From: Owenia fusiformis
Taxonomy: Eukaryota > Annelida > Polychaeta > Sabellida > Oweniidae
DNA length: 64,000 nucleotides
Assembly: GCA_903813345.2 (NCBI GenBank)
Contig: CAIIXF020000001.1
Coordinates: 33,810,866 to 33,874,865, forward strand
Direction: 5' to 3'
The notes beneath the pieces are model-generated. The model was not told the DNA's origin and searched no databases. It saw nothing but the letters and a program-made list of their open reading frames with translations. Shown here piece after piece: positions 1 through 64,000 of the stretch. The position numbers and the translations under genes were made by a program. Numbering within the stretch: the stretch's first letter is position 1; each line of letters opens with the position of its first letter.

Positions 1-233
1 AGGGCCCTTATTGACACCCATCCTTTAATCCCCCTAAAATTGCCCATATGGGGATTTATTCTCTAGATTTTCTTGTAATTGCCCGTGAGAATTTATTAAG
101 AATATCTTTTCCATTCACATGTCTTATCAGTCACAATCACAATTAAGCCAATTGCTTTCATTTCTTGTATTAGAAAATGGCAAAATGTTGACAAAAATAG
201 CATTTCTCAAAGTTGACCTTTAAACCACCCTAA
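1..233. other. AT-rich non-coding flank
   Basis: No coding signal, repeat or RNA gene is recognised here. The stretch ends at the left target-site duplication of the 242-4076 element, so it is probably ordinary non-coding DNA outside that insertion. Confidence 0.5.
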
Positions 234-612
234 TGTCAAGGGGGGGGGTGTATAGGGATATTGTATATCGTATAAGAGGGTGAAAATTTATCGTATATGG
301 TATGAGAGGTGTAAAAAATATGGTATATGGTATAATAGAAAATATATGGTATCTAGAATTAAAGAAGGCTAATTATGAAGAAATTGTACCCTAAAGTTCC
401 CCATTGTGCCACCTATCTTACTGTTACCATGTTGGAAAAACATGGAAAAGTAGTCTCTCTAATTGGTTCCACATTCCAGGTCAATCGATACTGTAAGTTT
501 AGAGAAAATCACTCTCAAACTAAGAGTTTTGTGCCCTTTTCATTCAGATTTTCACAGGAGGTGTTAAATACAGTCTCGAATAAGAATCACGCCCGGTGAT
601 CAGAAGAAATGT

Positions 613-1163
613 ATGGATAAAAGATCTATTAAAAAAGTGCAGCGCCACCAACGTGCAAATGCCAATGTTTTTGCTATAAATCAAGCAACAGGGGTCTACA
701 CGACCTGTAATAGATACTTGTAAGTGAAGTAATTATCACAAAACTATTGTCATCATTGGTTTTGTAAAACACGTTACCATAAGTTATATAAAAAGTAATC
801 AAAAATTGAACGGAGGGGGAGTAATGTGTCTATAAGACATATTATATGAAAAGAGATGTAACTTGACTTTATTTCCAATAACTCCATATATGTCCCCATT
901 TTTCACTTGTTACTGAGTAACTGAGTTCATTTTCAAGTACTCCCCCCCCCCCGTTCAATTTTAATTATTTTTGATTATGTTTTATCTATTATTTGGAAAA
1001 TTATTTTAAAAAACCGGCAATGAAATTCATTTTATGATAAATAAAAGTCGCTTATATATATTTATTACAGGTTGTGCAGACCATTGTTGCTTGATTTATA
1101 GCAAAAACATTGGCATTTGCAGGTTGGCAATGTGCGCCTTTTTAAATAGATCTTTTATCTTAG
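613..1163. repeat. Foldback (long inverted repeat) element
   Basis: Bases 613-720 are repeated as reverse complement at about 1060-1163, including a run around TTGATTTATAGCAAAAACA (right arm). A second inner pair (about 797-826 and 938-985) carries a G run on one side and a C run on the other. The whole can fold into a long hairpin. The 1034-1315 open frame lies across the right arm and is not taken as a gene. A copy of the left arm recurs at about 46090-46205. Confidence 0.7.
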
Positions 1164-1194
1164 AACTCCATCAGTTCAAAAAACAAGGCACAGA

Positions 1195-1757
1195 CGTGAA
1201 CACTATCGTACCTAAAACACAGCATTGTGGTCTTGTTGACCAAGAAAGCAAGATGGCCACAGAAAAGTTAATCAGCTCAAGAACTTATCACTGTGTAACA
1301 TATGTAAAAATTTGAATGGTTTGGCTGGAAACCTGTAGACAAGTCTTGAAAGTGAAGATTTTAGGACGGAAAATCCAAAATGGCCACCTTAAAATTTACC
1401 CAGAATGCCCAAAAACAAATCAGTTCTTGACGTTGATATGTAGAAACATCCCTGAAAATTTCAGATGAATCCCTCACATGGTTTGGCTGGAAACCTGTAG
1501 ACAAGTCTTGAAAGTGAAGATTTTAGGACGGAAAATCCAAAATGACCACCTTAAGATTTACCCAGAATGCCCAAAAACTAATCAGTTTTTGACGTTGATA
1601 TGTAAAAACATCCCTGAAAATTTCAGATGAATCCCTAAAATGGTTTGGCTGGAAACCTGTAGACAAGCTGAAAAGTGAGACGCCGCCCGCCCGCCGGCCC
1701 GCCGCCCTCCCGTCAAGCTGACTACAATATCGTACCTTTTGTTAGGTACGATAAAAA
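1195..1757 (-). mobile_element. HINE-like element with 162-bp core (family D, copy 1)
   Basis: Read on the minus strand, it starts with a perfect stem-loop (ATCGTACC, 8-base loop, GGTACGAT; 1729-1752). A G/C-rich microsatellite of CCCG type follows (1681-1711), then two full and one partial copy of a 162-bp unit, then a short inverted copy of the start (TAGGTACGAT, 1205-1214). A stem-loop, microsatellite, tandem core and internal inverted repeat are the layout of Helitron-like HINE or pearl elements. The 3' terminal hairpin is weak here. The same family interrupts the mariner at 24.1-25.2 kb in the opposite orientation. Confidence 0.6.
1318..1680. repeat. Tandem repeat, 162-bp period
   Basis: Units begin at 1318, 1480 and 1642 with GGTTTGGCTGGAAACC and keep an exact 162-bp spacing. 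The unit includes AAAATGGCCACC, a motif of the CAAAATGGC type seen in several HINE cores of this window. It is non-coding in all frames when several units are read together. Confidence 0.85.
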
Positions 1758-1905
1758 TTCAAGTAGACCTAACATATATGTATTTCCCTGTGCACTGCGC
1801 CTATTTCCATAAAGGTCAAACCACATGTTTCATGAATGATTTCAAGGCAAAGATGTATTGATGAGAATGAAAACTTCTCTATGTAACTAAAAATAACTTT
1901 CTTTT

Positions 1906-2585
1906 AAAGGACCACGGATGGTATCAAACAGATTTCAGTCATATATTAGATTTTGGATATTTTCTGAGGATTTGAACAGGTGCATATGTTAGGCCAATGA
2001 ATTAACTCCAGGACAAGCAGTCATAGAGATTATAAAATAATAAACACCCCATCAACAAGTTTTTTCTGTAATGTTGTCCTGATTTCCAGCCCATTCCACA
2101 TCTGTTGTTTCAATGTTTGTTGCATCGATCACTATGTTGCGTTTTAAGACATGGTTAACATCTTTAAATGAAAATATGATTCATGTAGCAGCAGGGGTTT
2201 TAAAGATATCAATTTTGGATGACCAATATTAAGCTGAAAACAATGGATCACATGAGTTTTCCCTATGGGAAAATAACATAGGAAATATTGTTTTCGACTT
2301 TATCCCAAATGAATCATATTTTAGAGGTTAACTGTGTCTCAAAACTGTGTCTCAAAGTGCAACATACTGGTGCATTAAACATTGAAAATGCAAAAGTGGA
2401 AAGGGCTAAAAATCAGGACAACATTTCAGAAAAACCTTCCCTGTCTCAAAGTCCAAATTATTTATTACCTCCATGAGTGCTTGATCTGGAGTTAATGCAT
2501 TGGCCTAACATCATGCACTTGTTCAAATCCTCAATAAATAGCCGAAATCCAACATATGACAGTTTGAAGGCCAAATAAACACCTT
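1906..2585. repeat. Foldback element with arms of about 300 bp
   Basis: The left arm (about 1945-2250) is repeated as reverse complement at about 2285-2562. For example GAGGATTTGAACAGGTGCAT on the left faces ATGCACTTGTTCAAATCCTC on the right, and GTTGTCCTGATT faces AATCAGGACAAC. The arms are diverged by point changes and small indels. No transposase or clear target duplication is seen. Type of origin (true foldback transposon or large MITE) is open. Confidence 0.7.
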
Positions 2586-2696
2586 TTGCTATATTAGAAT
2601 TGTGATGCTTGTATTAAAACATGCGCTGTATGAACACTTTATACTCAAATATTTTAATGATTTATCCCACATACCCCGAAACACGAGTATCCATAG

Positions 2697-3032
2697 CAGG
2701 CCTGTCAACTTGGGAACACCTAACATGAGTGACTTGGAAATGTTGAACACCTCCCCTCAAAATATGGACACCTTGGTCCAAATCTGAACACCTTGATCCA
2801 AATTTTGAACACCTTGGTTTAAATTTTATTACATCTTGCCAAATTTTGAACACCTCAAATTTTTCGCGAACTTTTTAGAAATTTTTCTACAGAAATATTT
2901 TTGCTTGACAATTACCAGATAAAATGCGTATTTGCGTGACATTTTCTGTCACGCAAAAATAATTGGCGTGACTTCAAATTCTTCAGCAAATGCGTGACAA
3001 ATACGCAAATTGCGGGACAGTTGACAGGCCTG
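2697..3032. mobile_element. MITE, 336 bp, TIR CAGGCCTGTCAACT, 6-bp duplication
   Basis: CCATAG stands directly before (2691-2696) and directly after (3033-3038) a segment with inverted ends CAGGCCTGTCAACT and AGTTGACAGGCCTG. The left half holds a degenerate array of about 24 bp built on GAACACCTTGGTCCAAATT (2735-2855). The right half holds palindromic stretches rich in GCGTGAC. Relatives lie at 52736-52900 and, fragmentary, at 16232-16330. The superfamily is not clear from a 6-bp duplication alone. Confidence 0.7.
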
Positions 3033-4084
3033 CCATAGTGACCATATTTTTCATCAAAGTTAAGAAGAGTCAATGACATTTGGCAGCCTCACGCCCAGTG
3101 ATCTGAAGAAATGAACGGAGGGGGGAGTAGCTGATTTTCGGTAAATTCAACAAATCTTGAAGATTTATTTTCAAGAGAAAGTTTGTGCCAGTTTTGAAAA
3201 AAATCTGAGGTCAGTTAAGCTATATTATCCAAGGGAGACATGTCTAGCTTCTCCTAGAGATAACTACATATGTTTTTATTTATGGAAATTATGTTGAGAC
3301 CATTTGAAGGGCATATATTGTATGGTATGAGATACTGTATTTTGAGCAATGATGTCTCAATCAGAGAAAAATTTGGAAATTTTTTATGACGCACACAGTA
3401 TACAGATCATGACCATGACAAGCCAAAAATAATCATACGCACATATTTGTATCTTTAACATTTTTACAAATAACAATTTTACCATTATCTGAATTTTTGT
3501 GAGCTGAACTGCAATAATAAAGAAAATTGAATAAAAAGAAAAATGTTCTAATTTTTTTTTGGCCCACCCTGTACATATTTTCTTCAGCAAATTTTATTTT
3601 CATAGAACGCATGATGAATCTTTTATTCCAAATTCTCAATTTCGCGTTTCAAGGAATTTTGGCTCACTATGAAGGATTCCATTGACATTACAATAAGTCA
3701 TGGGAAAGTAAGTCATAAGAAAGAGGAACACTGAGTTCCACCCATTCCAATGATGCAGGTTTTGTGCTAATTTTGAATATCTTTATGGTACTTTTACAGG
3801 TAATGGCTTTAGCAAATTGCAGAAATGCTAAGTTAGTTTTTTGGTCAAAGTAGGTTGTGAAATCACTAAAGAGAAGTCATGAATCTTTTACCATAAATGT
3901 GTTTTAAAATTATCGCATATTGTATTTCACCTGAACTTTTGTAAAATATTGTATGTTGTATAAGAGCTGTACAAAATATTGTATATGGTATAAAAGGGGT
4001 GAAAAAATATTGTATATGGTATAAGAGAGCTGAAAAATATTGTATATGCATTTCCAAGACCCTCTATACACCCCCCTGTCAAGG

Positions 4085-5166
4085 TCAAATGTCAAAATTC
4101 TCAGAAATCACATTTTAAGTAATAAGTCATACTTCCTCTTCAATTCCATGTCAATATATACTTGTTTTGTAGGGGGGCTAAAAGAGAGAGTCTTCTCGGA
4201 CTGTAATAAATAAAGGTCAAAGGGATGCCATTTGTACTCTCTTGAATTGTGGCATGTTTAGTTGATCCAAATGTGTTTGTCTAGAATAAAATAGGCTCAT
4301 ATATCACACTACTATACCTTGCATTTGGTGTTCATGAGCAACCCATTTGGCTTATTAGTAATGATTATGTATTTGTTTTTATTTGTCTGTTCCTTATGAA
4401 TGGTTTATCGGTTGAAAATTAGATGCTAGTAAGGCACTTTCAAAAATATATTAAACAATTCAATTAGACAAACAAAGTATCTTATGCATTTCTAGGTGTT
4501 AGGTATAGTAGTGTGTATATAGTACATACATATAGACCCATCTCTTCTCAAATTGACTTTTTGGAGATGCTCGTTATGAAACACCCTGCATGTCATTTGT
4601 TGAGCTACTGAATGGGTTGTTTCCAGGAATTGCTAGAACCTATTGGTTTGATTGGTGTTTCAAATTGATGGTTAAAGTATTTGATTGGATACTGTTCCTA
4701 CTCAGCCAATTAATTTTTAAAAATGCTTGCGGTCAATTGTTCCACACACATGTAGGTAAAGCTTTATACGGAGATCCAACTGTATACGTTTATCATCTAC
4801 GTGTATATACAATTTTGTAAGTTCATTGAACTTATACTGATTATGAAAACTTTGAAATAATCAACTTGTTTATGTAATGACTCACTTTAAAGGATCATGA
4901 CTCACTTTAAAGGATCGTGTTTATAATACACTACAACTACTAGGACACGGAAGCAAGCATTTAATTATAATGTGCATAATCTACACATACAGATAACAGT
5001 GCATTCAGTCTCTGGTTGATGGAGCGTTTCTATATTGGGAATAGTTATGTTCCATTAAGTACAATTTAAAATTGATTTTAGTAAATATAATAGTTCGACA
5101 TGACCCTTTAAACTATACGTATAAGTTGTACTTACACTTATGTGCGAAATCTCTCTATTGTTTATG
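4085..5166. other. Non-coding stretch, no gene recognised
   Basis: An open frame of 76 codons at 4590-4820 has no recognisable domain, and its DNA resembles sequence at about 45630-45680, so it is probably dispersed repeat. A 22-bp direct duplication (ATGACTCACTTTAAAGGATC, about 4877-4917) is present. Nothing else is supported. Confidence 0.5.
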
Positions 5167-5268
5167 AATCACTAGGGCAGAGCATTTGTACTGAAAGGAG
5201 CGTTTTCAGTACAAATATGTACTGAAAAATGTACTAGTTTTGTTTCAGTACAAATTTAAGTATATTTA

Positions 5269-6768
5269 TCCCATCGAACGAAGTTCGGAGGGATATAGGG
5301 AACGCCTCCGTCCGTCCGTACGTACGTCCGTACGTACGTCTGTCCGTCCGTCCGTCTGTCCGTCCGTCCGGGCAATAACTCAAATACCGTTGGCCCCATT
5401 TTGTTCATATTTTGTACACATATACCCTATGGGGGTAGAAGTTCTGCTCGAAAGCCGATTTTCAAAATGGCCGCTCATTTCAAAATGGCGGCCATTTTAG
5501 TGCCGATTTTACAGTAATTTAGGTGTAATATGTAAAACTGTAATAGCAATATGTTTTAAATGTAAAAAAATTATATAGGACATTAATAATGCTACAAATG
5601 TAGATATAAAAGAAGCACATGGCAGCCATCTTGAAAAATGGCGGCCTTTACTCGTCATTTTCATTTTTTTTGCTATAACTCAAAAAATAGTGGAGCGATT
5701 TTGTTCATATTTGGTATGTGATTACTATAAGCATTGCACACTGTCTAAAGACACTTTTGGTAGAAGGCGGACATTTTGAAAAATGGCCGCCATTTTAACG
5801 TATTTTACTATAACTCGAAAAGAAGTGGAGCGATTTTGTTCATATTTGGTATGTGAATACTATAAGCATAGCACACTGTCCTATGACACTTTTGGTAGAA
5901 GGCGGCCATTTTGAAAAAAATTTTGAAAAATGGCCTCCATTTTAGGGGCGGGGTCAAAATATCAATGTTCATATGGAGACGAAAGTAATTTCGTTTGGAC
6001 AACAACCCCCCCACCCCCCCTCTAGACGAAAGCTTAGGTCACTTCAAAAAAACATTGATTTTCAGGCATAATCGTATCCTATTTGCCGGGTTATTATTAC
6101 GGTGAATTAACACACGTTCGCAATTTAACTGCATTGAACTCTTCAAAAGGAGGAGGGAAAAGTACGGAATTTATTTGAAAAATGATCGAATTATCGTCTT
6201 TATCTACCGATATTTTGGACCTATCACACAAAAAAGCTCACGAACTATTGAAAACAAGCCTTTTTATCAGAACATAGCGCCAGAAAAAGTGGGTAAGTCC
6301 AATTATTTTTTGTATATCAGATCCGAATTATCGATGTCTTTTTGGTCAATGAAAGTGCCCAAAAACCCCCTCCCCCCTCGCGAAAGTACTTTCGTCTCCA
6401 TATGAACATCGATATTTTGACCCCGCCCCTTAATGTATTTTACTATAACTCGAAAAGTAGTGGAGTGATTTTGTTCATATTTAATATGTGAATACTTTAA
6501 GCATGGCACATTGTCTAATAAAACTTTGGGGAGTAGTCGGCCATCTTGAAAAATGGCCACCATTTTTATGTGTGTTATTTTACAAGTACGTGTGCGATTT
6601 TTCAAAAATTTTAGAGGTGGCTACTTAAAAGCATATTATTTCTTCTGATGACAACTTGGCTAGTGAGCAACCATTTTGAAAATGGTGGCCTTTCTGGTGT
6701 GTTGTTTTTTGATATTTGCTATTCGTTTGAAAAAATGTCGCTACGCTTTGGCGTTGCCGTTGTTCTGG
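5269..6768 (+). mobile_element. HINE-like element, family A copy 1
   Basis: It begins TCCC directly after an A and ends CTGG directly before a T, as Helitrons do (A^TC...CTRR^T). The start folds: TATCCC and CGAAC, a GAA loop, then GTTCG and GGGATA. A (CCGT)n microsatellite follows at 5308-5370. The core has repeats around GTGGAGCGATTTTGTTCATA (5690, 5827, 6461) and CAAAATGGCCGCCATTTT-type palindromes. The 3' hairpin is GCTACGC, TTTG, GCGTTGC (about 6740-6757), eight bases before CTGG. The inner inverted repeat GTTCGATGGGAT found in other copies is eroded here. It is interrupted by the MITE at 5945-6429. Confidence 0.75.
5945..6429. mobile_element. Harbinger-like MITE, 485 bp, TTA duplication
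   Basis: Inverted ends GGGGCGGGGTCAAAATATC (left) and the complement at the right match for about 48 bp with about two differences. TTA flanks both sides (5942-5944, 6430-6432). Removing the segment and one TTA gives CCATTTTAATGTATTTTACTA. The sister core unit in the same element has CCATTTTAACGTATTTTACTA (5791-5811), so an empty site can be read. A 3-bp TTA target is typical of PIF/Harbinger. No transposase inside. Confidence 0.8.
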
Positions 6769-7070
6769 TTTTGTACTGAAAAATGCACTGAATTTTTTCA
6801 GTATATTTTTCAGTACAAATTCATGTACTGAAAAATATACTGAATTTTAAGTACAAATTTAAGTATAAATAGTACTATGTACTGAAAAATGTACTGAATT
6901 TTAAGGACAAACTGAAAAATGCACTGAAAATTTAAGGATAAGTTTAAGTACAAATATATACTGAAAAATGTACTGAAATTTAAGTGCAAAAGTCAGTATA
7001 AAAATGTACTGAAAAATATACTGAAATTTAAGGATAATTTTAAGTATAAATATATGCAATGATAAATATT
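6769..7070. repeat. Subterminal repeat block of the CACTA-like element, left
   Basis: Degenerate iterations of TGTACTGAAAAATGTACTGAA in both orientations, some decayed to AAGGATAATTTAAGTA. The same motif fills 8702-9000. Such blocks are transposase-binding regions in CACTA elements; that role is inferred here. Confidence 0.7.
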
Positions 7071-7127
7071 TGTGCCCAATAATGGAAATAAGAGAAAACG
7101 TAAATGTAAGGCATACTTTATAAACTC

Positions 7128-7860
7128 TAAATCACTCAAAAAGTTCTTAGAATGGTGAAAAGTGCATGATTTTAAAAGAATTTTTGGCCGGGGTGGGGGG
7201 GTGGGGGGGTTCGCTTGGACCCCTGGAACCCCCCCAACAGGAATGCTATTACATTATGAAATTGTTTTGGATGCTTCCTTTACAGCAGCCTTTAACCAAA
7301 CTTACAAGAGTCTTTCTGTAATCAGGTTTGTTTTGCCTTGTCAAAATATTTTGTTTTGTCAGTGGATTAATAAAGTTTCTTTAGACACATCCTTTAAAGC
7401 AGACTCTAATCAAACAGGAGAGGCTAGGTTTACTGTAATCAAGTGATTTCCTTTTTAGAAGTTATGTTTATGGATTTATTAAAAACGGCCTAAATCACTC
7501 AAAAAGTTCTTAGAATGGTGAAAAAGTCCATGATTTTAAAAGAATTTTTGGCCGGGGGGGGGGGGGGGGGGGTTCGCTTGGACCCCTGAACCCCCCCCCC
7601 CCCCCCAGGAATGCTATTACATTATGAAATTATTTTGGATGCTTCCTTTACAGCAGACTTTAACCAAACTTAAAAGAGTCTCTCTGTAATCAGGTTTGTT
7701 TTGCCTTGTCAAAATATTTTGTTTTGTTAATGGATTAATAAAGTTTCTTTAGACACATCCTTGAAAGCAGACTCTAATCAAACTGGAGAGGCTAGGTTTA
7801 CTGTAATCAAGTGTTTTCCTTTTAATAAGTTATGTTTTTGGATTTAATTATTTAAGATGT
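7128..7860. repeat. Tandem duplication, 363 bp, with G and C homopolymers
   Basis: Copy one starts at 7128 and copy two at 7491, both with AAATCACTCAAAAAGTTCTT. Each has a G-rich tract after TTTTTGGCC. In copy two, about 20 G are followed 17 bases later by a run of about 17 C, able to pair as a hairpin. No stable coding frame spans both copies. Confidence 0.8.
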
Positions 7861-8307
7861 ATCCTGTAATAATATCTGATTGCATTTTCTCCATCAATAA
7901 ATTTCTTTTTAGCCCGATCAAACCTTTCAAATATAATGCATATATAAGGGTTATGTACTGGGAGGTTTTGGATACCCATATTTCCTGAGGGATAACCCTT
8001 TATTTAAAACTGATCGTACATAACATGTGTATTCCATACCTTTTGAGGTTTCTAGATACATTCTACCTTATTAATTAAGTTCTAAAATTCAAAAACATTA
8101 AAGGTACACATTTTCTCAGTCTTAAAAATAAGTTTTTCATGAGATTTTCACTCATATTGCTTGAGAAAATTAATTAATTGATATCAAAATTAAAATATAT
8201 AACATGAACATAGAACCTCATTTGTTCGAGTATAGCAAAATCCATGGTATAGATGTCAAAGTCAGGAAGATGTCGTAATTCAAAATCTAAGTATATTTTT
8301 CAGTATA

Positions 8308-8700
8308 AAGGACGATTCTCGGTTTGGAGAACGAAGTTCATCAATCTTAATGAGCATTATCCCTGCTTCAGACAAATTTGATTTTTTTTACATAATATAG
8401 ATTTGAATGTCTTCTTTTGAATAGTCATAATTTAATTTGGGTAATATTTCTAGATTTTTCGCAAAAAAATATTAGCGCAGTACACTGATGAACTTCTTTC
8501 CCCAAATCGAGACTTGTATTTTATTGAATAGGTCTAATTGAACGTTATCCCTGCTTCAGACCAATTTGTTAATTTTACATCTTGTAGATTTAAATGTCCT
8601 CTTTTGAATATTCATAGTTTAATTTGGGTAATATTTCTATATTTTTCATGAAAAAAATTATTAGCCCAGGAGACTGTTCTCCAAACCGAGAATCGTCCTT
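8308..8700. mobile_element. MITE, 393 bp, TA duplication, inside the CACTA-like element
   Basis: Ends AAGGACGATTCTCGGTTTGG (8308) and the exact complement ending at 8700 are flanked by TA on both sides (8306-8307, 8701-8702). The interior is a direct duplication of about 188 bp: TTATCCCTGCTTCAGAC appears at about 8358 and 8545. A TA duplication suggests a Tc1/mariner-type origin. It sits between blocks of the host element's subterminal repeat. Confidence 0.75.
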
Positions 8701-8701
8701 T

Positions 8702-9000
8702 ACACTTAAATATGCCCTTAAATTTCAGTATATTTTTCAGTACATATTTGCACTTAAAATCACACTTAAATTTCAGTATATTTTTAAGTACATTTTTGCA
8801 CTTAAAATTCAGTATATTTTTCAGTATAAATATATACTGAAAAATGTACTTAAAATTTCAGTACATTTTTCAGTATATAATTATACTGAAATTTGCACTG
8901 AAATTTTAAGCATATTTTTCAGTACATATTTATACTGAAAATATACTTAAAAATTCAGTACATTTTTCAGTACATATTTGTACTGAAAATGCTCCTTTCA
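8702..9000. repeat. Subterminal repeat block of the CACTA-like element, right
   Basis: Iterated CAGTACATTTTTCAGTA and CTTAAAATTTCAGTA, the complement of the left block. It ends in the right TIR. Confidence 0.75.
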
Positions 9001-9033
9001 GTACAAATGCTCTGCCCTAGTGAATATTATTCC

Positions 9034-9822
9034 TATATCAATCTCCTGTTACTTACTTGCTTGCTCGCTTCCTCCCTTCCTTGCTTCTTCGCTTCCTTCC
9101 TTCCTTGCTTCCTTCCTCGCTTCCTCACATCCTTCCTTCCTCGCTTCCTTCCATCCTTGCTTCCTTCCTTCCTCGCTTCCTTCCTTCTTTGCTTCCTTGC
9201 TTCATTCCTTCCTTGCTTCCTCACTTCATTCCTAGCTTCCTCCATCACTTCCCTCCTTTCTTTCTTGCTTCCTTCCTTGCTTCCCTCCTCCCTTGCTTCC
9301 TCGCTTCCTTCCTTCCTCGCTTCCTTCCTTCCTCGCTTCGATCCTTCCTCGCTTCCTCGCATTCTTGCATCCTTCCTTCTACGCTTCCTTCCTTCCATCC
9401 TTGCTTCCTTCCTTTCTTGCATCCTCCCTTCCTTGCTTCCTCCCTTCCTTGCTTCCTCACTTCCTTCCTTCTTTGCTTCCATGCATCCTTCCTTCCTCGC
9501 TTCGCTCCTTCCTTGCTTCCTTCCTTTCTTCCTCGCTTACTTCCTTCCTCGCATCCTTCCTTCCTTGCTTCCTCCTTTCCTTGCTTCCTCGCTTCCTTGC
9601 TTCCTCGCTTCCTTGCTTCCTCGCTTCCTTCCTTCTTCCTTGCTTCTTTCCTTCCTCGCTTCCTTCCTTCCTTTCTTCCTTGCCTCTTCTTTTCTTGCTT
9701 CCTTCCTTCTTTGCTTCATTCCTTCCTCGCATCTTTCCTTCCTCGCTTGCTTCCCACCTTGCTTTCTCGCTTCCTTCCTTCCTCGCTTCCTTCCTTCCTC
9801 GCTTCCTTCCTTCCTCGCTTCT
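9034..9822. repeat. Polypyrimidine satellite (TTCC with GCTTCC/TCGC interruptions), part 1
   Basis: Almost all plus-strand bases are C or T, with an irregular CTTCCTTCCTTGCTTCCTCG pattern. Because A is nearly absent, the plus strand cannot form TAA, TAG or TGA, so long open frames appear in all three frames, and long frames appear on the complement too. They are artefacts. Long purine/pyrimidine strands of this sort can form triplex DNA in principle. Confidence 0.9.
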
Positions 9823-11915
9823 CCATCTGTCTGTCCGTCCGTCCGTCTCTCTGTCCGTCAACAATAGTGGCACGTTTTAAAACCTCTGTCGATAGGATTC
9901 CTGTTTTAAGTTATTTCTGTTCAACATCAATACAGAAAACCCCCCTATGACTCCTGGTTCAAAAGCTCGACTATTTTCAAAATGGCCGTCACTTTTGTCT
10001 CGCGAAATTCACTTTTAGCCCATTTCCTAGCTAACCTCTGTCGATAGGATTCCTGTTTTAAGTTATTTCTGTTCAACATCAATACAGAAAACCCCCCTAT
10101 GACTCCTGGTTCAAAAGCTCGCCTATTTTCAAAATGGCCGTCACTTTTGTCTCGCGAAATTCACTTTTGTCCCATTTCCTAGCTTTACAAATAATTTCAG
10201 GTGTCCTACATTGTAAAAATCCATGTCAATGTAAAGATTAGATATATGAAATAAATTCTGTTACAAAAAATCAGCGAAAAATTGTATCCATTTTTTTATT
10301 TTCAGTCATTTTAGTTAACATTGATTTGTCTATCTGACTCGCGAAATCCACTTTCTGTCAATAACAGTGGCACGTTTTAAAACCTCTGTCGATAGGATTC
10401 CTGTTTTAAGTTATTTCTGTTCAACATGAATTCAGAAAACTCCCCTATGACTCCTGGTTCAAAAGCTCGCCTATTTTCCAAATGGCCGCCATTTTTGTCT
10501 CGCGAAATTCACTTTTGACCCATTTCCTAGCTTTACAAATAATTTCAAGTGTCCTACATTGTAGAAATCCATTGCAAAGTAAAGAGTAGATGTATGAAAT
10601 AATTTTGTTACGAAAAATCAGCGAAAAATTATATCCATTTATTTATTTTCAGCCATTTTAGTTAACATTGATTTGTCCATCTGTCTCGCAAAATTCACTT
10701 TTGGACCATTTACCTTAAACCCTCTGTCGATAGGATTCCCATTTTAAGTTATTTTTGTTCAACATCGTTACAAAAAACTCTCCTATGACTCTTGGTTCAA
10801 AAGCTCGGCTATTTTCAAAATGGCCGTCACTTTTGTCTCGCGAAATTCACTTTTGACCCATTTCCTAGCTTTACAAATAATTTCAGGTGTCCTACATTGT
10901 AAAAATCCATGTCAATGTAAAGGGTAGATATATGAAATAATTTTGTTACAAAAAATCAGCGAAAAATTGTATCCATTTTTTTATTTTCAGCCATTTTAGT
11001 TAACATTGATTTGTCTATCTGACTCGCAAAATCCACTTTCTGTGGCACGTTTGAAAACCTCTGTCGATAGGATTCCTGTTTTAAGTTATTTCTGTTCAAC
11101 ATCAATTCAGAAAACTCCCCTATGACTCCTGGTTCAAAAGCTCGCCTATTTTCAAAATGGCCGCCATTTTTGTCTCGTGAAATTCACTTTTGACCCATTT
11201 CCTAGCTTTACAAATAATTTCAAGTGTCCTTCATTGTAAAAATCCATGTCAATGTAAAGAGTAGATGTATGAAATAATTTTGTTATGAAAAATCAGCGAA
11301 AAATTATATCCATTTATTTATTTTCAGCCATTTTAGTTAACATTGATTTGTCCATCTGTCTCGCAAAATCCACTGTTGGACCATTTACCTTAAACCCTCT
11401 GTCGATAGGATTCCCATTTTAAGTTAATTTTGTTCAACATCAATACAAAAAACTCTCCTATGACTCTTGGTTCAAAAGCTCGCCTATTTTCAAAATGGTT
11501 GTCTCGGAAATCCTCTTTTGGACCATTTGCTTAAACCTCTGTCGATAGGATTCCAGTTTCAAGTTATCTTTGTTCAACATCAATACAAAAAACTCCCCTA
11601 TGACTCCTGGTTCAAAAGCTTGCCTGATTTCAAAATGGTCACCATTTTTGTCTCGCGAAATTCAATTTTGGCCCATTTCCTAGCTTTACAAATAATTTCA
11701 GGTGTCTTGCATTGCAAAAAGCCATGTCACTGTAAAGAGTAGTTGTATGAAATAATTTTGTTACAAATTATTGGCAAAAAATGATATCCGTTTTTTTCAG
11801 CCATTTTAATTGACTGATAGACAGATGGCTTGAAATAATTTTGTAACAAAAAATCAGCAAAAAATTATATCCGTTTTTTTCAGTCACCATGTGAGCCCAG
11901 TACCCATGGTACTAA
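9823..11915 (+). mobile_element. HINE-like element, family B copy 1, 5'-truncated, expanded core
   Basis: A short TCTG/TCCG microsatellite (about 9825-9860) leads into core units of about 338 bp, each holding CCTCTGTCGATAGGATTCC (9883, 10035, 10383, 10721, 11058, 11396, 11536). The end holds TCACCATGTGAGC (11884-11896), then a perfect hairpin AGTACC, CAT, GGTACT (11899-11913), then AATTTTTT. The 5' stem-loop seen in copy 2 is missing and its place is taken by polypyrimidine. Core units alternate in two types, giving a 675-bp higher-order unit. Confidence 0.8.
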
Positions 11916-11917
11916 TT

Positions 11918-13590
11918 TTTTCCTCCTTCCTTGCATCCTCGATTCCTTCGTTTTTTCCTCACGTCCTTCCTTTTTCGCTTCATTCCTTCCTCGCTTCCTC
12001 CCTCGCTTCCTTTTCTCCTCCTTCTTTGCTTCCTCGCTTTCTTCTTTCCTTGCTTCCTCGATTCCTTCCTTCCTCACTTGCATCCTCCCTTCCTTGCTTC
12101 CTCCCTTCCTCACTTCCTTCTTACCTCCTTCCTTGCTTCCTCATTTCCTTCATTCTTTCCTCGCGTTGCTCTTTTGTCGCTTCATTCCCTCCTTCCCTCC
12201 TTGCTTTCTCGCCTTCTTCCTTCTTTCCTTACTTACTTCCCTCCTTGCGTTTTTCCTTCCTTCCTTTCTTGCGTCTTTGCTTGCTTCCTGCCTCGCTTGA
12301 TTCATCGTTTCCTTCCTTCTTTGCTTCCTGGCTTTCTTTCTTCCTCGTTCCCTTCCTTGCTTCCTTTCTTGCTTCCTCAGTTCCTTCCCTCCTTGCATTG
12401 TTCCTTCCTTGTTCCTTCGCTTCCGTCCTTTCTTTCTCCCTCAGTATCTTCCTTCCTTGCTTCCTCACTTTCTTCCCTCCTCCCTTTCTCGTTTCCTTGC
12501 TTCCTTCCTTGTGTCCTTCCTTCTCTCTTTGCTTCCTCGCATCCTTCCTTCCTCGCAATCTTTCCTTCCTCACTTGCATCCTCGCTTCCTTCCTTCCTCG
12601 CTTCATTCCTTCCTTGCTTCCTCGCTTCCTTCTTTCCTCATTTCCCTCTTTCCTTCCTTGCTTTTTTCATCCTCGATCCCCTCTTTCCCCCTTCTTTGCT
12701 TCCTCGCTTCCTTTACAAATTTCTTCCTCACTTCCTTTCTTCCTTCCTTCATTGCTTCATTCCCTCCTTCCATGCTTTCTTTCTTGCTTCCTCGCTTTCT
12801 TCTTTCCTTACTTCCTCGCTTCCTTCCTTCCTCACTTCCCTCCTTCTTTGCTTCCATCCTTCCTCGCTTCCTTCTTTCCCCATTCCTTGCTTCCTCGCTT
12901 CTTTTGTTTTTTTCCTCGCGTCCTTCCTTTCTCGCTCCATTCCTTTCTTGCTTCCTGGCTTCCATCTTTTCCTCCTTCCTTGCTTCCTCGCTTCCTTCTT
13001 TCCTTTGTTTCATCGCTTCCTTCCTTCCTCACTTCCCTCCTTCCTTCCTCACTTCCCTCCTTCCTTCCTCGCTTCCTTCCTTCTTCCTTTCCTCCTTCCT
13101 TGCTTCCTCGTTTCCTTCATTCTTTCCTCGTGTCCTTCCCTCGTGTCCTTCTTTTCTTGCTTCATTTCTTCCTTGCTTTCTTGCTTCCTTGCATTCTCGC
13201 CTTCTTCCTTCCTTCCTTACTTACTTCCTTGCTTTTTTCCTTCCTTTCTTTGCGTCTTTGCTTGCTTCCTTCCTTCCTTCCTTGCTTCCTCGTTTCCTTC
13301 CTTCTTTGCTTCCTGGCTTCCTTTCTTCCTCGCTTCCTTACTTGCTAGCTTCCCTGCTTCATTCTTTACTCGCATTGTTCCTTCCTTGCTCCCTCGGTTC
13401 CTTCCTTCCTTTCTTCCTCAGTTGCTTCCTTGCTTGCTTCCTCGCTTTCTTCCCTCCTCGCTTTCTCGTTTCCTTCCTTCCTTCATTGCTTCATTGGTTT
13501 TTTCCTTCCCTCCTTCCTTCCTTTTTTCCTTCCTTGCTTACTTATATTACTCCCACCTTCACTTCCTCGATTTACTTCCTCCATTCCTTC
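11918..13590. repeat. Polypyrimidine satellite, part 2
   Basis: Same CTTCC-type array as 9034-9822, starting right behind the 3' end of the HINE at 9823-11915 and grading into CTTACTTAC-type sequence near 13540-13680. Apparent reading frames of up to about 590 codons are products of the missing A and are not genes. Confidence 0.9.
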
Positions 13591-13694
13591 TTTACTTGCT
13601 TGCTTACTCAATTACTTACATTGTTGCTTGTTTACTTCCGCACGTCCCTGCTTGCTTTCTTGATTATTTACATTCTTTCATATGGCAGTGGATA

Positions 13695-14032
13695 GACAAA
13701 TTTTGATGAAAACCTGCAAACGAACAAACGAAGGAGGAAAGAATGCACGGATGGACAGAACCCATGAAGAGCAGTCAGACGAAAGCAAGCACAAACGGAC
13801 GGTCAGACGAACGCATGCGCACACAAACGGACGGACAATCGCAATAACGGATGCACGCACGAACGAACGAATGGACGGTCGGACAAACGCTGCCATGAAC
13901 GCATGGTTGGGCGATGCACGCACGAACGAACAATCGGTCGGACGGACGAACCAACGCCTAGACGGACGAACCCATGAAGGGCAGTCAGACGAAAGCACGG
14001 TCAGACGAACGCACGCACGTTCCTCGGAATAG
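13695..14032. repeat. Microsatellite-like block of ACGA/ACGG tetranucleotides
   Basis: Degenerate GAACGAACGGACGGACG-type sequence. Frames on both strands are open through it only because of the simple composition. It may be a residual HINE microsatellite (the complement is CCGT), but no end hairpin is visible next to it. Confidence 0.7.
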
Positions 14033-14189
14033 TGAATTATGTAGAATGTACATTTAACTCCGAAATGTACAAAGTCTATTTACATATAAAAATTTGATCA
14101 TGCCGCTGACAGATGGATTAGACTGCCTGAAGTTGAAGAAAAAATATTTGTGATGTTGCCATAGAATGATATGTTATGTGATTGTCATT

Positions 14190-15955
14190 AATTTTTTTTT
14201 TTTTTTTTATTCAGTTTAACTTTTAACATATGTACAAATACATGAATAATACAGTTCAAGCAACAATAGTCAATAATAAGTCTCTGAACATTGAGATCTT
14301 GTTTTCATGGATTTTTATATTCCCCAGTACAATGTCCTGCCATCTGATATGAAGTTTTAGTATTTTTTCAATTTTCTCCCATATTGGTTTTATTAATTCA
14401 CAGTCAAATAGCAAATGTTTCATATCTTGCGTCTCTCTACATTTCATACAATTTCTATTTACACCTACATGCCAATAACCCAGATGCGAGTAGAAATAAT
14501 CTTGATTTACGTCATTAAAAATTCAAAATTCAGTCAAAGTGATGTCATATTTGAAATCTGCATGTAAAAGTACATCTAAAAATATGGTTTCGAAAATTGT
14601 TTATCAACTTTGAAAATTTAATTTTTTTGAAAATGTGACTTCTTGTTCGGGTTGATTCCCCATAGACCCCATGATACAAAATCACAAAAAGTGAAATATC
14701 TTTTCTTGTATTGGATAGATAACATTTTCTTTTACTAGACATATTTCAGTTTGCATAACTATTAGATACATAAGGGTTATATGAAAATTGAATCATTAAA
14801 ACAGATGTGATTTAAGTTTAAGGGAACTTTCTCCTATACCCGCCATGCTATCTGACCCGAACGAGCCACCTGGTGGTAAATCTGGTAACTACCTACTCGC
14901 ATCTGCGTTATTGGAAACCATTTTGCCACAAGCAATGGTATTGTGCAGAAGTTTAAAGTTAAATTGAGCAAGAATTTTATAAGACACATTATTTATCTTC
15001 CTCTCACAAACTCGCTTAAACAGACTATTTCTATGCTCCAACTTAAAACTTCTGCACCAGTAATTCTCAGCAATTGACCGTTCTACATTTTCTTCAATTA
15101 TATGTTTATATACAATCTTCGTACTTACTGTATTTATATGCCTAAATCCATCTTTAAAGAGAACATATTCACTATCTTTTATATTAATGTAATTTCCATA
15201 AGTGGTATCTAAGCCTTTTGTAAATACAGTCAAACATTTTTTTAATGTAAGCCATTCCACCATCCAGTTTTGAGCTCGATGCTTCAATTATTCAATAATA
15301 ATTTTCTCCTTTTTAAAAACACCATGCCTGTCAAAGAAGTTCTTGACATACATAAACCCAGATTTAATCCAGCTTTTGTAATATAACATGCTATTTTTGC
15401 TTTTTACATTTTCATTTAGCCATATGACTTCTCCCATGTGATATTTACCTTTTGTATTGTTTTGTTTACATTTATTAAAGGCAATGAAAGCTTCTTTGTA
15501 AAATTCTGGCAATTTTATGTCAATTTTACTTGTGAAAGTGGTCTTCAAGAATTGTTTTACAGTAAATCCTAAGTTGTTAATATAATGTTCAATAATGAGA
15601 TTCCAAGACGATTTATTATGCAAAAGTCTTTTAATCCAAGACCCTCGTATAGCTTTTATCTTATTTATAGTATCAATATCTACTAGATTAAGTCCCCCAT
15701 TTTTAATGTCATTAATTACCATTTTTCTTTTAACAGCTTCTCTTTTCCATAAAAATTTGAAAATTGCTGTCTGAATTTTCTTTTTAATATCTAAAGGCAT
15801 TGTAAGCACTGTCATATTATATATAATTGAGAGATACCCAATGAGTTAATGACTTGTACTTTGCCAATATAGTTAAATTTCTTTTTTTCCAACGTTCTAA
15901 CGTGTTTTCAAAATACCTGACTTTAGTTTCCCAATCATATCATATCTAACTATAT
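14190..15955 (-). pseudogene. LINE 1: non-LTR retrotransposon 3' part, decayed
   Basis: On the minus strand, frames at 15815-14889 read as the C-terminal part of a LINE reverse transcriptase. There is a stretch with FKFLWKREAVKRKMVINDIK and GGLNLVDI, like the GG-L-x-L-x-D/N motif of L1/Tx1-type elements. A terminal CCHC-type knuckle (C-x2-C, then H and C; C-M-K-C ... K-H-L-L-F-D-C) lies at about 14448-14395. A TAA at 15290-15288 splits the main frame. Upstream, to about 15950, the frame continues only with two shifts (near 15865 and 15825). A poly(A) tail appears as T18 at about 14190-14209. The element is 5'-truncated and is split by a TIR element at 14466-14912. Exact clade is uncertain. 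Confidence 0.75.
14466..14912. mobile_element. TIR element inside LINE 1
   Basis: Inverted ends around CAGATGCGAGTAG (left, 14480s) and CTACTCGCATCTG (right, about 14893-14905) bound sequence that is not LINE. LINE coding resumes on both sides: before the insertion it reads ACGKMVSN, afterwards WHVGVN and the zinc knuckle. The right 240 bp recur at 46680-46908 with the same terminal CTCGCATCTGCGTTATT. No transposase; the target duplication is unclear because the inverted repeat runs into the flank. Confidence 0.7.
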
Positions 15956-16362
15956 TTTGGGGGATTCTAGAGATATATACAAACTATTTGTCCAAATCTC
16001 TTGAAATAAAACGAGATACCGCACATTTTGCAGTGTTTTCATGTCATATTTTTGACATATTTTCAAAATACATTCCTCAAAAAACAACAATTTCAAATGC
16101 AAATGATCAACCTTGGATGAACTCAAAAATTAAACTCGACATCAATAAGAAAGAACGACTTTATCGGAAAACCAAATAAAAAAATGACCCAACTATTTTT
16201 GACAACTAGACTGCTCAAGCTGAAAGCTGGAAGGGGGGGCTAAATTGATGCGTGATTTCTATTTTTCCAGCAAATGCTTGACAATCACGCCTAATGCGTG
16301 AGGGTTGACAGGGCAGCATAGCTACAACTGAGGGTGAAAAAGCTGAAAGTTTCCTTAACTTT

Positions 16363-17901
16363 TTAGCTCACATGGTGAGCTTTTGCAATCACTCACTTGT
16401 CTGTCTGTCTGTCCGTCCGTCCGTCCGTCCGTCCGTCTGTCCGTCCGTCAACAATAGTGGCCAGTTTTAAAACCTCTGTCGATAGGATTCCTGTTTTAAG
16501 TTATTTCTGTTCAACATCAATATAGAAAACTCCCCTATGACTCCTGGTTCAAAAGCTCGCCTATTTTCAAAATGGCCACCACTTTTTGTCTCACGAAGTT
16601 CACTTTTGACCCATTTCCTAGCTTTACAAATAATTTCAGGTGTCCTACATTGTAAAACTCCATGTCAATGTAAAGAGTAGATATATGAAATAATTTTGTT
16701 ACAAAAAATCAGCGAAAAATTATATCTATTTTTTTATTTTCAGCCATTTTAGTTAACATTGATTTGTCTATCTGACTCGCGAAATCCACTTTCCATCAAT
16801 AACAGTGACACGTTTTAAAACCTCTGTCGATAGGATTCCTGTTTTAAGTTATTTCTGTTCAACATCAATACAGAAAACTCCCCTATGACTCCTGGTTCAA
16901 AAGCTCACCTATTTTCAAAATGGCCGCCACTTTTGTATCACAAAATTCACTTTTGATCCATTTCCTAGCTTTACAAATAATTTCAGGTGTCCTACATTGT
17001 AAAAATCCATGTCAATGTAAAGAGTAGATATATGAAATAATTTTGTTACAAAAAATCAGCGAAAAATTATATCCATTTTTTTTATTTTCAGCCATTTTAG
17101 TTAACTTTGATTTGTCCATCTGTCTTGCAAAATCCACTTTTGGACCATTTGCCTTAAACCCTCTGTCGATAGGATTCCCGTTTTGAGTTAATTTTGTTCA
17201 ACATCAGTACAAAAAACTCTTCTATGACTCTTGGTTCAAAAGCTCTCCTATTTTCAACTGGTCGACATTCTTGTCTCGCCAAATTCACTTTTTGCCCATT
17301 TCTAAGCTTTACAAATAATTTCAGCTGTCCTGCATTGTAAAAAGCCATGTCACTGTAAAGAGTAGTTGCATGAAATAATTTTGTTACAAAAAACCTGCAA
17401 AATAATATATCTGTTTTTTTATTTTCAGCCATTTTAGTTAACATTGATTTGTCCATCTGTTTCCCGAAATCCTCTTTTGGACCATTTGCTTAAAACCGTT
17501 GATAGGATTCCAGTTTCAAGTTATTTTGTTCAACATCAATACAGAAAACTCCCCTATGACTCCTGGTTCAAAAGCTTGCCTGATTTCAAAATGGTCGCCA
17601 TTTTTGTCTCGCAAAATTCAATTTTGGCCCCCATTTCCTAGCTGTACAAATAATTTCAGGTGTCTTGCATTGCAAAAAGCCATTTCACTGTAAAGGGTAG
17701 TTGTATGAAATAATTGGCAAAAAATTATATCCGTTTTTTTTCAGCCATTTTAATTAACATCGATTTATCCATCTGTCTCTCAGTCAGTCCAAAATAGTGG
17801 CAAGTGGCTTGAAATAATTTTGTTACAAAAAATCAGCAAAAAATTATATCCGTTTTTGTTTTTTTTCTGTCACCATGTGAGCCCAGTACCCACGGTACTA
17901 A
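16363..17901 (+). mobile_element. HINE-like element, family B copy 2, complete
   Basis: Start: GCTCAC, ATG, GTGAGC stem-loop (about 16366-16380). Then a (TCTG)n/(CCGT)n microsatellite (16400-16450) and four core units with CCTCTGTCGATAGGATTCC-like starts at 16473, 16821, 17160 and 17496. Then the inner inverted repeat TCACCATGTGAGC (about 17871-17883) and the 3' hairpin AGTACC, CAC, GGTACT (17885-17899). It sits in a T run: the flanks read AACTTTTT before and AATTTTTTCTTC after. Insertion in oligo-T is known for Helentron-type relatives. This copy shows the basic A-B-C-D unit order from which copy 1 differs by duplications. Confidence 0.8.
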
Positions 17902-18658
17902 TTTTTTCTTCAAAATATCATAATTTAAACCAAGTGGATAACGATGCACTTCCACATTTTCCAAATAGAACTGGAACATCAATTGACCATTTATCTACCA
18001 ATCCAGATGAAATTCTTCAAATAATCCAGTCCTTTGATCGTGATAAAGCCTGTGGTCTTGACAAAATTAATAAAAGAATGACAAAATAGCCAAGGAAGTA
18101 TTATCCTTCCAGTTAACAAAATTGTTTAACATGATTTTTGCATGTGGCCAATTTCCTAGTTGCTGGAAACTTGGAAACATTTCTCCAATTTATAAGAAGT
18201 CTGATAGATCACAAGTTGAGAATTATAGACCGATTACTTTGCTAAGCACTTTTTCCAAAACTTTTGAAAAAGTTGTGCATAATCGCATTTTAACGCATTT
18301 ACTTGAAAATAACCTTCATTATCAATTTTACAATCTGGATTTTTTCCAGGACACAACACTGAGCTACAACTTTTAGCAATAACTGACTATATCTTTAACG
18401 AAAATGAAAAAGGGAACTGTGTTAATTCTGTTTATTTAGACGTGGCGTCTGCTTTTGATACTGTACCTCATAACTTGCTCATTCACAAGATGAAATCATA
18501 TGGAATTCAAGGTAAATTAGCTGACTTCTGCACTTCTTGCTTAGAAAATCGAAAAGTCTGTGTCACTGTAGATGATCACACATCAAACTTTTCTCCTGAC
18601 CACTTCATAAACTCTTGTGTGCCTCAGGGGTCCATAATCGGACCCCTGATGTTTCTGA

Positions 18659-19235
18659 TAGAGGTGTCAAGTATTAACCGGTTAACCGCCGATAATGCCT
18701 TGACCGGTCTGAGTTTTTATGGGCGGTTAGTTGACCGTGTATAATTCTGTTATTTCCCGCGCTTATTTTGCATGCTAATCCGTTTGGTTTTATGGAGTCA
18801 GTTTCACGTAAGCTACTCATACATGTCATAAGTCCCATAACTCCTTACAAACATCCAATCAGCAACTTTAATCCCTGCCACATTGCTTTCCCGCGCTTAC
18901 TTTGCATTTTAATCTGTTTGTTTTTTAAGCGTCAGTTTCATGTGAGCTACTCATACATGTGATAGGTCCGATAATTCCTTACAAACATCCATTCAGCAAC
19001 TTTAATCCCTGCCACATTGCTTTCCCGCACTTACTTACAGAGAATAGCGTAAAGCTTGACGAACGTAAAAAATAAACGCCGATATATCATTTTTCCAATT
19101 TTTTCAACTTTCAAGATCGAAGATGAAGATTTCATTTGAAATTATAAGTTCAAATTTCCCGCCCGTTAACCGACTTTAACCGGTAAAAACCCCCGGTTAA
19201 CCGGTTAATGCTCAAGCGGTTAATTGACACCACTA
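18659..19235. mobile_element. hAT MITE, 577 bp, 8-bp duplication GTTTCTGA
   Basis: GTTTCTGA stands at 18651-18658 and 19236-19243. The ends are TAGAGGTGTCAA and TTGACACCACTA, with AACCGGTTAACCG-type palindromes just inside. Eight-base duplications and TAG-GGTGTC ends are hAT hallmarks. Without the insert the host LINE reads PLMFLIYINDLP in frame, confirming the junction. The interior holds a direct duplication of 134 bp (TTTCCCGCGCTTA at 18753, 18887, then 19021). No transposase. Confidence 0.9.
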
Positions 19236-19923
19236 GTTTCTGATATACATAAATGACCTCCCTGACACTCTGACCTCGAAAAATTTTATCTATGATACCT
19301 CCTTATACTCTTTCTTTCACCCTTCTGGCAATCAAACTGGCCAACTCCAAAATGACCTAAATCTTTTAAGTGTATGGTCTAAAACCTGGCAATTGATACC
19401 TCCTTATACTCTTTCTTTCACCTTTCTGGCAATCAAACTGGCCAACTCCAAAATGACCTAAATCGGTAAAATGATCCCTCAAAAGCAATCACACAAGCAC
19501 CTGGGTTTCATCTTAGATGAGAATTTGACTTTTAATGACCATATTAACTATCTGTCTAATAAAGCTCAAAAATTGTTAAATCCTTTGAAGCTCATATCAA
19601 ACAAAATACAGTTGCACCATCTTGAAATAATGTATAATTCATATTTGGCATCTCATTTTGACTATTGTAGCTCCATTTACAGATCGTCATCCCTGGCGGC
19701 CTTATCAAAGCTTAATGAAATCCACTATCAAGCTGCTGTTATATGTGCTGGGGTACTGCATGGCTCTAACACCTCAAAAACTTTAGAATGTTTACAGTGG
19801 AAATCGCTGACTGACAAAAGACACGAAAAAAATCTAAGACTGTTGTTCAAAATTGTAAGAAAAACTGCTAAAAAGGCTTCGAGTTGATTTTGCCCTTAAA
19901 GACCATTTCTTTACTCATAATTA

Positions 19924-21153
19924 TCCCAACGAACGAAGTTCGGTAGGGATATAGTGAAGCCCTCCGTCCGTCCGTCAGTCCGTCCGTCCGTCCGTCTGTC
20001 CGTCCAGAAGATAACTCAAATATTAGTGGATGGATTTTCTTCATATTTGGTGGAAAGATGTATATTGATAAATAGTTTTACGCAAAAAAAAATATTTCAA
20101 GATGGCCGCCACTTAAAAAATGACGGGACTTTTTCGCAAAAATCATAAATTTTTCATTCTAAACCAAAGTAATTAATATTATTGTTTGAAATTTTGGTAG
20201 TATATTCGCAACATCTATCTATTTCACACATATTCCGTGTTTTTCATCCTGACCCCCAGGGGCCGTGTATGGGAGGTCAGGAAAACAGAAATTTTCGCTA
20301 ATTTTTAGATCTTTCTAAAGTATAGCTTTATTATACTCAAATGAAAGGCAATTAAGAGTAGATTGCAAATATTGTATCTTTTTTCTGATTCCAGCCTCGT
20401 AAAATTCAAAATGGCCGTCTAATGTACGATTTCGCAATAATTTTTCGATCCCTTCAAAGTATGGCTATATAATACTCAAATTGAAGGAATTTTGGAGTAG
20501 ATCACAATTATGGTAATATTTTTCAGATTTGTACCTCAGAAAATTCAAAATGGATTTTTTCAAGATGGCCACTGCTTTAAAAATGACGGGACTTTTTCGC
20601 AAAAATCATAAATTTTTCATTCTAAACCAAAGGAATTAATATTATTGTTTGAAATTTTGGTAGTATATTCGCAACATCTATCTATTTCACATATATTCAG
20701 TGTTTTTCATCCTGACCCCCAGGGGCCGTGTATGGGGGGTCAGGAAAACAGAAATTTTCGCTAATTTTTAGATCTTTCTGAAGTATAGCTTTATTATACT
20801 CAAATGAAAGGCAATTAAAAGTAGATTGCAAATATTGTATCTTTTTTCTGATTCGAGCCTCGTAAAATTCAAAATGGCCGTTTAATGTATGATTTGGCAA
20901 TAATTTTTCGAACCCTTCAACGTATGGCTATATATTACTCAAATTGAAGGAATTTTGGAGTAGATCACAATTATGGTATTATTTTTCAGATTTGTACCTC
21001 AGAAAATTCAAAATGGCTGCTTTGCAGGAATTCGCAATTCTAAAATCTAAATTTTTCAATTTTAACCAAAGTAATGAGTATTATTGATTGGAATTCGGTA
21101 ATTGATATTTTGTTCGTTGGGATTTGCTACTCCGCGGAGTTGCCATCATCTAG
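19924..21153 (+). mobile_element. HINE-like element, family A variant, copy 2 (TC...CTAG)
   Basis: It begins TCCCAACGAAC after A and ends CTAG before T. The start folds (TATCCC, CGAAC, GAA, GTTCG, AGGGATA). A CCGT microsatellite lies at 19963-20005. The core is a duplicated block of about 485 bp (GATGGCCGCCACTTAAAAAATGACGG at about 20102 and a near copy at about 20567). Near the end, GTTCGTTGGGAT (21113-21124) is the inverse of the start ATCCCAACGAAC. The 3' hairpin GCTACTC, CGCG, GAGTTGC follows, then CTAG. Joining the flanks restores the LINE frame HNYFTGIIDN, so the A^T insertion point is certain. Confidence 0.85.
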
Positions 21154-21626
21154 TTTTACTGGAATAATTGACAATAAATGCCTCTGTGGCTCTACTGAAG
21201 ACACAAAGCATTTCATTCTAACCTGCCCTCGCCATACCCATAAACGTAATAAAATGATGACTGCACTTCGTGAACAAAATTTATTGTTTGATACTCAACT
21301 TATTTCTAGTGAGATAGAACAGGTCAAATATTTAATTTATGAAAATGAACTCACTATTGATTCTCAGAAAATCCTGATAGATATAGTGATGCAATTTGTA
21401 CAGGCCTGTTATAAGTTTCCGTCAAATTAAAGTTTTTCTCATTTGTATCTTGTGACAACACCCCCCTCCCTCCCAACCTCTCACATTACCAATAACCATC
21501 TATGATTACTGTAATTAATCCTCTATTGTAATTTAAACTACCTAGAATGCCTATGGCGATTGGTAGTAGATATTTTGTGTAATTTTTGTTTTGAAGGAAA
21601 TAAATAATATGTTTAAAAAAAAAAAC

Positions 21627-21776
21627 TCAAATGCTAATTTACGGATATGGTTTACATTTTATATGTTGATGCCTAAGGGACAGAGAATTTTCAAGATGGC
21701 CACCAATAATCAAAATATGGTTTGTTAGGTGGGATTTGCTACTCTGTGGAGATGCTGTTTTTCTAGTTTGAAAATT
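21627..21776 (+). mobile_element. HINE family A variant, 3' end fragment
   Basis: Core-like text (ACTCAAATGC, CAAGATGGCCACC) and the typical end: GTGGGATT, hairpin GCTACTC, TGTG, GAGATGC, then CTAG at 21773-21776 before T. The 5' part is missing; LINE 2 poly(A) abuts it. Confidence 0.65.
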
Positions 21777-21971
21777 AAATCATTATTAATATATAATTAA
21801 TATTTTATTTAAATGTAAAGCTATGATGATTTTCAAATATGTTTTAATGTATGTGTTTTAGAAGTAAAAGATAAATTCATAAAAAAAGTTTGGGAGTTGA
21901 GTACATAGAATAGAATATATAGAATGAATGAATAGAATATATCTAGTACCTTCTGTATTCCCCATTTGTTA
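21777..21971. other. AT-rich spacer
   Basis: No gene or named repeat recognised between two HINE pieces; simple AGAATATATAGAATGAATG-type sequence near 21905-21945. Confidence 0.4.
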
Positions 21972-22570
21972 TCCCATCGAATGAAGTTCGGAGGGACATA
22001 GGGAACGGCTCCATCCATTTGTATGTACGTCTGTCCAGGTGATCACTCAAATACCATTTGCCCGATTATGTTTAAATATTCATATCACACATGCGCCCTA
22101 TGGGGGTAGAATGTCTGCTCGAAAGCCGATTATCAAAATGGCCGCTTGTTAAAAAATGGCAGCCATTTTAGTGTCGATTTTACAGAAATTTAGGTACTGT
22201 ATATAAAACTGTAATAGCAATATGTTTAAATGTAAAAAGTTATTTAGGAATTTAATAATCGAGTTATAGTAAAAAACTTTAAATAACACATGTAAAAATG
22301 GTGGCCATCTTGAAAAATAGTAGCTTTTTTAAGATTTTTGCTGTTTTATTTATATTTGGTATGTTAATACTATAAGCTTGGAACAATGTCTAATGACATT
22401 TTTAGGAATTGGCGGCCAATTTTCAAAATGGCCACCATTTTAACAGTGTTAGTTAAAGTTTTTACTATAACTCGAATTGTAGTGGAGCGATTTATTTCAT
22501 ATTTGACATGTAAATACTATAAGCATGGCACACTGTCTAATGACAGTTTGGGTAGTAGAAAAAGTACTCA
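21972..22570 (+). mobile_element. HINE-like element, family A copy 3, 3'-truncated
   Basis: Start TCCCATCGAA after A with the stem-loop TATCCC, CGAAT, GAA, GTTCG, GGGACA. A short, eroded CCGT-type tract and core units with GTGGAGCGATTTATTTCATA follow. The 3' inverted repeat and hairpin are absent. Confidence 0.7.
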
Positions 22571-23110
22571 AAATACATCCTGACAGCAAGAGGATACCTC
22601 TATTAGCATACGTTTGCTATATGTATACCAAATTTCGAAGAATATCATTAAAGTGTAGTGTCTGAATCGCAAAAATAAGGAAAGACTTTAAATATGACCT
22701 AGATTTTGACCTTTTAGTGTCCAAATTTTGAAGCAAAGTAGATCTGAGGTCCGCTCTTATTGTAGGCTTTCATTAAGTTATCTGCATCCAGTCTGAATTT
22801 CATGTTTTTACAACTCATTATTTTTTTCATCCCCATTGACTTAACATTGGATACCAAAATAGCAATTCTTCAGACTGCAAGTAGGATCGAAATTTGGTTT
22901 GCAGATTCAGATTCCTGGGAAAAATCTACACATATTTCATAACTCACACGTTAAATTTGGAGATATTTTCCGTTGACCTTCTTTTTTGGGAAAATATTGC
23001 AGGACGTCTGGAAAAGAAGAAGAAGAATGGCAATGAAGAATTAATAAAAAGTATTTTAATATTCTTCATACTAAAAAGTTATTTAACTATTAATGGATTT
23101 GTATTTGCAG
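22571..23110 (+). other. Intron preceding the PDE4 last exon
   Basis: No other PDE4 exon is recognisable in this stretch or anywhere upstream in the window. The intron must therefore be long, at least from the window start if the upstream exon lies outside. It ends with TTAATGGATTTGTATTTGCAG, a modest pyrimidine tract followed by AG at 23109-23110. Confidence 0.55.
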
Positions 23111-23422
23111 GTTGGCTTCATAGACTTTATAGTACATCCTTTGTGGGAAACTTGGGCAGACCTAGTGCACCCAGATGCCCAGGATATACTAGACACTCTG
23201 GAGGACAATAGAGACTGGTATCAAACTATGATTCCAGTCACACCCTCAGGTTCATTTACTGACTCTAAGAACAACACTCCACTAGATGGAGAAACAACAC
23301 CAAATGAAGAGACTAAATTTCAATTTGATTTGACTACGGATGATGACAATGCATCTAAAGACAGGGGACCCGATGGTTCCATGAAGTCTAGTATTGTGGA
23401 TGAATCTGAACCAAACATCTGA
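23111..23422 (+). CDS. PDE4: PDE4-type cAMP phosphodiesterase, C-terminal (last) exon
   Basis: The 103 codons begin with [20 protein letters not shown] and go on to [18 protein letters not shown], then TGA at 23420-23422. This is the very conserved end of the catalytic domain of cAMP-specific 3',5'-cyclic phosphodiesterase 4, which hydrolyses cAMP to AMP. The invariant W-E-T-W-A-D-L segment and the following helix are intact. After residue 45 the tail is acidic and low-complexity, with [12 protein letters not shown], matching the KFQFELTLEED stretch of vertebrate PDE4. The start is set by the acceptor TTTGCAG^GTTGGC in phase 0; an upstream in-frame ATG at 23093 is intronic. Metal-binding histidines lie in upstream exons not visible here. 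The whole gene is inferred to be functional, but only this exon is seen. Confidence 0.93.
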
Positions 23423-23620
23423 ATTGAATGGTTAGTTATCAATTGCACAAGACAACTGGCCATTGAGTTTGTAAAATCATGATGTCTGATTACAATGTGG
23501 TAACTGAAACAGTTTTGAACACGATGTTAAAACCTAAGGTTCAAAATAATTTATATCCAATATAGCCCTTGGCTATTATGTGAAGTTATAAAAGCATGAA
23601 GTCAGTGTCCACATTATATA
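23423..23620 (+). other. PDE4 3' UTR, proximal part
   Basis: AT-rich sequence after the PDE4 stop with no new gene. No AATAAA is seen before the mariner begins at 23621. The first one downstream is at about 25244, inside the mariner, so the transcript end may lie in or beyond the transposon. This is inference. Confidence 0.45.
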
Positions 23621-23928
23621 CGAGGGGTGATCAATAAGTAATGGACGCTTTTTTACACAGATACTTTTTATAGACCAATCCCTTTGATTTTCCTACCATC
23701 ATTCAATTATCTATCAATTCTGAAGATTTGAAGACAAAATATATAATACATATTGATATATCCTTATTTACGAGAAGGAGGTATAGGTACCACGAGACCG
23801 ACATTTACACCACATATTCAGTTTTTAGCCAGTTTGGTAAATTGCAGTTAGATTTGAACGTTTTATATAAAACAAGTGTTGTGTTGTTTAAATTTTTTTG
23901 CTGACTGGTAACACATAAACAGAAAGTA

Positions 23929-24150
23929 TTGGTATGTCAGAGTGTTGTACGGAAGGGGTTGGCAGGTCAATTTGAGAAAGCATTGTGGAAGAAAGAGGTG
24001 GTGAGAGAAGGGAACACCCTACTCCATATGAACAATGTACCTGCCCACAGATCTCAAAATGTTCAGAAAAGAATATCCCTGGACCTCAAAATTGAGCCCT
24101 TGGGCAATGCACCATATTGTCCAGATCTGCTCACATGTGACTTGTTAAGG
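23929..24150 (+). pseudogene. Mariner transposase fragment
   Basis: The reading LLHMNNVPAHRSQNVQKRI, a spacer, then NAPYCPDLLTCDL matches the mariner block HDNAPAHRS ... PYSPDLAPCDFF, which carries the second and third acidic residues of the DD(34)D catalytic triad. The second-triad aspartate is replaced by asparagine (HDN to MNN). N-terminal helix-turn-helix parts are not readable. The frame stops where the 162-bp HINE begins, and a tail with RMRNCVHVALDGTY appears after it near 25325-25365. Dead by substitution and interruption. Confidence 0.8.
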
Positions 24151-25175
24151 TGCTATATTGTAATCAGTTTGCCGGGCGGGCGATTGGGCGGGCGGGCGTC
24201 CCAAATAATCTTGTCTACAGGTTTCCAGCCAAACTGTTTGAGGGATTTGTTTGAAATTCTCAGGGATGTTTCTACCTATAAAAGTTTAGAAGTGATTAGC
24301 TTTTCGGCATTCTGGGTAAATGTTAAGGCGGCCATTTTGGATTTTCCGTCCTAAAATCTTGTCTGTCAAGGCTTGTCTACAGGTTTCCAGCCAAACCGTT
24401 TGAGAAATTCATTTGAAATTCTCAGGGATGTTTCTACCTATGAAAGTTAAGAATTGATTAGTTTTTCGGCATTCTGGGTAAATGTTAAGGCGGCCATTTT
24501 GGATTTTCCGTCCTAAAATCTTGTCTGTCAAGGCTTGTCTACAGGTTTCCAGCCAAACCGTTTGAGGGATTCATTTGAAATTCTCAGGGATGTTTCTACC
24601 TATGAAAGTTTAGAACTGACTAGTTTTTTGGCATTCTGGGTAAATGTTAAGGCGGCCATTTAGGATTTTCCGTCCTAAAATCTTGTCTGTCAAGGCTTGT
24701 CTACAGGTTTCCAGCCAAACCGTTTGAGGGATTCATTTGAAATTCCCAGGGATGTTTCTACCTATGAAAGTTTAGAACTGATTAGTTTTTCAGCATCCTG
24801 GGTAAATGTTAAGGCGGCCATTTTGGATTTTCTGTCCTAAAATCTTGTCTGTCAAGGCTTGTCTACAGGTTTCCAGCCCAACCGTTTGAGAAATTCATTT
24901 GAAATTCTCAGGGATGTTTCTACCTATGAAAGTTTAGAACTGACTAGTTTTTTGGCATTCTGGGTAAATGTTAAGGCGGCCATTTTAGATTTTCCGTCCT
25001 AAAATCTTGTCTGTCAAGGCTTGTCAACAGGTTTCAAGCCAAACCGTTTGAGGGATTCATTTGAAATTCTCAGGGATGTTTCTACCTATGAAAGTTTAGA
25101 ACTGATTAGTTTTTCGACATTCTGGATAAATGTTAAGACGGCCATTTCTGTTCAAGGGTGCGATATTGTTCACCG
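24151..25175 (+). mobile_element. HINE-like element with 162-bp core (family D, copy 2)
   Basis: GCTATATTGTAATCAG and a GGGCGGGC microsatellite (24173-24200) open the element. Units follow at 24211, 24373, 24535, 24696, 24859 and 25021 (spacing 161-163 bp), each with GTCTACAGGTTTCCAGCC. The end has GGTGCGATATTGTTCACCGTG (25157-25177), matching the 3' side of copy 1. It is in opposite orientation to the 1195-1757 copy and is inserted in the mariner transposase. Confidence 0.8.
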
Positions 25176-25740
25176 TGTGTATTTTTTATTTCTATACTAC
25201 TTATTTGTATAGAGAAAGGACCCAGGTTTATTGACATTGATGAAATAAAACAACCCGTGCAACTGCATCTTGCTACCATGTCAGAGAATGGATTCAGCCT
25301 TGTCTCACAATCACAGTTAAGAGGATGAGGAATTGTGTACATGTAGCACTTGATGGAACCTATTTAGAGGGCTCTGTGGAATGAATGTGGCATGAATACC
25401 ACATAGTGATGATAAAATATTCAAAATCAACTATGGCATAACAAAATGGGGTAATTCATGACCATAATGGTTTGTTTTGTTCAGCCTGCATTCAACTGCA
25501 TTGCATGTTAAACAATCTAAAATAGCTTCAGAATATGTGACGTAAATGTCGGTCCAGGGGTACCTGTACCTCCTTCACGGAAATAAGGATATATCAACAT
25601 GTAATATATATATTGTCTTCAAATCTTCAGAGTTGATAGATAATTGAATGATGTATCACTGGTAAGACAATCGAAGGGATTGGTCTATAAAAAGCATCTG
25701 TGTAAAAAAGCGTCCATTACTTATTGATCACCCCTCGTAT

Positions 25741-26705
25741 ATCACACTTTTGAACATGAACATGCCAATGTGTATTAATATTAGATTCATGGACTTAAAG
25801 GTATGGATAGGAATCATTAAGAAAACCCAGAGGAGTCTTATTTTAAACCGACAGTCATCCTTCATCTAACCATCTCAGAAATTGTACCATGTGAAAGCTC
25901 ATTTCTCTCTCTGTGGAGAGTTCCTCTTGATTAGAACAAATTGTTAAGACTGCAAGTTAAAAAATATAATATGGCCAACAAAATGCCATTTAAATATGAC
26001 AGCTTTAACCATATAATGGTAAACATATTCTAAAAGTCTGTCTACTTTACCCGAAAAAACTAGTCAACCATGTTTGGCAATATAAAGAGTTTTTTACAGC
26101 AAGCCCATAGTATTCATACACTGACTGTACTAATTCATCAAAATTCTCCTTCAATGACATAAATGACAGAACTTATATGAAGGCAGTGCAGCAAATTTTT
26201 GATTTTATTTACTTTGTAGAAGGGATTTTATTTAGCATTATCACCATTTTGTGAGACTTGTTCTCAGGGTATTTAACATTTATTTGAGTTATCTTTTTGG
26301 CTAATCCTGTATTATTCAAAATGCAATGATTGCATCTTGCATCTTGTTTATACAGTATAGTGATAGAAGAATATTAGAAGGATAAAGTGTATATAGATGT
26401 ATCAAATATAGAATATTTGTACATGTGTAAGATACATGTAATATATGGTTTCATTATGTATAAACGATATAGTTAACATTTAATTCAGATGTCAATAATT
26501 ATTAAAATAACTTTTTATAGTTGATACCTGTTAATTGTGCATTTATCCATTTAATTACAAATGTGATTGAAATCATTTTAGACAGTTTGTGGGCATGGGC
26601 ATTTAACAAGGTGTCCACTTATCAAGGTAAATTAATCAATGTTGTGTTATATCATGATATGCTGAGCTGAGCATATACATTGTTTATCTGATGAACAACT
26701 TATTA
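25741..26705. other. PDE4 downstream region, no gene recognised
   Basis: AT-rich sequence after the mariner; may be distal 3' UTR or intergenic. No repeat family from this window is recognised and no convincing frame is present. Confidence 0.4.
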
Positions 26706-28000
26706 TCCCATCGAACGAAGTTCGGAGGGATATAGGGAACGCCTCCATCCGTCCGTCCGTACGTCCGTCCATCCGTCTGTCCGTCCGGGCAATAACTCAA
26801 ATACCGCTGGCCTGATTTTGTTGATATTTTGTATACATATACCCAATGGGGGTAGAAGTTCTGCTCGAGAACTGATTTTCAAAATGGCCACTCAAAAAAA
26901 ATGGTGGCCATTTTAGTGCCGATTTTACAGTAATTTAGGTACTGCATATAAAACTGTAATAGCAATATGTTTTAAATGTAAAAAAGTTATATAAAACATT
27001 GATTAAGCTAGAAATGAAAATATAGAAGAAATACATGGCAGCCATCTTGAAAAATGGCTGCCTTTGCACGTCATTTTACGATTTTTGCTGTAACTTGAAA
27101 AGTAGTGGAGCGATTTTGTTCATATTTGGTATGTGAATACTTTAAGCATGGCACAATGTCTAATGACATTTAGGGTAGTAGACGGCCATTTTGAAAAATG
27201 GCCGCCATTTTTATGTGTGTTATTTAACATTTTTTACTGTAAGTCAAAAAGTAGTGGAGCGATTTTGTTCATATTTGGTATGTGAACACTTTAAGCATGG
27301 CACAATGTCTAATGACATTTTGGGTAGTAGGCGGCCATTTTTCAAAATGGCCGCCATTTTTATGTGTGTTATTTTACATTTTTTACTATAAGTCAAAAAG
27401 TATTAGAGCGATTTTGTTCATATTTTATATGTGAATACTATAAGAATGGCACACTTTCTAATGACACTTTGGGTATAAGGCAGCCATTTTGAAAAATGGC
27501 CTCCATTTTTACGTTTTTTACTATAACTTGTAAAGTAGTTGAGCGATTTTGTTCATATTTGATATGTGAATACTTTAAGCATGCCACATTGTCTAATAAA
27601 ACTTTGGGGAGTAGTCGGCCATCTTGAAAAATGGCCATCATTTTTATGTGTGTTATTTTACATTTTTTATTATAACTCAAAAAGTAATAGAGCTATTTTG
27701 TTCATATTTGATATGTGAATACTCATAAGGATTGCATACTGTCTTATGAAATTTGGGTTGTAAGCGGCCATTTTAAAAAATGGCCAGCATTGGTGATTTT
27801 TTAAGAATTTTATCTGTGGCTACTTAAAAGCATATTACTTCTTCTGATGACAACTTGGCTAGTGATCAACCATTTTGAAAATGGTGGCCTTTCTTATGGG
27901 TGTTATTTTATGATATTTGCTATATATATTTCAAATGTAAAAATGCCAGCCATTTCTGTTCGATGGGATTCGCTACGCTTTGGCGTTGCCGTTGTTCTGG
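26706..28000 (+). mobile_element. HINE-like element, family A copy 4, complete
   Basis: Best-kept copy. TCCCATCGAACG after A; stem-loop as in copy 1; (CCGT)n at 26745-26790; core units of about 149 bp (GTAGTGGAGCG or variants at 27102, 27251, 27400, 27535, 27684); inner inverted repeat GTTCGATGGGAT at about 27958-27970; hairpin GCTACGC, TTTG, GCGTTGC; end CTGG at 27997-28000 before T. Units hold CAAAATGGCCGCCATTTT-type palindromes. No coding capacity. Confidence 0.85.
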
Positions 28001-28308
28001 TTATTACTAATTAATAAGAAATAAATCCTTTAAAGTAATTTAAGGAATCTGCAAGTGGACCTTAAATGGATTTATACTGACTGGCCGGATATCCAATCAT
28101 GTACTGGCTTTCACTTTCAGTTATACACGTGTGTCTCGAGTTACATCTTGGGTCTATCTACTACATCCTAGCTAGACAGCATCCTTCATTCAGTTTCATG
28201 TTTCGAAACAGACAACATAAATAAGCATTGGTTTGTTATTAAAAAATTATTGTTTCAACTTTACAAGCTATTGAGCATTGTTATATTGAGAAAATATTAT
28301 ATAACATA
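28001..28308. other. Spacer, no gene recognised
   Basis: Short non-coding stretch between the HINE and the long-TIR element; no repeat recognised. Confidence 0.4.
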
Positions 28309-29059
28309 TAGCGAGATCAATAGTGCAAAAATAGTTCATTCATGGAACGAAGCGTGAAACTTTCCACATATCATCAGAATACCATTCCCTTTGATTTAAG
28401 AGCCAGAGCCATTTTTGTAGTTCATTAGAATGACCGAAAAATTGCAAATACCCCCTCCCATCAAATCCTGGGGGGAGGGGGAGGGAAGAATTATTTTTTT
28501 GTTGATTTTTTTTTTAATATGATCTATATTCATTTTGAGTATGTTATTTTCAGTGTTAAAAAAACAATTTTCAAGATTGCATCAGTATTTCTCATTGATA
28601 TTCATTGTTAAAGCCTGACCAAGGGCGACGCCCACTTTATCAACATGTTAAATATACAAGTTAATGAGTCTTCTATTATGAATAGGAAAATTACCTAATA
28701 TGGCTGAATAAAACTGACAAGATTACTTATGTTAAGATAATAGATGCTGTAAGTAAGTCAATTTCACTGTTAAAGGCTTGTGAAAGGCCACACCCCTTTT
28801 AGATATAAAGATATAATAATATATAATTCACAATTAATGATACATAATTTTTAATGAGAGCACTTTGACTAATTGATACAAGTTACCTCATTAAGTATCT
28901 TAACTGCAGTTCAAATATCCTATTTTGTGCATTTAAGCACTTCAACACTCTATTATCATTATCACTCACTTAGGTGCCATGTCCATTACAATCCCTGTCA
29001 CACAAATACAGGGCAATACATGCATAATATTGGCTTTAAAGCACTTGCATCTTTTTGTT

Positions 29060-31520
29060 GAGCACTATTGTTTGCAGCTACATTTTACTAGCATTTGGCA
29101 TGCATCTGAAGCTTTGGGCAATGTTTTCCATACTGGCACATAAATCATTTTTCCAGCCTTTGTGGTAATGGATTCCCAACTCAGTTTTGAGAGTGAAGCG
29201 AGGACTGACATAGGTATAATTGTCTGGACCGAACTTATGCAACCTATGGTGGGATGTTCTCAATTTGAGCTGTTTTCTTTGTGAACATTTCTTGTCTTGC
29301 AGCATTTACAGTTGTTTCATTGTTGTCTCTGTTGTATAAAATCACAACAAAACGTTCAGTGATTGGCATAACTTTGGCTTACTTATTGGGATCTTCAGCC
29401 AAAGTTTTAAGTGCATTTGTCAACTCGGATAAGTAATCCAATGTTTCTACGCTGTTGTTTTTAATTTACCATGGAATCCGGATATAGTTGCAGCTGCCAT
29501 TTCATGTGAGATATCTCTAATTTTTTACTTTTCCCAAAGCTATCCATTTTTGAACTTTGAGTTCTGATGATATACTGACTGTGAGACAGACAATATCAGT
29601 CTACTGTTCTAATCATCAATGTGTTCTACCCAGACTTTACTGCACGGTGGATGTGCTTATTCATGTGTTGATGGGGAAATGTCTTGAATGGGCATCGGGG
29701 GATATGATAATACATCTTACAATACATTGTTTACATCATCTCTAATACATTCCAATTTGATGGTAACATTTCATCTACCTTTCGGCACTTAATTAGTTGT
29801 TTTAATTGTTCCATTTTGAGATAAAGAGGGTGGGAAGGATTGGTTTTCACGTTTGAAGAACTCCTCAAGATGACTGTCTCTATTCTGACATGCAATGAAC
29901 AGTCTTGAAAAGAGAGCACAATCATTTTTTTCAATGCTGTTTCCTTGGTAACATTCACTTTTGTTTTCTGTTCCTTAAATATTAGAAAATTGTTTCTTTT
30001 TATATAGATAGTGTCTGTTATTTGTTTAGATTTGTCATCCAGTTTTTCTTTAGTGTACAATTTGTACTGATCCTGGCCACTTTGCTCCATTTCCCAAAGA
30101 CGACCCAGGTTCACAAGCAGAATGTTGATTTATGATTATTCTCTACAAGTTTGGATCGATTAACTTAAATAGTGTTACCTTCATTTAGAAATGATGATGT
30201 TGACCTGATGTTAAACTGAAATAAACACCATCTCCACAATTTCACATTTTACTTTGCTCATGTGCTGCCCTGAGAGACCTCATGCTCATGATTGTGCACG
30301 TAATCATGTCCTGCAATTTGATTTTACATCGTATACTGATGGGCGTAATTCAAATAAATTATGTTCATGAGTACGAAAGAATATGATAGTATTATGGGAA
30401 CTACTCACTTCTTCTGGACTGACATTGAGGATACAATATCTTTGTTGTCTAATGAGTACAAGTCATTTGAAGTCTCCAGAAAGGATTTCCCATCTATTCT
30501 ATGGTTTCTGATAATAGTTTCACATTATCTTTGAATCTTTGTTGTATGCTTATACTTTGTTCATGATTAGATAGGTCTTCATCTTGATCATTATTTATAT
30601 TGTTCTCAAATTCATGATCAGTCTGACAAATTCAGGGCCCCCAACCATCCAATAGAGTTGTCTGGTTGTCAAAGAGCCACACTGCTCCACTGTTTGATTT
30701 ATCTAGACTGTTATTCTGCTTGTGAACCTGGTCAGTAGCACTAGCAATGGCTGAAAAGCTCGATCTTGGTAACAGTGAAGTGGCCTTTTGTGAAGGCTTC
30801 GTAGACTTCTGGATGTATTTGTTATAGTTGTAGCATATTCCTAATGTGAACTGGTACTCATCAAGCATATTGACAAGGTCAAAAAATGAAAAACCAGGTG
30901 ATACGCTTGCTAATTGACTCGAGATAAAGAGGGAAATTGCCCTCTCTGATAGCACACACTTAGTTAAGGCACAGTATTTCGATTCAAATAATCGGAAACC
31001 AAAACTTAAAGACTGGTACATTCTGTTGGTCAGCACACCATTCTATCAAACTCTTTATCACTTCATCATCTAGATTCTAGACAGCTGTATATGTAGTATA
31101 GGCTCTCTTGAGAATTTAGAGACTGCAGGCTGTGACTGTGTGGCGGCCCTTCTGGTTCTGGTTCAAACCCATAAAAGAGGTTTAATAGCCTAAATGTTCA
31201 GCATATGAAAAGTGGGTGTCGCCCATGACTAGTCTTTAACAACTATGAAAATCAAAGAGAAACCATCTGGAAATAAAGAGGAAAATTCTCCTGTCCTATA
31301 GCCCTCACATAGTCTAGGCACAGTATTTCAATTTAAATAATCAGAAACCAAAGCCTGAAGACTGGTACATTCTGTTGGTCAGCACACCATTCATAAAACT
31401 GTTTAGGCACTTGGTCAGCACACCATTCATCAAACTGTTTAAGCATGTCATCATCTAGATTCTGGACAGTTGTATCTGTAGCATAGGTTTTCTTCAGGAG
31501 AATATAGAGACTCGACATAC
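29060..31520 (-). pseudogene. Remnant of a large uncharacterised transposon-associated protein
   Basis: Minus-strand pieces occur in an order I recall from large, unnamed repeated proteins of cnidarian and mollusc genomes. First comes a W-C-A-D-Q ... F-R-L-W-F ... E-I-L-C-L-D-Y-V-R-A-I ... N-F-P-L-Y segment (31480-31240, partly duplicated at 31080-30900). Next come LYSLDNKDIVSS near 30440, then GQDQYKLYTKEKLDDKSKQI and IKRNNFLIFK (30080-29980). Then LTNALKTLAEDPNK and ERFVVILYNRDNNE (about 29435-29325), and a W-K-T-L-P-K-A-S-D-A-C stretch at about 29110. Stops and frameshifts interrupt nearly every piece. The family link is memory-based and has no assigned enzyme function. Position between long TIRs suggests it belonged to this element. 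Confidence 0.5.
30900..31520 (-). repeat. Internal tandem duplication of about 350 bp in the long-TIR element
   Basis: AGACTGGTACATTCTGTTGG occurs at about 31010 and 31358, within longer matching blocks. A further 30-bp duplication (GGTCAGCACACCATTCAT) lies at 31377-31430. Confidence 0.7.
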
Positions 31521-32317
31521 ATGTACATAGAATAGTGGATACATGTTATAGATCTGGGACATTTGTTGCTCGCTTTCTTCTTTCTTCTAAGCAGGGGTGT
31601 GATATGTTATGAGCCTTTTAGAAGTCAAATTCTAAGATTAATTATAGCACCTAACATCAAAAGAGTATCTGGTCTTATTCAGAAAGCTGAATTACATTCA
31701 TTTATTCAACCAATGATAGAGATTTAATAACCTAAATGTTCAAGATATGAAAAGTGGGCGTCGCCCATGATTAGTCTTGAACAATGATGAAAATTGATGA
31801 TAAATCATCTTGTTATGTTTGCAAAATTTCTTTACCATGAAAATAGCACACTAAAACTGTGGTATGACCATATTCAAAGAAATTTTTTTATGAAAAAAAT
31901 ATTCCTATATCTCCCCACCCCCACAGGATTTGGTGGGAGGGGGTACTTATTATTTTTTGATCATTCTAGTGGACCACAAAAATGGCTCTGGCTCTTAAAT
32001 CAAAGGGAAAGGTATTCTGATGATATGTGGAAAGTTTCATGCTTCGTTCCATGAACGAACTATTTGCCTGTTTTCTTGCACTATTGATCTCGCTAATAAG
32101 AAAGAACACTATTTATAAAACACTATTTATACAATTTATAACATATTTTTACTTTACGAACTTATAAGTTAATAAATACACAGTTTGTGGATTGAATTCG
32201 ATCATTTACCAAATTCCATAGTGGACGGGACTCGGAAGGAGGATATAAATCTCTTCACCATCTAAAGTGATATCTATTAAACCCTGTGAGTATCTGTTCC
32301 TTTATACATTTTGTAAC

Positions 32318-32905
32318 ATGGATGGATTATCAGCAATGCTAATTGGACATTCCTTTGTTAGGCGCTTTAAGAATTATGATTGCACAACTGAAGACAAACG
32401 CGTTAAATGGAATCTTGGGCTAGAACGCATTCATATTAGATATGACGGTTTGGGCGGTAGAAAAGTAGGGACAATATTGAATGAAACATTGGAAAATAAA
32501 TTAAAAAATCCGCCAAACATAGTCATCTTACAAATTGGAGGAAATGATATCTCAAACGGAAAAAGACCCGAAACAGTTGCCTCCGATATAGAAAATCTAG
32601 TTATGAAATTACACCAAGAATATCACGTCGAATATATTTTAGTATCTGAACTTATACAAAGAAAATCAGCTCCTTTAAAATACAATGAAAATGTCATGCT
32701 ATGCAATCGTATTCTGACAGCATTATTAGAGCACATTCCATTCGCAAAGCTGTGGCACCACAGATGTATTAGGAATAGCCAATTTAACCTCTACATTGAA
32801 GACGGTGTCCATTACAATGATCGCGGAAATTATAAACTCTATCATGGGCTCTACCACCCAAGCTACAAGCAAGCATGCATCTTCGGTGAAAGTCAACTTA
32901 ATTAA
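32318..32905 (+). CDS. SGNH/GDSL hydrolase-like ORF of a DIRS/Ngaro-type element
   Basis: An intact frame of 195 codons from the ATG at 32318 (an earlier in-frame ATG exists at 32267). It carries all SGNH blocks: GHSFVRR (block I, catalytic Ser), GLGGRKVG (block II), QIGGNDIS (block III, Asn) and DGVHYNDRG (block V, Asp-x-x-His). The later start puts block I near residue 10, as in the family. Such hydrolases cleave esters. They are known as accessory ORFs in Ngaro-like tyrosine-recombinase retroelements and some CR1 ORF1s. Downstream lie a hairpin array and Gag/RT frames of the same type of element. The role in the element is unknown. Being the least damaged frame of the cluster, it may be young or under selection. 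Confidence 0.75.
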   Translation: MDGLSAMLIGHSFVRRFKNYDCTTEDKRVKWNLGLERIHIRYDGLGGRKVGTILNETLENKLKNPPNIVILQIGGNDISNGKRPETVASDIENLVMKLHQEYHVEYILVSELIQRKSAPLKYNENVMLCNRILTALLEHIPFAKLWHHRCIRNSQFNLYIEDGVHYNDRGNYKLYHGLYHPSYKQACIFGESQLN

Positions 32906-33159
32906 TATACAAAACATAAGCATTGCTGGTAAGACCCATTATTGTATTTTTCTACTCGTAGCATGATGGGGTAGTGCTATAAAGATTTAATTGAAAAACA
33001 AATTATTGTATTAGAAAGATATCTTTATATATATATATCACGCAAACAGGGTAAAGGTAATGCAGCACTCAATATATATTTCTCGAGCTGCCGAAAGCTG
33101 GGTAACCATTCCTTGTCTTAATACAGTAGCCATTTGAATTATATCATTGTTTGTGCATC

Positions 33160-33772
33160 GCTCAGAATCAGCTTCTGAGCATTTAATTGTGAGATTTAAT
33201 CACAAGGCTCACTCGTCCCTTGGATTGAAATCATATCCAAACTACGGACAACAACTATTACCTTTTTTTAACGGTCTCAAGGATTGAAATAAGTCTCCTT
33301 AATTAAAGACTTTAGTGCCCTCTTAAATAGTATTACGTTCTATTTGTTTGAGGGTTGAAATCATTATCCTCATACTTTATCTCACGGATTGAAATTAGTA
33401 TCTGTCGAGACAAAAATGGCGTTTATATGTTTGTTCGAGGATTGAAATTATTATCCTCATACTTTATCTCACAGATTGAAATTAGTATCTGTCGAGACAA
33501 AATGGCGTTTATTTGTTTGTTCGAGGATTGAAATTATTATCCTCATACTACATCTCACTGATTGAAATTAGTATCTGTTGAGACAAAAAATGGCATTTAA
33601 ATTGTTTGATCGAGGATTGAAATTATTATCCTCATACTTCATCTCACGAATTGAAATTCGAATCTGTTGAGACAAAAAATGGCATTTAAATCGTTTGATT
33701 CGAGGGTTGAAATTATTATCCTCATACTTCATCTCACGGATTGAAATTATTATCTGTTGAGACAAAATATGT
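33160..33772. repeat. Array of short hairpins with changing stems, loop TGAAAT
   Basis: A run of stem-loops: GCTCAGAA/TTCTGAGC (33160-33180); TTGTGA/TCACAA (33187-33205); TTGGAT/ATCCAA (33220-33240); AAGGA/TCCTT (33279-33300); GAGGGT/ATCCTC (33350-33371); ACGGAT/ATCTGT (33384-33405). From 33350 the last two alternate as a tandem unit of 86-90 bp (starts 33350, 33436, 33522, 33611, 33701). From the third hairpin on, the loop begins TGAAAT while stems differ but stay self-complementary. It lies between the SGNH and Gag frames. It is not a CRISPR array. Confidence 0.8.
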
Positions 33773-33927
33773 TGTTTTTTTAATTTGTTTGTCTTTGTTT
33801 GTCTTGCTTTATTAAAATTGTAAAATATCGCTGTTACGTAATCGTATAAATAAATCAACGAATATCTAATCATATGTCCTTAACTTTCTTTATTTTCCCA
33901 CCGCGTCTCTCGTTTTATTCGCAGATC

Positions 33928-34907
33928 ATGCCTAAGAGACAACTAAGACCCAGGGGATCGCCTTCAAGGGCACCCGGAAGATTAGAACAAAAAAGCAGAA
34001 GTTGAATGAGGAGTTGGTGGTGGAAATCACGAAACGGGTGGTAGAAAGTCTATCCCAGCAACCTGCAACATCAACAAATACACGAGACAACTCTACTAGC
34101 GAGGACTCTGGGGATTCAGACGGCGAGGTCTCATTCCCAAAATTAGGTACGGAAACAAACCTCAATGAGCCCGAAGCTCCTTCTAAGGCATTTTCTTTCC
34201 AAATACCTATCGACATGCATGTGCCAACAGCTATTAAGCAAAAAATCTGGAATAACGAGTACGTAGAGTTCGGGTCACTTCTCCCTAAACATTCACGAGT
34301 CAAAGACTCAGAATTCGATTTGAAACAATCCAAATCAGGTAATCTTAAAATAACCAAGGCCCAAGGTAATTTTAAATTAGTTTCCATTAAAGAATTGATT
34401 TCCGCTTTCCATATTTTCACCACCATACATTGCACAAAATATGGCACGGATGCAATTCCTTTAATGCACTATGGCCAGAATGTAAGGAAATTAGCGGAAA
34501 ATCATTTGGACTGGAACTACTACGACGAAAATTTTCGACGGGCAAGGGCCAATAATATATCATTACCCTGGGACCAGCCTCATCCCACGTTATTCATTTT
34601 TACTTCCCTCGAGGGAAAGCAACAGCAAAATAACAAGCACAATAACTCTCAATACCCAAGCAATAGCAAGTCAAAACCAAACATCCCCAAAGGATTCTGT
34701 TACAAATTCCAATTAGGCCAAACTTGCTTCAAAAAATCTGAATGCAAATTCCACCACTATTGCTTTAAGTGTAATAGTCCCTCTGCAAACCATCCAGGCT
34801 TGAAGTGTAATAAGAATTTTCGACCCCAACGCTCGTCCTCCAATTTTCAAACTCCAAGTAACAAGGGTCAAAACTCAAATCACAATGCCAACACCAATAA
34901 TCATTAA
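33928..34907 (+). CDS. Gag-like protein of a DIRS/Ngaro-type element
   Basis: The long frame is open from 33936 and reads in full from 34002 (a TTG codon) to 34907. The likely true start is ATG 33928 (MPKRQLRPRG), which is in another frame, so a small frameshift near 33960 is suspected; the second DIRS-like remnant also begins MPK-x-RQ. Features: an acidic, Ser-rich N-terminus; a central IPIDMHVPTAIKQKIWNNEY and EFGSLLP block, as in DIRS/Ngaro-like Gag proteins; an Asn/Gln-rich linker; a CCCH finger (C-x8-C-x5-C-x3-H) followed at once by a C-x2-C-x6-H knuckle (GFCYKF ... HHYCFKC). It should bind the element's RNA. It overlaps the RT frame by 23 bases in +1. Confidence 0.7.
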
Positions 34908-35435
34908 TAGATTATCATACTATATCAAGGGATACGATGCGTTTCTGTCTAGCTACCTTCTAAATGGTTTCAGCAATGGTTTCAGTATTGGTTATTTTGG
35001 CGAAAGAGAATCGAGACGTTCAACTAATTTTAAGTCGGCCATAATCAATCACCACATTGTTAAGGAGAAAGTTAAATCTGAAATTCAAAAAAACAGGATT
35101 TCACCTCCCCAGTCTGATCCACCGTTTGATAAGTATTTTGTCACATCTCCAGTGTCAGTAATTCCCAAAAAGACTCCCGGCGAATTTAGATTAATTCATG
35201 ATCTTTCATATCCGAAAGGCTCTTCTATAAACGACGGAATTCCAGTTGAATTGCGATCTGTCAATTACTCAAACGTATCTGAAGCAATCAAAATATTTTC
35301 GGAAATGGGTATGGAATGTTTTTTAATAAAAATCGACATTCGTTCCGCATTCAGAATCATTCCTTTACATGAAGACGATTATCAATTACTAGGTTTTGAG
35401 TTCGAGTGAAATTATTACTATCAAAAGCAAGGTGG
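34885..35435 (+). pseudogene. DIRS/Ngaro-type reverse transcriptase, N-terminal part, broken
   Basis: The frame (34885-35409) contains EFRLIHDLSYPKGSSINDGI, the typical DIRS entry motif, and LIKIDIRSAFRIIPLHEDDY with the first catalytic aspartate (motif A). A TGA at 35407-35409 follows LLGFEFE. Behind it NYYYQK continues the protein, so the stop is a point lesion. The homology then ends at about 35435, where GC-rich motif DNA (35438 on) begins. Motifs B and C (the Y-x-D-D box), RNase H and recombinase are not found downstream. The start overlaps the end of Gag. Confidence 0.8.
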
Positions 35436-35437
35436 GT

Positions 35438-36335
35438 ATAGGTAACGCGGCGCAGTCAAGCATATCTGTTCAAAACGAGGCTGCAACGCGGTAAAGACAC
35501 AAAATGGAGGCAACTCCAATTATCGGAGGCAGTTCGTCCTCTGTTTCCTCGAAACATAGGTAAGTTTTTGAAAACTCATGCTTCACACTCGGTGATCAAC
35601 CCCTTAAGGTATGTAAAGCTATAAGAATTTCTGTTCAGGCATTGACCAGAATAAAGAAATAGTCAACGCAGATATGATTTCCCGATCCTATTTCTCTTGA
35701 CCTATCTTCTTATTCCAATTAAGGAGGTATTTCGCCACTCATGAGCAAATTTAACATTGACATTCAATAGCCTGATACTTATAGAATGTACAATACAAAT
35801 TAAGATTGAAACTTTTGTTTATTTTCATCGCAATCTGCTTACAAAATTGAACTAGTCGGAAACGCGGCGCAGTCATTTTCAGCAATTATGGCAACGCGTC
35901 GACAGCATAGATTAAATTGTATGGCAACGCGGTGCAGACATCAACTTTCTCTGTATTGTAAAGTACAAAGAAGTTTTGCATTATGCTTTTCTGTCGAGGA
36001 TTTTGATTTAATAAGGCATGTGACTTTTTCAGAAAAAGATCAAGCAATACATGCAATACCAATCTATCCCTATACAGAACGAAGAGACGAAGAATAGGGA
36101 GCAATTCTACAATAAACATAAATGTCGAGGGGAATAAACGGAAATTCATATCACCAGATAGGGGGAGGAGGCCAACAACCCCACTTCCCGAGGTCCGCTG
36201 GGCACCAAAAACAGCGCATCAACGTCCCGTCAGACACATCAGCTGCATTGCTGTCACTGCGTTTCCAGTTTTGTCAAATATGTATGATGTCTGAACCCGC
36301 GTTGCCGAAGTGTCTGAACTGCGTTTCCAAAATAT
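35438..36335. repeat. Block with a repeated 17-bp GGCAACGCGGTGCAGAC motif in both orientations
   Basis: Forward copies lie near 35441, 35482, 35858, 35890 and 35923. Inverted copies lie at 36253, 36289 and 36312 (GTCTGAACCCGCGTTGCC type). Forward copies are all on the left and inverted ones on the right, so the block can fold back. It interrupts the RT frame. Open frames inside (35888-36097, 36122-36391) cross these motifs and have no recognised domain. Confidence 0.65.
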
Positions 36336-36471
36336 ACCTGGTTTTCCACCCAGAATCGGTTAACAGAAGGCAAACAGTGATGAAACTTTGAAGAAATAGA
36401 GATTACCGTGGTATATACGTGATTTAATAGATATGTGTCAAGTGACAAAGTCAAAAACATATAGAATTTAA

Positions 36472-37013
36472 AGGGTGACGCATATCGTTTAGCAAATCGA
36501 ACGCTCGTTTCTGGTGTTGCTCACCGTTTAGTATAAAAGGCCCGATCCCGGAATAATACTCAAGGGTTCACAGGCTCGAGGTCGTTGTGTCAACACCTCT
36601 AACTGTTATATAGCATAAGTATATTATAAATCGTCACGCATTTATAAAAGGGTGATTTTAATTTTTGACAAATCAATTCCACATTTTAGGTGACGTTTCA
36701 GGATCTTCTATTTGTGTATAATAAGGAAAAATTGACATCTAAATTTCCCCATAACGTAATAGCACACAGCTTGGCATATGAAATATTCTACAAATGAAAC
36801 AAAGCAGTTCTAATACAAGGATTTATATTGGCTGTTGTACATATTCTTTGAACTCTATCACTCTATGGATAATGTTTTCAAAATCATTATAAACGGATTA
36901 CTTTATCTCAAAGACAATTTAAACTGGATTTTACAGAACTCCCCTTATTTCTTAAAAATGGACTGATCCAGGAGCCGCCATATTGTTTTATACGGGAAGC
37001 TTATCGGAACCCT
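36472..37013. mobile_element. TTAA-flanked MITE, copy 1
   Basis: It starts AGGGTGACGCATATCG after TTAA (36468-36471) and ends GGAACCCT before TTAT (a one-base change of TTAA). About 90 percent similar by eye to 39231-39802. TTAA targets are used by piggyBac and Kolobok elements. No coding capacity. A TATAAAAGG box-like string at about 36532 is inside both copies. Confidence 0.75.
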
Positions 37014-37019
37014 TTATGC

Positions 37020-37350
37020 TAGAAAAATGCCACATTTGTCAAATTTCAGTAAGTGATTGATTTTGATTGACTTGGAAGGTATTTCCCTGATTGACTAAAT
37101 TTCAAGAAGCTTCACATAGACATACTCTGTGAAGTTCTCCACAGAATGGTATATGCTATAATAACTGTAGCAGACACAAACTAGTGTATGAAGCTTATGA
37201 ATAAACTTACAACAGGATCTTAAAGTCCCCGATAAATCGGGCTACGTATACCGCCGTGTTTACATTAGGGGATTAGAAGAGTTTATTTTTTATTTAGGTA
37301 TGCAAGCTACGTATATCAATATTAGGCCTTCATTCATGTACTCGTGTACA
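37020..37350. other. Spacer left of the giant inverted repeat
   Basis: Non-coding. Contains a short palindrome ACTCGTGTACATG and ends where similarity to the right arm begins. Nothing else recognised. Confidence 0.4.
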
Positions 37351-37399
37351 TGTAATCACGAGACGAAGATCGTTCGCCTTCCTGGCTTACCTCTGAATC

Positions 37400-37588
37400 G
37401 TGTACCGTGGTAATCTCTTTATATATACTCGGGGTGGAAGGTGTGAGAATTGTGCAAAAAATGACTTTGTGAGCTGGATGGAGTTTCTCTGTATTTTTCA
37501 TTCTATTAGGGTTTCCTGCATAAGGGATTTCGCCTGCGAAGCATATCACTCTTGCGAACATATCTAAATATTGGTCCGAGGAAGACAT
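37400..37588 (-). other. Outward-facing open frame, left arm end
   Basis: Reads MSSSDQYLDMFARVICFAGEI on the minus strand, then PYAGNPNRMKNTEKLHPAHK, and diverges after HKVIF. The mirrored frame at 43663-43810 reads nearly the same. No domain recognised. Preservation of both frames over about 56 codons could be simple sequence identity between arms, or coding. The AG just before GTATG could be a splice site rather than a start context. Confidence 0.3.
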
Positions 37589-37599
37589 ACCTTGAATTT

Positions 37600-39226
37600 T
37601 TTAGAAAAAAATTGGCTAAAAATGGAAACTACAAAATGTCAAAATGTTCAACTCAAACAAAACTCTAGCTATTTAATATTAACACTATGTATTATTTAAT
37701 GTTTTTCAGATGTTTAAGGACCTTCATGAGTGTACTAGTGTCTAGAAATAAGATAATAAAGGACAAAATTTGGCATTTTTGATCATTTTCGCTTTCAGCA
37801 GTAACATATAGTTCCTTATATCTTGAGTTTAATGTTGACTGGTTGTTGCAATTTTGATTAAATCTGTGCTTGTACATGTCTTCTTCCATTTAAGATACAA
37901 AAAATGTATATTGGACCACCAATGGTCATATTAGAGCTTTCAGATCTCCCCTACCCCATTTATTATGAAAAATTACTGAAACATATGAAAATATAAAATA
38001 ACTTGAATTTATAAACTTTAACAATGTTGTAGCTATTCTATATCAATATTATGTATTATTTAATGTTTTTCAGATATTTCAGAACCTTTATTGGTATACT
38101 AGTGCCTAGAAATGAGACATTTAAGGACAAAACTTGGCATTTTTAAAAATCATTTAGGCTTTCAGCAGTAACATATAGTTCCTCATATATTGAGTTTTAT
38201 GCTTACTGGTTGTTGCAATTGTAATAAAATCTGTTTTTGTAGATGTCTTCTTCCATTTAAGGTATAGAAAATGTATAGTGGACCACCAATGGTCATATTA
38301 GAGCTTTCAGATCTCCCCTACCCCATTTATCATGAAAAATATAAGAAAAATATGAAAATATAAAATAACTTGAAACTATAAACTTTAATAAAGTTGTAGC
38401 TATTCTATATCAATATTATGTGTTATTTAATGTTTTTAAGATATTTCAGAACCTTTATTGGTAAACTAGTGCCTAGAAATGAGACATTTAAGGACAAAAC
38501 ATGGCTTTTTTGACCATTTTCGCTTTCAGCAATACCATATAGGTCCTTATATCTTGAGTTTAATGCTGACTGGTTGGCGCATTCTTAGTCAAATTTGTTC
38601 TTGTACATGTCTTCTTCCATTTAGGATATAGAAAATGTATATTGGACAACCAATGTTGATATTATAGCTTTCATGTCTCCCCTGCCCCATTTATGTAAAT
38701 GAAAAAGTAATTTCAAATCATCAACTTTAACAAAATTGTAGCTATTCTCTATCGATACTATGTATTATTTAATGTAACCTTCATTTGATTACATGTGTCT
38801 AAAATTTGGCATTTTTAGCATTCTGCATTTAGCAGTAGCATATAATTTTCCACAATTATAATTCTTTGATGATAGATTCATATATGTTTTTTATTGAATC
38901 TGTCTTCTCTGATTTAACTTAAAGAAAATGTATGTAAGACAACAAATGTTTTTATTAGAGGTCTAAGATCTGCCCTCCACCATTAAATGAGAAAACCAAC
39001 ACAAATGTTATTATTGCATGATAATATTCTTAAACTTTTCAAAAGTTTAGCATATTTATTAGTACACTAAAATCAAAAAATGACACATAAATAGGCAAAA
39101 TGACCAATGTTTCACTTTCAGCAATAGTTGTTTATATTTTTAGTTGAATGGTGATTAGTTGACATATTTTAGATCATATATATTCAACAATGTGTCTTGT
39201 TATCTTCAAAGCATGGAAAATGTGTT
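37600..39226. repeat. Satellite, 365-bp unit, left arm (about 4 copies)
   Basis: TTCTTCCATT recurs at 37881, 38248 and 38612. Each unit also has GACCACCAATGGTCATATTAG, CCCTACCCCATTTAT and ATTCTATATCAATATTATGT. The units decay toward the right. Several units lack the next one's ends, so the tandem is old. Confidence 0.8.
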
Positions 39227-39230
39227 TTAA

Positions 39231-39802
39231 AGGGTGACGCATATCGTTTAGCAAATCGAATGCTCGTTTCTGTTGTTGCTCACCGTTTAGTATAAAAGGC
39301 CCGATCCCGGAATAATACTCAAGGGTTCACAGGTTCGAGGTCTTTGTGTCAACACCTCTAACTGTTATATAGCATAAGTATATTATAGATCGTCACACAT
39401 TTATAAAAGGGTGATTTTTATTTTGACAAATCAATTCCACATTTATAGGTGAAGTTTCAGGATCTTCTATTTGTGTATAATAAGGAAAAATTGGCATCTA
39501 AATTTCCCCATAACGTAATAGCACACAGATTGGCATATGAAATATCCTACAAATGAAACAAAGCAAGAGAAACCGGTTTCTAATACAAGAATTTATATTG
39601 GCTGTTGTACATGTATTATTTGAACGCAATCACTCTTTGGATAACGTTTTCAAAATCATTATAAACGGATTACTTTATCTCAAAGACAATTTCAATTAAC
39701 TGGATTTTACAGAACTCCCCTTATTTCTTAAAAATGGACTGATCCAGTTGATTCGCCTGGAGCCGCCATATTGTTTTTATACGGAATGCTAATCAGAACC
39801 CT
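39231..39802. mobile_element. TTAA-flanked MITE, copy 2
   Basis: AGGGTGACGCATATCG after TTAA (39227-39230) and GAACCCT before TTAA (39803-39806), a perfect 4-bp duplication. 572 bp. Together with copy 1 it brackets the left arm of the giant inverted repeat as direct repeats. Confidence 0.85.
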
Positions 39803-40939
39803 TTAAACACAAATATACATATTAGAGATAAAATTACTACACTACTATATTTTTAAAAGATTACTCAAAAATAGCATAGTGCGAAATAATTTTGTAATTT
39901 CGCAGTTTACTCTCATATGAATCTAAGGATATGTCTTTATATAGACATGATTGTTCACAACTCTCGAACTTAATCCAGCAACAGCCTGATTTTTCAAATC
40001 TCCCTGGTTCTATGTTAGAGCTGCATTTAAGTCATTTTAAAGGTAACTGGTCAACTGGTACCCAAGACAAGTCGTACCCAAGCATATATTTTGTTTTGAA
40101 TCAAGTGTTGGACTGGGAATGTGTAAAGATATACATATTATAACTGTAACATACTGTTCAGAAGTTTGAAGAATTTTCAGAAGAAATTGATATAATTTTG
40201 TAACATTTTGAGCTTTGAGTGTCAATTTATTTTGACTATTATTTTATATTGGATGTTCGAGTGAAGAGATATATGTTTATTCCACACATTCATAATCATT
40301 TTTTTAAATATTGTATGTTTATGAGTGTTTGGAACAAGTGTCAGATTTAATTCATCTTGGAAGATGGTATTATTATAAATGTATTGATTCATCAAATCTT
40401 GGGCCTAATTTCTTATTAAACAGATAATCTATTTGTCTAGGATTTCATATTATCAGAAGTCATATTCATGAAATTTAGCAATAAAATATTTTGAATAATA
40501 TAATAATAGTATACAAGTAATAATATAGTATAATATTAATATCAAATATTATTTTGGTACTTATTCATACATGATATATTATTACAGTGCATGTGCATAA
40601 TCCAATTTAGTTCCAATTGGAAAAACATTAACAGATTAAACTTCCTTTAAACTTTCTCAAAATGCTCAAATAATTGTTTGATTCATTTGTAGAAAAGTCA
40701 CTGTTGTAATTATATTTATTTATGTATATGTTTGGCAAAAATTTTTGTGAACAAGCACTTCAAGCACTTGTTTTATTAGTAAAAAGGTGATTCAAGTTAA
40801 ATCAAAATGCTTAACTTAATCCATTGAGAAAAAATGTCTTCTAAATTCAAAAAAATATTGAGGCTTATTTGAGTCACATTATAACATGAAAACATAATTA
40901 TACAAACTCAATTTCTTTTCCTAATATGCACCCATAATA

Positions 40940-41055
40940 CTGGAAATAACTTGGGTACGAGTTGTCTTGGGTACCAGTTATCTTGGGTACGAGTTGTCTT
41001 GGGTACCAGTTATCTTGGGTACGACTTGTCTTGGGTACCAGTTGACTAGGAAGCA
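40940..41055. repeat. Short tandem repeat, CTTGGGTACGAGTTGT alternating with CTTGGGTACCAGTTAT
   Basis: Three rounds of a 32-bp dimer made of two 16-mers that differ mainly at one GAG/CAG position. A single inverted dimer lies at 40045-40082. GGTACC sites make each dimer partly self-complementary. Confidence 0.85.
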
Positions 41056-41179
41056 TTTTAAAGGTCTAAGTTGCTCATGACACCACAAGCTATTCAGATA
41101 TGTAAGATCTCTAAATAAGTTTTATAGTTCTGAGAAACTCATCCTTAAATATTGTCCAACGATGTGCACTATGTTGTTT

Positions 41180-41640
41180 ATTGCCACAGGGACAAGTAGC
41201 AATACACCCTTGACTAGAAACTTTGTATAGCAATTTTCGCTGCCTTTTGCCATTTTACATTTGCGAATTGCCAAGGACATATGTTTCTTGTGTTGCTACG
41301 AAGGTTTGTTTGTGAGTACTGGTACAAGACACCAATCTTTGATATATCTTCAAATAGGTATTGCACTTTGAGATTCATATAGTAATTTAGAATGCTACCT
41401 TGAAGGACATAAGAAACTTTAAGAGCTCTTTTTAACTCTCATCCTTCTTTGCAAGCAACATTCTGTATCATCAGACTGAATACAAATTCTCTCAACATTG
41501 AACTCCTTTGTCTTGTCTGCAGCACTGTAATAGACATGGGCCATAAGGAGAGTGTCAACTTCTTCATGATCAGTATTTGATAGATAAGTTGCAACTATCA
41601 GTTTTGCAAAGTTCAATAGCAGCTCTGCCATAAGTGAAAT
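41180..41640 (-). pseudogene. Fragment of a transposon-type protein (HEEVDT motif)
   Basis: Minus strand: YLSNTDHEEVDTLLMAHVY (about 41590-41530), then NVERICIQSDDTEC. The T-D-x-E-E-x-D-T and following S-x-D-T-x boxes resemble repeated transposon-associated proteins of corals and molluscs, apparently the same protein type as the remnant at 29060-31520. A CPCGNKQHSAHRW stretch in another frame lies near 41180-41220. Short and broken. Family link is from memory and tentative. Confidence 0.4.
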
Positions 41641-41979
41641 TCATCCCATTTTAGAGATACAGTAACATTGCTTCACAAACCAAAGACAGCTTTACCATTT
41701 TGTAATCCTTTCCAAAATCATCTTGTTGGCTGTTCTTCATTTCACAATGTTTACATTTACCAAAATATCCCCAAGCCCAATATCTATAATGAACTTCCTA
41801 ATTACACCACCCTTAGGTGTAATATGGAAATCACCAAACATTACATTTGATATTTGAGGGAATTCAACCAATATGGCTTGATCACTGGTTATAATTATCA
41901 CAGTACTATACCCCATTATTTTTAAATATATTCCAAGTATTGTACTATACATTGCATAGATTCATGAGCAGTTTGCAAC

Positions 41980-43630
41980 ATATCATAACCAGAAAAGCCC
42001 AATGGACAAAGATAGAGAATACCCGCCCCATTTGCAACTCAACTTTAAATGTCTAATTTTTAGACTTGTATACTCATGAAGTTCCTGACACATCTGAAAA
42101 ATATCAAATAATACATAGTATTGATCTAGAATAGCGACAACTTTGTTAAAGTCTATACTTTGAAATTGTTTGGTTTTTATATTTCTGGTTATTTTTTCAA
42201 AATAAATGGGGTAGGGGAGATATGTAAGCTCTAATATAATGACAGGCTTTCCAATATACATTTTTAAATACCTTAAATCAAAGTAGGCAGGCAAAATAAC
42301 AGATTTGATCAAGAATCCATCAACCAATCAGCATAAAACTCAAGATATAAGGAACTATATGTTATTGGTAACAGTGGAAATGATGAAAAATGCCAAATTT
42401 TGTTCTTCAATGTCTAATTTCTCTACACTAGAATACTAATGAAGGTCCTGAAACATTAATTATAGCAATCAATAACACATAAAGAATAGTTACATCTTTG
42501 TTAAAGTTTATACTGGTAGTTTGAAGTTATTTTTTATATTTTCCAGTCATCTTCCCTAATAAATGGGGTAGGGGAGAACTGAAAGCTCTAATATGAACAT
42601 TGTTTGTCTATTATACATTTTCAGTACCTTAAATGGAATAAAAGATGTACAAGAACAGATTTAATCCAAAATGTATCAACCAGTCAGCATAAAACTCAAG
42701 ATATGAGGATCTATATGTTACTGCTGAAAGCAGCATTGATTAAAAATGCCAAGTTTTGTCCTTAAATGTCTCATTTCTAGCCACTTGAATACCAATAAAA
42801 GTTCTGAAAAATCTTAAAAATATTAAATAACACATAATATTGATAATAGAATAGCTACAACTTTATGAAAGTCTATAATTTCAAGTTATTTTATTTTTTT
42901 ATATTTCTCGTTTATTTTCCATAATTGATGGGGTAGGGGAGATCTGAAAGCTCAAATATGAACATTGTTTGTCTACTATACATTTTCTATACCTTAAATG
43001 GAAGAAGACATGCACAAGAACAGATTTGATTGAAAATGCAACAATCAGACAGCATAAAACTCAAGATATGAGGAACTATATATTACTGCTGTAAGCGAAA
43101 ATGATAAAAAAAAGCCAAGTTTTGTCCTTAAATGTCTCATTTCTAGCCACTTGTATACCGCTATAGGTTCTGAAATATCTTAAAAACATTAAATAACACA
43201 TAATATTGACATAGAATAGCTACAACTTTGTTAAAGTTTATAATTTCAAGTTATTTTATTTTTTCATATTTTTCGGTAATTTTCCATAATAAATGGGGTA
43301 GGGGAGATCTGAAAGCTCTCATATGAACAATGGTTGTCCACTATACATTTTCTACACCTTAAATGGAAGAACATATGTACAAGCACAGATTTAATCAAAA
43401 ATGCAACAACCAGTCAGCATTAAACTCGAGATATAAGGAACTATATGTTAATGCTGAAAGCGAAAATGATTAAAAATGCCAAATTTTGTCCTTAAATGTC
43501 ACATTTCTAGACACAAGTATACTAATGAAGGTCTTGAAACATCTGAGAAACCTTACATAACACAAAATATTGATATAGAATAGCTACAACTTTGTTTGAG
43601 TTGAATATTTTGACTTCTTGTATTTTCCAT
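41980..43630. repeat. Satellite, 365-bp unit, right arm (inverted, 4-5 copies)
   Basis: AAATGGAA recurs at 42631, 42997 and 43361 and, decayed, near 42270. The units are the complement of those at 37600-39226 (for example AAATGGGGTAGGGGAGA against TCTCCCCTACCCCATTT). Confidence 0.8.
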
Positions 43631-43662
43631 TTTTAGCCAATTTTTTCTAAAAAATTCCAGGT

Positions 43663-43810
43663 ATGTCTTCTTCGGACCAGTATTTAGATATGTTCGCAAG
43701 AGTTATATGCTTCGCAGGCGAAATCCTTTATGCAGGACACCCTAATAGAATAAAAAATACACAGAAATTCCATCCAGCTCATAAAGTCATTTTTTCCTTA
43801 ACGGAGCCTC
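43663..43810 (+). other. Outward-facing open frame, right arm end
   Basis: Mirror partner of 37400-37588: MSSSDQYLDMFARVICFAGEI, then LYAGHPNRIKNTQKFHPAHK. Differences between the two arms in this stretch include both silent and replacement changes. Beyond HKVIF the two arms differ. Unknown product, if any. Confidence 0.3.
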
Positions 43811-43929
43811 TTAGAAAATTTTCCACCCCGAGTAATAGTTTAGCGAGAGCGGTGCGCCTGCGCAGTTTTAAACTTTGGCGCACACTTTAAGAGGTTCTGG
43901 ACAAATCATTTGATTCTGGACTTGTCATA

Positions 43930-44430
43930 TTTTTTTTCAACGAAATCACATCCAAGGGTTGAATTTTTATTAGCTATTTAGAGAGTGAGTCCTGCCTAGT
44001 ATTAATTTCAATAAAAAAGTTAAAATAGAACCCTATTTGAGAGTCAATCTAATACTTACATTACATTGATAAATTAAGGCAAATCCTGAAATATTTTTAA
44101 AGTGCATTTTTTTATGAAATATTATCCAGCAAGTATTTAGATGAAACGGTCTTATTTAAATACAAATCATAACATGATGATATTTTTCATGAAACATTTT
44201 TCAATGAAATTCAATTGAAGGGTCAAGATAAAACGAGCTAATTTAGGTGAAAACCCTTACATGATGATGTGTTTTCATAACTTCTTTCATAAAATTCCAT
44301 CAAGCGGTGAAGATAAAATTATCGAATTTAAGTGATTTAGGATCAAGAGGATATGTTTTCTTTGATATTTTCTATGAAATCCCATCCAATGGTCAAGGTA
44401 AAATTTTGATTTTGATTTGGTATTAGGTCA
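43930..44430. repeat. Degenerate tandem repeat, about 85-110 bp
   Basis: Recurring phrases: GAAATCACATCCAAGGGTT (43943), GAAATTCAATTGAAGGGTC (44206), AAAATTCCATCAAGCGGTG (44291), GAAATCCCATCCAATGGTC (44369). Old and poorly kept. No gene. Confidence 0.55.
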
Positions 44431-44639
44431 CGTGTTCGAAAGATCCATATAAGGCCCAAAGAACCATATAGGAACGTCATTTTGAATGTCACGTGATATA
44501 TCCATATAAGGCTTTTAGAACCATGTATGGAAAGATGAGAGGAAGCCCCTGCGACTGTTTCACGATTTTATCCGAACGTTGTTCGGATCATTTCGGTTTT
44601 TATGCACTTCATTATTGTACCGAAGTTTGCCGATTCGAT

Positions 44640-44850
44640 TCGTCGTATTTCGGAATCCTGGTGACAATTTTATACTCCATTGGAGTATTTTTGACCTACT
44701 TCTTATGACGGAAATTCCCGAACCTTGTTCGGATTAATCCGGATTTTCTGACCTACTTTATCTACCGAGATTTCACGAGTTAACATTCGTCTCATTCCGG
44801 AATCCTGGTGACAATTTTATACTCCATTGGAGTATTTTTGATCTACTTTT
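44640..44850. repeat. Direct duplication, 147-bp spacing
   Basis: CGGAATCCTGGTGACAATTT occurs at about 44650 and 44798, each followed by TATACTCCATTGGAGTATTT, a perfect short palindrome (ATACTCC, ATT, GGAGTAT). Confidence 0.8.
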
Positions 44851-44909
44851 TCTGGATTTTGCCCTACTAATTATATCTTGACAACAAGCAAATCAAAAAG
44901 TTCGACATG

Positions 44910-44990
44910 AACGGGTCTCGATCAACTAACCTAATCAATGGAAGCCAGGCACGCTAACCATGAGGCCAACGAGCTACTGATATGAAAGAA
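44910..44990 (-). ncRNA. tRNA-like or tRNA-derived SINE sequence
   Basis: On the minus strand TAGCTCGTTGGC resembles an A box and GTTGATCGAGACCC a B box, about 60 bases apart. Between them are TGGTTAGCGTG and other tRNA-like phrases. No intact cloverleaf could be drawn by eye, so this is at best a tRNA-derived pseudogene. Confidence 0.3.
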
Positions 44991-45074
44991 CAAAAGTATT
45001 ATATATTTATACCGAGCGTCAATTCAAAATGATCCTCACTTAAATACGACTCGTCAGTTGTATCCAGAATAGTA

Positions 45075-45140
45075 GAACGCCTATGGCGCTAGTGAATAAC
45101 CAAGTCCCAGGTGGGTGGTTCGTATCCCTCCGTGATATAT
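45075..45140 (+). ncRNA. tRNA-like sequence, opposite orientation to the previous one
   Basis: TGGCGCTAGTG (about 45083) fits an A box and GGTTCGTATCC (about 45117) a B box with one mismatch, 34 bases apart. No complete acceptor stem. Probably the head of a SINE. Confidence 0.35.
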
Positions 45141-46084
45141 ACTATTTTTGTTTTATTAAATACGACAGAAAGGAGCAAGGTGTAGGTTGAAAACAAGACG
45201 TTAGTTTGTTTCAAAACAGTTTGGAAACATTAATCTCTGATAATTTTAGGTTTTCCACTCCTGAAGGGCCCCTAGATCTATGAAATTCATTAATCAAGAC
45301 AGTGTAAAATTTTCAGATATATGTAATACGTTTTCATACTTTAGCCTGTGGAATCAACTAAATATTACATTTTGGATTTCATTGATATCCTGTCATAGTC
45401 CTAATTTTTTTTTGAAACATTATTTTTTCAACACTGATACAAATTTCCCTGACATTTCCCTGACATATCTACCGTTTCAAAATTCCCGGTCATCTTTGGC
45501 CCCTTTGACCTAAAATTACCTGACATTTCCAGCACTTGGAAAATCAAGTCAATTTCCCTGACATTTCCAGGTGTGTACGAACCCTGGAAATATCCCAATG
45601 GCTCGCCCTATGAATCGCTAGCACAGATTGGATTGATTAGTGTTTCAAATTGGTGGACGAAGTGTTTGATTAGATAATTTACATATTAAGCTTCTGAAAG
45701 GGGCAACAAGGCCTGTACATAGAAAATTCGAAATTTTTTACATTTTCTGAATCTTTTTTTATACATTTTTTCTTAAAATGTATGGATAAACAATAAAATT
45801 TCAGCATTAAGCAGTGCAAATTCAGTTCAAAGCTTTTATAAAGGGAGTCCAACTTATAGATTTTGAAAATCCGACTCGTTTAAAGAAGAATATCAGCAGC
45901 TTAAATCATACAAAATGGATGGAGGTGGGGGGGGGGGGTAGGCGATTTCTGCAAGAAAACTCAACAAATTTGGAAGATTTATTTTTTTCAAGATATTTAC
46001 AACTGAATTGCCAAATGAATAGGCGCAGTGCATGGCAAAATATGTAAGGTCTTCTAGTATTTTTTTGAACTGATACGCTTCTAA
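45141..46084. other. Non-coding, mixed repeat debris
   Basis: TTTCCCTGACATTTCC phrases recur at 45445-45580. A segment at about 45630-45680 resembles 4640-4690. A G run at 45926-45939 and following text resemble 3117-3180. No gene supported. Confidence 0.4.
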
Positions 46085-46215
46085 GATATGAGATCTATTA
46101 TAAAAGGCGCATCATCATCATCATCATCAACGTGCAAAAGTCAATGTTTTTGCAATAAATCAGGCAACAATGGTCTACACGACCTGTAATAAATAGGTAT
46201 GAGGGGCGTTATTAT
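46085..46215. repeat. Solo copy of the 613-1163 foldback arm
   Basis: GAGATCTATTATAAAAGG, AACGTGCAAAAGTCAATG and TCTACACGACCTGTAATA match the left arm at 624-710, with a (CAT)n insertion at 46111-46128. Confidence 0.7.
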
Positions 46216-46679
46216 CACAACACTGACATTGCTCACTTTTTAAAGTTGTTTCAATGCGTTATATGTAAATGGGCGTGTGGAAGGCCCGTGGGTGGCAATA
46301 AAATAACTCGAACTTCAAATTAAAATATATATAAAATAGTATATTTCAAACTTCAATGTTCAAAATACAATGCTCTGTAATGTACAACATGAACTCTTAC
46401 AACAACTACTGACAAGCCAACACCCAAACTCATGAGTGAGAAAGACCATATAAGGGAACAATAGATATATAAAACTGACACAGTTTGCATAGTTGAATAA
46501 CTGGTTTCAATAAAAGGTGAAAAGTGAACATGGTATTAAAAGAGTAAAACTGCAAACAACCTACTTAGGGACCTGTTATATTGAGATGAATAGGGATTGA
46601 TTAATATGAACAGTAATAATATAAAATGTGAAAATGACCATGTTACATATATATACAAAAAATAACACCATTGTTACAA
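46216..46679. other. Non-coding stretch
   Basis: AT-rich, no repeat or gene recognised. Confidence 0.4.
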
Positions 46680-46915
46680 AATCACAAAAAGTGAAATATC
46701 TATTCTTGTATTGCATTTTCTTTCACTGGACATATTTTAATTTGCATTGCTATTAGATACATTTTAAGGGTTCATATGAAAATTGAACCACGAAAACAGA
46801 TGTACTTTAAGTAAAAGGGAACTTTCTACCATACCCGCCATGCTATCTGACCCGAACGAGCCACCTTGTGGTGAGACTGGTAACTACCTGCTCGCATCTG
46901 CGTTATTACGCAGAG
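46680..46915. mobile_element. Second copy of the 14466-14912 TIR element, 5'-truncated
   Basis: ATCACAAAAAGTGAAATATC to CTCGCATCTGCGTTATT is close to 14685-14912. The left TIR is missing. The 46783-47034 frame lies over it and is not a gene. Confidence 0.75.
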
Positions 46916-48397
46916 ACATAAACGTATACACAAGGAAACGATATAGGGAGCTAACCTATTTTATCTCTCTATACATTTTAACTTTAATACATCGTTACAA
47001 AAAAATACAAAATACCTGTATATTGATTTTTTGACCTTCACCGATTCTTGAATTGAACCGAATTTGTCCAAAGGTCTTGAAACGTAAAATACCTAAATGT
47101 TTATCTTTGACCTTGGGATGACCTTGTACAAGAAACATTAATGTTGACCTCGGTTCATCTAATCATAATTCGCCAAGGGCCATAGTATCATCAAACGCCA
47201 AATACCTAGACATTGATCGTTTACTTTTGAATGAACTTAACTCTGACCTTCGGAGACCAACTTACTAAGGTTAAATGGTGTAGAAGGAGATGTCCCGACA
47301 GACAGACAAAATGACAGACAGACAAAACATGCTTTTATAGTCTCTACAACTCCTTTTGCCCTCATACTTGATGGGCCAGTGAGCGTTCTACTAAGGTCAG
47401 AGGTCAAAGTCATTCTAGGTTAAAGGCAGAATCAGATATATGGAGGTGACAAAATTACAAGCAACATGTACAATTGACGTACTTATCTATTCCTTACAAT
47501 CTCAAATACAATATCGCACAAATATTTACGATATGTTAGAAATTGATGAAGTTATAATAGATTAAAAGTGCAAAATTGTAAATAATAAGTAACCATTCTT
47601 ATAGAAGAAATATACAAAAGTCATTGTTGTAAACTCTTTAGTTTTTCTGAAATAAAGTGTGCAGTTTTGGGATTTTTAGAAAATAGACATGAAAAGGAAT
47701 GACATAAGCCAGAAATATTCTAAAATTGAAACAATTTTTTGTTAGACTGCTTGCTAGATCCGATTCTCTCTTTAAAATGTCAATATCTAGGTTTACGCGT
47801 TTTTTACACTTGGTCTGAGATTCGACCATTGATGAGGCATAATAAGGTGACCTGAAGTCAAGGTCATTCCTATGTAAAATATCAATATCTATGTATTTTA
47901 GCGGATTTATTTTAATTAATAAATCTTATTACAAAACACATCTTCTTACAAAACATATCAAATTATTCATATTGCCAATGTAAGTTGTTTACAATGCAAG
48001 GCAATATATAAAACCGCCCTATGATAAACATATATATATTTAATAAAATACATGATGTTTAAGTCATAAATCATACCCCTCTAAATTTGGGAGGGTGGAA
48101 GAGGAAAATTCATTTTTTCAAGACCCCCAGCGAACCCCCGCCCAGAGTACTATTTTACACTGAACAAATGTTGATCCCGGGGATATTTTATACGTGTCTT
48201 ACATAAAATTTAATTTTTAAAATAAATATACATTAATTTGTGTAATATTCTGAAATATAATTCAAAACGTGGATGTCTATAAAACATGGATATTTATAAA
48301 ATAATAAATATACAAATAAATATGCAATTAAACCAAATTACAAAATTTAAAGTTCTAAGTCACATAAGTCATTATAAACTGATAAAACATCCTTTTA
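46916..48397. other. Non-coding, GACCTT-rich repeat debris
   Basis: TGACCTTGGGATGACCTTG-type phrases (47100-47260) and GACAGACAGACAAAATGACA (47300-47325) look like a decayed HINE core and microsatellite, but no end hairpins were found. No gene. Confidence 0.4.
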
Positions 48398-49433
48398 ATG
48401 AAGGACCCACGGTCCTGTGCTCACACAGTTTCTTGGAACCTTCAGAGGAATGTATATCCTGACTTTCAAACAAAAATATTGATTTGGATTTGTAGTCTCG
48501 AACTTTGAGAAACTTAGATAGCACAGTTGTGTGACCTAGTTTGATGACCCTTGACCTTGAAAATTTTACTTATTCAGAGCTCAGTAAGGTCTCTTGTGAT
48601 TAAGCTGACCAAAATTTACATCCAAAAATCAATTTGAAAAATCAACTTTTTGACCTTTCGAAGGTCAATGAAGGTCAACTGAATGTCAAATCCTAAAACT
48701 AATGTCAGATTTGAACTCCTGGCAACTTGTAGATGAAATTGGTCAAACTGAAGACGTCAAATATCTCAAAAACGATAAAAATTTGATGCTGACATATATT
48801 GAGCAATATGTAGGGAATGCTTAAATCTAGTAATGATGTAATTCATTGCAAGAAATGATCAAGTATAAGGCAAACTTTGAGAAACTTGTCAATCACAAAA
48901 CCTGCCATTGACTTTATGCATGACAAAGTTTCCTGAAAATGTCAAAGTCCTACTTTTTGTCAAATTTTATAGAGTAAACACCAAAAACTGTAATTCCAAG
49001 AGCTTTGAAATCTTCAGAGGACATAAGTTGCATATACAGCAACTACTAAAAGTTATTTGAAAGTTCTACTTGAACAAAATGTGTAGAATTTACAGAAAAT
49101 TTGACTTTTTGACATCAAAATCCGCAATTTCTCGGAAACCGGGCGAACTTGGGAAATGGCGATGATAGGTCAAATAGGCATTATGGATATGTATAAAGTG
49201 AATGTGGATATGACTCAATCCGAATAGCAGTTTTAATTTGTGCGGCCAATGTTGAGGGATGGACGGACCAACGGACGGACTGACGGACATCTTGTAATAT
49301 ATAGATACACTGTCCCACATGTTTTGTTAAAGAGCAACTGAAGCATACAATCTTTCCACAAAGATAACGGATGGACGGACGGACCAACGGACGGACGCCT
49401 GGTCGATCCCATAGGCTCACTGTGTGAGCCAAA
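48398..49433 (-). mobile_element. HINE-like element, family C
   Basis: Read on the minus strand: start stem-loop GGCTCAC, ACA, GTGAGCC (49414-49430); (CCGT)n blocks at 49370-49396 and 49257-49285; a core with AAGGTCAA phrases; inner inverted repeat ACTGTGTGAGC (48419-48429); 3' hairpin AGGACC, GTG, GGTCCT (48402-48416). Same order of parts as families A and B, different sequence. The frames at 49090-49472 are microsatellite products. Confidence 0.75.
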
Positions 49434-50570
49434 AATACAATAGGCATATTTGGAGTACATTTCGGTAGCCAAAGTAATATTGGCCTATTTACTTTGGTTT
49501 TACTATTTTTTATTTAACAGTGAATAACTTAGTAGCTTGTGAGACAACTATAGTTCTTACCATGCATAAAACGAGCCCTAGAATGATAATGATACCTATA
49601 TTATTTATTTATATTGAAAATGCAAATACATGTATCTGGCTCTTCTGGATGACATGACTGTAGCGATACGAGAAAACCAACTGATAACCATACACTTCCT
49701 AAAGGTGCCAAAGCATTTAATCATAGTCCTGCTATTTCTTCACAATCTGCAAGTGAACTCCTACTTTTCATAATCTAAATAAAATGTGATTGTGACTGAG
49801 CAATTATAACAGACATGATAACTTTTCATAATTTTGTAATGTTGCTTCATTTTGCTCAAATAATTCAGGATAAGCTTATTTGAGCTTCATTTTGTTCAAC
49901 TGTACATAGGATTAGAATTGTTGAATGAACTGAAGCCCCCATTGCATAGTTTTGATAAGATGACAACTATAGAAGATTACCTCGCACCCAAGGATATGTA
50001 TAATTTTCATTTTAAATAAATATGTTTCATTTTTTAACAGACACACATACATCATGCTCTTACAACTTGTAGGTTACAAGCAACAATTATTCGTGAACAC
50101 AATCATTCAACTATCTGTATAACCAGAGATGCTTCAGGACTTTCTTCCCTCTTTTGTTTTCTTGGTCTTTAATACTGTAGTATTGTCATTGTGAAGGTGA
50201 TCAGACAGTACATTTTCCTGGATGAGAATAAGTTCCTTGCATTTGTACAGTAGACACATTATATAATATAGCACCATCATGGAAAAACATTGTACAGCTG
50301 ACAGCTGTACAGGCAGTCCCACTGCAAATTGGTGCTCCATTGTAATTTGTAAACCAAAAGGTGGTTTCCTCAGCTTCACTAAACTACATCATAAAGATTC
50401 CCTGTGCTGGAGCGTCTTCCAGGAAGTAAATCAAAGTAAATTGTTCTGTCCTCCATGTTTGTTCAAACTTGAAACCTGAAAGTGCAAATCCAAAAATTCC
50501 TGAGCTATTATTTGGTGCATTTTGGAGTTTCAAAGGCAAAAATCAAATAGACAAATAAAAATAATATCAT
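49434..50570. other. Non-coding, with one strong palindrome
   Basis: TGTACAGCT, GAC, AGCTGTACA (50291-50311) is a perfect 9-bp stem. Frames across it on both strands have no recognised domain. Nothing else found. Confidence 0.45.
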
Positions 50571-50574
50571 AACT

Positions 50575-50985
50575 GTGCCCGTGAAAAAACCAAATGGCTA
50601 CATGTTCACTGTACCCATAAGATGAGCGAACACAGCTATATATACACTTTACCAATAAATTGAGCAAACAGCTACGCTACATGTTTACTTTCACAATACT
50701 GTGCCCATGAAATGAGCAAACAGCTACTTGTGTACTATGCCCATAAAATGAGCAAAAAGCTACATGTGTACTGTGCCCATGAAATGAGCAAACAGCTTCA
50801 TGTCACTGTGCCCATGAAATGAGCAAACAGCTACATGTGTACTGTGCCCATGAAATCAGTGAGCAAACAGCTAAACGAGCAATGGACCAATGATATGAAT
50901 AAATAGGTATATGCCTATTGTGCCTATGAAATGAGCAAATGATACACTGTACCAACAAAATAAGCAAGCATCTACTTACGTCGTA
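50575..50985. repeat. Minisatellite, CTGTGCCCATGAAATGAGCA unit
   Basis: About eight degenerate copies of ACTGTGCCCATGAAATGAGC plus AAACAGCTACATGTGT, spacing about 45-60 bp. Confidence 0.8.
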
Positions 50986-52735
50986 ATGTCCCATGCAATA
51001 TCCACAGGCTCTGCAGGTTCAGCAAATTGAAAGGATTTGTACGTGCTTGTTTTCTTGTGTGTTGCACTTGTACTTTATGTTGTAAATCTTACTCGAGTCT
51101 CTAGCTTACAGCTAGACGAAACTTCATTAATTTCGTATGTACTGTGCTACACGCACCTACACGCACCTAGAACTCATTTTTAATACATTTTATAAATATT
51201 TTTAAGAATATTAATCATATTTAGGATGAAGCGTTGCTTGTCTGGATTTAGATATTTCAAAATTTCATTTCGGAGTTTGACACATGGTGAAATTTTCTCG
51301 CTGTAGCTAAAAATGGCTTCCGGTTCTGGACGTGAATAACATTTGAAATTATTCTCGCTTAAAGAAATCAAATATAACAATAGATTCAGACGGGGATGTG
51401 AGCTGATGTTCTTCAAATCTATACATAAAGGTATATTTCATATTATTATGCCATATTTACTGTGCGTGTGACACAATGATTTACAATATTTATAATACTA
51501 AGGCAGCTCAATCTTCCTCCTCAAAGCCGGAATATAGAGAAGGCTTTGGACCGAAGTAATGTAAATCTATCCCTCAATGTCAGCCATTGTGCTAGTATTT
51601 CAATTTCAAAATCCGAAGGTCGAGTAAACTTTGTCATGATCACGAGAATATATCGACACTACAGTAGTAGATCTAACAGTAAGGCGGGTAGCCTGGGGCG
51701 GGTAGTAAAGTCATATAGTCTACTTGCACTCGTATTGTACCATTGAACTGTGAACCATTAAATTCCATTTATCATAATATCACAGGAAACATAGCTGATC
51801 TGTGAAGCATAAAGTTTACTTCCTGTCCTCCTCCTCCATTCTATTGTGAGATGTTGTAAGCTTACGAATATTTTGGGGAATTTCCGCTGAATTTCAGTGA
51901 ATTTTCTGACTTCTATCTGGAATATTATCTCCTTCGGTGCTTTTCAGCTTAAAATCCTAAAGCCTACAGGCTCCTCAGTGATAGTTAGTTACATTGCCTG
52001 ACGACTAAATCCCATCTATGACACCTTGTAAACTGACCTTCTGGATCAATGTATAATCCAAACATAAAACTACTTGATTTTGCAATGGGCGATATTCTAA
52101 CTCCCAGATACCAGGATGTGTGTACTGAACGAAACGTTAACTTATATATCAGACATTGATCCCGGGGATTTCTCTCTGTTAAAAACTAAAAGAATTACTT
52201 CAGTATTTATAAAAAATATTTCTGGAATTTAAATAAATATTAATTAAAGCTTACCTAATATCATATGAAGTAAAAAATGCTTAGCCTAATTATAAGTATT
52301 TCAATTTTTACAATTTCAATTGATTTATTGAGGCTATGATTGACTATAATTATACAATGAAACTCTTGATTGGTCAGAATAATTGTATGACATTAACCTT
52401 TGTCACATGAAAACAATTCTACATGCGTTAAAGAGTCTCTATGCCATAGGATAGCACAATCAAGACTGCAAGAAATCCCAAATCCCCCTCTCTCAGTGGG
52501 CTCTCAGTGTTAATTTTGCGATTGTGCTGGCCGATCTAATTATTTTCGAAGAAATTAATTCAATCTGAAGTTTGAATATTCCGGGAAAGTCCTCCTGTTA
52601 TCTGATTGGTCGCTGAATTTGTTTATCATAAACCTGATTGGCTCCCTGGTTCAAGGTGCTTGTTGGCGCTTGTGTGACTCAATGGTGATTTCCCTCGATA
52701 ACTGAGGAGATTGGTTGTTCTGTTTCCAATATTCA
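50986..52735. other. Non-coding stretch, no gene recognised
   Basis: Frames of up to about 78 codons show no known domain. Motifs such as GATTGGTCGCTGAATT and CTGATTGGCTCC (52600-52650) contain inverted CCAAT boxes, but a promoter is not supported by anything else. Confidence 0.4.
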
Positions 52736-52900
52736 GGCCTGTCAACTGTCCCGCAATTTGCGTATTTGTCACGCATTTGCTGAAGAATTTGAAGTCACGC
52801 CAGTTATTTTTGCGTGACAGAAAATGTCACGCAAATACGCATTTTACCTGGTAATTGTCAAGCAAAAATATTTCTGTAGAAAATTTTCTAAAAAAGATCG
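52736..52900. mobile_element. Relative of the 2697-3032 MITE, inverted
   Basis: CAGGCCTGTCAACTGTCCCG to about ATTTCTGTAGAAA is the complement of 2875-3032. The other end is missing. The frame starting at 52824 begins inside it and is rejected. Confidence 0.75.
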
Positions 52901-54389
52901 TCTACACAGCAAAAATACGAACGACGGGGAAAAAACGTACGCATTTCGTTTGGACTTTTCACGCGAATTACGGATATGTCACGCATTCCGTTCGAGATTT
53001 TTCGTACGTAATATTGATATCATTGTTGTGATATTCCCCATATCAAATCCCTCCTTGTGGATAACTACTTTTTATCCAATGGTTGCAAAGATATACATCG
53101 AATATCACGTGAAGATATATTTCATGATGTGGATCAAGATATCATTATCATATATAACTTTAGCAAAAAATCCCCAAACCATCAAAGTGATATTCGATAG
53201 TTTCAGAAGTGATATTCAGCCAGCTTTTGGTATCTGGGAGCTCTGACATCCCCCCTCAAATCTTTGAGGGGACCAAATGGCAAAAAATATTCTGCGCTTG
53301 CAAGGATTTTTTTTTAAAGTAAGGCCAATTTTCTCTTAGAATAAGGCCAATAAAAGCGCTTTAATGCCCTTCAGCACTTTTAAGACCCTTCAACACTTTT
53401 TTTTAGCAAAAAGGTACATATGTCCACATATCTTTAAGGAGATATCAGAAGGGTTGGCTGTAATGGCTGAGCCCCTTCCCCAGGTTATGGGCCTGGATGT
53501 AACTTATTGCTTCTTTGAGATCATCATCCATACATTTTTTGAATTGAATCTATTTTTCAGTAAAGTGTATTCTTTGCAAAATCTTCAATGACAAAGTCAT
53601 TTTTACAGAATTTTCAATGTTGTTATTTCTTTACAGAATCTGTTGAGAATTTATTTATTGATTCTTTACAGATCAACACACACACAGTTTCTGCATTGAA
53701 TCTGTATTTTTTCTGTAATGAGATTTCTTTGCAGAATCATTAAAGAAAGAAAAACTGTACAGATTCTTCAAATGTATCAAATCTGCAAAGTTTCTTTAAT
53801 GAATTTCCGTAAAGATTTTTTAAAGATAGCCATTCTTTACAGAAAATGTAATGGAAAAAATTGCCTGTGTATACTGCAGGTGAAAACATGATACAGAAAG
53901 CCTTGATTTAATTGGTTGCGAGAATCGACTCTAAATGTAAAACGACGCTGGATTACCAATATAGTTAGTGCGTCGAGTACTAATATATGAATCCTGGATT
54001 GATTGAGTAAGTTTATTACGTGAGATTGGTGACTGATACTTCTGCTAAGTTGATATATTCGATACACAGTACTGTTGATTCAGTAATCACTATAATAATT
54101 TATAACGTTTTACTTGTTCGTTCAATCGATGCAATTGACAATTGCGCACTTCCGTATCACGTTCTCATTGGTTAGTGTGTATGCCATATACCGCAGGTGA
54201 ATCTGTCATACACCGCAAGTGAATATGCCATATTCGTTGCGGAATATGACATATTTTTGTATCGTGTTTACCGCGTAACACGTTGATGACCAGTGATGGC
54301 AATAAAGCGTCCACTGTTGTGATTGATTAGATGTGATAAGTTTTATGAAATGTTTCCATGCTTATTTCTCCCAAAATGATGAACATATT
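52901..54389. other. Non-coding; repeated TTTACAGAATC phrases
   Basis: Between 53570 and 53850 phrases like TTTACAGAATC and AAAGATTCTT recur loosely in both orientations. No gene supported. Confidence 0.4.
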
Positions 54390-55650
54390 ATGTGCTTAAT
54401 GTCAAAGGTTACATGAGATTTTTACGAAAATGTGTACTCTTTTAACAAATGATTTCTGTTACCATAGCAACCAAATTACCAACATTGAGGCACTTGTTAT
54501 ACTGGTAGGACATGTAAACGGATGATTACCCGTAAATATCAAGATGATTGATTGATTGAATATTCTAGGAATTATACATGGCTTTCATAGTACCCCCTTA
54601 ATGTGCACTTTTTAACAAATTATTTCTGTTACCAGAGCAACCAATTGACCAACATTGATGGCACTTGTCATACTGGTAGGACATGATAAGCAGATAATTA
54701 CCTGTAAATATCAAGATGATTGATTAAATATTCTGGGAATTATACATAGTACCCCCTTGATGTGCAATTTTTAAGAAATGATTTCTGTTACCATAGCAAC
54801 CAATTGACCAACATTGATGGCACTTGTCATACTGGTAAGACATGATAAGCAGATGATTACCCATAAATATCAAGATGATTAATTGAATATTCCAGGAATT
54901 ATACATAGTATCTCCTTAATGTGTATTTTTTAATAAATTATTTCTGTTACCATAGCTACCACGTGTTAAACATTAATGAAACTTGTCATAGTGGTAGTGC
55001 ATTATAAGTAGATGATTACCTGTAAATATCAAGATGAATGGCTGTATATTCTAGGAATTATAGATGGCTTTCATTGTACCCCCCTTAAAATCATACCAAT
55101 GGGGTATAAATCTGTTTACCATAGTAACCAGTTATCCAACACTGATGAAATTTTCCATGATAGTCAAACATAATGATGTGAATAATGTCTGTTAATTTCA
55201 GGACAAATGGTTACTTATTTTCTTCAAAAAGTTGAAAACAAATAAAGAATTCTTTGGAAAAGTGCCACATCCCCTTTCTAAATTTACTTGCATTGCCATA
55301 TAATCATCAGCAATATTCCACTGTGTGGATAAGATAAAACAGCAGTTGATTTAATATTATCAAATATACTTTGAATAAGTTTTCTAAAATGGTTTCATGG
55401 TGATTCCTTCCAATTTCATGAAAATAATATGTGTTTTGTCTCATGGGGTATCTTAAATTTTGACGAAAATGTGTACTTTTTAACATATGATCTCCATTTC
55501 CATAGCAACCAGTTGATCAACTTTAATGAAACTTGTCAGAATGGTAGGACATGATAAGTACATGATTACCTGGAAAAATCAAGATGATAGGCTCTATATT
55601 CTAGGAATGATATATGGCTTTCCAAGTACCCCCCTTAAAATTACACCAGG
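54390..55650. repeat. Tandem repeat, 160-170 bp, HINE-core-like
   Basis: TTTCTGTTACCATAGCAACC-like starts at 54453, 54623, 54782 and 54941, with diverged ones near 55118 and 55492. Each unit has ACTTGTCATACTGGTAGGAC and AAATATCAAGATGATTGATT. Unit size fits pearl-type cores, but end structures were not found. Confidence 0.8.
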
Positions 55651-55925
55651 GGGGTATAGATCTGAATATTTCCAAAACGCTGAAAAACTAGACACCAATG
55701 ATTTCAGAATCAATGTATAATAATAAACCACAAATAACCTATATGAAGAGAAATTTGCTACTTTTCAAAACCACTTTTACACCACGCTCATCCAGTAAAA
55801 GCTTTATTCGTAAAAATTGCAGGCCACCCACTAATAATCAAATTAATCGACAGATAAGCCTATTACTTCATCAAAATTAGCACGATATACATGATAACAT
55901 ATGTGGGTTACTAAAATTATACATT
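55651..55925. other. Spacer
   Basis: No gene or repeat recognised; short frames are not supported. Confidence 0.4.
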
Positions 55926-56470
55926 TAGGGAAAAATTTATCAAGATTTGAAGGACAAAATAGATACGGAAACAACTACGCACAGAAAGTCTTAGTTTACG
56001 TACTTTCGGTATTGCTGTCGGTTAGACAAACGTATTGAGTACACTTTTTCTCCAACGATACGTTACGGAGTTTGATACGGGTAGCTAAAACGTTGTGAGA
56101 AACATGTACGCTGTAATTATTGCGATACCATTCCATACAGTGTAAAGTGAATTGAGCATTCCATTTGAAAAACTCGAATTATGTCAAACAATAAACAAAT
56201 TCATTCACCAAATTTAAGTCAAATTATACACAACACACTGTGCTTGTTCATATAGTGATACCTTTAGAACTAAAATCAATGTAATCGAAGGATAAAATGG
56301 GATACGAAAATGAGCAACGTAGAAAAGCCTCAATTTTCGTATTTTCCGTATTGCTTCACGTATAAATTGAACTGACTACGCATAAATCTGGTAAATACGT
56401 TACGGCTACGGATCCGTTGAGCTAAAAATCGTTTTGCGAAACCTCTCTAATATGTGTGAAAACCACAAAT
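55926..56470. repeat. Diverged direct duplication of about 330 bp
   Basis: GGACAAAATAGATACGGAAA (55951) and GGATAAAATGGGATACGAAA (56290) head similar stretches that include ACGTTACG and TGAGCTAAAA or GTAGCTAAAA. Confidence 0.55.
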
Positions 56471-56700
56471 TAAAAGAGCTTAAATAAGTAGCAATTGACG
56501 GAATAATTTTTTTTGGATTAAACTATTTGGACGTGTCCAAAAATATCCCTTCTCCATCGTTAATTCCACTTTCTACATTTACAGTCATTTATGGAAATTT
56601 TAAGATAAAGATAGTTAAAATATAAACAGTAGTGAATATTATTCCACGTTGTTGAATGGATTAAAGTCTGTTTGAACTTAATGAAATAATTCATCTGATT
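56471..56700. other. AT-rich spacer
   Basis: Nothing recognised. Confidence 0.4.
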
Positions 56701-56702
56701 TT

Positions 56703-57447
56703 TCCGTCCGTCCGCACGTACGTCCATCCGTTCATCTGTCCGGGCAATAACTCAAATGCCGTTGGCCCGATTTTGTTCATATTTTGTACACATATACCTT
56801 ATGGGGGTAGAAGTTCTGCTCCACTCATGTAAAAATGGCGGCCATTTTAGTGCTGATTTTACAGTAATTTAGGTACAATATGTAAAACTGTAATAGCATA
56901 GTTTTAAATGTAAAAAAATTATATAGGACATTAATAAAGCTAGAAATGTACGTATTAAAGAAGCACATGGCAGCCATCTTGAAAAATGCCGGCCTTTACT
57001 CGCTATTTATATGCTTTAACTCAAAAAGAGGGAGAGCGATTTTGTTCATATTTGGTATGTGAATACTATAAGCATGGCACACTGTCTAATAACACTTTTG
57101 GTAGAAAACGGCCATTTTGAAAAATAGCCGTCATTTAAACGTATTTTACTTTAACTCGAAAAGTAGTGGAGCGATTTTGTTCATATTTGGTATATGAATA
57201 CTATAAGCATGGCACACTGTCTGAGGACACTTTGGTAGAAGGCGGCCATTTTGAAAAATGGCCGCCTTTTTAACGTATTTTACTATAACTCGAAAAGTAC
57301 TGAAGCGATTTTGTTAATATTTGGTATGTGAAAACTATAAGCATGGCACACTGTCTAATGACACTTTTGGTATATACTTTGTTTGTAAAAATGCCAGCCA
57401 TGGCTGTTCGATGGGATTTGCTACGCTTTGGCGTTGCTGTTGTCTAG
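56703..57447 (+). mobile_element. HINE-like element, family A copy 5, 5'-truncated
   Basis: Begins within the CCGT microsatellite (56705). Core units with GTTCATATTTGGTATGTGAA follow. Inner inverted repeat GTTCGATGGGAT (57406-57417), hairpin GCTACGC, TTTG, GCGTTGC, end CTAG (57444-57447) before T. Confidence 0.8.
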
Positions 57448-57815
57448 TTAATTGGAAACATAACAGTATAATCTTTGGATTTACAAATTTGTATGGGATT
57501 TCATAAGTGTAAATGTTGCTTTTGAAGTATTTTTCTATAGCCATTGTGTAGGAAAAAATGTATAATCTTTTAATTTGAAGTATGACCTGAATCGATTGCA
57601 AACTTTATATTTGCACATCTGATGTGATATACCATTTGTGTCATATTGTGAAATTATTTAATTTGCAATCGATTCAGGTCATAGTGTATTTTAGGTATTT
57701 TTGGGTTATATATATTTTACAAGTGGATCCAAGAGACCAAGTGGGCAAGTCCATTATTTTGCAGGGGTGGCAGGATATACATGTATCAATTTTCACATAT
57801 TCACATTGTCCTATT
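57448..57815. repeat. Spacer with a 21-bp perfect inverted repeat
   Basis: ATGACCTGAATCGATTGCAA (57582) faces TTGCAATCGATTCAGGTCAT (57663), with one more matching base each and about 59 bases between. No gene. Confidence 0.75.
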
Positions 57816-58743
57816 CATACCTGCCAACCTAAGACCAAAAATTTGCGGTAGTTATTTTTTAATTGTGGTATTTTTGTGGTAGATTTTTTTAAAATGCAGT
57901 AGTTTTTGCAGTATTTTTTGACAAAAATGCGGTAGTTTACGGTAGATTTTGAAAAAAATCGGTAGTTTTTGCGGTAGATTTTTGAAAAAACTACTTTTTT
58001 GGAAGTTTTTGAAAATGTGGTTGTTTTACGGTAGATTTTGCAAAATGTGGTAGTTTTACGGTAGATTTTTGAAAAACAGTAGTTTTGCGGAAGAGTTTGT
58101 AAAATGCGGTAGTTTTACTGTAGATTAAAAAAATGCAGTAGTTTTTGCGGGACATTTTGAATAAATACGGTAGTTTTTGCGGTAGTTTTTGTCACACTTC
58201 AATGAATAAATAATAAAATATGTTTTTCTAACACAGCATTCTGTTTATGAACTCTTTCATAAACAGACTAACAATTTGAACACTTCAGTGATTTTATAGC
58301 TACATTAGAACATGTCGTAGTTGAACACTGTGTATTTGCATCACGATACTCCCCAGTGTGTTGACTGATTACACGCCAGCTTACTTAGTTTCTTACTAAG
58401 CACACAATAACCACTGTCACAGACCTGCCGAGACCCTATTTATTTTCGGGTTGGTAATGGAATATTACAAGGGCAATGCGGGAAGACTTCAATTTTTCAG
58501 AATTTCCAAATAATAATGTTTGACTTATACTTTAAGTAGGCTATAAGTCGGGTTTATGATTGACAACAGTATCCACCCCTCAAGGCATATATCATGTGCA
58601 ACGAACCGGTTGGCTAATTCTTATGTTATTGTAACACGTAACCATTGCTTGATTCATTTTAAGGTGCGCTTTGCGATAGCAACATCCCAAAGTCACCTTG
58701 TTAAACAAGTTATTACTTTATTTGAGAAACATACTTACAAACA

Positions 58744-59150
58744 TGCCTAAAACAAGACAAAGAAAATCATATACGAAAAAGGAAGATCCAAAACAAAAAC
58801 CTTCAAAGGATAAAGGGACTCTTAATCAGTTGAGGGAATAACTTCAGAAACATGGCATTAATGCGCCAGAGACTTTCCAAAGACAAGCTCTCATACAACT
58901 GCTTAAGAGTAATGCAGATGTGAACTGAAGGAGTCGCACTTCCTCGCCAAAATATTAACGGGGAGTCTCTCGCAGATGACCAACAAAGCTGTATAGAGGA
59001 TATTCTCGATAATACAAGGTTGCCCACAGAAAAGCAAAGACACAACACATCCTTTCGTAGTCGTGGCGTACCCATGGAAAGCATACCAGTGGTAGACGTC
59101 TTAGCAGCCAGCACGAGAAGGAATATACTCGAGATGAAAGCAGGCTAAAG
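58744..59150 (+). pseudogene. DIRS-like Gag N-terminal remnant
   Basis: Starts MPKTRQRKSYTKKEDPKQKP, then a SAP-like stretch LNQLRE, stop, LQKHGINAPETFQRQALIQL. After shifts it gives SLADDQQSCIEDILDNT and IPVVDVLAASTRRNILEMKA. The opening MPK-x-RQ resembles the Gag at 33928. Two or more stops or frameshifts. The minus-strand frame over the same bases is a shadow. Confidence 0.55.
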
Positions 59151-60539
59151 AAACACTGTTTGAGGCCATATTTATTCTAACCATGACACCAATGTCACCA
59201 CGTGAGATATGATGACAGGCCCTCCAGCAAAGAAATAACTTTAAACTCGGGTAATGTTATTCTAGCATGTCGACAATCTTTACGCACTATCGTGAACTTG
59301 GTCTAAATACGCCATACTCAATGTTATATTTTACTATAATTATGATCTAAAGTGTAGATATTCATGGATTTTCAGAATTTGCATTTGGTCCCCGTATGAG
59401 TCTATGTGAATAGTACGTGCATCTATTATAAATAAATAATTGTGAAGAACATGATCGAGATCCGATACTTATAATTATGTACTCATATTCAGATACACAC
59501 AACCATCAGCTTATATGGGCCGGAGTCTTTCAGTCACATAGCATCAATTTGAATATCCTTTGTAACATTCGTTCAACTTCACTTCTTAAAAGAGACTTTC
59601 TTTAGTTTATAATGAACCAAATGAACGATATGCCGTTTTGATTACATTAACGGGACAACAAGGTCTATGAAGAGAGATTTTTCTTTACTTTTTGAGCTAG
59701 CAGGGCAACGAACGTTTGGCTTAACATCTTCTTCGAGATACCTTTTTTCTTAAATTAATGGTTCAGCTGTCATTTTCAGCATTAGGGAGTATAACTTCAG
59801 TTCAGGGCTTCTATAAAAGAAGTCCTACCTATAGATTTAAACACCTTCCACGTTTCAAGAGGGAAATCAGCTGAAATAATGTTCATCCAGGGTTTTCTTC
59901 GGGATGATGAAAGTATATGTTAGTCTTCATAAAATATCCAAACTTGAATAGCTTTCGATACTGGTCCATGATCGTTCAGCATTAATTCTTGTACTTTTAA
60001 GTTTTTATCGTATTTATAATAATTGGCTTCTTCATGGAACGTATATAAACAGCTCTTGCGATCGACAATTCACATTTTTATACTCTCTAACTTACGATTT
60101 TCAGAGGTTGTTTGTAAGATTTGTATACTGCTTGGTGATTTATGTTACAGAATTCCTCAAGACAATCCTCGGAAGTCTATCGGAGAGCGGCCAGCGTAAT
60201 AGTCATCTACGTAATCCAATCACAACATTGGACATTTCAATTATATTAAATCCCCACATGCTTCTCTTCATTGGACTTACTCAGTGCGCATGGGGTCTGA
60301 GTTGACCCCCCTATTTTTCTGTAATACACTTCTACAGTTTTTAACAGGGTTGGGTCACCGGATTAGAAGCATTTGCGCAATGGCACCTTTGTACAAGAAC
60401 AGTTAAAAGGATTCGACCCTACTATTAACTGTGCCCCTCTGGCGTTTCGATGAAAGCCCATACCTTGGATTTATCCGTTGCTCAACACAAAGCAGGCAGA
60501 TTAAAGTTTATTAGTGGCTACAAAAGCAGCATAAACAAC
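59151..60539. other. Non-coding interior of the TIR-bounded block
   Basis: No reverse transcriptase motif was found where a DIRS-like element would carry it. Nothing else recognised. Confidence 0.4.
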
Positions 60540-61920
60540 TAGTGGACACCCTAAGAAAGGACCCATATGCAACCATCATCGTGAAAACAGCGTATACCCT
60601 CGCCTTCCTCCGAGTTTCACTAGTACTACTCAAACAGACTATAAGGGCACACGTTTTACTAACAATCTCAAATACATTTAGCTTTAATAAGCATTGACCA
60701 TCATTATTATAATGGGCATTTTTTCCAAGTATTCAAGCTGCTACCGCACGAATAGGGGACCATCTCATTCAAAACTCGGAGTTCAGAGGTCTAGCGCCAG
60801 ACATAGCGAAATAACCAACATCGGTTAGAAATAGTCTGACGTTATCACAGAGGGTTAATGATCTTTTGGAGAGTAGAAAAGAGAAGTTCCATCAACTAGT
60901 TCCCTGGGCCAAGGAGGAGCCACTGCCTTGCCCGGATCCCTTGGCAGTAATCTGGCAGTAAATTCTGTTCTGGATCTATTGTAAGATTGTTCTATTAACA
61001 GCAGTACAAAAACATTGTATCAGTAAGGATTTAATTCGTATACCGATTTCCTACAATCTCACAGTGTAGGTTGGCCAAAACTCGACACACCGCCAATCTC
61101 CGAGGAAATTATGCTTCGATTAGTGTCGCACTTACATATAAAGGGGCTAAAACATTCGACCATAAGACTTTATTTATCTTGAATAAAGTATTTCTACATG
61201 AAATCGGGTATCGCCAATCCATTCCATACATCAGAGGTTTTACTTCTTCCGCACCTGTAGTCAATCTCGAACTCAAGAAGTTCCAGACCCATTGGCCGTA
61301 CTCTGGAGCTGCATCGCCATTTGCGCCATCTATTATCAAGTGCGATTGGTGACAGAACAAAGGCAGCGTACGTCAGTGGCTTCAATGCCTTTAAATGGTA
61401 TGGCTAACAACAACGTCCTACTCTCGATAAACATTCTACCTGAAATCAACGAGGAAACCCTGCTATACTTCGTATGTCACTATAATCTCAATTTAGGACT
61501 AACATTTTGCGACTATCAAACTGTACTTGTCTGGGGGACATAAATTGGGAAAATCAAAGCGGTCATTAACGTGCCAGAATCAAAAACGGACATGTTTAGA
61601 AGAGGTGTTTTACCAGACGCTTCATTCTTCCTGTCTCAGAACGGCGAAGCACTTTCGAGAACGGTTTTCATAGCAAAGATGAGACACGATATAGCCTCAA
61701 CGGGACGCGACCCTAAGCTCATTTCGAATAGGTGCCTCTACTCAATCGTCAAAGGGGCGCCTAGAAGATCACTGGAAAGGAGACCCCTACAGACGCTACA
61801 TTAGGACATTTACATTCCGTAGACAACTTAACGGAACAGTGCGTGGGAATAACAGGTTTATAAACTCGATTACATTTTTGCATGATTCTCATTTTAAGTA
61901 GATGCGAAGATACATTCTGC
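60540..61920 (+). pseudogene. Tyrosine recombinase of a DIRS/Ngaro-like element, scrambled
   Basis: Three pieces. (1) 60543-60640: LRKDPYATIIVKTAYTLAF then LRVS, the core segment that normally reads LAF-x-GFLR-x-SE. (2) 61350-61540: AYVSGFNAFKW, then INEETLLYFVCHYNLNLGL, the N-terminal binding part. (3) 61571-61915: SKTDMFRRGVLPD, FLSQNGEALSRTVFIAKMRH, then after a one-base shift DHWKGDPYRRYIRTF with the catalytic tyrosine. Piece 1 should stand between 2 and 3 but lies upstream. The HSFR box is degraded to NRCLYS. Not functional. Confidence 0.65.
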
Positions 61921-62935
61921 ACATACCTTGGAAGAGTATGTTCTTTGAACAACCTTTGTGAATCAGATTGTCATATCATTGTGCATCAATGCGTAAGGTT
62001 TCGTGCTTGTTACACTCTCATGTTTTGGAAATTAAAATAGATAATGTAAATACGTAACCACAATACCACAGATGGTATCATTTTCTTCTTTTAAAATCAT
62101 GTATTTAAATTGTGTATCGAAGCGAGTGGAAAGCTTCGAAACTTGATGTAATTTCCACATATCTGCTTTATTTCATGTAAGGGGATAATTATGTGCTTCA
62201 ACGTAGGTATTCGTCTTTCTCTTTATTGGGGTTCCCATAGGCGATCCTCTATCACCAAGTTGTTACCGTCACGCCTATGGTTTGGCCATTTATCTTAAGA
62301 GATAGGCCTATTGGCCGATATTTAGGTTTAGATCAGTACAAGACATGTTTGTTTGCCGATTGTGCATCTTGTGATTATCATCATTTCACTATTCAAAGAT
62401 GTACATGGGTTCCAACAATGCATTGGTGCGTTCCCAATATTCAGGGATCACAGCGCAGCTCTGCCAACGATGCAGCTCACGTTTGCCTTTGGCTTCGGCT
62501 GCCAACGATGCAGCCCACGTTTGCTGCCAACGATGTAGCTTTCGTGTGCCTTCGGCTTCCGTTCAATGTGTTATTGGAGGTAGACTTGCATACTTGTACT
62601 CCCCGACCACAAGTACACATATGCAGTTGGTCGCTTCAATTCTCCAATCTGGCTTGTACCCAAGACTTCGTCCATCATATCAAGCGACACGTCGCGGGAT
62701 CACACAAGCTCTCAATCAAGTAATCCAATCAACCAAAAATTCAATCAATCAATCAATCAATCAATCAAAAGAACATATATGAATTTGAAATCAAGATAGA
62801 TAGCTTGGTGAGGTGGATCGCCCTAACTACTGTTTATTATTAATGTATAATCACATGACTTTCTTTCAGGGAACCCCAAGCCAAACTTGAGTAAATAAAT
62901 GTAATATAATTTAATTCCTGTGTTGTTGTGAATCA
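61921..62935. repeat. Non-coding with short tandem GCCAACGATGCAGC and (TCAA)n
   Basis: GCCAACGATG starts at 62463, 62501 and 62526, and (TCAA)n lies at 62741-62768. Open frames at 62277-62782 run through these repeats and are not taken as genes. Confidence 0.6.
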
Positions 62936-63219
62936 TAAACGGTAGATTTTACGGTAGTTTGAACAAAAATACTGTTAATTTCAGCAGAAATAAGGTAGAT
63001 TTCCAAATACTTACGGTATATTTTACGGCCGTTCTTATAGAAAAAAATCGAATTATAATAATGTATTTCACGGTAGATTTCGGTAAAAATACGGTAGATT
63101 TTTTACGGATGTTTTACGGGAAAAAATGTTAAATTTTTTACGTTAGTTTGTCATTTTTACGGAAAAACGAAAAATTTACGGTAGATTCCCTTAAAAATAC
63201 GGTAAGGATGGCAGGTATG

Positions 63220-63659
63220 TGATTGGAGGCAGTTTTGATCAATTTTGCAAAGGGTTACTTAATTCTCATCCGTCTCAACAAAACAGGAATATCCCAGAAT
63301 TCGATACAGTCATACTTCTCTTATGTAAACTATATCATTGATTGGCCAAGGGTTCATCTATAATCCTGGGAAATGACCTCTTCTGGAAGTAAAGCGTGGG
63401 AACATCGGATATGACCAGTTCCCATGCCAGTGTGTCACCTGTCATTTCCCTTGAATGATGTACACTTTCCTCCAAAAGATTGGAAACAATTGTAGAACAG
63501 TAAAACCTGTATATTTGAACACTTGGCTAATCCGAACACTTGGCTAATCCGAACACTTCCTAATTTGAACATTTTTTGGTCCCTTTTTTCTCCGTATTCC
63601 ATGTTCTTACAAAACACATCTAAATCGTTTGAAAAAACACGTCCCGAGTAATTTCCATT
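63220..63659. other. Spacer
   Basis: No gene or repeat recognised apart from a direct duplication CACTTGGCTAATCCGAA (63519 and 63538). Confidence 0.4.
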
Positions 63660-63669
63660 GTTAAGACTT

Positions 63670-64000
63670 GAGCACAGTGAATAACTCAAATTTTGGATGG
63701 ATTTGGTTCAAATTTTATATGCTGTTGCCTGGGTACAAAGGAGCCTTGCCCAAGAAGACATTTTCAAGATGGCCACCATATTACAAAATGGCGGCCATTT
63801 TTTGTATAAAACGTTATTTGTGATAACTCAAATCAAAAAAATACTGGTAGACGGATTTTATTCAAACTTTATTAGCTTATGCCTTATGGGTGTAGGATCT
63901 CTGCTCGAGAAAGACATTTTCAAGATGGCCACCATATTTCAAAATGGTGGCCATCTTTGATAACTCAAATACCATTTAATGGATATTTGGTTCAGATTTT
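63670..64000 (+). mobile_element. HINE-like core, cut by the window end
   Basis: Two units of about 145 bp with AAGACATTTTCAAGATGGCC (63756, 63911), ACCATATTACAAAATGGCGG and GATAACTCAAAT, as in family A cores. No end structure in the window. Confidence 0.65.

Follow-up and report, generated by a model that had tools for sequence, protein, structure and literature searches.

The closest described relatives of the element reported here are Ngaro retrotransposons of the DIRS order, whose layout is set out in passages of PMC8547959 and PMC9210276. Split direct repeats, reverse transcriptase (RT) with RNase H, a tyrosine recombinase, Gag and an SGNH gene are common to both. The amphibian Ngaro-like members described in parts of PMC9210276 carry SGNH after the recombinase, whereas here it is the first frame, and the same passages report SGNH as an extra of some members that does not define the family. 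The words hairpin, splic- and tandem (repeat) are absent from the main texts of PMC9210276 and PMC8547959. Repeats of other kinds are known from more distant elements: in the sections of PMC7004042 on Tat/Ogre LTR retrotransposons, repeats sit at a fixed place and differ in sequence and length, and the Drosophila gypsy insulator, in the account given in part of PMC2493044, comprises twelve clustered repeats that Su(Hw) binds within the 5' untranslated region. Between the SGNH and Gag frames of our element we find a row of hairpins with changing stems and a near-constant loop. Such an array is undescribed in the literature searched, whose coverage leaves outside it most subscription papers on DIRS/Ngaro elements, and the hairpin spacer is new as far as that literature shows. 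We tentatively propose, at clearly less than an even chance, that this Ngaro-type element uses the array as a folded signal acting in cis, lying in an intron-like spacer and kept only in unspliced RNA.

Coordinates are positions in the window, the whole 64,000-nt stretch of DNA analysed, unless another locus of the same genome (L-numbers) is named. Mapped on L013, the host element is about 7.1 kb long, with split direct repeats and an SGNH frame before Gag. Repeat A1 (L013 1059-1353) matches A2 (7408-7702) and B1 (7163-7411) matches B2 (7916-8164), both at 100% identity, and the order A1 - genes - B1 A2 B2 is the Ngaro layout. By eye, the two B repeats also hold several TTATGTAAT-like motifs, possibly recombinase or host factor sites. 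In Pfam searches, one L013 frame (3960-5633) matches RVT_1 (1.6e-20) and RT_RNaseH (1.6e-05), and another (5570-6532) matches Phage_integrase at 1.3e-04 and 22.2 bits, below the Pfam cut-off of 27.1. The putative tyrosine recombinase is assigned from this weak match, which is consistent with the split repeats and with where the frame lies in the element. Judged by its repeats and its domain matches, the host is a Ngaro-type tyrosine-recombinase retrotransposon, which bears out the DIRS/Ngaro assignment of the first-pass annotation. Nothing was found in favour of that annotation's further idea that the array is a binding site for the recombinase, and the repeats that mark the ends (A1, B1, A2, B2) sit elsewhere.

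The window copy is interrupted. A1, its only terminal repeat (28029..28308, + strand; 96-97% identical to L013 A1 and A2), is separated by a nested transposon of about 3.8 kb from the remainder of the copy (32096-35427), which ends inside RT. That remainder holds, all on the + strand, an SGNH/GDSL hydrolase frame (32318..32905; Pfam Lipase_GDSL_2, 3e-10), a Gag region (33928..34907; ATG at 33928, open over 33936-34907, broken near its start and with a C-terminal Cys/His cluster) and the start of the RT frame (34804..35427), where RVT_1 scores 0.0039, below the Pfam cut-off in this fragment, and where the alignment ends with the element copy at 35427. The nested transposon (28308-32095) sits within the A1 repeat. 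Its inverted termini agree at about 78% of 349 aligned columns, and by eye a short ATA/TA duplication lies beside it. Elsewhere in the window, inverted degenerate repeat blocks ('ggtaggggaga..ctgaaagctct'-like) at 37640-39250 and 42080-43600 face each other around 40-41 kb and by eye resemble the arms of a large foldback element.

The spacer between SGNH and Gag is 1022 nt long in the window, and its hairpin stretch (33160-33772) contains 14 short stem-loops (33160-33757, + strand), in keeping with the at least eight successive ones first claimed for these positions. Hairpins 1 (GCTCAGAA/TTCTGAGC, 33160-33180) and 2 (TTGTGA/TCACAA, 33187-33205) are without the TGAAAT loop. They are followed by hairpin 3 (TTGGAT/ATCCAA, loop TGAAATCAT, 33220-33240) and hairpin 4 (AAGGA/TCCTT with TGAAAT in the loop, 33279-33300), the latter one pair shorter than the AAGGAT/ATCCTT of six other copies. 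The rest is a tandem array (33343-33771, + strand) that TRF resolves into an 89-bp unit present 4.9 times with 90% matches; the repeat finder gives spacings of 86-90 bp within it. Each unit consists of one GAGGRT/ATCCTC hairpin and one ACNGAT-type/ATCTGT hairpin, in five alternations over 33350-33757. The arms of each hairpin are 9-10 bp apart, and TGAAAT directly follows the 5' arm in the last 12 of the 14, ten of these 12 making up the tandem array. The first-pass annotation had thus correctly described a fixed TGAAAT loop from the third hairpin on, a unit of 86-90 bp repeated about five times, and the stems TTGGAT/ATCCAA, AAGGA/TCCTT, GAGGAT/ATCCTC and ACAGAT/ATCTGT at their places. Its switch of one copy to CGAAT/ATTCG holds in part: that pairing is possible in another register that uses the loop, while ACGAAT (33646, unit 4) breaks the original stem.

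A chain of this density is not expected by chance. With a hairpin finder that required a stem of at least 6 and allowed one G-U, we found 13 hairpins in the 1022-nt spacer, against a mean of 4.0 (SD 1.7, maximum 8) in 60 dinucleotide shuffles; 11 of the 13 belong to the chain and two lie elsewhere, three of the 14 chain hairpins having been missed. Among 12 spacers, the count lay above all shuffles only in the window, L035 and L036. L025 was rejected as a hairpin-rich spacer, its raised count (10) falling inside its own shuffle range. The pattern of the common core (GGATTGAAATNNNNATCC) occurs at 35 places genome-wide against 1 for the backward control; 29 of the 35 are in element copies and 6 elsewhere, so this is not a motif that the host genome commonly carries. 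An Rfam 15 search of 32000-36000 returned two - strand matches (E 0.22 and 2.1), both below the gathering score and at chance level.

DNA matching the array region is found at least ten times in the 498-Mb genome: in the window copy, in six full-query matches, in partial or shortened form in L008 and L009, and in L010 (a 77% match over about 104 bases). The expectation that other copies carry the array is borne out by six long copies (L011-L016); in L019 the stem is lost, and the family of L020-L022 is without the array. The long array copies are 97-98% alike, too similar for covariation between copies, so we made the test across hairpins instead, using 20 distinct hairpins from nine sources (window, L011-L018) and 500 shuffles. 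These hairpins were chosen from a list of already observed stem starts, one broken hairpin being included and the stemless L019 site excluded. Stem cells were paired in 112/120 cases (93.3%) against 80.8% in shuffles, with 0/500 as high, and the covariation score was 0.469 against 0.232 (0/500 as high), slid registers giving at most 0.256. Two-sided change affected 3/6 stem pairs, a number reached by 155/500 shuffles. The outer three pairs change together with their symmetry kept. Four stem types can be told apart (TT/AA, AA/TT, GA/TC and AC/GT), and the inner GAT/ATC is for the most part common to them. Each type pairs 6/6 with its own partner, and one of the twelve wrong arm combinations pairs equally well. 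Steps within one type are also present (ACAGAT/ATCTGT, ACGGAT/ATCTGT with a G-U, and ACGGAT/ATCCGT), and TGAAAT is nearly invariant across hairpins while the stems differ. In a check for strand preference, G-U pairs occupied 11/120 + strand stem cells, alongside four A-C cells.

How many events underlie this pattern is limited by descent. Because the hairpin rows are related by duplication, we count about four independent stem types, and the ten array units are non-independent owing to tandem duplication. Some stems are also broken. ACTGAT/ATCTGT (33557, unit 3) carries a T-T mismatch in every one of the eight copies that retain the unit (window, L011-L016, L018). Unit 4 is broken in its original register in 7/8 copies, reading ACGAAT in the window, L011 and L013-L016 and AAGAAT in L012, with a paired ACGGAT in L018; most of the seven broken copies can pair in the loop-using register ACGAAT/ATTCGT. 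At the sole TGAAAT site of the decayed relic L019, the loop is intact and the stem gone. The compensatory change proposed in the first-pass annotation has support in that pairing and covariation exceed the shuffles, and is qualified by the small number of independent events and by the breaks in units 3 and 4 and L019. Between seven copies (window, L011-L016; L018 was aligned and left uncounted, L017 and L019 were unused), variable sites number 3/144 in stems, 6/119 in loops and 21/350 in linkers, the contrast of stem and linker being borderline and weak (one-sided Fisher 0.047). Between the same seven copies, SGNH varies at 6/392 sites of codon positions 1+2 and at 10/196 of position 3.

A second hairpin array occurs at the same place in a distant family. 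Genome searches listed at least 74 matches to Gag and at least 30 to SGNH, and we compared 38 stretches around selected matches. Four loci (L035, L036, L049, L057) make up a second family that shares the SGNH-spacer-Gag order, and the L035 Gag is 33% identical to that of the window. Their spacer is built of a 55-nt unit (13.3 copies in L035) unrelated in sequence to the window array, with the hairpin TCTCA-TTA-TGAGA enclosed by an outer stem whose arms come from adjacent units. At 45/45 readable junctions the outer pair is A-T (32) or G-C (13), with no mixed case; the junction script needs a constant stem core, and this count thereby omits the degenerate junctions at either end of an array. 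The A-T/G-C pattern may be a single double change that was later duplicated. One G-C unit of L057 lacks the tip change that otherwise accompanies G-C, so that more than a single frozen block lies behind the coupling, though gene conversion could do the same. An unrelated hairpin row at the same place in a distant family hints at a folded RNA or DNA signal.

Other families differ in what their spacers hold. The near-identical loci L020-L022 have open SGNH and Gag frames around a spacer of about 148 nt with no array, and the 165-nt spacer of L047 has none either. Plain tandem repeats are found in the spacers of L023, L024, L026, L042, L044 and L051, upstream of Gag in L054, and, at places that may lie outside the elements, upstream of SGNH in L035, L049 and L056. 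Unit number differs between copies, with fewer in L018 and unequal numbers in L035 and L036. No SGNH-array-Gag arrangement could be read in the nearer relatives L029, L031, L033 and L034. Several other motifs were seen in this survey. By eye, a CTGCTC(A)GGGAGT-like motif lies about 40-115 nt before Gag in several otherwise different spacers of L023-L027, and GCTCGGGAG lies at a similar place before Gag in L037/L038. L037 also has a 14-bp hairpin, AGTGAAATTGATTT/AAGTCAATTTCACT, at 2144-2175 (oriented), shortly before its Gag acceptor-like site, and tandem repeats of 15-45 bp lie within the N-terminal reading frames of Gag in L024-L028.

Such variety is what one would expect if the spacer were hypervariable non-coding sequence where tandem repeats keep arising through reverse transcription and hairpins aid template switching, with no function for the element. 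This neutral turnover is the main rival to a folded signal and of nearly equal standing, though in our estimate somewhat unlikely. It accounts for the tandem repeats of other sequence in the spacers of several families, for the varying unit number and for the families without arrays, and it has a precedent in plant Tat/Ogre elements, whose comparable hypervariable repeat regions are thought, in the passages of PMC7004042 that treat them, to be born of replication. It leaves unpredicted the two-sided stem changes, the fixed loop beside changing stems, and stems that are less variable than linkers, this last by a weak margin (p 0.047).

The same stems bear on whether the array could instead be a set of dyad binding sites in double-stranded DNA, such as a promoter, enhancer or insulator like that in the gypsy 5' untranslated region. 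Each hairpin is after all an inverted repeat with arms 9-10 bp apart, both strands fold, and the position before Gag recalls the gypsy insulator as described in part of PMC2493044. A binding protein should, however, fix the letters of its half-sites. In this array the three outer pairs vary in concert, symmetry being kept, and the non-palindromic loop is among the most constant letters, which makes such sites decidedly unlikely.

Fold energy was examined on both strands as local z-scores, with 20 shuffles for each array. The window array has z -2.8 (+ strand) and -5.8 (- strand) and the L013 array -4.7 and -9.2, respectively; five other parts of L013 range from -2.2 to +1.7 on the + strand, and the fold excess is thus local to the array. 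Ten leaders of other families give + strand values from -3.0 (L026) to +0.4, and one window flank gives -1.1. One of the leaders (L045) has a - strand z of -3.6. A + strand z of -3 or lower was found in 5/20 spacers (window, L035, L037, L044, L030), and a fold excess at z -3 is absent from the related loci L023-L028. With some families having an array and some having none, hairpin spacers are recurrent and not universal. L030 (Gag 60% alike) was dropped as a third hairpin chain, its GC-rich fold being an inserted dispersed repeat. That repeat (L030 2880-3120, oriented) folds strongly and occurs at at least 40 places in the genome (311 candidates). Both strands of the arrays fold, so a + strand RNA is not singled out. 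DIRS-order elements are thought to pass through circular DNA. Together with a - strand that folds as strongly or more strongly (z -5.8, -9.2), this lends something to the idea of a role for the folds in single-stranded DNA while the element replicates, such as a site of pausing or initiation. The array shows nothing that would link it to the terminal repeats, and we regard such a role as improbable.

The two ends of the SGNH-spacer segment carry splice-like sequences. We scored sites with a hand-made, untrained scheme in the 18 loci (window and 17 others) with a placeable SGNH stop and Gag start. In the window, the best donor score within 250 nt upstream of SGNH belongs to a candidate 5' splice site, CCT/GTGAGT (junction at the slash, 32286..32287, + strand), 32 nt before the SGNH start; the same donor letters are present in L013 and in the relic L019. 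By eye this candidate lies about 40 nt after a TATA-like sequence, so the first exon would be very short if transcription starts there. The best acceptor score in the spacer belongs to a candidate 3' splice site, a pyrimidine-rich tract with CAG (33907..33924, + strand), 3 nt before the Gag ATG. In 11/18 loci, against 1.3 expected, one of the three best acceptor-like sites falls within the 15 nt that precede the Gag ATG, and the top site does so in 6/18 against 0.45, the expectation being a rough null of evenly spread sites and the loci being partly kin (L023-L027 alike; L052 and L053 alike). A donor-like site (score of at least 3.6) lies at most 80 nt before the SGNH ATG in 6/17 loci (window, L020, L035, L051, L052, L053). 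In five loci (L023, L024, L047, L052, L053) the best acceptor-like site lies just before SGNH, with low scores except in L053. Two deletions in L017 were considered as splice products and rejected by eye, the first being without GT at its break and the second lying at a short shared CAC.

Given acceptor-like sites beside the Gag start in 11/18 loci, SGNH and the spacer may be an intron, and the predicted sites suggest that Gag would be made from spliced RNA and SGNH from another RNA. The least probable alternative, that the hairpins help to translate Gag from an SGNH-first RNA as an internal ribosome entry or re-initiation element, answers to the need of a second frame about 1 kb after SGNH for some translation route, but the acceptor-like sites explain Gag without an entry site, and families with spacers of 148-165 nt (L020, L047) lack the array.

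On our proposal of a folded signal kept in unspliced RNA, the spacer would behave as an intron, with a predicted donor before the SGNH frame and a predicted acceptor at the Gag start. The spliced RNA would give Gag; the unspliced RNA would give SGNH and retain the hairpins, which would serve as a mark by which full-length RNA is captured by Gag, exported, or both. By eye, Gag has a C-terminal Cys/His cluster in six families (window, L020, L024, L027, L035, L037); a strict Cys/His pattern is matched only by the window family and L037/L038, and Pfam gives Gag at best a sub-threshold zf_CCCH_4 in L035 (0.044). A near-constant loop, stems that change and mostly stay paired, many repeats and a Gag with a Cys/His cluster, together with retention solely in unspliced RNA should the intron exist, fit a repeated RNA ligand that Gag or an export factor would bind. 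We infer that splicing takes place, that the fold acts in RNA rather than DNA, and that Gag or an export factor reads the loop. Several observations count against a signal: tandem duplication has multiplied a small number of independent compensatory events, units 3 and 4 are broken and L019 has lost its stem, both strands fold, L020-L022 have no array, no more than 5/20 spacers have a + strand z of -3 or lower, one leader (L026) reaches z -3.0, and good donor candidates close to SGNH are limited to 6/17 loci.

A broader form of this idea is that SGNH-before-Gag elements keep a fast-evolving hairpin row in an alternatively spliced leader, made independently in each family from unrelated sequence, which would let Gag tell full-length from spliced RNA. 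We think this unlikely as it stands, but if true it would give this retroelement order, which is not known to have one, a signal for packaging or export. Little has to our knowledge been described of how DIRS/Ngaro elements choose, move and copy their own RNA. Two unrelated hairpin arrays in the same spacer, beside predicted splice sites, single out a 600-nt stretch and concrete junctions. Should neutral turnover of repeats prove to be the explanation, the array would still show in an animal genome the kind of hypervariable repeats at a fixed place that plant elements have.

Set against known systems, the array has partial counterparts. The repeats of Tat/Ogre elements lie in the 3' untranslated region, in contrast to the SGNH-Gag spacer here, and paired-stem conservation is not described for them in the relevant sections of PMC7004042. 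The gypsy insulator, as portrayed in part of PMC2493044, is alike in having about a dozen short repeats before Gag in a retroelement; its repeats are DNA targets of the zinc-finger protein Su(Hw), whereas here the stem letters change in pairs. Where an insulator of the gypsy type would have fixed letters, we find the loop letters nearly fixed and the outer stem letters variable. The packaging signal of retroviruses consists of hairpins between the splice donor and gag and is kept only in full-length RNA. Our array differs in that it is tandemly repeated, that Gag would here come from the spliced RNA, and that binding by Gag, which the first-pass annotation had raised, is a supposition. It resembles the retroviral signal in its hairpins, which follow a predicted donor, and in a Gag with zinc-type clusters.
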